Below are positions 1 through 25,324 of a stretch of 25,324 bases of DNA, in pieces. The notes beneath the pieces were generated by a model, which had not been told where the DNA came from, searched no databases, and saw only the letters and a list, made by a program, of their open reading frames with translations. Origin of the DNA: a virus; IMG/VR virus record IMGVR_UViG_3300018428_000166, positions 1 to 25,324 of that record. One strand, given 5' to 3'. A program made the position numbers and the translations under genes. The number at the start of each line of letters is the position of its first letter. Position 1 is the stretch's first letter.

Positions 1-944
1 CAAGCACTACCTATAAAGCTATTAATGCAAACCTTACTTTCCCTTATAAGGTGTGGACTTATGTAAGTCTTATAAGAGAGGATGAGTACATTAAAATTTA
101 TTTTAATGGTGTTCTAAAGTATACCGAAAATGTTGGCACAGGGCAATATCCTTTTACTTTAGGTCATACAACCCACATTGGTCGAAGACGGTATTCAGAT
201 TCTTTTTCTCCCTATTCGTATTGGCCTTATGTTGGATATTTAAGTGATATGCAATTTATTGGAGGAACTGCTGTTACCCCAACTCCTTCAACAGTACCTA
301 CTGCACCACCATCTGCGCATGCTAATGAAGAGTTTCGCCTGTTAGGAGCAGACGCTCATGTGATCGATAAAGCACAGCGTACTAATTTGTTGTTAACGGG
401 TAGTGTAGTGTCTACTAACACTGTTTCTAAATTTGCAAGTACAAACAGTGTGTATTTTGACGGAAGTGGAGACGCAGTTACTGTTCCTAGTTTAGGCTTA
501 AGCGGAGATTTAACAATAGAAACTTGGCTTTATCAATCTACTACACAAACTAATGCGTATAGAACTATACTTAGTTCAAGCACATATGGCAGTGGTGTAC
601 CTTTACGTATCTATACATATGGCTCATTTGTTCAAGTATGGTTAAGCTCTGCCGGAAGTGCAGAAATCAGCGGATCTTTTACTGCAAATACTTGGCATCA
701 TATAGCGTTGGTAAGATCTTCTGGAACTTGGACGCTGTATATTGATGGACAAAGTCAAGGAACTGATACAACTGGAGGATCCTATGATTTTGCATCAACT
801 ACCGAATGGACTATAGGTAGTAGATTTATTGGTAATTCAGCGGTAGAGGTTCTTACTGGGTATCTTCAAGATTTAAGACTCTCAGAAGGATTAGCTCGCT
901 ATACTAGCAGCTTTACTCCCCCATCCGCACCATTGGAAGGATAA
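1..944 (+). CDS. LamG/concanavalin A-like phage surface or tail-fibre protein (3' part)
   Basis: The frame is open to the left edge (no stop from base 3 on), so the 5' end lies outside the window and the GTG at 51 is not the true start. Two LamG-type (laminin G/jellyroll) modules are visible. The first ends with W-T-Y-V-S-L-I-R, IYFNG and 'GYLSDMQF'. The second is nearly complete: 'SVYFDGSGDAV', 'DLTIETWLY', 'TWHHIALVRSSGTWTLYIDG', 'LQDLRLSEGLARYTSSFTPP'. Such modules bind carbohydrate and are common at the tips of phage fibres or in capsid decorations. A host-glycan adhesion role is inferred. The small gene at 949 follows after 4 nt. Confidence 0.8.
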   Translation, partial: STTYKAINANLTFPYKVWTYVSLIREDEYIKIYFNGVLKYTENVGTGQYPFTLGHTTHIGRRRYSDSFSPYSYWPYVGYLSDMQFIGGTAVTPTPSTVPTAPPSAHANEEFRLLGADAHVIDKAQRTNLLLTGSVVSTNTVSKFASTNSVYFDGSGDAVTVPSLGLSGDLTIETWLYQSTTQTNAYRTILSSSTYGSGVPLRIYTYGSFVQVWLSSAGSAEISGSFTANTWHHIALVRSSGTWTLYIDGQSQGTDTTGGSYDFASTTEWTIGSRFIGNSAVEVLTGYLQDLRLSEGLARYTSSFTPPSAPLEG

Positions 945-948
945 CTAA

Positions 949-1224
949 GTGTTAAAAGCAGTTATTATCTATGTTATGATTTCTCCTTTGAGTGGAGATC
1001 CTGAGACCTTCTACTTTAATGGTAGAGGGTTTGAAGATTATGCCGCTTGTGAAAATTTTTATCGGATATATGAAAGTAACATTAAAAACGGTGTACTTGA
1101 GTTTGCTACCAAAACTTTTAACACAGATGCGGCTGTAATACATGAAATAGGGTGTATTACTCAAAACATAAATCAATTTTATGAAGAAACTTTAACAAAC
1201 AAAAAACCTTTATATAAACAATAG
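949..1224 (+). CDS. Small Cys-containing protein, paralogue family A (member 1)
   Basis: 91 aa from a GTG start, with AAGGA 8 nt upstream. It begins with a short hydrophobic stretch (MLKAVIIYVMISPL), then a strand with 'FYFNGRGFEDYAACENFYRIY' spacing and a second Cys near residue 69 ('EIGCIT'). This layout (hydrophobic N-terminus, F-x-x-x-x-x-C-x-x-x-x-Y helix, late Cys) recurs at 3916-4116 and 19758-19994. I infer a small exported or membrane-associated protein whose two cysteines could form a disulphide. Function unknown. Confidence 0.7.
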   Translation: MLKAVIIYVMISPLSGDPETFYFNGRGFEDYAACENFYRIYESNIKNGVLEFATKTFNTDAAVIHEIGCITQNINQFYEETLTNKKPLYKQ

Positions 1225-1236
1225 AAAGTATTAAAA

Positions 1237-2250
1237 ATGAAAAAAGCACTAATTACGGGTGTAACAGGACAAGACGGAGGATATTTAGCTGAGCTACTAC
1301 TCTCCAAAGGATATGAAGTACATAGCATCAAAAGACGTACTGCTGCAGACTACGTAGAACGTATTAAGCATCTCATAGACGCTGATAATTTTCACTTGCA
1401 CTATGGGGATTTAACCGATACTGGCTGCTTAATGAAATTATTTGTTGAGCATAAATTTGATGAAGTTTATAATTTAGGAGCTCAGTCTCAGGTAAGAGTT
1501 AGTTTTGACATTCCAGAATATACCGCAGATGTAGATGCTATGGGCACGGTCAGACTATTAGAATGTATTAGAACTTTAGGATTAGTAAATCATACTAAAT
1601 TTTATCAAGCTTCTACTTCAGAACTGTATGGAAAAGTACAAGAAACTCCACAAACAGAAACTACTCCTTTTTATCCTCGTTCTCCTTATGGTTGTGCTAA
1701 ACTATATTCTTATTGGATTGTGCGTAATTACAGAGAAAGCTATGGAATGCATGCTTCTAATGGTATCTTGTTTAATCACGAATCCCCTTGGAGAGGCATA
1801 GAATTTGTTACTCAAAAAATTATTACGGGCGTAGCAAATATTCATAAAAAAACACAAGAGTACATTTGTTTAGGAAATTTAGATGCTCAGAGAGATTGGG
1901 GACATGCTCGTGATTTTGTTGAAGGCATGTGGTTAATGACTCAACAAGAAACTTCAGATGATTATGTGCTGGCTACTGGAAAACTACACTCGGTCAGAGA
2001 GTTAGTAGAAATAGCTTTTGAAAAGATAAATATGCCTATAAAATGGGAAGGGGCTGGTGTAAACGAAATAGGCCTTAGCTCTGACGGAACTGCAAGAGTC
2101 ATAGTATCCCCAGAGTTTTATAGGCCTGCAGAAGTAGATTTACTACTAGGCAATCCTGAAAAAGCCAAAAAAGTATTAGGCTGGACTCCCAAAACTAGCT
2201 TTAAAGAAATGGTTAATGAGATGCTAGAATTTTCTCTAAATAAAAACTAG
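1237..2250 (+). CDS. gmd: GDP-mannose 4,6-dehydratase
   Basis: 337 aa short-chain dehydrogenase/reductase that converts GDP-D-mannose to GDP-4-keto-6-deoxy-D-mannose, the first step toward GDP-fucose, GDP-rhamnose or GDP-perosamine. Visible: NADP-binding [12 protein letters not shown] (8-19), catalytic TSEL (T127, E129) and Y151-x3-K155 in '[13 protein letters not shown]', the '[10 protein letters not shown]' block, 'DWGHARDFV' and C-terminal 'YFRPAEV'-like '[12 protein letters not shown]'. It is somewhat shorter than bacterial Gmd (about 370 aa) because the loop before 'YRPAEV' is short. Odd: the usual ESPRRG is ESPWRG (W185). It lies downstream of a fibre gene; modification of a surface glycan or of host polysaccharide is inferred. 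Confidence 0.95.
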
Positions 2251-2284
2251 TCTTGCATTTTTTTACCTCAATTAATCATTAGGT

Positions 2285-2338
2285 ATTTAGTTATTTTTAT
2301 GTTATTATACGCTATAAACTAATTATAGGAGGCAATAA
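2285..2338 (+). promoter_or_regulatory. AT-rich promoter-like region before a run of small genes
   Basis: After gmd, the AT-rich stretch TTATTTTTATGTTATTATA (about 2290-2310) followed by CGCTATAAAC precedes a consensus AGGAGG at 2327-2332. Nearly the same string reappears at 2915-2935 ahead of the next transcription unit. No clear -35 hexamer, so the assignment is tentative. Confidence 0.4.
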
Positions 2339-2339
2339 T

Positions 2340-2393
2340 ATGTTTAACGAAGATCCTTGTGATGATTGCACCCATTGGGTAGGTCACATATAA
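2340..2393 (+). CDS. 17-residue micro-ORF with strong Shine-Dalgarno
   Basis: The sequence MFNEDPCDDCTHWVGHI has a C-x-x-C pair. It is preceded by a perfect AGGAGG with 7-nt spacing, and its TAA overlaps the ATG of the next gene by one base (TAATG). It is either a real micropeptide or a leader ORF coupling translation of the following gene. The ribosome-binding site is the main evidence. Confidence 0.45.
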   Translation: MFNEDPCDDCTHWVGHI

Positions 2394-2560
2394 TGAATGA
2401 TATGCTATACATGGTAGAAGTGTTAGAAGAAATTCTAAAAGCAGAAGATCCTGTAGCAGAAGCTAGATCTCAGCGTGATAAATTTCTTGTGAGACTAGAA
2501 CAACTAGAAACTGAACTAATAAAAGACATCAGAGGAGTATATGATGAGCCTTTCGTATAA
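2393..2560 (+). CDS. Small hypothetical protein, acidic helical
   Basis: 55 aa starting at the ATG that overlaps the stop of the micro-ORF. A longer in-frame TTG at 2366 lies inside that ORF and has no ribosome site. Sequence rich in Glu/Lys/Leu ('VLEEILKAEDPVAEARSQRDKFLVRLEQLETEL', split over residues 9-41), consistent with a helical hairpin or coiled coil. Unrecognised. It overlaps the next gene by 20 nt. Confidence 0.65.
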   Translation: MNDMLYMVEVLEEILKAEDPVAEARSQRDKFLVRLEQLETELIKDIRGVYDEPFV

Positions 2561-2738
2561 TGATTTCAATGCTGTTAGCGAAGAACAAAGACGAATTTTT
2601 CCAGAAGAAGTTCAATCTGAGTTTGAAAAGTCTGTAAAAGCAGACATTTACAAATGGTTTATTACTCTTCCTGATGCGAGCACTCTTCGTGTAGGTGAAA
2701 ATGTGACTGAAGCCTACTGGAAACAAAAACTTAACTGA
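2541..2738 (+). CDS. Small hypothetical protein
   Basis: 65 aa. AGAGGAG at 2531-2537 precedes two adjacent ATGs (2541 and 2544); either could be used. Content: 'SEEQRRIFPEEVQSEFEKSV', then 'YKWFITLPDASTLRVGENVTEAYWKQKL'. The stop overlaps the next start (TGATG). Unrecognised family. Confidence 0.65.
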   Translation: MMSLSYNDFNAVSEEQRRIFPEEVQSEFEKSVKADIYKWFITLPDASTLRVGENVTEAYWKQKLN

Positions 2739-2905
2739 TGCAAACTTGTTGTAATAACTCTAGTATTAATGAACATCAGCAAATTATAGAAATAGATACT
2801 TATAAGTTTAAGGTATATATTTATTTCTGTAAAACTTGCGGTTCTTTGAAGTCTAGAAGTAATATTACAGAAGTGTCAGTACCAACATCTTTAAAAAGCC
2901 GCTAG
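2738..2905 (+). CDS. Small zinc-ribbon-like protein
   Basis: 55 aa with a Cys pair at the N-terminus (MQTCCNN) and a C-x-x-C knuckle in 'YIYFCKTCGSLKSR', resembling a minimal zinc ribbon. The start overlaps the previous stop (TGATG). The last codons and stop lie inside the stem of the terminator that follows. Confidence 0.65.
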   Translation: MQTCCNNSSINEHQQIIEIDTYKFKVYIYFCKTCGSLKSRSNITEVSVPTSLKSR

Positions 2906-2924
2906 ACAGCGGCTTTATTTTTTG
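2895..2924 (+). terminator. Rho-independent terminator overlapping the stop codon
   Basis: Stem AAAGCCGCT / AGCGGCTTT (2895-2903 with 2908-2916), loop AGAC, followed by ATTTTTTTG. The TAG of the preceding gene (2903-2905) is in the hairpin. Confidence 0.85.
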
Positions 2925-2958
2925 TTATTATATAGTATGATTAAAAAGGATTCTATGT
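2915..2958 (+). promoter_or_regulatory. AT-rich promoter-like region, same motif as at 2290
   Basis: TTATTTTTTGTTATTATATAG then TATGAT lies directly downstream of the terminator and upstream of AAGGA and the ATG at 2960. Shares TTATTTTT(A)TGTTATTATA with the region before 2340. A restart of transcription is expected here, but the -35 is unclear. Confidence 0.4.
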
Positions 2959-2959
2959 A

Positions 2960-3112
2960 ATGAAGCGTGAAAGAAAAATATACGTGACTATCGCGTTAGA
3001 AGTAGTAGAAGAAGCCGACAAGAAAGAAGTGCTTCAAGAAATGTATTATGCTTTTGAGCATAAAGACATTATAAGTTCTGATTTTATAGGGGAGAACTTA
3101 GAGTATGCCTAA
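2960..3112 (+). CDS. Small conserved phage protein
   Basis: 50 aa beginning MKRERKIYVTIALEVVEEAD and ending 'FIGENLEYA'. It resembles small marine-phage proteins that start with a beta strand (K-x-Y-V-T-V-x-V-x-V) followed by a helix with a 'EMxYxFxH' block. AAGGA lies upstream; the 3' end overlaps the Api92-like gene by 8 nt. Function unknown. Confidence 0.7.
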   Translation: MKRERKIYVTIALEVVEEADKKEVLQEMYYAFEHKDIISSDFIGENLEYA

Positions 3113-3605
3113 CTGGTGTGAGAATAATTTCTATCTAGCAGGTCCAATTTCTACTCTAGTTCCTATTTATGAAGATTTAACTGATTGGACAAAAACTGAT
3201 AGGCTATTAAATAGATTAGTTCCTATCGGAGAGTGGGAGTACATGAAAGCTGTAGATACGTGGGGTACTAAATGGGATGTAGATGTTCCAGATCTTCAAT
3301 GGGATTATCTAGGTGATTTTAGAGCGGCCATATGGGGAAATTTTATGAGTGCTTGGAGCCCTCCTATTGAAGCTTTTGCTACTTTCTGTGCTGATAATGC
3401 AGATACTTGGGCAGAACTTCAATACTATGAACCAGGTATGGGTTTTGTCGGCTCCTGGAGTAGTAAAAGTGGAGACACTTGCTATTCTCTTTCTGAGCTT
3501 ACTAGTAAAACAGTTGCTGATCATATTCCTCAAGAGTTAGACGATATGTTTGGTATTCAAAGTAGCTTAGAGCTATGGGAAGAAGAGGAGAACTATCTAG
3601 GATGA
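3105..3605 (+). CDS. Api92-like (DUF1281-type) ferredoxin-fold protein
   Basis: 166 aa. The N-terminal PNWCENNFYLAG matches the signature of the Api92/YubB (DUF1281) family found on plasmids and phages. Trp-rich body: 'TWGTKWDVDVPD', 'GNFMSAWSPPIEAFATFC', 'YYEPGMGFVGSWSS'. These proteins are predicted to have a ferredoxin-like fold. Their molecular function is not established. Starts inside the previous gene; its stop overlaps the next ATG (ATGA). Confidence 0.8.
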   Translation: MPNWCENNFYLAGPISTLVPIYEDLTDWTKTDRLLNRLVPIGEWEYMKAVDTWGTKWDVDVPDLQWDYLGDFRAAIWGNFMSAWSPPIEAFATFCADNADTWAELQYYEPGMGFVGSWSSKSGDTCYSLSELTSKTVADHIPQELDDMFGIQSSLELWEEEENYLG

Positions 3606-3754
3606 GCAATCTTGTAGAACTTGTGTTAGAACAAATTTTAGATGATATAGCAGTAGGAGATGTTACTTCTATTGAATACTTACTTTCTAATCTAGAAGAA
3701 AATGCTTTGCGCTCTTTGTTATCAGAGGAGAGATTGAGAGAAGTAGATGACTGA
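3602..3754 (+). CDS. Small conserved phage protein (two-helix acidic)
   Basis: 50 aa: MSNLVELVLEQILDDIAVGD, then 'TSIEYLLSNLEENALRSLLSEERLREVDD'. The pattern E-L-V-x-E-x-L-x-D-x-A-x-G-D-x-T-x-[IL]-E-x-L-L is seen in small marine-phage proteins of unknown function. ATGA overlap with the Api92-like gene and an 8-nt overlap with the next gene indicate translational coupling. Confidence 0.7.
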   Translation: MSNLVELVLEQILDDIAVGDVTSIEYLLSNLEENALRSLLSEERLREVDD

Positions 3755-3914
3755 TTTTATGGTCTATGTATATTCTAAAGGATTGCAAGTCGATTCTTTT
3801 GTAATAACTTCTGATGGTTTTGCTGCAGCTCAAGTAGATGCTGCAAAACACGTAAGGGAAAACTATAAAAGCCTCTACTCTGATGCTTATGTAGGTAAAG
3901 TTGAAAAGTGTTAG
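3747..3914 (+). CDS. Small hypothetical protein
   Basis: 55 aa beginning MTDFMVYVYSKGLQVDSFVI and ending 'YVGKVEKC'. Appears as a beta-alpha-beta mini-domain ('DGFAAAQVDAAKHVRENYKSLY'). Begins inside the previous gene (GAGGAGAGATTGAGAG region upstream serves as ribosome site). Unrecognised. Confidence 0.65.
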   Translation: MTDFMVYVYSKGLQVDSFVITSDGFAAAQVDAAKHVRENYKSLYSDAYVGKVEKC

Positions 3915-3915
3915 T

Positions 3916-4116
3916 ATGTGGGTTTTAGTCTATATAATAATAAATGGAACTACCCCCACAGCTATAAATGCTATGGGGCCTGATCATTATTTTACTTCAA
4001 TGGAAGAATGCTTTTTCTATCGAGAAGAGTTAGCTACTACTGTAGGAGGAGTTAATGGATATTATCCTGCAGGTAGTCAAGCTATTTGTGTTAATGTAAA
4101 AGGCAAGGAAACTTAA
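3916..4116 (+). CDS. Small Cys-containing protein, paralogue family A (member 2)
   Basis: 66 aa from ATG 3916 (an in-frame TTG at 3901 is less likely because it lies within the preceding gene). Hydrophobic start MWVLVYIIING, then 'HYFTSMEECFFYREEL' and a late Cys in 'SQAICVNVKGK'. Same architecture as the products of 949-1224 and 19758-19994. An exported small disulphide protein is inferred. Confidence 0.7.
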   Translation: MWVLVYIIINGTTPTAINAMGPDHYFTSMEECFFYREELATTVGGVNGYYPAGSQAICVNVKGKET

Positions 4117-4262
4117 TGAATAATGATAAAAATGATATTAGCTTGACAGAGTTGAAAGAAATTCTTAATGCTCATGGAGTAGAATATTTTGTAAAAAAAT
4201 ATAATAATGGTATAGCAAAAATACATTTTTTAGTGAGAGAAGAAGAATGTTTGAACAGTTAA
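4116..4262 (+). CDS. Small hypothetical protein
   Basis: 48 aa; the start overlaps the previous stop (TAATG). 'ISLTELKEILNAHGVEYFVKKYNNGIAKIHF' (residues 8-38) suggests one helix followed by a beta hairpin. Overlaps the next gene by 16 nt. Unrecognised. Confidence 0.6.
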   Translation: MNNDKNDISLTELKEILNAHGVEYFVKKYNNGIAKIHFLVREEECLNS

Positions 4263-4546
4263 CTTTTTATCGTCGGCAATGGATAGCCGGCAAAGGTCTG
4301 CTACAAGCTACAAAAAAATATGGGCCTTATGAACTTAGTGTTATAAAAGAGCCTAATAAACAGTATTATGAAATAGCTATTCTAGACACAAAAGGTCTTT
4401 TTGTAAGACTACCAGGTATACACAAAGATTATTTTGATGATGATGAGCACGAAGATGTTGTAATTTCTGGCTTGAATAAACGTGATATTTCTGTTATTAT
4501 GAAAAAACTAGAGTTAATAACATTAAAAGAAGGAACCCGTGTATGA
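4247..4546 (+). CDS. Hypothetical phage protein
   Basis: 99 aa, MFEQLTFYRRQWIAGKGLLQ, then 'YGPYELSVIKEPNKQYYEIAILDTKG' and an acidic 'YFDDDEHEDVV' segment. Preceded by AGAAGAAG and coupled to both neighbours. No family recognised. Confidence 0.7.
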   Translation: MFEQLTFYRRQWIAGKGLLQATKKYGPYELSVIKEPNKQYYEIAILDTKGLFVRLPGIHKDYFDDDEHEDVVISGLNKRDISVIMKKLELITLKEGTRV

Positions 4547-4950
4547 AACATGCTCATGCTGATGATTTTGTATCAATTGTAAATTTACAAAATGGGTGGC
4601 TGCTTCTTGAGAATCAACATCAAGAAGACGATAAACTATTTTCTACCTATCAATATGGTCGTTGGATTGAAGGATGGCTGATCGATGTGCACGGCTGGGT
4701 AAAAGATTGTTCTTCTTACGTTAGCTTAACAAGTGCTAAAGAGGCTCTTATTGAGCAGCTTTATCTAGAAGGTAAAATAGATCGAAGTTTACCTGCAGCG
4801 CTACATCACTGGGCTCGTTGTTTCAGAGAAGGCATCTTAAATGATGAACATAGCGATCGTATTGCTAGTATACTAGAACATGCAGCTTATGATGTACAAT
4901 TCGATCGACAACTAGATTCTTCATACAACAAAGGAGATACTGTATGTTAA
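4543..4950 (+). CDS. Hypothetical phage protein
   Basis: 135 aa. AAGGA 8 nt upstream; ATGA overlap with the preceding gene. Trp- and His-rich: 'NGWLLLENQH', 'YQYGRWIEGWLIDVHGWVKD', 'HHWARCFREG'. No family recognised. The ribosome site of the following lipoprotein gene is in its 3' end. Confidence 0.75.
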   Translation: MKHAHADDFVSIVNLQNGWLLLENQHQEDDKLFSTYQYGRWIEGWLIDVHGWVKDCSSYVSLTSAKEALIEQLYLEGKIDRSLPAALHHWARCFREGILNDEHSDRIASILEHAAYDVQFDRQLDSSYNKGDTVC

Positions 4951-5144
4951 ATTTTCGTAATTCATTAGTACTAGCTGCAACACTACTTGTTTCAGCTTGT
5001 GGCACAGACTATCTAACTTCAGACGGAGAGCGTCTGATTGAGAATACAGCTTTAGGCTGTGTAGCAGGAGAAATAATTTTTGGTAAGTGCGCTGAAGGAG
5101 CAGTTATTGCTGGAGGCGCTACTGTTATTACAGACCAAAAATAG
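4944..5144 (+). CDS. Small lipoprotein with glycine-rich tail
   Basis: 66 aa with an N-terminal signal (MLNFRNSLVLAATLLVSACG) ending in lipobox L-V-S-A-C, so Cys19 would be lipidated. The mature part carries 'ALGCVAGEIIFGKCAEGAVIAGGATVITD', a Gly/Ala-rich segment with two more Cys. AAAGGAG precedes the start. An o-spanin-like or superinfection-exclusion role is possible; neither is demonstrated. Confidence 0.75.
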   Translation: MLNFRNSLVLAATLLVSACGTDYLTSDGERLIENTALGCVAGEIIFGKCAEGAVIAGGATVITDQK

Positions 5145-5165
5145 TTTTACTGTGAGGAGAGTACT

Positions 5166-5357
5166 ATGAATGAGTATCAGTTGCAACACTTAGATCAACG
5201 ACTATTAAAAGTTGAATCTCAACTACACGATTGGGAGACAATAATTGATAAACTAATGTCCAATCCTTTTTTCATGCGAGCAATAGAAAAGCGTTGGGTG
5301 TGTGGAAAGTGCTACAGCGAGCCTTGCGTTTGTGAGATCGCTCCAGGCGGTAGTTAA
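5166..5357 (+). CDS. Coiled-coil protein with C-terminal Cys cluster
   Basis: 63 aa: N-terminal helix (LQHLDQRLLKVESQLHDWET), then 'WVCGKCYSEPCVCEIAPGG' with C-x2-C-x4-C-x-C, a probable metal-binding knuckle. GAGGAG upstream. The stop is immediately followed by the ATG of the IscA-like gene. Confidence 0.7.
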   Translation: MNEYQLQHLDQRLLKVESQLHDWETIIDKLMSNPFFMRAIEKRWVCGKCYSEPCVCEIAPGGS

Positions 5358-5699
5358 ATGATTTTCATAAGTGATGCAGCTGATGCTCAAATTAGTGCGC
5401 TATGCACAGAGCATAACTGCTATGCTATCTCTTTAGGCATTAAAGGAGGTGGTTGTGCAGGCTTTGAATATGAGTGGGGAACTATACTCACTAAAGAAGG
5501 GGTGGAGCAAGGATCCTGGATCTTTGAATGTGAGGTAGGACATTTAGTTGTGGAACCTCACAGTCACCTTTTTTTGTTTGGCACTGAACTAGATTATGTA
5601 AAAAGCTTAGTTGGTTCAAGTTTTGAAATTCACAATCCTAATGCTAAGTCAGCGTGTGGTTGTGGCGTTAGTGTAAACTTTGATTTTATGGGACAATGA
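5358..5699 (+). CDS. A-type iron-sulphur carrier (HesB/IscA/SufA family)
   Basis: 113 aa, the normal family length. The three cluster-binding cysteines are all present: C33 in 'LGIKGGGCAGFEYEW', and C100 and C102 in 'NPNAKSACGCGVSVNF'. The 'GSSFEIHNPNA' block is also canonical. Family role: accepting and delivering Fe-S clusters to apoproteins. IscA-like genes have been noted in marine phages; here it is followed by a small membrane protein with ATGA coupling. Substrate (host or phage Fe-S protein) cannot be read from sequence. Confidence 0.9.
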   Translation: MIFISDAADAQISALCTEHNCYAISLGIKGGGCAGFEYEWGTILTKEGVEQGSWIFECEVGHLVVEPHSHLFLFGTELDYVKSLVGSSFEIHNPNAKSACGCGVSVNFDFMGQ

Positions 5700-5845
5700 T
5701 AACCATTATAGATGTTGTTTTAGCTTTACTTTTTGCTTGGTTTATGTTAAACTTATTTTTTATTCCCTTTTTTGGCCCTGTACTTGCCTACGGCATGTAT
5801 GAACTGTGGCTTCAATATTGTATATATAGAAAGACAAACAAATGA
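5696..5845 (+). CDS. Small membrane protein
   Basis: 49 aa: MITIIDVVLALLFAWFMLNL continues as 'FFIPFFGPVLAYGMYELWLQYCIYRKTNK'. One long or two short membrane helices with a basic C-terminal tail. ATGA overlap at the start, and its TGA overlaps the next start. Holin or membrane anchor possible; unproven. Confidence 0.7.
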   Translation: MITIIDVVLALLFAWFMLNLFFIPFFGPVLAYGMYELWLQYCIYRKTNK

Positions 5846-6018
5846 TGGCAAAACGAGAAAATACTTTTTGGTTAGATACAGAAGGTAATATTCGTTTAGA
5901 AAGTGCGCTTTCTCCAAAAGATTTAGGCATTCAGCAAGCTGATACGTTTGCTGCCTTAATTGTAGATGGAGATTTAGTGCTAGTTAAATTAGAACTTGAA
6001 CTGAAAGACAAAAATTAG
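5842..6018 (+). CDS. Small hypothetical protein
   Basis: 58 aa (two adjacent ATGs, 5842 or 5845): 'TFWLDTEGNIRLESALSPKD' then 'FAALIVDGDLVLVKLELELKDK'. Looks like a small all-beta domain. Unrecognised. Confidence 0.65.
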   Translation: MMAKRENTFWLDTEGNIRLESALSPKDLGIQQADTFAALIVDGDLVLVKLELELKDKN

Positions 6019-6028
6019 AGGTATGTAA

Positions 6029-6319
6029 ATGAATCGCAGATTGGCCGCAGCTCGTCTTGAACATGAACTATATTTATCGCGCCTTGGAGTAAAAGGCACA
6101 GGAGGTAAACGCAGTGTTCATTCTATTCCTAACTATCGTGAAAATGCGCCTAGCATTTCTACCAGCGATAAGATACCTGGAAATGGAAGTGCTCGTAAGC
6201 ATCTTAAATATACAGGCAATGAGATTATGGGTATTGTAACTACTCATAAGTCTAATCTTATGCCTGTGCGTCGTGACAACCCTCAAGCTGCTATTGATGC
6301 AGCTTCTATGAGGAGATAA
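6029..6319 (+). CDS. Conserved phage protein with basic C-terminus
   Basis: 96 aa, Arg/Lys rich. The C-terminal block 'YTGNEIMGIVTTHKSNLMPV' followed by 'AAIDAASMRR' matches a conserved marine-phage signature (T-G-[TN]-x-[ML]-x-G-I-x-T-x-H-K-S-N-x-x-P-V ... A-x-x-MRR). Function unknown; a small virion or nucleic-acid-associated protein is possible. Confidence 0.75.
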   Translation: MNRRLAAARLEHELYLSRLGVKGTGGKRSVHSIPNYRENAPSISTSDKIPGNGSARKHLKYTGNEIMGIVTTHKSNLMPVRRDNPQAAIDAASMRR

Positions 6320-6321
6320 CG

Positions 6322-6465
6322 ATGTGGACTGTAACTGTAGGTGAAGATGGTACGGTAGAACTACCTCAATCAATGTTAGAAGAATTAAACTGGAAAGAAG
6401 GAGATACTCTTTATTATGAAATTCGTGATGACGCAGTTTATGTTAGAGCACACACTCAAGAGTAA
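6322..6465 (+). CDS. AbrB/MazE/SpoVT-like small protein
   Basis: 47 aa: 'VTVGEDGTVELPQSMLEELN' followed by 'WKEGDTLYYEIRDDAVYVR', the swapped-hairpin AbrB pattern (G-x-[IV]-x-[IL]-P-x-x-[ML]-x-x-x-L-x-W-x-x-G-D). The family includes transition-state regulators and MazE-type antitoxins. No toxin partner is recognisable next to it. GAGGAG upstream. Confidence 0.75.
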   Translation: MWTVTVGEDGTVELPQSMLEELNWKEGDTLYYEIRDDAVYVRAHTQE

Positions 6466-6553
6466 ATTTTCTTCTATTCCATCTTTTGCTGCGATTATGC
6501 ACTCTCTAAATGAAAGCGTGCCTCCGCAGCTGATAACTTCTGTATGGATTTAG
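6428..6553 (+). CDS. Small overlapping ORF, hypothetical
   Basis: 41 aa: MTQFMLEHTLKSKFSSIPSF, ending 'PPQLITSVWI'. It overlaps the AbrB-like gene by 38 nt in another frame; an internal ATG at 6440 would shorten the overlap. It fills the gap to the next gene, as expected in this gapless region, but the ribosome site is weak. Confidence 0.5.
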   Translation: MTQFMLEHTLKSKFSSIPSFAAIMHSLNESVPPQLITSVWI

Positions 6554-6557
6554 TAAA

Positions 6558-6773
6558 ATGTTCGAACCTAAAAGATATAAACGAGATAGTCTATCAGCTC
6601 AAGTAGAGTTGATAGATGAATGCTTTTGGGTAAGCTACTATCGTGATGGTTCTCTTATAGGTAGCATTGAGTATTCAAACTACAGCTGGCACTATATAGA
6701 AGATGCTGTAGAAAACTGGCTTAGTGGTATTTTAAAAGAAGAAACTATTCGTGCAATAGCGTTTACTCAATAA
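6558..6773 (+). CDS. Small hypothetical protein
   Basis: 71 aa: 'VELIDECFWVSYYRDGSLIG' then 'YSNYSWHYIEDAVENWLSGI'. A beta hairpin followed by a helix, resembling a small single-domain phage protein. Begins 4 nt after the previous stop. Unrecognised. Confidence 0.65.
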   Translation: MFEPKRYKRDSLSAQVELIDECFWVSYYRDGSLIGSIEYSNYSWHYIEDAVENWLSGILKEETIRAIAFTQ

Positions 6774-6841
6774 TTGTTGGGAAATCAATTTTGAAACATG
6801 ATATAGCAGATAGCTGGATTGAGTGGGAAAGGAAATCTTCT

Positions 6842-7003
6842 ATGGATATTCGTGATTTTGCACTTGAATTAATTCAAGATAGAGACTATGATGCAGAAGA
6901 TATGTTAATTGCTGCACTAAAATATATGAGTACAGATGAAATTATTGACATGCTAGAGACTAATGACTATCCTCTTCCAGAGGAAGGCAGGCATCCATGT
7001 TAA
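6842..7003 (+). CDS. Small acidic helical phage protein
   Basis: 53 aa from ATG 6842, which has AAAGGA 8 nt upstream; an in-frame TTG at 6791 would add 17 residues but has only a weak site. 'MDIRDFALELIQDRDYDAED' and 'LIAALKYMSTDEIIDMLETN' fit a family of small acidic proteins in marine phages (beginning M-[DN]-x-R-[DE]-F, with Y-M-S-x-D-E-[IV]). Function unknown. Confidence 0.65.
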   Translation: MDIRDFALELIQDRDYDAEDMLIAALKYMSTDEIIDMLETNDYPLPEEGRHPC

Positions 7004-7236
7004 GTGAGTTTCGTATTGGTATTTTTAACTTGCTGCGAACACTGATTGGACAGTCTAGCGTTGCGCTTGCAGTTGTTTATACACTTGGTCATATTGCAAT
7101 TGCTATGACTTGTAACTATCTTATCACCGGAGCTAGGCTAGATCTTGCTGCGGTTGATGCACTTATAGAACCTGTTATCAACGGGTTCTGGTTTTATGCG
7201 CTACATCGAGCTTGGAAAGGATTTCAGCATGACTGA
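6997..7236 (+). CDS. DUF2061-like membrane protein
   Basis: 79 aa with two membrane helices: 'SVALAVVYTLGHIAIAMTCN' and 'ALIEPVINGFWFYALHRAWK'. The end of helix 2 (E-P-x-x-N-x-x-x-[FY]-Y-x-x-H-x-x-W-K) is the DUF2061 signature. Probably sits in the inner membrane; role unknown. The next gene starts inside its 3' end. Confidence 0.75.
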   Translation: MLSEFRIGIFNLLRTLIGQSSVALAVVYTLGHIAIAMTCNYLITGARLDLAAVDALIEPVINGFWFYALHRAWKGFQHD

Positions 7237-7546
7237 GTATGTTGTGTTAACAGCTATTCAACAATATAGAACAAGATATGTAATTCCTGTTTCAGATGTA
7301 GAAGATTGCGATCCTCAAACATTTATTAGCGATTCAGTTACTTGTCACGAGGTAAAAGAGTTTAGCCAGTTAGACTTAGGAGAGCAAATTATAGACACTC
7401 AACTCATAGACGAGCAAGAGCTGCTAGATCTGTTTGATGCAGATAATGACTATCTATCTGGCTGGTCAAAAACTCAAAAACTGCTATGGATTCGTAACTG
7501 GGAAGAACGTAACTGGGAAGAACACAATGCCCGATATTTATTGTAG
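7229..7546 (+). CDS. Conserved phage protein with tandem RNWEE duplication
   Basis: 105 aa from ATG 7229 (AAGGA upstream); the longer in-frame ATG at 7196 lies deep in the previous gene. 'YVVLTAIQQYRTRYVIPVSD', 'DSVTCHEVKEFSQLDLGEQI', 'FDADNDYLSGWSKTQKLLWI', then RNWEERNWEEH. The last part is produced by a perfect 15-bp tandem duplication. Function unknown. Confidence 0.75.
   Translation: MTEYVVLTAIQQYRTRYVIPVSDVEDCDPQTFISDSVTCHEVKEFSQLDLGEQIIDTQLIDEQELLDLFDADNDYLSGWSKTQKLLWIRNWEERNWEEHNARYLL
7493..7522 (+). repeat. Perfect 15-bp tandem duplication inside a gene
   Basis: CGTAACTGGGAAGAA occurs twice back to back (7493-7507 and 7508-7522) and keeps frame, encoding RNWEE twice. The second copy lies just upstream of the start codon of the next gene and supplies its GGGAAGAA ribosome-site region. 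Confidence 0.95.
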
Positions 7547-7811
7547 CCACTGTGGAGAGCCGTGGGATATTGCAGAACTACATGAAGTAAGCACTGTATC
7601 TCCTGAGTACACCTCAAGTGTACTAGGCACACATACGCTATCTTTTTCACAAGCTGCACGCTTATTTCCTGCAATGGGTTGTGGGCTTTGGACTGATCGC
7701 ATGTATGGCGGACCTATTGAACCTTGTCGTGCCGAATGCGTAAATGCCTATGCTGCAGCACGCGCTAAACGATTGCACGAAACCTTTAACCACCCTGATG
7801 AATGGATATAA
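7527..7811 (+). CDS. Zinc-ribbon protein
   Basis: 94 aa from ATG 7527 (the longer in-frame ATG at 7434 is inside the previous gene). N-terminal 'YCSHCGEPWDIAELHEV' is a C-x-x-C ribbon with the G-E-P-W-D motif of a marine-phage family; further Cys/His in 'MGCGLWTD' and 'IEPCRAEC'. Possibly nucleic-acid binding. Overlaps the previous gene by 20 nt. Confidence 0.75.
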   Translation: MPDIYCSHCGEPWDIAELHEVSTVSPEYTSSVLGTHTLSFSQAARLFPAMGCGLWTDRMYGGPIEPCRAECVNAYAAARAKRLHETFNHPDEWI

Positions 7812-7814
7812 ACA

Positions 7815-8381
7815 ATGTTAGCTCCTTATCGAATATGGGAACATGCTGTTTCTGAAGATGCGTGTGATCATATTGTAGAACACGGATTATCTCAGACGCT
7901 TGATGCCGCTGAAATTATTCGTGGCGAAGAACAACTTGATTTAAGTATTAGACGCAGCAGCATTGCATGGATTCATGAACCGTGGATTAAAGAAATGCTA
8001 TTTTCACTAGGTCACAGCATTAATCGAGAAGCTTTTGGATTTGATCTCTACAGCGGACTAGGAACTTTTGATGTTCAGTTTACTCAGTATGCGCATAGCA
8101 GCGGCGATAAGTATGATTGGCATGTAGACACTGCCTTTGCACAACAAAAGCCTTCAGATAGAAAGCTAAGTTTAATTGTTCAACTCAGCGATCCCACAGA
8201 GTATAGCGGAGGACATCTACAGTTTAACATGACCGGCGAAAACCGTGCAGAACGCTTTGCAGATCTACCACGTGGAACGCTCATCGCCTTTCCTTCGTTC
8301 TTTTTACACTGCATTACTCCTATAACGTCAGGTACGCGACACTCGCTAGTTTCTTGGCTAGAAGGACCACTATGGAGATAG
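7815..8381 (+). CDS. 2OG-Fe(II) oxygenase, PKHD/prolyl-4-hydroxylase type
   Basis: 188 aa. The Fe(II) triad is complete: H103-x-D105 in 'YDWHVDTAF' and H165 in 'FFLHCITPI'. The 2-oxoglutarate Arg is R175 in 'GTRHSLVSW'. The double-stranded beta-helix strands are visible ('LSLIVQLSD', 'GGHLQFN', 'GTLIAFPS'). Such enzymes hydroxylate protein side chains or small molecules using O2 and 2-oxoglutarate. Homologues are frequent in marine phages with unknown substrates. The ribosome site (AAGGA) of the next gene lies in its 3' end. Confidence 0.9.
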   Translation: MLAPYRIWEHAVSEDACDHIVEHGLSQTLDAAEIIRGEEQLDLSIRRSSIAWIHEPWIKEMLFSLGHSINREAFGFDLYSGLGTFDVQFTQYAHSSGDKYDWHVDTAFAQQKPSDRKLSLIVQLSDPTEYSGGHLQFNMTGENRAERFADLPRGTLIAFPSFFLHCITPITSGTRHSLVSWLEGPLWR

Positions 8382-8887
8382 ATAGTAACGATTGGAGAGC
8401 GCAATATCTTTCACTGCTGCGGTGCGCTCACTATACTTCTCGTCAGCCGCTTCTGCGACACTATCGTGCGTCACTTATTGACCGCGCAATTCGTGCAGCC
8501 TCTGATATACTCAGTTGCGAAACTACTCGTGTGCATAATAATACAGCTAGTGTAATTCAATGGTGTTTGCTGTGGACACACTCAGCTCAGCATGCTTATC
8601 TCAGCAATACGCAGAGCACACACCGCAAAACTTGTGATCTTCGTCACAGCAACTCAAAGCGATTTTTTGCAGTAGAACATCCACATCCACTAGCGGATAT
8701 TAAAAGACAGGTTCTAGGCGGCTGCAGTTTTGATGCGCTAGTAGACTGGATGGATGCGTATGGGCGAGCTGTGATTATTACGCAGGCGGAACTGCAAGTG
8801 TTACCTCAACTTGGAAAGGACAGATATGAAAAACTTGGAATCACCTACAGTAGATTTGATCCGGGAAATGCTTCCCGCCTTAGATGA
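8372..8887 (+). CDS. Hypothetical phage protein
   Basis: 171 aa from ATG 8372 (AAGGA upstream, overlapping the oxygenase gene by 10 nt). Rich in Arg, His, Trp and Ser: 'QYLSLLRCAHYTSRQPLLRH', 'VIQWCLLWTHSAQHAY', 'CSFDALVDWMDAYGRAVIIT'. Mostly helical. No family recognised. Confidence 0.7.
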   Translation: MEIDSNDWRAQYLSLLRCAHYTSRQPLLRHYRASLIDRAIRAASDILSCETTRVHNNTASVIQWCLLWTHSAQHAYLSNTQSTHRKTCDLRHSNSKRFFAVEHPHPLADIKRQVLGGCSFDALVDWMDAYGRAVIITQAELQVLPQLGKDRYEKLGITYSRFDPGNASRLR

Positions 8888-9179
8888 ACTGATCGCTCTA
8901 CTAGAATATTATGACAATGCAACTTATCGAGCTGCTGTTGAAGCTATTGCTACGGCACTGCAGAATCAAGGGCTGCGTAGCTTTGATGATAAAGGACTAT
9001 TTTTTGATGCGACTAGACATGAGGTGCATAGCACGCATCCTAAAAGCAACATAGATGAACCGACTGTTTGTCGAACACATATTCGTGGATATACTATAGG
9101 CGAGACAATTTTAAGAAAGTCTATTGTAGATTTATTTGTACCAATTCAAGGAGATGACAATGAAAGCACAAATACTTAA
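8826..9179 (+). CDS. grpE: GrpE-like protein lacking the long N-terminal coiled coil
   Basis: 117 aa from ATG 8826 with AAAGGA upstream. Residues 11-50 resemble the GrpE dimer four-helix region ('LPALDELIALL', then a long helix to 'NQGL'). Residues 50-105 resemble the GrpE beta domain that docks on DnaK: 'GLRSFDDKGLFFDATRHEV' then 'IRGYTIGETILRKSIVDL' (compare bacterial G-[VM]-x-x-[IF]-x-x-x-G-x-x-F-D-P-x-x-H-E-A and G-Y-x-x-x-x-x-x-[LI]-R-x-A-x-V). Family role: nucleotide exchange on DnaK/Hsp70. It is much shorter than cellular GrpE (about 190 aa). Assignment by eye; moderate certainty. Confidence 0.7.
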   Translation: MKNLESPTVDLIREMLPALDELIALLEYYDNATYRAAVEAIATALQNQGLRSFDDKGLFFDATRHEVHSTHPKSNIDEPTVCRTHIRGYTIGETILRKSIVDLFVPIQGDDNESTNT

Positions 9180-9393
9180 CACACTACGTGCGCAAGCACA
9201 AGCTAACTTAGATGTAGCTAAACTAAATGTTAATCTATATTTAAATAGCACAACTGGCATTGGAGAGCATCCTGAGATTGCCCAAGCTATTCAATCTCAG
9301 CTAGATGTAATAGCTGTGGAACAAGGCAGGCTAGACGCCATTGCACTAATTAAGGAAAGCTCTCTAGAAGGAGTTTTCCATGCGCCTGCCTAG
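9160..9393 (+). CDS. Small conserved phage protein
   Basis: 77 aa from ATG 9160 with AAGGAG upstream, overlapping the GrpE-like gene by 20 nt. 'ILNTLRAQAQANLDVAKLNVN' and 'LYLNSTTGIGEHPEIAQAIQ' match a small marine-phage family marked by G-I-G-E-H-P-[ED]-I. Helical, function unknown. Confidence 0.75.
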   Translation: MKAQILNTLRAQAQANLDVAKLNVNLYLNSTTGIGEHPEIAQAIQSQLDVIAVEQGRLDAIALIKESSLEGVFHAPA

Positions 9394-9499
9394 CAGTTAT
9401 ACTAGCGTGGCCGCACTAGCTGCAGGAGTTGCTACTCTTTATCTACTAGCACAAACTGCACAGCTATGGCTAACGCTAGCGTATCAATGCGTAAATTAA
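9380..9499 (+). CDS. Small membrane peptide
   Basis: 39 aa: MRLPSSYTSVAALAAGVATL then 'YLLAQTAQLWLTLAYQCVN'. A single hydrophobic helix. AAGGAG 6 nt upstream and a 14-nt overlap with the previous gene support translation. Last gene of the rightward cluster. Confidence 0.65.
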   Translation: MRLPSSYTSVAALAAGVATLYLLAQTAQLWLTLAYQCVN

Positions 9500-9512
9500 C
9501 TAAGTCTAACCC

Positions 9513-9625
9513 ATCGTTGAGCGATTCATTATATGTAGTACTCGCATAGTTGAAAGACCTAAAATGCTCAAGTTGCATGTTTGATTCGCTAAAAAATAAA
9601 GGATTTTTACTTATCGCTCGACGAT
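9513..9625. repeat. Inverted pair of 13-bp operator-like sites
   Basis: ATCGTTGAGCGAT (9513-9525) and ATCGCTCGACGAT (9613-9625) are inverted copies of each other with one mismatch. Each is itself a partial palindrome (ATCG...CGAT). The second ends 3 nt before the -35 box of the promoter at 9629. The arrangement fits a repressor binding two sites, or a long stem in RNA. Confidence 0.6.
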
Positions 9626-9628
9626 TAC

Positions 9629-9656
9629 TTGACTTTCCTGCAAAATATGCTAATAT
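9629..9656 (+). promoter_or_regulatory. Sigma70-type promoter
   Basis: TTGACT (9629-9634), 16-nt spacer, TAATAT (9651-9656). It would transcribe the 21-residue ORF and the twin-hairpin element rightward. Confidence 0.75.
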
Positions 9657-9672
9657 AGTTACATGAGGTTGT

Positions 9673-9738
9673 ATGAATATAGAAACATTACTTTATATAA
9701 TTCTTATCCTATTACTTACATTTTCACTATCTGTGTAA
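9673..9738 (+). CDS. 21-residue hydrophobic micropeptide
   Basis: The peptide is MNIETLLYIILILLLTFSLS plus V, essentially one membrane helix. GAGG precedes the ATG at suitable spacing, and a clear promoter lies 17 nt upstream of it. Similar in form to small toxic or regulatory membrane peptides. No function can be assigned. Confidence 0.5.
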   Translation: MNIETLLYIILILLLTFSLSV

Positions 9739-9840
9739 TTCGAAGTATTCATTTAAATTCAAAACTTTCAACTGTAATTCTAAAGATTCATCTAATTCTA
9801 ACCTAATTCTAGTATCAAAAGCAAGCTATAGGCGTCCTAA

Positions 9841-9920
9841 GGGTGAGACGAAGATCTCATGAGGGGGTGTCGGGTTGTAACGACGAAACGAAGATTTCGT
9901 TAGGGGGTTAGGTTTTCATT
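9841..9920 (+). ncRNA. Twin-hairpin structured RNA candidate (40-nt tandem unit)
   Basis: Two units 40 nt apart share an identical CGAAGA hexaloop (9849-9854 and 9889-9894) and a following GAGGGGGT/TAGGGGGT tail. The stems differ but both pair: TGAGA/TCTCA in unit 1 and ACGAAA/TTTCGT in unit 2. This is compensatory change, the hallmark of conserved RNA structure. It lies downstream of the promoter at 9629, so it may be part of that transcript. The TTAGGGGGTTA at 9900-9910 is perfectly complementary to the 5' leader of the leftward gene ending at 10159. Confidence 0.6.
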
Positions 9921-10120
9921 ATTTCTCCGTATAACTTAGCAAATGGGAGAACTCTGTCTTTTTTATAGTTATTGTAATTTTAATACTACGAGAGAAAGAC
10001 GTTGATTTTTAACTAGAATTATTCAATTTTTTAGCCAAGCAAGTATTATTTCAAATTTTCTGGTATTTTTCGTGTAGCGCAATTATTTTTAACGATTTTT
10101 ACTAGTTTTTATAGATAAAT

Positions 10121-10152
10121 AAAAAAAGGGGCCTTAAAACGGCCCCTTTTTT
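10121..10152. terminator. Bidirectional rho-independent terminator
   Basis: A7-GGGGCC (10121-10133), loop TTAAAAC, GGCCCC-T6 (10141-10152). U-tracts on both strands; ends both the rightward region and the leftward gene block. Confidence 0.9.
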
Positions 10153-10158
10153 GTGTTT

Positions 10159-10575
10159 TTAGCAATAATATGGTCTTACATTAGGAAATCCAGCATCTGG
10201 AAACTGTTCGGTAAACCCTTTTACCGTGTAAGAGCAATCTAGCTCTTCTTCTTTTAGCCAATTAAGTAGCTTTTGTACATAGTTTCTAGCGTCATCAAAG
10301 TTAGTAAACGCACGTACCTTGTCAAAGTACTCAATATCTCCAGCCGTGTACCACCAGCCGCCCTCTTCGGGGCCCCCGTACACTTGCTCTTGGCTGTAAA
10401 CAGCCACGCTCCACCACTCGTAGTCTCGCTTGCTGTCTAGCTCATCCCAGTCAGCTTCTGTTTCGCATCTAGGACAAAGAGAGCTTTCATAACAATCTTT
10501 GCGTTCTCCATAGGTGTGTGCCAGCTTACAGTTACAGCACTTAATCAATTTGTCGTTGTCAAATAAGCCTTGCAT
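10159..10575 (-). CDS. Zinc-ribbon hypothetical protein, last gene of the leftward block
   Basis: 138 aa. N-terminal four-cysteine ribbon: 'CCNC' (residues 13-16) and 'CPRC' (34-37) with more Cys between. The rest is rich in Trp, Tyr and Asp/Glu ('YEWWSVAVYSQEQVYGGPEE', 'GGWWYTAGDIEYFDKVRAF'), ending in a helix-strand unit. AGAAGGA precedes the start. Its leader contains UAACCCCCUAA, complementary to the twin-hairpin RNA candidate. No family recognised. Confidence 0.75.
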   Translation of the reverse strand: MQGLFDNDKLIKCCNCKLAHTYGERKDCYESSLCPRCETEADWDELDSKRDYEWWSVAVYSQEQVYGGPEEGGWWYTAGDIEYFDKVRAFTNFDDARNYVQKLLNWLKEEELDCSYTVKGFTEQFPDAGFPNVRPYYC

Positions 10576-10608
10576 GGCTACATCCTTCTTTAGGGGGTTA
10601 AAAACTAA

Positions 10609-10626
10609 GGGGGCCCGAAGGCCCCC
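10609..10626 (-). terminator. Terminator hairpin with UUCG tetraloop
   Basis: On the minus strand GGGGGCC-TTCG-GGCCCCC is followed by TTAGTTTTTA. A 7-bp GC stem capped by the very stable UUCG loop, directly after the gene ending at 10647. Confidence 0.85.
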
Positions 10627-10646
10627 TGCACGTTTATGTGCGCGCC

Positions 10647-10970
10647 TTAAGCGGCGGCTTGCAACTTCGCAATAAGCGAAGTCAGCGCAGGCTTAGTCGC
10701 ACCGGTGAAACCGGTAACATCAAAGCCAACGATCGCCTCAAGATCATTCAACAGTTCCTTCTTTGAAGGACCTTGATCTTTAGGCGCAGCCTTGGCTTTA
10801 GGTGTAGCCACATAAACGCCTTCACGTACAAGCTTAGACCGTACTGAACGTACAGATTTGCTGACCGCAGCAGCAATATCTTCCAAGCCTTCATTACCGA
10901 GCTCAGAATACATTTCAGTGATAGTTGCGACTTGTGCGTCAGTGTAGTTTACAGTAGTGTTAGTAGCCAT
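10647..10970 (-). CDS. Putative HTH DNA-binding protein, paralogue 1 of 3
   Basis: 107 aa from the ATG at 10970 (AGAGAGG upstream); the longer frame upstream has no ribosome site and runs through the promoter. MATNTTVNYTDAQVATITEM, then 'LGNEGLEDIAAAVSKSVRSV' and 'RSKLVREGVYVATP', a likely helix-turn-helix ('KSVRSVRSKLVREGVY' as recognition part). The C-terminal half, 'GPSKKELLNDLEAIVGFDVT' then 'ALTSLIAKLQ', is a small helical domain. About half identical to the products of 12208-12534 and 13589-13915. More GC-rich codons than those copies. Transcription regulator inferred. Confidence 0.75.
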   Translation of the reverse strand: MATNTTVNYTDAQVATITEMYSELGNEGLEDIAAAVSKSVRSVRSKLVREGVYVATPKAKAAPKDQGPSKKELLNDLEAIVGFDVTGFTGATKPALTSLIAKLQAAA

Positions 10971-11042
10971 GTGAACCTCTCTAAATATTTGGCTATAGAG
11001 CTTGTTAGAGGCGCTCATTTCCCTCATCAACATAATCAATAT

Positions 11043-11071
11043 ACGATAAAATAAGCAAATAAGCAAGTCAA
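11043..11071 (-). promoter_or_regulatory. Leftward promoter of paralogue 1
   Basis: Minus strand TTGACT (11071-11066), 17-nt spacer, TATCGT (11048-11043). Unlike the neighbours it has no CTAAGT...TTGATTTT arm upstream; a CTTGCGG/CCGCAAG hairpin is there instead. Confidence 0.65.
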
Positions 11072-11072
11072 A

Positions 11073-11094
11073 ACTTGCGGTCGTTGCCGCAAGT
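11073..11094. terminator. Hairpin upstream of paralogue 1 promoter
   Basis: ACTTGCGG / CCGCAAGT 8-bp stem with TCGTTG loop; on the minus strand it is followed by TTTTGACTT. Could terminate leftward transcripts, or act as a regulatory structure. The tail is short. Confidence 0.5.
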
Positions 11095-11115
11095 CGTTGC
11101 AGATAATTTATTATG

Positions 11116-11139
11116 TGACTTGAGTTTAAACACGAGTCA
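11116..11139. promoter_or_regulatory. 24-bp operator-like dyad
   Basis: TGACTTGAGTTT followed directly by AAACACGAGTCA; the halves are inverted copies matching at 10 of 12 positions. It ends 14 nt upstream of the -35 box of the strong rightward promoter, a position suited to an activator or repressor dimer. Confidence 0.6.
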
Positions 11140-11153
11140 AAGCTATTTTGCGC

Positions 11154-11183
11154 TTGACAACGCTATAGGCTTTCTACTATAAT
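11154..11183 (+). promoter_or_regulatory. Strong rightward sigma70 promoter, opposite to flanking genes
   Basis: Perfect consensus TTGACA (11154-11159) and TATAAT (11178-11183) with an 18-nt spacer. The only perfect hexamer pair I saw in the window. No reading frame follows on this strand; flanking genes run leftward. Confidence 0.85.
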
Positions 11184-11189
11184 AGTGGC

Positions 11190-11370
11190 GCTATTTTTCT
11201 ACTTCGAATAAGCACTAGTCCCCACGAAAACCGATAGTTGAACTACTACTTGCCCCGGCGCTGAATTAAAGTAGACTTGACTTTTGCCGGGAGATAGATT
11301 GTTTTTCTACTTGCATTCGGGTAGTTGAACTACTACTATAGGCGGCGCTGAAAGCGCCTATTTCAATTTT
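11190..11370 (+). ncRNA. Small noncoding RNA candidate with internal repeats
   Basis: About 180 nt from the expected start of the strong promoter to a hairpin GGCGCT-GAA-AGCGCC (11344-11358) followed by TATTTCAATTTT. No ATG occurs on this strand. Two internal sequence pairs recur in the same order: TTTTTCTACTT (near 11193 and 11298) and TAGTTGAACTACTACT (near 11232 and 11322). The latter forms a small GTAGT-TGA-ACTAC hairpin. The region is not tRNA-like. Transcription is inferred from the promoter. The rest of the 10970-11448 gap holds only the dyad, the hairpin and one palindromic element. Confidence 0.55.
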
Positions 11371-11400
11371 AAGTTGTGGCGAGCCCAAAAAGTCCAATAA

Positions 11401-11449
11401 AATCAAAGGGTTAGCAGGCGGGGCGCCCAAGGGCCTAAGCCCTTGATTT
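11401..11449. repeat. GC-cored palindromic element (copy 1)
   Basis: AATCAAAGGGTTAG, GC core, CTAAGCCCTTGATTT: inverted arms separated by GCAGGCGGGGCGCCCAAGGG. Overlaps the stop of the gene at 11448, so it may serve as its 3' hairpin. Member of the recurrent element family of the leftward block. Confidence 0.8.
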
Positions 11450-11657
11450 AGTTGAACAATTCTGTAAGGTCTTGATCGCTAAAAAAGTCTTGTGCCTCTA
11501 AGCATATCAGTGCGCCTTCTTCTGCACTAAGACCATCATCATAAGCATCTCGGCTCAACCAATCTGCCATGCAACCTTGATCTAGCCCGACCTTCTTAAC
11601 CAAGATCCGATCGACCTCTGCAGACCATTCTTTGTAAGTGTTTGACAGTTTATTCAT
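11448..11657 (-). CDS. Small acidic phage protein
   Basis: 69 aa from ATG 11657 (AAGGGG upstream, 8-nt overlap with the previous gene); the longer in-frame ATG at 11735 lies inside that gene. 'WSAEVDRILVKKVGLDQGCM', 'WLSRDAYDDGLSAEEGALIC', 'AQDFFSDQDLTELFN'. The D-A-[YW]-D-x-G-x-[ST]-x-E-E-x-A pattern occurs in small phage proteins of unknown function. Confidence 0.75.
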   Translation of the reverse strand: MNKLSNTYKEWSAEVDRILVKKVGLDQGCMADWLSRDAYDDGLSAEEGALICLEAQDFFSDQDLTELFN

Positions 11658-11859
11658 AATAAGTAACCCCTTTTCCTGCTGGTGGAAGTGATCTCCAGAA
11701 CTCAGCAGCCCGTTGTTGCTGTTCTGGCGTTTCATAAGGACAGCCTTCTAAATTGCAAGGCATAGCAATTTTGTGCGGTTTGTTATCTGTCTCAGCATAT
11801 AGATTTATGCCGCAAACAACACATTTTCCAATGGCTTTCCATTCAACTCGTCTTGCCAT
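11650..11859 (-). CDS. Small zinc-binding protein
   Basis: 69 aa: 'IGKCVVCGINLYAETDNKPH' then 'MPCNLEGCPYETPEQQQRAA'. Two Cys pairs (C-x-x-C and C-x4-C) suggest a treble-clef or ribbon zinc site, followed by a helical tail. AAGGAG upstream; first gene of a two-gene unit with 11448-11657. Confidence 0.7.
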   Translation of the reverse strand: MARRVEWKAIGKCVVCGINLYAETDNKPHKIAMPCNLEGCPYETPEQQQRAAEFWRSLPPAGKGVTYYE

Positions 11860-11878
11860 GATGTTTCTCCTTTTGCAC

Positions 11879-11907
11879 GTTATGCCATAAAGTTAATTAT
11901 GTTTCAA
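11879..11907 (-). promoter_or_regulatory. Leftward promoter
   Basis: Minus strand TTGAAA (11907-11902), 17-nt spacer, CATAAC (11884-11879), for the gene starting at 11859. Confidence 0.6.
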
Positions 11908-11924
11908 TAGTAAAAAAGTTAGTT

Positions 11925-11984
11925 AATATCAATAAGTTAAAGAGTAGGGGGCCCCGGGGGCTAACCCTTTGATATTAAAGGGTT
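11925..11984. repeat. GC-cored palindromic element (copy 2) with added hairpin
   Basis: AATATCAATAAGTTAA, core GGGGGCCCCGGGGG, CTAACCCTTTGATATT. The right arm also forms its own hairpin AACCCTTT-GATATT-AAAGGGTT followed by ATTTTTG, a possible terminator on the plus strand. Lies after the gene ending at 12007. Confidence 0.7.
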
Positions 11985-12006
11985 ATTTTTGTTTACCCCT
12001 TTTGCC

Positions 12007-12174
12007 TTATGGCCAATCTTGCTCTTGATCAAGACGCCATTCTGCTAGCTCCCTGTCAGAGTAATCTTGCCAGTAAAGAAACCTCCATTCAGATGGTATC
12101 TTATCGGTGTTCTCCACCTGAATAAGGGTTTCAGTGCCGCATTCATCAAGACAGATAGCATTTCTTAAGTTCAT
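12007..12174 (-). CDS. Small hypothetical protein
   Basis: 55 aa from ATG 12174 with GGGAG upstream: MNLRNAICLDECGTETLIQV, then 'DKIPSEWRFLYWQDYSDREL', ending 'RLDQEQDWP'. Follows paralogue 2 by 33 nt and probably shares its transcript. Unrecognised. Confidence 0.65.
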   Translation of the reverse strand: MNLRNAICLDECGTETLIQVENTDKIPSEWRFLYWQDYSDRELAEWRLDQEQDWP

Positions 12175-12207
12175 AACAAAACTCCCATAAGGTTAGGTGA
12201 GAGAAGC

Positions 12208-12534
12208 CTAAGCTTCTCTCAATTGTTTAGCAAAATCGATCATAGAAAGCAAGCCTTCTTTAGTCGATCCTGACAAAGGCGTGACGTCAAAGCCACATAC
12301 AGCTTCTAGCTCATAAAGAAGCTCTTTTTTGGTAGGTCCTCGATCAAGAAGAACCCCCTTCTTTTTGGGTGTCGCTTTGTACACCCCTTCCCTTACCAAT
12401 TTAGACCGCACAGAACGAACTGATTTTCCAACTGCGCTAGCAATTTCTGAAAGACCATCATTGCCTAATGTATCATACATCCGGACAATTTGGTTAGTTT
12501 GTTCAACGGTATAATTGACAGTTTTAGTAGCCAT
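12208..12534 (-). CDS. Putative HTH DNA-binding protein, paralogue 2 of 3
   Basis: 108 aa: MATKTVNYTVEQTNQIVRMY, 'LGNDGLSEIASAVGKSVRSV', 'RSKLVREGVYKATPKKKG', then 'GPTKKELLYELEAVCGFDVT' and 'PLSGSTKEGLLSMIDFAKQL'. The central KSVRSVRSKLVREGVY is identical in all three paralogues. GGAGG precedes the start. It has its own promoter with the conserved upstream arm. Regulator of the leftward block is a hypothesis. Confidence 0.75.
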   Translation of the reverse strand: MATKTVNYTVEQTNQIVRMYDTLGNDGLSEIASAVGKSVRSVRSKLVREGVYKATPKKKGVLLDRGPTKKELLYELEAVCGFDVTPLSGSTKEGLLSMIDFAKQLREA

Positions 12535-12564
12535 ATAAGCACCTCCATTAATTGACTGTAACTC

Positions 12565-12593
12565 ACCCTACCTCAGAAATGATCTGCAGTCAA
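12565..12593 (-). promoter_or_regulatory. Leftward promoter of paralogue 2
   Basis: Minus strand TTGACT (12593-12588), 17-nt spacer, TAGGGT (12570-12565). The conserved arm begins 8 nt upstream of the -35. Confidence 0.75.
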
Positions 12594-12601
12594 GCAGAAA
12601 A

Positions 12602-12661
12602 AACCCTTTAAAAACAAGCACTTAGCCGCGGGGGCGCCCCCTTCCGTAAGTGTTTGATATT
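12602..12661. repeat. GC-cored palindromic element (copy 3)
   Basis: Left arm AACCCTTTAAAAACAAGCAC-TTAG, core CCGCGGGGGCGCCCCCTTC, right arm CGTAAGTGTTTGATATT. Separates the gene ending at 12668 from the promoter at 12565-12593. Confidence 0.85.
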
Positions 12662-12667
12662 GAACAA

Positions 12668-12949
12668 CTAAATCGCTGTTAATTGTTCAATTTTAGGGTT
12701 CACATTCTCACAAAGCCAAGTGACAGCCTCTTGCCAACTTTTAAATGGCTTGTCCGTATCATGGTTTCCAGTCAGCCAAATGCAATCGTCCGCTTCATCA
12801 TAGCAAACAATTTCAAAGTTGCTATTTTCTTCTATTGTGCCGTAACAGTCACATTTACCCCCATCGGGTCTATCTATTAGTAGATAAGCCATTTCACCTC
12901 CCATGCGCTTATTGTGGCTTTCAAGCATTGTATCATAAGTATATTCCAT
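12668..12949 (-). CDS. Hypothetical protein
   Basis: 93 aa from ATG 12949 (AGAGG overlapping the stop of the previous gene). An internal ATG at 12892 has the stronger GGGAGG and would give 74 aa starting MAYLLIDRPDGGKCDCYGTI; either start is possible. Continues 'FEIVCYDEADDCIWLTGNHD' and 'PFKSWQEAVTWLCENVNP'. Small alpha/beta domain, family not recognised. Coupled to the HAD phosphatase gene. Confidence 0.65.
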   Translation of the reverse strand: MEYTYDTMLESHNKRMGGEMAYLLIDRPDGGKCDCYGTIEENSNFEIVCYDEADDCIWLTGNHDTDKPFKSWQEAVTWLCENVNPKIEQLTAI

Positions 12950-12957
12950 CACAACCT

Positions 12958-13413
12958 CTAGTTGATTTTTGCGGGATCTAGTACCGCAATTCCAATTTTG
13001 CGGAGAGCTGACCGAACACTCATAGCATCATCAAACATCACTTTTGAAGCCTTTTTAAATTGGCGGAGACTTAAAAAGGATGAAAGCTGTTTTGCTTTCA
13101 GTGATCCGTCAGCTTCCATATTCCCGACTGGACGAGAAATGATTTTATCAGCAATCATATTGTGAAACTTCAAAAACTCATAATCCGCTTCTGACATATT
13201 TCTAGCTGTGCAGATTATGACGTAATCGCCTTTTTCTTTACGATTGCTGATTTCTTTAGCCAAAGGCAAAATTTTGTCTTTAGCAATTTTTTCTGGAGTA
13301 GCATTATCAAACCAATGCGCTAAATTAAGAGTACCATCAGCAAGAGTAGCTTGACGGTGAGAACTATCAATGCAGGTTCCGTCTAGGTCGAAAATAGAAA
13401 TGTTTTTAATCAT
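12958..13413 (-). CDS. HAD-superfamily phosphatase (PNKP-like)
   Basis: 151 aa. HAD motif I FDLDGT (D9 nucleophile, D11), motif II Thr69 in 'VIICTARN', motif III Lys in 'DGSLKAKQL', motif IV D128-D129 in 'VMFDDAMSVRSALRKIGI'. The size and the 'ICTAR...' and 'FDDA..V' blocks resemble the phosphatase domain of phage polynucleotide kinase/phosphatases, acting on nucleic-acid or nucleotide phosphates. No kinase domain is attached. GGAGG precedes the start. Confidence 0.85.
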   Translation of the reverse strand: MIKNISIFDLDGTCIDSSHRQATLADGTLNLAHWFDNATPEKIAKDKILPLAKEISNRKEKGDYVIICTARNMSEADYEFLKFHNMIADKIISRPVGNMEADGSLKAKQLSSFLSLRQFKKASKVMFDDAMSVRSALRKIGIAVLDPAKIN

Positions 13414-13435
13414 GGATAAATCCTCCTTATGCCTA

Positions 13436-13464
13436 TTAATAACCTAAAAAAACCATAAAGTCAA
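13436..13464 (-). promoter_or_regulatory. Leftward promoter of the HAD gene
   Basis: Minus strand TTGACT (13464-13459), 17-nt spacer, TATTAA (13441-13436); the conserved arm begins 9 nt upstream. Confidence 0.7.
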
Positions 13465-13473
13465 GAGAAAAGA

Positions 13474-13531
13474 ATCGTTTAAAATCAAGGACTTAGCTCG
13501 CGGGGGCCCCGGCCCCTAAGTGCTTGATATT
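13474..13531. repeat. GC-cored palindromic element (copy 4)
   Basis: Left arm ATCGTTTAAAATCAAGGACT-TAG, core CTCGCGGGGGCCCCGGCCC, right arm CTAAGTGCTTGATATT. Lies between the terminator of paralogue 3 and the HAD promoter. Confidence 0.85.
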
Positions 13532-13557
13532 AAACACTTTTTTGCGGGCAGATTAAA

Positions 13558-13581
13558 GGGGCAAGGCTGCAACCTTGCCCC
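13558..13581 (-). terminator. Terminator of paralogue 3
   Basis: GGGGCAAGG / CCTTGCCCC 9-bp stem with a 6-nt loop, followed on the minus strand by TTTAATC. Starts 7 nt after the stop codon of the gene at 13589. Confidence 0.75.
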
Positions 13582-13588
13582 TCATAGT

Positions 13589-13915
13589 TTATGACGCCAA
13601 CTTAGACGCGAATGCAATCAGAGATTGCAAACCCTCTTTTGTTGACCCAGAAAGCGGTGTGACATCAAAGCCAACCATTTCTTCGAGCTGATTGAGCAAC
13701 TCTTTTTTGGTTGGGCCTTGATCTCGCTTAGGAGATGCAGCTTTCGGGGTTGCGACATAAACACCCTCACGGACGAGTTTTGAGCGAACAGAGCGGACAG
13801 ATTTGCCCACCGCGTCGGATATATCTTGCAAACCATCATTGCCGAGGGTTGCATACATTTCAACGATTTGCTCAACTTGAGCGTCAGTGTAGTTTGCAGT
13901 TTTAGATGTAGCCAT
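13589..13915 (-). CDS. Putative HTH DNA-binding protein, paralogue 3 of 3
   Basis: 108 aa: MATSKTANYTDAQVEQIVEM, 'LGNDGLQDISDAVGKSVRSV', 'RSKLVREGVYVATPKAAS', then 'GPTKKELLNQLEEMVGFDVT' and 'PLSGSTKEGLQSLIAFASKL'. The C-terminal part is closest to paralogue 2, the linker ('VATPK') to paralogue 1. AGGAGG precedes the start; it has its own promoter and its own terminator, so it is monocistronic. A longer ORF covering it in another frame is a shadow. Confidence 0.75.
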   Translation of the reverse strand: MATSKTANYTDAQVEQIVEMYATLGNDGLQDISDAVGKSVRSVRSKLVREGVYVATPKAASPKRDQGPTKKELLNQLEEMVGFDVTPLSGSTKEGLQSLIAFASKLAS

Positions 13916-13951
13916 GTCAGGCCTCCTTTTTTATTGAGGGTTAATATAATA

Positions 13952-13980
13952 TTTATAGCGTTAAAAAAACCAAAATGCAA
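13952..13980 (-). promoter_or_regulatory. Leftward promoter of paralogue 3
   Basis: Minus strand TTGCAT (13980-13975), 17-nt spacer, TATAAA (13957-13952); the conserved arm begins 9 nt upstream of the -35. Confidence 0.75.
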
Positions 13981-13989
13981 GAAAAAAGA

Positions 13990-14013
13990 ATCTTTTAAAA
14001 ACAACGACTTAGC
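13990..14013 (-). repeat. Conserved promoter-upstream arm without its partner
   Basis: ATCTTTTAAAAACAACGACT-TAGC as a single arm with no GC core or right arm of its own, 9 nt upstream of the -35 of paralogue 3. It shows that the arm is kept next to promoters even when the palindrome is absent. Confidence 0.75.
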
Positions 14014-14031
14014 AATTTCTTTCAAATAAAA

Positions 14032-14091
14032 AACCCTTTAAAAACAAGCACTTAGCGGGCGGGGGGCCCCGCCCCGCAACCCCTTGATTTT
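14032..14091. repeat. GC-cored palindromic element (copy 5)
   Basis: Left arm AACCCTTTAAAAACAAGCAC-TTAG, core CGGGCGGGGGGCCCCGCCCC, right arm CAACCCCTTGATTTT. Its right edge touches the stop codon of the 33-residue gene. Confidence 0.85.
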
Positions 14092-14191
14092 AAAAGAAAA
14101 CTAAGTATAGAACACCTCCGAGAACAACAGTTTCTGACACTATAGAATAGCAGATGTAAGCCTTTAGGATATAAGGTAATATTTTTTTCAT
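14090..14191 (-). CDS. 33-residue membrane peptide
   Basis: The first residues are MKKILPYILKAYICYSIVSE and it ends 'TVVLGGVLYLVFF', a mostly hydrophobic peptide with a basic N-terminus. Consensus GGAGG 8 nt upstream. Follows the exonuclease gene by 15 nt and probably shares its transcript. Confidence 0.6.
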   Translation of the reverse strand: MKKILPYILKAYICYSIVSETVVLGGVLYLVFF

Positions 14192-14206
14192 GCTAGAACC
14201 TCCAAA

Positions 14207-14911
14207 TTATGCGGCGAGGGATTGAGTGCCATCAATCCCAAGTCTCAGGTTGATATTACGCCAAACTGAACCCGAAAACTCAGAAGGCTTTGAAACAATA
14301 GGCAAAACTTTTTTGCGGTTAAGTGCCTTTAGCAATATGTCGCTTTCGATCAAGCAATCATGCCATGCAATGTGGCGTTCTTCAAAATCCTCTTGCATAA
14401 ATTCCCAACGGTAGGCGCTTTGTGCAGAGGTGGAAAGATATTTGCCAGAGGCAGAAGGCACAGCTTTATAACCAAGCGGAACACTTTGACCCCAGAAATC
14501 CCAAATGTCCATGAGAGGAAAAGCAGCATCTAGCCAACGTGCAGAAGTATCCTCTTGCAAAATTTGCAAAGTGCGAGGCAGGTGCGTAAAATCAAAACGT
14601 GCATTATAGGCGCACAAAATGACTTTGTGACCTTTTGCAGCTAGAGCAGCAATTTGCGAGTTGTATTCTGCGCGAACGTCAACAATAGACGCAGGCACGA
14701 TTTTGTGCTCATATGCGTCATCAAAATAATGACCCATCTTTTTAGCGAAAAAAGGCATATCGTGCTTGAACGCTTCGCGGATAACATAGGAACCAGAACC
14801 ATATTCCCGACCTTTACGGTCAATAATGCGCCAAGCAACATCGAATGCAATACGCTTACGCATGGTAGTTTCAATATCGGTGACGACAAAAAGAGTGGGC
14901 TTGAAAGGCAT
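14207..14911 (-). CDS. DnaQ-like 3'-5' exonuclease (DEDDh family)
   Basis: 234 aa. Exo I: D12-x-E14 in 'VVTDIETTMRKRI'. Exo II: N103-x3-D107 in 'LCAYNARFDF'. Exo III: H180-x4-D185 in 'ERHIAWHDCLIESDILLKAL'. These are the metal-binding residues of RNase T/DnaQ-type exonucleases, which remove 3' nucleotides from DNA or RNA. No polymerase domain is attached. The C-terminal 40 residues ('SEFSGSVWRNINLRLGIDG') are outside the core. Own promoter with the conserved arm. Confidence 0.85.
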   Translation of the reverse strand: MPFKPTLFVVTDIETTMRKRIAFDVAWRIIDRKGREYGSGSYVIREAFKHDMPFFAKKMGHYFDDAYEHKIVPASIVDVRAEYNSQIAALAAKGHKVILCAYNARFDFTHLPRTLQILQEDTSARWLDAAFPLMDIWDFWGQSVPLGYKAVPSASGKYLSTSAQSAYRWEFMQEDFEERHIAWHDCLIESDILLKALNRKKVLPIVSKPSEFSGSVWRNINLRLGIDGTQSLAA

Positions 14912-14938
14912 AATAATTTCTCCGTTGTTACATCTGCC

Positions 14939-14967
14939 ACCCTACAGGAATGTCAAACCCCTGTCAA
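14939..14967 (-). promoter_or_regulatory. Leftward promoter of the exonuclease gene
   Basis: Minus strand TTGACA (14967-14962), 17-nt spacer, TAGGGT (14944-14939); the same -10 as the paralogue 2 promoter. The conserved arm begins 10 nt upstream. Confidence 0.8.
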
Positions 14968-14977
14968 GCAGAAAAAA

Positions 14978-15036
14978 ACTGTTTAAAATCAAGGACTTAG
15001 CGGCGGGGGGCTCGCGGGGTGTAACCCCTTGATTTT
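14978..15036. repeat. GC-cored palindromic element (copy 6)
   Basis: Left arm ACTGTTTAAAATCAAGGACT-TAG, core CGGCGGGGGGCTCGCGGGG, right arm TAACCCCTTGATTTT, ending 1 nt before the stop of the gene at 15038. Confidence 0.85.
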
Positions 15037-15037
15037 A

Positions 15038-15259
15038 TTAAGGTTTCCATCCCTCCCAAACAGCTGCACGATATTTATTGTAAAGATCTTGTGCAACTTT
15101 TTTATGTTTAATGCGACGATCTATAATCTCAAATCCTTTATGGCTAACATTAACTAACCAAGATGTAACAACACCTTTACGATTACGCACCTCTTGAAGC
15201 TTAACGCGAACATCTGTGATACCGTTTGTTTGTGTGGAGAGAGTGTAGATATTAGCCAT
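15038..15259 (-). CDS. Small hypothetical protein
   Basis: 73 aa: MANIYTLSTQTNGITDVRVK, then 'VVTSWLVNVSHKGFEIIDRR' and 'LYNKYRAAVWEGWKP'. Basic, beta-rich with a C-terminal helix. GGAGG upstream. No family recognised. Own promoter with the conserved arm. Confidence 0.7.
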   Translation of the reverse strand: MANIYTLSTQTNGITDVRVKLQEVRNRKGVVTSWLVNVSHKGFEIIDRRIKHKKVAQDLYNKYRAAVWEGWKP

Positions 15260-15288
15260 GATAGACCTCCATGATATGAACTAACTAG

Positions 15289-15317
15289 ACTTTACATCTA
15301 TTCTATTATCTTGTCAA
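15289..15317 (-). promoter_or_regulatory. Leftward promoter
   Basis: Minus strand TTGACA (15317-15312), 17-nt spacer, TAAAGT (15294-15289), for the gene starting at 15259; the conserved arm begins 9 nt upstream. Confidence 0.8.
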
Positions 15318-15326
15318 GAAGAAAAA

Positions 15327-15394
15327 ATCCTTTATTATCAATAACTTACGTGGCGGCGGTGCCGCTGCCCGTAACCCTTTGTTTTTAAAGGGTT
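15327..15394. repeat. GC-cored palindromic element (copy 7)
   Basis: Left arm ATCCTTTATTATCAATAACT-TACG, core TGGCGGCGGTGCCGCTGCC, right arm CGTAACCCTTTGTTTTT, which also pairs with the following AAAGGGTT. The arm changes (CTTACG with CGTAAC) keep pairing. Confidence 0.8.
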
Positions 15395-15408
15395 ATTTGG
15401 GCGCTGGG

Positions 15409-15522
15409 CTATTCCCACATTTCTAATACGAGATACATATAACTGTGAATCTCTAGTGCTGTTAGAGCTACCGCACACGCGGTAAACCCTAACAGAGCGA
15501 GGCCTATTACAAATCTAAACAT
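15409..15522 (-). CDS. 37-residue membrane peptide or lipoprotein-like
   Basis: MFRFVIGLALLGFTACAVAL, then 'TALEIHSYMYLVLEMWE'. 'LLGFTAC' resembles a lipobox but a plain membrane helix is equally possible. TGATG overlap with the DUF6899 gene indicates translational coupling. Confidence 0.6.
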   Translation of the reverse strand: MFRFVIGLALLGFTACAVALTALEIHSYMYLVLEMWE

Positions 15523-15812
15523 CAGTAATCAGCCCCTTGCAATTCGACTGAATACGCTTTGCCGTTTTCAGCCTCTTTTATTTCTTCATAAGGCGCACCA
15601 ATCTTGCGATACAACTCTAGCTTGCAACACTCAAGAGCGCCCATCATTTCATTTAGATACGCATAGCGTACACCATGAGTTTCTAAAAAGTTATTGATAA
15701 AGCTAGACACAAGCCAATTCAATTCCCCCGCATTATTAGGAACCCACTGGCAGCCTTGCTCCATCACAGCTTCATCAACGCGAGACCGGTCATCAACAGG
15801 AATATAAGGCAT
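15522..15812 (-). CDS. DUF6899-like phage protein
   Basis: 96 aa: MPYIPVDDRSRVDE, 'AGELNWLVSSFINNFLETHG', 'YAYLNEMMGALECCKLELYR', 'APYEEIKEAENGKAY'. The M-P-Y-I-P start, G-E-L-N-[WY], N-E-x-x-G-A-L-E and E-L-Y-R...P-Y-E...E-N-G blocks match the phage family DUF6899. Function unknown. AAGGAGG in the end of the previous gene; start overlaps its stop (TAATG). Confidence 0.8.
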   Translation of the reverse strand: MPYIPVDDRSRVDEAVMEQGCQWVPNNAGELNWLVSSFINNFLETHGVRYAYLNEMMGALECCKLELYRKIGAPYEEIKEAENGKAYSVELQGADY

Positions 15813-16303
15813 TACGCAACCTCCTTTCTGATAGAAGGAAAATTGATAGGAAGATCAAAAGCCAACTCAAGAAGTTTCGAAAACTCTTTAAGACCTGCTT
15901 CATGCAACTCTACAGCTTCCTTCGCACCTTCTATAAGGTCAGTGCTTTCTAGCCAATGCCAACCTTTGAAGTGTGTGAAAGCAACATCTGAAATTGCATT
16001 AGGTGCAATGCTTTTACACTTACCAACAGCATACACTGGCTTACCGCAACCATATGCCATTCCAATTTCAACTAACGCTCCGCGCTGTTCTTCTTCAAAA
16101 TCTTCGCAGTAAAGCAACACAAAATCACTATCGCGCACATCTTCATAGCAAAGATTCCACAGCTCATCTTTTTGATTTTGCACAAAATCACTGTCGTTGT
16201 CTAAGTCAATCCAACGAGCCTTAACATCAAATCCCAGATCATCACGTAGATGTTGGAATTTTTTATTGTGCCAAACTTTTCCGGCTGTATAGAATGTAGT
16301 CAT
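15812..16303 (-). CDS. Nucleoside 2-deoxyribosyltransferase-like protein
   Basis: 163 aa from ATG 16303. An in-frame ATG at 16324 would place the AAAGGAG ribosome site inside the coding region, so the shorter form is chosen. 'FYTAGKVWHNKKFQHLRDDL', 'ARWIDLD', 'DVRDSDFVLLYCEDFEEEQRG' and 'GALVEIGMAYGCGKPVYAVG' fit the family, with E79 in E-I-G-M-A as the probable catalytic Glu. Relatives exchange or hydrolyse the base of (deoxy)nucleosides and are frequent in phages for nucleotide salvage. The exact reaction is not determined. Confidence 0.8.
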   Translation of the reverse strand: MTTFYTAGKVWHNKKFQHLRDDLGFDVKARWIDLDNDSDFVQNQKDELWNLCYEDVRDSDFVLLYCEDFEEEQRGALVEIGMAYGCGKPVYAVGKCKSIAPNAISDVAFTHFKGWHWLESTDLIEGAKEAVELHEAGLKEFSKLLELAFDLPINFPSIRKEVA

Positions 16304-16335
16304 AAGATTTTCTCCTTTTATCATCTTATATTTTA

Positions 16336-16364
16336 GTTATGGCATACTTTTAAACTCTTTGCAA
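16336..16364 (-). promoter_or_regulatory. Leftward promoter of the deoxyribosyltransferase-like gene
   Basis: Minus strand TTGCAA (16364-16359), 17-nt spacer, CATAAC (16341-16336); the conserved arm begins 10 nt upstream. Same -10 as the 11859 promoter. Confidence 0.65.
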
Positions 16365-16374
16365 CCCCTAAAAA

Positions 16375-16433
16375 ATCGTTTAAAATCAACCACTTAGCGG
16401 CGGGGGCCCGGCGCCCCCTAAGCCATTGAAATT
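16375..16433. repeat. GC-cored palindromic element (copy 8)
   Basis: Left arm ATCGTTTAAAATCAACCACT-TAG, core CGGCGGGGGCCCGGCGCCCC, right arm CTAAGCCATTGAAATT. Ends 10 nt from the stop of the gene at 16444. Confidence 0.85.
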
Positions 16434-16443
16434 ACACGCTTTT

Positions 16444-16569
16444 TTACACCGCCTCTGCTACAAGTTGCACTGCTACCCATCCTGCGCAAACGCATAGTAG
16501 AGTTACAACTAAAGTCACCCAAAACTCTTTTATAGCGAATTGAGTTTTTACAATATCTAGAAGTCTCAT
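16444..16569 (-). CDS. Small membrane protein
   Basis: 41 aa: MRLLDIVKTQFAIKEFWVTL then 'VVTLLCVCAGWVAVQLVAEAV', one membrane helix. AAGGAGG upstream; the start overlaps the previous stop (ATGA). Third gene of a micro-operon. Confidence 0.7.
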   Translation of the reverse strand: MRLLDIVKTQFAIKEFWVTLVVTLLCVCAGWVAVQLVAEAV

Positions 16570-16730
16570 TTTTTAACCTCCTTTGAAAGCGCACCTGTTT
16601 TGCGCAACCCTGTAAAAGCTACGCGATTATTGATTGACGATATAGAACGTCGAGAAGGAACAAACCATGAACCGTTTGACATTTTTACCGCTTGTGGGCG
16701 CGGCAAGGATTTTGCCTTATACTGTGTCAT
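16566..16730 (-). CDS. Small basic hypothetical protein
   Basis: 54 aa: MTQYKAKSLPRPQAVKMSNG, 'SWFVPSRRSISSINNRVAFT', 'GLRKTGALSKEVKK'. Strongly basic, possibly nucleic-acid binding. Linked to both neighbours by ATGA overlaps, which is the main support. The opposite-strand ORF over the same bases lacks such context. Confidence 0.6.
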   Translation of the reverse strand: MTQYKAKSLPRPQAVKMSNGSWFVPSRRSISSINNRVAFTGLRKTGALSKEVKK

Positions 16731-16963
16731 GCTGCACCTACCTTTGCCAAAAATGATTGGTCAATGTCAAAATCGAATGGGATACCCAAACGGCGAACCC
16801 GTTCGCCTTCAAGTTGAATGCTGGGCGAATAGCTATCGCGCTCAATCATTGAATTGATTTTAGACCGTGGAACCCACAGAGCGCGAACCGCCGCGCCCGC
16901 ATGATCGCCGCAGCGCACAATGGCAACTGCCTTTTCAGTTTCGCGAACCATAAATCCAAACAT
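16727..16963 (-). CDS. Small hypothetical protein, first of a three-gene micro-operon
   Basis: 78 aa from ATG 16963 with CGGAGG 7 nt upstream; the in-frame ATG at 16990 would put this site inside the gene. MFGFMVRETEKAVAIVRCGD, 'AALWVPRSKINSMIE'-like region, 'GIPFDFDIDQSFLAKVG'. Looks like a small beta-rich protein; no family recognised. Confidence 0.7.
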   Translation of the reverse strand: MFGFMVRETEKAVAIVRCGDHAGAAVRALWVPRSKINSMIERDSYSPSIQLEGERVRRLGIPFDFDIDQSFLAKVGAA

Positions 16964-16996
16964 TTTAAAACCTCCGATAAGATATGTCATATCATT

Positions 16997-17024
16997 AATA
17001 TAGGCATATTTTTAGGTATTTCAA
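16997..17024 (-). promoter_or_regulatory. Leftward promoter at the divergent start of the block
   Basis: Minus strand TTGAAA (17024-17019), 16-nt spacer, TATATT (17002-16997), for the micro-operon from 16963. No conserved arm in this orientation. Confidence 0.65.
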
Positions 17025-17054
17025 GACCTATAGTGCATTTTTTTGTAAAAATCT

Positions 17055-17076
17055 GCTAAGTCCTTGTTTTTAAAGG
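17055..17076 (+). repeat. Conserved arm in reversed orientation (rightward)
   Basis: GCTAAGTCCTTGTTTTTAAA-GG on the plus strand, the same sequence that precedes leftward promoters on the minus strand. Here it lies 46 nt upstream of the -35 of the rightward HNH gene, so orientation follows the gene served. Confidence 0.75.
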
Positions 17077-17122
17077 AAAACAATTTTTTTTAAAAAAAGT
17101 GTAAAAAAATGCGTCATTGCCC

Positions 17123-17150
17123 TTGCATTATGTGCAAAAATCCCTATATT
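17123..17150 (+). promoter_or_regulatory. Rightward promoter of the HNH gene
   Basis: TTGCAT (17123-17128), 16-nt spacer, TATATT (17145-17150), followed by AGGAGG before the ATG at 17173. Confidence 0.7.
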
Positions 17151-17172
17151 TATAGGTATAGGAGGAATTCAA

Positions 17173-17496
17173 ATGGCTAAAAAATCTCATATCCCCGCAA
17201 AAATCCGCAAAGCAGTATTTGCGCGCTTTGATTGCTGCGTCGCATGTGGTACATGGGACGCTGACGCTTGCGGGCATCTGATCGCAGAAGCCAACGGTGG
17301 CGCAATGGTTGCCGAAAATTTTGTGCGTCTCTGCAACCGCTGCAACCAATTGCAAGGCACGGCGACTGCTGCTTTCCGCGCATATGCTACCTATACAGAA
17401 AGCCGCGCTGAGATTGAAAGCCGCCGCGCCTATTGGGCAAAGTATTGCCGCGCCGCTGCTGCTGGTATCGCCAAACCTTACCGGCCCTTGGACTAG
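17173..17496 (+). CDS. HNH-type nuclease-like zinc protein
   Basis: 107 aa. 'IPAKIRKAVFARFDCCVACG' then 'ACGHLIAEANGGAMVAENF' and 'VRLCNRCNQLQGT' give the C-x-x-C / H35 / N49 / C54-x-x-C57-N58 layout of HNH treble-clef proteins. The usual D-H before the loop is C-G-H, so catalytic competence is uncertain. The C-terminal 40 residues are Ala/Arg rich. Base composition is clearly more GC-rich than the neighbours, suggesting recent transfer. Perfect AGGAGG upstream. Confidence 0.8.
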   Translation: MAKKSHIPAKIRKAVFARFDCCVACGTWDADACGHLIAEANGGAMVAENFVRLCNRCNQLQGTATAAFRAYATYTESRAEIESRRAYWAKYCRAAAAGIAKPYRPLD

Positions 17497-17519
17497 GGCC
17501 GGCAAAAACTGCCGTTTTT
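17481..17519 (+). terminator. Terminator of the HNH gene
   Basis: CCGGCCCT / AGGGCCGG 8-bp stem (17481-17488 with 17495-17502), then a second small AAAAAC-TGCC-GTTTTT hairpin providing the T run. The stop codon is in the first loop/stem. Confidence 0.75.
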
Positions 17520-17655
17520 AAAAAAATCTCTAGTTTTTGTAGCCTTACAACCTATAGGGTAGGGCGGTTTTGGGACTTTACAACCTGTGCGTGCGCAGCG
17601 CACACTCACACGCGTTCCCTACGGGATTTTTTGAATTTTCGTTAAAAGAGTTGGA

Positions 17656-17673
17656 CATAGTACAAATACTATG
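17656..17673. promoter_or_regulatory. Perfect 7-bp inverted repeat before the lipase gene
   Basis: CATAGTA-CAAA-TACTATG, preceded by TTGGA and followed by ATAACTTTAATTTATG. Lies in the 220-nt space between the HNH gene and the lipase gene, which also holds two TTACAACCT repeats (about 17544 and 17578). Operator-like; the promoter itself is not clear. Confidence 0.5.
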
Positions 17674-17716
17674 ATAACTTTAATTTATGCATCTAATTTT
17701 GTAAAGGAGATCTATT

Positions 17717-18478
17717 ATGATTGAAGAATTATCTTTCTTAGAAAGAAGTTTGTTACTAGCAAGACTAGCAAACACTTCTTACAGAGATGAAGCTTCTGCA
17801 CGTAAAAGAGGTCAACAGTTAGGTTTTACTGAAATTACTTTTTTAAACCGTGACGGAGCGCAAGCCTATTGCTTTTCAAGCAAAGACGATTTAGTTATTG
17901 CGTGTCGGGGTACTGAACCAGGTGAATGGAATGATGTTCGTGCAGATTTACGTGCCGCACTAGTAGCAGCAGAAACAGTAGGTCGTGTGCACCGTGGCTT
18001 TAAACAAGAGTGTGATGATCTATGGACTTTAATTGTTCCTCATTTACGTACTGCTGGTACTCGTAAAGTGTGGTTTTGTGGACACTCGCTAGGAGCGGCA
18101 ATGGCAACAATCTTGGCATCTCGTTGTCAGCATGATATAATATTACCAGAGGTTGCAGAATTATACACTTATGGATCTCCTCGTGTAGGTAATAATCGCT
18201 TTTGCAATGCTTTATGCGTTACCCATCATCGTTGGGTCAATAATAATGATATTGTTACTCGCGTACCTCTTTGGCTTATGGGCTATCGGCATGATGGTCG
18301 TGAGCACTATATTAGTTCGCGTGGAACACTAAGCGCTAGTGCAGGTCTGCGCCGGGCGTGGGATCGACTAAGAGGCATAGCCTTAGGGCTTGTACGCCTT
18401 CGTTTTGATTCTATTGCAGATCATTCTATGCCTGGATATGTAGTAACGCTTGAACGCATAGTAAGAGGAGGTGCATAA
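17717..18478 (+). CDS. Class 3 lipase (alpha/beta hydrolase)
   Basis: 253 aa. Nucleophile elbow G-H-S124-L-G in 'VWFCGHSLGAAMATILASRC', 'YTYGSPRVGNNRF' and D178 in 'WVNNNDIVTRVPL', and H236 in 'IADHSMPGY' form the lipase_3 triad. 'VIACRGTEPGEWNDVRADLR' supplies the oxyanion-hole strand. No signal peptide, so cytoplasmic unless released at lysis. May hydrolyse host lipids during infection or act in lysis; substrate unknown. AAAGGAG precedes the start. Confidence 0.88.
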   Translation: MIEELSFLERSLLLARLANTSYRDEASARKRGQQLGFTEITFLNRDGAQAYCFSSKDDLVIACRGTEPGEWNDVRADLRAALVAAETVGRVHRGFKQECDDLWTLIVPHLRTAGTRKVWFCGHSLGAAMATILASRCQHDIILPEVAELYTYGSPRVGNNRFCNALCVTHHRWVNNNDIVTRVPLWLMGYRHDGREHYISSRGTLSASAGLRRAWDRLRGIALGLVRLRFDSIADHSMPGYVVTLERIVRGGA

Positions 18479-18670
18479 GTGAAGCGATTGTTAGATGCAC
18501 ACATGAAAAATTATAAGTCTTTTATATGGCATACAATGAACACCCTAGAAAAACCTGTTATGAGAGCCGTTTTTATGAATGGCCGTATCTGGAGAGCATA
18601 TAAAAATAAGTTTTTAACTATTGAGCCTTCTCGCTGGCCCTTAGAAGATCGTAAATCAGAAAGAAAATAA
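18479..18670 (+). CDS. Small basic hypothetical protein
   Basis: 63 aa from GTG directly after the lipase stop, with GAGGAGG upstream. MKRLLDAHMKNYKSFIWHTM, 'RAVFMNGRIWRAYKNKFLTI'. Basic, unrecognised. The next gene starts immediately after its stop. Confidence 0.65.
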   Translation: MKRLLDAHMKNYKSFIWHTMNTLEKPVMRAVFMNGRIWRAYKNKFLTIEPSRWPLEDRKSERK

Positions 18671-19303
18671 ATGACAATAGTACATGATCCGCAACAACAT
18701 TTAAACCGACTAAATAAATCGTGGGATATATTTCAATATGGTTATAGTTTCTCTATGCAAGATAAAATCTATGTATCACAAGTAAGAGATAAAGGCCTAA
18801 AAGAACTATGTGTAAATTCAGAAGGCAATAATATAAACTATGACCTTGCGGGAGAGATTCGGGATGAGCAGCGACTTACTTCTTCAGAAATTGTTGAGAG
18901 AACAAAGATTGAGTTACTATACCATTTATCTAACATAGTAGGTAATCAAGTATCTTATATAGATCTACTTTCTCCTAGTGATGATGAAATATCTCTATGG
19001 ATTAATAGACAGAGACCTACTGAGTTTAATCCTTCTCACAATCACTCTGGTATATTTTCTTTTGTATTCTATGCTTCTATACCAGAAGAGATTAGACAAG
19101 AACATGAGACAGGTGCTATTGGTAATGGTAAATGTAAAGGGCTTATTCAATTCTTTTCTGAACGTACTAATAACTCTATGTATTTTAATCCTACTGAAGA
19201 TACTATTTTTATTTTTGAATCATCTCACATACATCAAGTATACCCATTCTATTCAGATAATACGCGTATCTCTATAGCAGGCAATATACATGGGTTTAAT
19301 TAA
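18671..19303 (+). CDS. Putative 2OG-Fe(II) oxygenase (TIGR02466-like)
   Basis: 210 aa. 'EFNPSHNHSGIFSFVFYASI' (H123-x-H125 at the first metal strand), 'GLIQFF', 'NPTEDTIFIFESSHIHQVYP' (distal H186/H188) and 'NTRISIAGNI' (2-oxoglutarate Arg199) follow the order of the double-stranded beta helix. The first site reads H-x-H where H-x-D is usual, so activity is uncertain. Similar proteins occur in marine phages. It is distinct from the PKHD-type oxygenase at 7815. Confidence 0.75.
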   Translation: MTIVHDPQQHLNRLNKSWDIFQYGYSFSMQDKIYVSQVRDKGLKELCVNSEGNNINYDLAGEIRDEQRLTSSEIVERTKIELLYHLSNIVGNQVSYIDLLSPSDDEISLWINRQRPTEFNPSHNHSGIFSFVFYASIPEEIRQEHETGAIGNGKCKGLIQFFSERTNNSMYFNPTEDTIFIFESSHIHQVYPFYSDNTRISIAGNIHGFN

Positions 19304-19327
19304 AACTATATAGTAGAAAGAAAATAA

Positions 19328-19495
19328 ATGGCAGACACACTTACAGAAAAACTTGGAGTAGTACTAGACGAATTACGTGAAGTAATGACTCAACGTAAAG
19401 ATCGCATAGAAATGTTACGTCGAGAAATAGATGAAATTGAGCAGCAAAACGCAGAACTAGAGAAGCAAGTTAATTCACTGTTATCGTCGTTTTAG
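19328..19495 (+). CDS. Short coiled-coil protein
   Basis: 55 aa: MADTLTEKLGVVLDELREVM then 'RIEMLRREIDEIEQQNAELE' and 'KQVNSLLSSF'. Regular heptads throughout. AGAAAG upstream; 24 nt after the oxygenase. Unrecognised. Confidence 0.7.
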   Translation: MADTLTEKLGVVLDELREVMTQRKDRIEMLRREIDEIEQQNAELEKQVNSLLSSF

Positions 19496-19503
19496 GAGAT
19501 CGC

Positions 19504-19761
19504 ATGGACGATTATGAGGCAGAACACATAGTAGAAAAGACGGCAGCAGTTCGCCGTGCCATAAGGCAGTTCTATGAAGAGTTTCCTCAGTATTGTCCGT
19601 ATGGCGAGCTTAGACAAAATGTAGTTTCTCCTAAGTCAGAAGGAGCTATAACTAAACGTGTTAGATCTCGTTGGACAGATCCTGAAGCTCGTGAACTTGC
19701 AACTGACATTAAAGATACTCTTGATTTAAAAGCAAAGTTGCTAAAGAGAAAAAGCTCATGA
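19504..19761 (+). CDS. Small hypothetical protein
   Basis: 85 aa: 'IVEKTAAVRRAIRQFYEEFP', 'SEGAITKRVRSRWTDPEARE', C-terminal basic helix. Charged, possibly nucleic-acid binding. AGGAG upstream, ATGA overlap with the next gene. Confidence 0.7.
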   Translation: MDDYEAEHIVEKTAAVRRAIRQFYEEFPQYCPYGELRQNVVSPKSEGAITKRVRSRWTDPEARELATDIKDTLDLKAKLLKRKSS

Positions 19762-19994
19762 AATGGTTAGTAGTAGTTATCTTTGCTACTATGCAAGGAG
19801 ATGTATATATTTTTACTGATCCAGTGTTTGATACGCGTGAAAGCTGTATAGCAAGCATTTATGACAGTGAACAAATGAAGCGTTATGTTCAAAAACTTGT
19901 TGTAGAGTATCAGCGCTTACTTCCTATTCGTGCGCTTAATTGCTTAGACGAACAAACTATAAACGACATACTAAATATACAGGATAATGCATGA
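19758..19994 (+). CDS. Small Cys-containing protein, paralogue family A (member 3)
   Basis: 78 aa: MKWLVVVIFATMQGDVYIFT, 'FDTRESCIASIYDSEQMKRY', 'LPIRALNCLDEQTIND'. Hydrophobic start, F-D-[ST]-x-x-x-C helix and a late Cys, as in 949-1224 and 3916-4116. Translationally coupled (ATGA on both sides) with the GAPDH gene. Confidence 0.75.
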   Translation: MKWLVVVIFATMQGDVYIFTDPVFDTRESCIASIYDSEQMKRYVQKLVVEYQRLLPIRALNCLDEQTINDILNIQDNA

Positions 19995-20959
19995 AAGTTG
20001 GTATAAACGGATTTGGTAGAATCGGGCGCTGTCTTGCTCGACATATAATGCAAGACAGAGATGATATGGAACTTGTACAAATAAATGCTAGTGGGCCTCC
20101 TGAACACCATATTCATCTTTTAAGTTATGATAGCGTGCATGGGCGATTTACGCCAAGAGAAGATTTAGCTTATAAAATAAACTGGAGTCAGTCACGCGAT
20201 GCTAGATTCTTAAGTTGGGAAGGCGTTGATTTAGTATTTGAGTGTACAGGTGTTTATAATGATGGTCGAATAGCCAGCGATCATATACGCTATGGACGTG
20301 CTGATCGTGTACTAATTAGTGCTCCTGCTGTAAATGTAGATCGTACAGTTGTATATGGTGTAAATGATCATGAGTTAAAATCGTCAGATCGTATTGTAAG
20401 CAATGCAAGCTGTACTACAAACTGTCTTGCACCTCTAGTTAAAGTGCTGCACGAGCAGTTTGGAATTGAAAGCGGACAGATGACTACAGTTCATAGTTAC
20501 ACAGGTGATCAAGGAACAATAGATAGAAGACATCGTGATATGTATCGTGCTCGTGCTGCTGGATCAAATATGATACCTACAAGCACTGGAGCTGCAAAGG
20601 CTTTAAAGCATGTTTATCCTGCACTCGAAGGTAAGATAATGGGCAGTGCTATACGTGTTCCTACACAAAATGTAAGCTGCGTAGATCTTACTGTTAATCT
20701 AAGGGTAGACGTAACCGAAGAACTTATCAATGATACAATGTACGTTGCAAGTCGTAACAAGTATGCAGGCATTATTGGTTATGAGCCTCTTCCTCTTGTA
20801 AGCAGCGATTTTAATACAACAAGCGAAAGCTGCATTTTTGCACCAGATCAAACAAGAATTGTTAATAAACACATGGTTCGGGTGCTCGCTTGGTATGATA
20901 ACGAATGGGCATTTAGTTGTCGAATGGCAGACGTTGGTGCTGCTATGTATAATTTTTAG
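19991..20959 (+). CDS. gap: Glyceraldehyde-3-phosphate dehydrogenase, probably NADP-preferring
   Basis: 322 aa, nearly full length (cellular enzymes about 335). Catalyses oxidative phosphorylation of glyceraldehyde 3-phosphate or the reverse. NAD(P)-binding INGFGRIGR (5-13). Catalytic C141 in 'SNASCTTNCLAP'; H168 in 'TTVHSYTGDQ'; 'RARAAGSNMIPTSTGAAKA'; 'IRVPTQN'; 'LAWYDNEWAFSCRM'. The Asp that usually follows N32 and fixes NAD specificity is Ala (A33 in 'INASGPPEH'). The usual Leu-Pro pair in the 'ILDLPHKD' region is R179-R180. Both changes favour NADP(H), as in GapB/plastid-type enzymes. ATGA-coupled to the upstream gene, so fully part of the phage operon. Confidence 0.95.
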   Translation: MKVGINGFGRIGRCLARHIMQDRDDMELVQINASGPPEHHIHLLSYDSVHGRFTPREDLAYKINWSQSRDARFLSWEGVDLVFECTGVYNDGRIASDHIRYGRADRVLISAPAVNVDRTVVYGVNDHELKSSDRIVSNASCTTNCLAPLVKVLHEQFGIESGQMTTVHSYTGDQGTIDRRHRDMYRARAAGSNMIPTSTGAAKALKHVYPALEGKIMGSAIRVPTQNVSCVDLTVNLRVDVTEELINDTMYVASRNKYAGIIGYEPLPLVSSDFNTTSESCIFAPDQTRIVNKHMVRVLAWYDNEWAFSCRMADVGAAMYNF

Positions 20960-20967
20960 GAGTAAGT

Positions 20968-21204
20968 ATGACGACCTTTCAAGAAAAATCTTTTGAAGCT
21001 GTGTATGGCTCTTTTTTGAAAATAACAAATACACTAATCGAAGAAGATCATGATCCTTTAATGTTAGCTGCTGTACTGTGCACGATTTCGCTAAGCATCT
21101 ATAGAACGATGTTAAGTGATACAGACTATGATCTTATGATTGATGCAGTTAAAGAATTTAAAGATGAAGTAGCTGTACTAGCTCCTAAAGAGAGACTGCA
21201 CTAA
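20968..21204 (+). CDS. Small helical phage protein
   Basis: 78 aa: 'FEAVYGSFLKITNTLIEEDH', 'DPLMLAAVLCTISLSIYRTM', 'LSDTDYDLMIDAV'. The D-P-L-x-[LV]-A-x-V-L-x-x-x-[AS]-L-x-[IL]-Y-[RK]-T-x-L block occurs in small marine-phage proteins. Function unknown. AGGAG upstream; its TAATG junction couples the next gene. Confidence 0.7.
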   Translation: MTTFQEKSFEAVYGSFLKITNTLIEEDHDPLMLAAVLCTISLSIYRTMLSDTDYDLMIDAVKEFKDEVAVLAPKERLH

Positions 21205-21437
21205 TGAGGCACAGCCTAGAAGAGCTAATTAGACGAATAAACACAATGCACGATCTTGCAGTTACTGCTCATCGAATACGCAACGAGTTTTCACAAAGCA
21301 GTGGGCGTACCTATGATCATGACTCTTGTCAGCATCTTATAGATCAGATACAAAATTTAGCGCTTGGAATAGCGCATGATCGAGAGGGTGATGAAATAAT
21401 TACAGAAATGGAGTACTTAGATGAACACAAAATTTAG
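21204..21437 (+). CDS. Small helical hypothetical protein
   Basis: 77 aa: MRHSLEELIRRINTMHDLAV, 'HDSCQHLIDQIQNLALGIAH', 'ITEMEYLDEHKI'. All-helical, unrecognised. Overlaps the next gene by 17 nt. Confidence 0.7.
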   Translation: MRHSLEELIRRINTMHDLAVTAHRIRNEFSQSSGRTYDHDSCQHLIDQIQNLALGIAHDREGDEIITEMEYLDEHKI

Positions 21438-21765
21438 TATCGGAGTTGTAGTTGCTATTGTATTACAAGTTTCTGGTTTTGTGTGGTGGACCGCACAACA
21501 ATCACAAACTATAGATATGCTTAAAACAGAAGTTGCAACATTAACCAGCCGTATGGCAGTAGAAAATGAAATCTCTGCCCAAAATAACATTAAACAACTA
21601 CAAGATACTGTAGTACAACACGACCTTTGGATTAGCGAAAACTATGATGAACTTCAAGCATTGCTCAAGTTTGCAGAGTTTACAGAAAATAAATGGGCAA
21701 GTGCCTATGATGAAGATCCAGGCTATACAAGACAATTTGGAACCAAGCCTGCGATCTCGGAGTAA
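21421..21765 (+). CDS. Membrane-anchored coiled-coil protein (spanin/holin-like)
   Basis: 114 aa. N-terminal membrane helix 'FSIGVVVAIVLQVSGFVWWT' followed by a periplasmic-type coiled coil 'TIDMLKTEVATLTSRMAVEN' and 'NNIKQLQDTVVQHDLWISEN'. This anchor-plus-coil design suits an i-spanin-like or lysis-accessory protein. No dedicated o-spanin is next to it, though a lipoprotein is encoded at 4944. Role inferred only from architecture. Confidence 0.65.
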   Translation: MNTKFSIGVVVAIVLQVSGFVWWTAQQSQTIDMLKTEVATLTSRMAVENEISAQNNIKQLQDTVVQHDLWISENYDELQALLKFAEFTENKWASAYDEDPGYTRQFGTKPAISE

Positions 21766-21768
21766 GTA

Positions 21769-22242
21769 ATGAACAAACTAACTCTATTGCAAGAACTGAC
21801 TAAAGAATTAAGAACGATTGATGGAGGAACCTCTATTCAATCTTCTAATCTTCCTGGATCTCAGCAATATGAGTTTAATACAGATTGTCATGAAAATTGC
21901 TTTCCTGGATATAGATTTTTATACGAAATAAATGATTTTCCTACAATATGCTTTTATATTGTAGAAGAAACCTACCAAGAAATAGAAGCAGGTATTAGAT
22001 ACAAAACTGCCACTTTTAACCTTAGAGGCTATGTGCATGAAGACTTAGGAGAGATAGAAGACTCTACTTGGTGGGCAGAGGCTCTTTTAGATGATATAGA
22101 ACACGTTCTAAATAATTTAAGAGATCGTGTTGACTGTTTAGTGGATGTAAGAATACTACAGCTAAGTACGGATGAAGGAGTTATGGCTCCTTATGGTGTA
22201 GCTGACATGCTGTTCACTATAACATATGAGAGCGAGCTATGA
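21769..22242 (+). CDS. Putative tail terminator / tail completion protein
   Basis: 157 aa: 'KLTLLQELTKELRTIDGG', 'YRFLYEINDFPTICFYIVEE', 'IRYKTATFNLRGYVHED', 'WAEALLDDIEHVLNNL', 'ILQLSTDEGVMAPYGVADML' and 'FTITYESEL'. N-terminal helix, D-F-P-[ST]-I strand, repeated Y-V strands, helix and final strand resemble tail terminator (gpU/gp-type) proteins. Assigned by pattern only. Confidence 0.6.
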   Translation: MNKLTLLQELTKELRTIDGGTSIQSSNLPGSQQYEFNTDCHENCFPGYRFLYEINDFPTICFYIVEETYQEIEAGIRYKTATFNLRGYVHEDLGEIEDSTWWAEALLDDIEHVLNNLRDRVDCLVDVRILQLSTDEGVMAPYGVADMLFTITYESEL

Positions 22243-22589
22243 AACATATAATTTTTACCATATTAACAACTTTAGGACTAGCTACTGCAGCAGTTTCTCA
22301 AGAAAGAACTCTTAAAGTGTCTTTACCTTGTGATAAAGCAGTAAATGTTTTTAACACTTTCAGATCTATGAACGAAAGACTGCTTTTTACAGGAGATACT
22401 GTAGTTAGAGAGTCTACTACTAATACTTTTTACCCTGCTGGATTTTATATTTGGGCTAATCTTGATACTCAAACTACTAGTATTACTATTATGTTTCCTG
22501 ATCAAGTAATGTGCTTAGTAGCTCCAGTAAAAAACTTTCAAGGATGGAAAGGCGATCAACCGTGGGACATGCCAAAGAAAAAGGGTTAG
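22239..22589 (+). CDS. Small exported phage protein
   Basis: 116 aa with a signal peptide (MKHIIFTILTTLGLATAAVS, cleavage after about residue 20). The mature part starts near 'ERTLKVSLPCDKAV' and ends 'SITIMFPDQVMCLVAPVKNF' with two conserved-looking Cys. Resembles small periplasmic proteins of marine phages with an L-P-C-D motif and a late C-[LV] motif. Function unknown. ATGA overlap with the previous gene. Confidence 0.75.
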   Translation: MKHIIFTILTTLGLATAAVSQERTLKVSLPCDKAVNVFNTFRSMNERLLFTGDTVVRESTTNTFYPAGFYIWANLDTQTTSITIMFPDQVMCLVAPVKNFQGWKGDQPWDMPKKKG

Positions 22590-22729
22590 TCTATTGTCAA
22601 AATTGTGGAAGACTTTCTCACTGTGGTCTTCCTCAATACACTGCGTTAGAACGTACTGGAGGAGAACACTCAACTCCTCAAGCTATAAAAACTTGTAACA
22701 CTTGTAGATGTATCAACTGTCATGAATGA
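22544..22729 (+). CDS. Cys-rich zinc-binding protein in an overlapping frame
   Basis: 61 aa from ATG 22544 (GTG 22562 is also possible); the longer in-frame TTG-type start at 22511 is inside the previous gene. 'GLVYCQNCGRLSHCGLPQYT' then 'IKTCNTCRCINCHE' hold two C-x-x-C pairs plus extra Cys, matching a marine-phage family C-x-x-C-G-R-L-S-H-C-G-x-P ... C-x-x-C-R-C-x-x-C. Overlaps the upstream gene by 46 nt and the next by 8 nt. Confidence 0.7.
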   Translation: MERRSTVGHAKEKGLVYCQNCGRLSHCGLPQYTALERTGGEHSTPQAIKTCNTCRCINCHE

Positions 22730-22955
22730 AAAAAATTCTAATTTAATACTGTTATCAGATATTATTGAGCAAAAAGTACGTAAAGAAAAAGAGTTAGAGT
22801 TCTATCAAGCAGAACTAGCTAAGTTACAAGAAAAAATGTATTGGCTACGTAGAGATATTGAAGTTAATAGTATTATTATAGAGATGATACAAAATGAAAC
22901 TGTATTAGACATTGCTGCAAATATAAATACTCGTCTAATACAAGAGGAGCCTTAA
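22722..22955 (+). CDS. Coiled-coil phage protein
   Basis: 77 aa: 'KVRKEKELEFYQAELAKLQE', 'KMYWLRRDIEVNSIIIEMIQ'. Long amphipathic helix; E-L-E-F-Y-Q-x-E-L-x-x-L-Q-x-K-M-x-W-L is a pattern I recognise from small marine-phage proteins of unknown function. TAATG coupling with the next gene. Confidence 0.7.
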   Translation: MNEKNSNLILLSDIIEQKVRKEKELEFYQAELAKLQEKMYWLRRDIEVNSIIIEMIQNETVLDIAANINTRLIQEEP

Positions 22956-23152
22956 TGTATATTACCCCCTGCATTTCTATTTGTCGCTTTGATCCTTTTA
23001 CTGGTCTCTGTATTGGCTGCAATAGAACTCAAGCACAGAAAGATGCTTGGGAAGATATGACAGAAAGCGAACGTATGGCTATTATGAAAGAGCTTGGATA
23101 TGGAAAACGCATGTCTAGAGAAGAAAGACTGCGAAGATATGACAAAGGATAA
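22955..23152 (+). CDS. DUF1289 protein
   Basis: 65 aa: 'ITPCISICRFDPFTGLCIGC', 'NRTQAQKDAWEDMTESERMA'. The C-x3-C...C-x2-C with P-C-x-x-x-C-x-x-D-P-x-x-G-x-C-x-G-C-x-R-T and W-x-x-M-T-x-x-E-R is the DUF1289 signature, a proteobacterial and phage family presumed to bind metal or an Fe-S centre. Biochemical role not established. GAGGAG upstream. Confidence 0.88.
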   Translation: MYITPCISICRFDPFTGLCIGCNRTQAQKDAWEDMTESERMAIMKELGYGKRMSREERLRRYDKG

Positions 23153-23154
23153 AA

Positions 23155-23610
23155 ATGAACGATAAACCTAATATACCTATTACCTATAGTGAACAATTAA
23201 ACGAATCACTTGCTGCTCCAGCTCTTGATCCTACTTACTTACTTGTTGCTAATGATTTCTTAGCTGGTCAGAGCATTGATGAAATAGCTAAAAATCACTC
23301 ATTGACAATGGACCAAGTAACCAGTATTATTGAGAATAAAGAAGTTAAATCTTACGTGGATAACGTATATCTAAGCCAAGGATATTTAAATAGACAAAAA
23401 AGGCTTTCAGTTATTAATAAAGTTATCGACGAGAAACTACAAGAAGCTTTTGAATCAGGTGTCTATTCTAAGAAAGATTTACTTGATTGGATGAAACTTC
23501 TTAATGATATGGAAACCTCAGCACGACCAAAGCGCGAGACTGGAGTAGCCGTACAAATTAATAATAACTACGATTCCTTGATGAAGGATCTGCTAGGAGA
23601 CAAAAAATAA
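23155..23610 (+). CDS. Putative terminase small subunit / HTH phage protein
   Basis: 151 aa. 'LLVANDFLAGQSIDEIAKNH' followed by 'SLTMDQVTSIIENKEVKSYV' is an HTH-like unit, then 'VYLSQGYLNRQKRLSVINKV' and 'YSKKDLLDWMKLLNDMETSA' helices and a tail 'VAVQINNNYDSLMKDLLGD'. N-terminal HTH, helical core and acidic C-terminal tail match the layout of small terminases, which recognise packaging sites. The large subunit is not in the window. Confidence 0.65.
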   Translation: MNDKPNIPITYSEQLNESLAAPALDPTYLLVANDFLAGQSIDEIAKNHSLTMDQVTSIIENKEVKSYVDNVYLSQGYLNRQKRLSVINKVIDEKLQEAFESGVYSKKDLLDWMKLLNDMETSARPKRETGVAVQINNNYDSLMKDLLGDKK

Positions 23611-23991
23611 ATGTCAGCAGGAAAGTATAATTTCACTTGTGAGCAAGGAGCTACTTTTGATAAAATCATAACTTATAAGGACGCTAATGGAACTGCCGTT
23701 AGTCTTGTTAATTATATTGTACGAATGCATGTTCGTGAGTATAGTGGAGGAGACCTTATAGTTGATTTACATAGTAATGCTACTTCAAACGGTCACTGCA
23801 TAATAACTGGTTCAGCGGAAGATAGCGAAGATGGAGCTAACGGTAATGTTAGACTTCTTATTGCTGCAGCTAATACTTCTTCTATACCTCCTGGTTCTCT
23901 TAAATATGATCTCGAAATTCAATCTCCGTCTGGAGTTGTTACAAGAATACTCGAAGGAAAATTTAATGTAGTTCCAGAGATTACAGTTTGA
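23611..23991 (+). CDS. Phage structural protein with Ig-like/BppU-type fold
   Basis: 126 aa: 'YNFTCEQGATFDKIITYKDA', 'VSLVNYIVRMHVREYSGGDL', 'GSLKYDLEIQSPSGVVTRIL', 'EGKFNVVPEITV'. The start with Q-G-x-[TD]-[FW] and the final E-G-x-[FV]-x-[VI]-x-P-E-[IV]-T repeat features of small baseplate or tail-fibre-adjacent proteins. The fibre gene starts at an overlapping TTGA. Confidence 0.75.
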   Translation: MSAGKYNFTCEQGATFDKIITYKDANGTAVSLVNYIVRMHVREYSGGDLIVDLHSNATSNGHCIITGSAEDSEDGANGNVRLLIAAANTSSIPPGSLKYDLEIQSPSGVVTRILEGKFNVVPEITV

Positions 23992-25324
23992 GCAACAAAG
24001 TAACCGTAAGTGAAACAGTACAGACCGTCACTGTCTCCGAGACCACAAATCAAGTTATAGTAACCGCTCCCAATTCAGGAGCTATAAAAGTTGTTGAAGT
24101 TGGGGTACGAGGCCCTAAAGGTGAAGAAAATGCTAATGTAGGTAATCTTAACATTGGTATAGGCGAGTTTCAAAACCAGATCACGGTGCGTTCTGCCGAC
24201 GCCCGTGATCTTTTTATTAGCGCTAATGTTTATTCTCCAGAAGCTAATATTGTAATAGGCTCTAATGTTGTTCCTGCTAATAACGAAGTACAAAGTTTGG
24301 GTGCGCCTGATCGTAGATTTAAAGAACTATGGGTTGCAGACGGTACTATTTTTATTGGGGCTAATAGCTCTATCAGCGGTCAAGCTATTGATATTTCTAA
24401 TTTTAATGTTGCCCCTGATGGTACGATTAGAATTCCTGGTGTTAGTTTACAAGCAGATGCTAATGCTATTGATACTGTAACTATTGTTGCTAGTGATATT
24501 GCTTCTAATGCAACTATTATAGCTCTTACAGGTGATCCTTCAAATTTAACAACTCCAGTTAAAGACAATATAGTTGCCTCTATAAATTCTATAAGTTCTA
24601 ATACTGAAGAACGTCTTGATACTCTAGATGGTAATGTAGTTCAACTTACAGCTAATATAGGAGTAGTAAGTTCTAATCTTGATGCCTATGCCGCTTATGC
24701 TAACGCTGCTATTGCAGATGTAGGCGGAGAAGACATTGCTATACTCCAAATTAATGTAGCTTCTCTTTATGATAATGTGGTTGCTTTAGCTGATAATGTA
24801 GAAGCAAACATTAATTCAACTACTGATAACGCTGTTGCGCTAGACCTTCGCGTTTCAGCAAACTTAGATATAATTACTGCAAATGTAGAGTCTCTGGATA
24901 TACGCACTCAAGCTAACATAGACCTTACGACTGCAAATGCTGAAGCACTAGATTCTCGTGTTACTGCAAATCTTAATACACTTGCGGATAACGCTACTGC
25001 ACTAGAAACTTCTGTTACTGCTAATCTTAATTTAATTAGTAGTAATGTTGTAGCTCTTGACGAAGCTGTAACAGCTAATCTTAATACTCTCACCGCTAAT
25101 GTTGAGAACCTAGATACAGCTGTAACCGCAAATCTTAATACTCTCACAGCTAATGTTGAAAATTTAGATACAGCTGTAACTGCAAATCTTAATGTTCTTA
25201 CTGTAAATACCGAAGCCCTAGATACCGCAGTAACAGCTAATCTTAACATTCTTACTGCCAACACTGAGGCACTAGATGTAAGAGTGACAGCTAATTTAGA
25301 TGTAATAACTGCTAATGTAGAAGC
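23988..25324 (+). CDS. Long tail-fibre protein with 18-residue repeats (5' part)
   Basis: Open from TTG 23988 (overlapping the previous TGA) to the window edge, at least 445 codons without a stop. The N-terminal part contains 'VEVGVRGPKGEE' (collagen-like start common in fibres) and 'EVQSLGAPDRRFKELWVADG', a signature seen in phage fibre proteins. From 24840 on, nine units of 18 residues of the form L-D-T-A-V-T-A-N-L-N-T-L-T-A-N-V-E-N follow without interruption. A trimeric helical shaft is inferred. An opposite-strand ORF at 24908-25264 is a shadow of the repeats. Confidence 0.85.
   Translation, partial: MSNKVTVSETVQTVTVSETTNQVIVTAPNSGAIKVVEVGVRGPKGEENANVGNLNIGIGEFQNQITVRSADARDLFISANVYSPEANIVIGSNVVPANNEVQSLGAPDRRFKELWVADGTIFIGANSSISGQAIDISNFNVAPDGTIRIPGVSLQADANAIDTVTIVASDIASNATIIALTGDPSNLTTPVKDNIVASINSISSNTEERLDTLDGNVVQLTANIGVVSSNLDAYAAYANAAIADVGGEDIAILQINVASLYDNVVALADNVEANINSTTDNAVALDLRVSANLDIITANVESLDIRTQANIDLTTANAEALDSRVTANLNTLADNATALETSVTANLNLISSNVVALDEAVTANLNTLTANVENLDTAVTANLNTLTANVENLDTAVTANLNVLTVNTEALDTAVTANLNILTANTEALDVRVTANLDVITANVE
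24840..25324 (+). repeat. Nine 54-bp coding repeats (18 residues each) in the fibre gene
   Basis: Period exactly 54 nt; nine units fit 485 bases. Units 5-8 are nearest to each other, for example LDTAVTANLNTLTANVEN against LDTAVTANLNVLTVNTEA. The first units are more diverged, and the array continues past the window end. Confidence 0.9.

Follow-up and report, generated by a model that had tools for sequence, protein, structure and literature searches.

Repeated GC-cored elements with paired, candidate IHF-type sites beside the early promoters of an uncultured phage

Related elements and the present locus

The element described here resembles, first, the PeSL (promoter-early stem-loop) cassettes of T4-type phages (Arbiol et al. 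2010; Comeau et al. 2014; via PMC4503421). As described there, these are likewise small composites that border non-essential early genes, carry an adjacent sigma-70-like promoter, and lie at breakpoints of cassette shuffling. The lytic Halovirus HF2 also has intergenic repeats bearing promoters, but both virus and promoters are archaeal, and the available part of the source claims no paired IHF-type sites (PMC8707807). The IB segment of IS5, in which an IHF site and A-tracts activate glpFK in a helix-phase-dependent manner, is similarly a portable IHF/A-tract segment, activating the sigma-70 promoter downstream of it, and shares the IHF core aatcaagcagtta, the synthetic site of that study; however, its one IHF site lies about 215 nt upstream, and it is transposon-borne and lacks a GC core or per-gene repeats (PMC2753651). 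The phage lambda attP site H', a member of the IHF-site class defined by WATCAANNNNTTR plus an A-tract, has exactly the same motif, N4 gap and position of the tract, whereas the present sites occur in inverted pairs with a GC core between them, recur beside many promoters, and have no integrase arm sites. The RIB/RIP (BIME-1) family of E. coli combines repeated intergenic palindromes with IHF sites at the ends of transcription units. There, REP palindromes enclose a single IHF site; here the GC core is enclosed by two IHF-type sites. The arrangement is thus reversed, and membership was rejected; the present elements also adjoin promoters and occur in phages.

The DNA analysed (the window) is a stretch of 25,324 nt of the IMG/VR virus record IMGVR_UViG_3300018428_000166. 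The element precedes nearly every early gene here and was found in many uncultured relatives of the marine phage. It is probably a DNA site in which two inverted IHF-type sites surround a GC-rich core, accompanied by IHF-assisted promoters and marking the joints of gene cassettes. It differs from PeSL in having paired IHF-type sites around a GC core of near-fixed length and no evidence for a stem-loop terminator, and perhaps in phage type: two proteins, the terminase small subunit and the tail terminator, have T5-like rather than T4-like phages as their nearest isolates (about 25-35% identity).

Layout of the elements

An earlier note on this DNA had counted eight full copies and two single arms, and all were recovered; the eight paired, GC-cored elements compare with 0.004 expected (500 first-order Markov sequences). 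A paired copy measures 48 bp, counted W to W. Cores of 22 bp were seen in element 1 (11401-11448, GC-rich, its left side having no clear promoter), element 2 (11927-11974), element 3 (12612-12659, with an AAACAA variant as proximal arm), element 5 (14042-14089), element 6 (14987-15034, core GCGGCGGGGGGCTCGCGGGGTG) and element 8 (16384-16431, whose left arm AAAAAA-N8-AATCAACCACTTA has the lambda H' spacing); element 4 (13483-13529) has a core of 21 and element 7 (15336-15384) one of 23. Of the single arms, TAAGTCGTTGTTT (13999-14011, minus strand) has a T-rich tract and no partner and serves the promoter of the gene starting at 13915, and TAAGTCCTTGTTT (17057-17069, plus strand) lies between divergent genes and lacks a -35 box at the distance seen elsewhere. 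Arms were not equally frequent elsewhere, loose-arm density being 3.55 per kb within 11380-16450 and 0.30 per kb outside.

Two of the claimed regularities held in part. The distal arm does abut a stop codon in some copies but not in others; at copy 4, for example, the next gene ends 60 nt off. Likewise the core, described as G/C-only, is GC-rich, but self-complementarity is often missing, as in copy 6. The halves resembling the IHF consensus face the core and the A/T-tracts face outward.

Protein site or RNA hairpin

The arm motif was defined as YAA-N4-TTGATW with a T-tract behind it at +15 to +20, spaced as in lambda H'. The strict IHF consensus WATCAANNNNTTR occurs 13 times in the window against 2.6 expected (200 shuffles, maximum 7), and 12 of these 13 matches fall on arms. 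Strict matches account for 12 of the 18 arms, and most of the others carry the AAACAA variant; that several arms read AAACAA in place of WATCAA counts against IHF. In relatives, the conserved arm columns are the IHF-consensus columns and the N4 spacer is variable. An A/T tract with a sharp end occupies positions 15-20 after TTG in 181 non-redundant flanks, which is the position of the lambda H' T6 tract, and the tract was found 5' of WATCAA at H' spacing, as A6-N8-WATCAA in element 8. As a positive control, the same motif-and-tract pattern recovered H' and two other sites in lambda attP. In other lineages (cores of 16, 17, 23, 25 and 26), a further consensus half, inverted, lies in many outer flanks and yields TTG-N5-CAA, in which the kink steps would presumably lie about 9 bp apart. 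No gene of the DNABII family (PF00216) was found in 47 element-bearing phage contigs; a phage-encoded HU/IHF was therefore rejected as the binder, and host IHF is presumed. The arms thus look like candidate IHF (DNABII-family) sites, likely bound by host IHF.

Alternatively, the arms could be operators of a phage-encoded regulator, with the likeness to IHF sites a coincidence. One candidate is the small DNA-binding-like protein of PHROG 1725, encoded in the same cassettes by gene B (12208-12534, minus strand) and by its paralogues at 10647-10973 and 13589-13915, making three copies here; the symmetric four-arm forms of other lineages would also suit a dimer. However, element-bearing contigs 85-170 kb long, which have cores of different length and are possibly not complete, yielded no PHROG 1725 protein; the N4 pattern and the placing of the T-tract equal those of lambda H' exactly; and the motif recurs in phages that otherwise share little. 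A phage regulator is accordingly judged quite unlikely, and the PHROG 1725 protein, missing from many element-bearing contigs, was rejected as a universal binder.

The palindrome had been proposed to act as the 3' hairpin of the upstream gene, with changes in one arm compensated in the other. Comparisons among 278 related elements, real and with halves swapped between elements, did not bear this out, compensated changes being no more frequent than chance. Core self-pairing was 0.533 in real elements and 0.535 in swapped ones, N4 pairing 2.03 and 2.05, MFE -15.36 and -15.48, and paired positions 62.2% and 61.3%. Covariation at variable arm and core positions did not rise above that of swapped halves, with orientation-consistent sets in agreement, and a search for covariation in an inner-outer arm hairpin gave nothing consistent. 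RNAalifold found no consensus structure in the related elements, and no Rfam family scored above its gathering threshold for the element. Against dinucleotide shuffles, seven of the eight window copies do fold better (z -2.1 to -3.7), as conserved inverted motifs would. Terminator-like hairpins were instead located elsewhere in the same intergenic stretches by a terminator scan, at 12198-12221 and at 13557-13582, the latter being a separate hairpin belonging to the gene next to copy 4. On the covariation, chimera and consensus-fold tests together, the RNA hairpin or terminator role was rejected as not supported. What looks like a palindrome is one conserved, putatively protein-binding motif present twice in inverted orientation, and it serves as a warning that inverted protein sites can mimic hairpin terminators.

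The same results bear on a PeSL-type composite, in which the GC-cored palindrome would be the upstream gene's RNA terminator fused to the following gene's early promoter. The order of stop codon, palindrome and promoter, the shuffled cassettes, and the better folding of seven of the eight copies are all as such a composite would have it. Nevertheless, it appears quite unlikely, given variable positions that do not covary, no RNAalifold consensus, cores such as that of copy 6 that are not self-complementary, and the hairpins scanned elsewhere; moreover, a hairpin needs no near-constant core length while its sequence drifts.

Promoters beside the arms

Seven sigma-70-like promoters, each with a 17-nt spacer, were predicted in the window, all on the minus strand. 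The six listed previously were confirmed: those of the genes starting at 12534 (12565-12593, TTGACT-17-TAGGGT, 18 nt from the arm), 13413 (13436-13464, TTGACT-17-TATTAA, 18 nt), 13915 (13952-13980, TTGCAT-17-TATAAA, 18 nt from the single arm), 14911 (14939-14967, TTGACA-17-TAGGGT, 19 nt), 15259 (15289-15317, TTGACA-17-TAAAGT, 18 nt) and 16303 (16336-16364, TTGCAA-17-CATAAC, 19 nt). The promoter of the gene that starts at 11859 (11879-11907, TTGAAA-17-CATAAC, 19 nt) is a new, seventh one. The gap from arm to -35 box had been put at 8-10 nt, but is 13-14 nt by the earlier note's own definition of the arm (...TTTTAAA); measured from TTGATW it is 18-19 nt in seven of seven units.

Across 440 non-redundant flanks, a distance of 18-19 nt between arm and -35 box likewise predominates; weaker peaks follow at 28 and 38-39. 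Distances beyond 24 nt (n=32) gave a vector strength of 0.56 at 10.5 bp, with p roughly 5e-5 for helical phasing by our own estimate, a figure that takes no account of period scanning or relatedness. By the criterion applied, a recognisable nearby sigma-70 promoter was missing at 180 of 274 related elements, which counts against the IHF reading. The main peak, with weaker ones a helical turn and two turns further out, suggests that the promoters are IHF-assisted, and it is plausible that the promoter-side arm is an upstream activator site. Host IHF would bind this arm and so occupy a strong sigma-70 promoter from about -70 to -40, with the T-tract where an UP element would sit, and by sharply bending the DNA would raise or buffer early transcription. 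If so, lytic phages equip whole batteries of early promoters with one standard upstream element, a nucleoid protein of the host; IHF dependence, 5/10-bp phasing and specific footprint positions are predicted.

The proximal UP subsite is expected just upstream of the -35 box, about where the T-tract lies (some 4-9 nt upstream of it), but the proposal that the alpha subunit of RNA polymerase contacts arm and T-tract simply as an UP element, or through the intrinsic curvature of the A-tract, with no IHF involved, is very doubtful, as it leaves the conserved YAA-N4-TTGAT, the inverted arm away from the promoter and the near-fixed core length unexplained.

Cassette order and core length

The earlier description of the element as a portable promoter module was borne out: the elements delimit permuted cassettes, and the promoter-side arm keeps its 18-19 nt from strong -35 boxes. 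The cassettes include gene C (12958-13413, minus strand), encoding a HAD/PNKP-like phosphatase, and gene E (14207-14911, minus strand; PHROG 20187). In relatives their order is permuted (B-C-D-E versus E-D-C-B), with orientation kept and junctions at the elements. Recombination at the elements may have permuted the cassettes with each gene retaining its promoter, because the same element stands in one orientation at nearly every gene boundary; the promoter element would then be linked to gene-cassette shuffling. Crossovers could not be placed inside the cores, which diverge too fast.

It is very unlikely that the elements are dedicated, integron-like recombination sites at which IHF is accessory to excision and reinsertion and promoter adjacency is secondary: although cassette order changes with orientation kept and junctions in elements, and an inverted pair around a core of lineage-specific length resembles a crossover site, the window proteins that were searched included no integrase (the genome being a fragment), the core far exceeds the spacer typical of tyrosine recombinases, repeats could exchange by homologous recombination alone, and promoter distance is tightly constrained. 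An integron attC cassette would pair a recombination site in a folded strand with the IntI integrase, and no conserved fold was seen in the elements.

The GC-cored element is specific to phages as judged by motif matches, GC-rich cores accompanying 54 of 115 distinct viral matches and 4 of 117 in bacterial genomes. Among isolates, megablast found none with the element, motif BLAST returned only arm-like matches, and the strict paired element was absent from ten isolate genomes. Core sequence drifts, but core length is nearly constant per genome (22 here, 16-26 in other phages), which raises the puzzle of why each genome keeps one length. One helical phase shared by both IHF-type sites was not supported, because core lengths of 16-26 give different phases, and IHF alone does not account for the GC core or its lineage-specific length. 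In the paired-site reading, the second site and the near-fixed core could form a defined nucleoprotein unit, which may also separate neighbouring transcription units. A more far-reaching proposal is unlikely: that paired IHF sites around a core of genome-specific length form a dedicated nucleoprotein device, found widely among large uncultured phages, which both determines the output of early promoters and joins cassettes for excision and reinsertion, with core length read by a lineage-specific partner. As in element 7 here, the element adjoining the 15522 gene has a core of 23 in several relatives.

IHF-type arms in the intergenic elements

The eight GC-cored paired elements and two single arms claimed in the earlier note are present, and the paired elements separate the genes at 11.4-16.4 kb, where every convincing gene lies on the minus strand; the paired pattern with a GC-rich core was observed 8 times in the window against 0.004 expected. 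Arms equally frequent elsewhere would have told against the earlier note; instead, loose arms are 12 times as dense in this region as in the rest of the window. From the core outward the arm reads YAA-N4-TTGATW, and its reverse complement, WATCAANNNNTTR, is the IHF consensus (PMC5896051). The window has 13 strict matches to that consensus where 2.6 are expected; 12 of the 13 are arms, and several arms differ from the consensus at one position. In 181 non-redundant flanks of elements with 22-bp cores, positions 15-20 counted from TTG hold an A/T tract, which breaks off at 21; the yardstick, lambda H', has its T6 tract at exactly positions 15 to 20, and element 8 (16384-16431), AAAAAA-N8-AATCAACCACTTA, is comparable with lambda H', AAAAAA-N8-TATCAATTTGTTG.

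Many outer flanks in the lineages with cores of 16, 17, 23, 25 and 26 bp carry a second inverted consensus half in place of the tract. DNABII geometry has kink steps about 9 bp apart, and the outer inverted half makes a symmetric site whose expected kink steps have this spacing. In other phage lineages (L180, L131, L181, L126 and L198) the element has four arms, each arm being flanked on its outer side by a further inverted half-site. A search for DNABII genes that was positive in 9 of 14 control genomes found none in 47 element-bearing contigs, and host IHF is therefore the presumed binder.

Core constraint and the hairpin reading

An RNA hairpin, proposed earlier as the 3' hairpin of the preceding gene, was rejected as the nature of the element using 278 distinct elements of related viral contigs. 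At the four variable arm positions pairing is no better (2.03 of 4) than in swapped halves (2.05), core halves of the 22-bp class pair at 0.533 versus 0.535 after swapping halves between elements, and no single position pair in this set exceeds noise. Swapping halves or shuffling cores leaves the predicted RNA stability unchanged, a second tool gave 62.2% paired cells versus 61.3% in shuffles, and RNAalifold predicted no structure for the elements. Covariation was likewise lacking once orientation was controlled for, also in the lineage of the window itself, and the terminator-like hairpins of the 11.4-16.4 kb region sit away from the elements. Taken singly, 7 of the 8 window copies fold better than shuffles, because the arms are conserved and inverted.

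Length and GC content of the core appear constrained, its sequence much less (mean identity among cores, 47%). Half of the elements (139/278) have a 22-bp core, and core length is shared by 72% of element pairs within a locus versus 25% overall. On long contigs the elements are bunched together within some 4-11 kb and share one core length; single genomes have, for example, twelve elements of 22, nine of 25 or ten of 17, and in genomes G001, G002, G004, G033 and G039 the length is fixed (23, 25, 22, 17 and 25, respectively) though core sequences differ. Since, among the matches listed for the element pattern, GC-rich cores occur in 54 of 115 distinct matches in viral contigs and 4 of 117 distinct matches in bacterial genomes, the element is a phage element.

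Promoter geometry and a proposed role for IHF

Sigma-70-like promoters with a spacer of exactly 17 nt, as claimed earlier, accompany seven window transcription units rather than six, and in 7/7 the arm lies 18 or 19 nt from the start of the -35 box. Promoter-like hexamer pairs occur in 440 non-redundant flanks at about four times their frequency in shuffles, and their distance from the arm peaks at 18-19 nt, with weak further peaks at 28 and 38-39. Periodicity past 24 nt (vector strength 0.56 at 10.5 bp, n=32, uncorrected for relatedness) suggests a helical-face requirement. Beside many elements no sigma-70 promoter can be recognised.

Judged from sequence, host IHF most likely binds the promoter-side arm, adjoining RNA polymerase, where it would activate or stabilise early transcription; the distal arm and core may, by conjecture, insulate adjacent units or help to form a defined complex. 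A tested precedent for such activation is IS5, in which an IHF site with A-tracts activates glpFK in a helix-phase-dependent manner (PMC2753651). The paired IHF-type arrangement appears novel, as a search of open-access papers found no such description.

Cassette order and neighbouring features

The window, an uncultured virus fragment of 25,324 bases (most relatives are also fragments), has no close isolates by megablast; T5-like phages are nearest to its terminase small subunit and tail terminator, at roughly 25-35% identity. Its mapped marker genes run a/A2 A/B/C2 C/D/E/G/F H/K, relatives about 75-85% identical in DNA have a A2 A/E/D/C2 C/B/F H/K, and more distant ones have still other orders. 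All mapped cassette genes share one orientation, with an element at nearly every boundary, and junction elements of the relative L045 unite flanks that belong to different elements in the window. Homologous recombination between elements could account for the permutation. Modular shuffling of this kind is reported for PeSL cassettes (PMC4503421), whose terminator stem-loop finds no support in the present elements. Among the cassettes, a small DNA-binding-like protein, PHROG 1725, is encoded by three paralogues (10647-10973, 12208-12534 and 13589-13915, minus strand), and the protein occurs in 6 of 22 long element-bearing contigs searched.

On the plus strand at 11154-11370, a perfect sigma-70 consensus promoter (TTGACA-18-TATAAT) precedes about 190 nt in which no gene is convincing; these include a 31-nt repeat (TAGTTGAACTACTACT...) and end in a hairpin, GGCGCTGAAAGCGCC, ahead of T-rich sequence. 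The stretch is a candidate small RNA, and Rfam gave nothing above gathering score for it. Metabolic-type genes on the plus strand encode a nucleotide-sugar epimerase/dehydratase (1237-2250), an IscA-like iron-sulfur protein (5358-5699), a 2OG-Fe(II) oxygenase (7815-8381), a lipase/esterase (17717-18478) and GAPDH (19991-20959). Downstream of the single arm at 17057 lies a small HNH endonuclease-like gene (17173-17496, plus strand) that weakly matches IscB in the HNH part, and non-coding 9830-9915 holds two similar GA-rich hairpin-like units, gacgaagatctcatgaggggg and aacgaagatttcgttaggggg.
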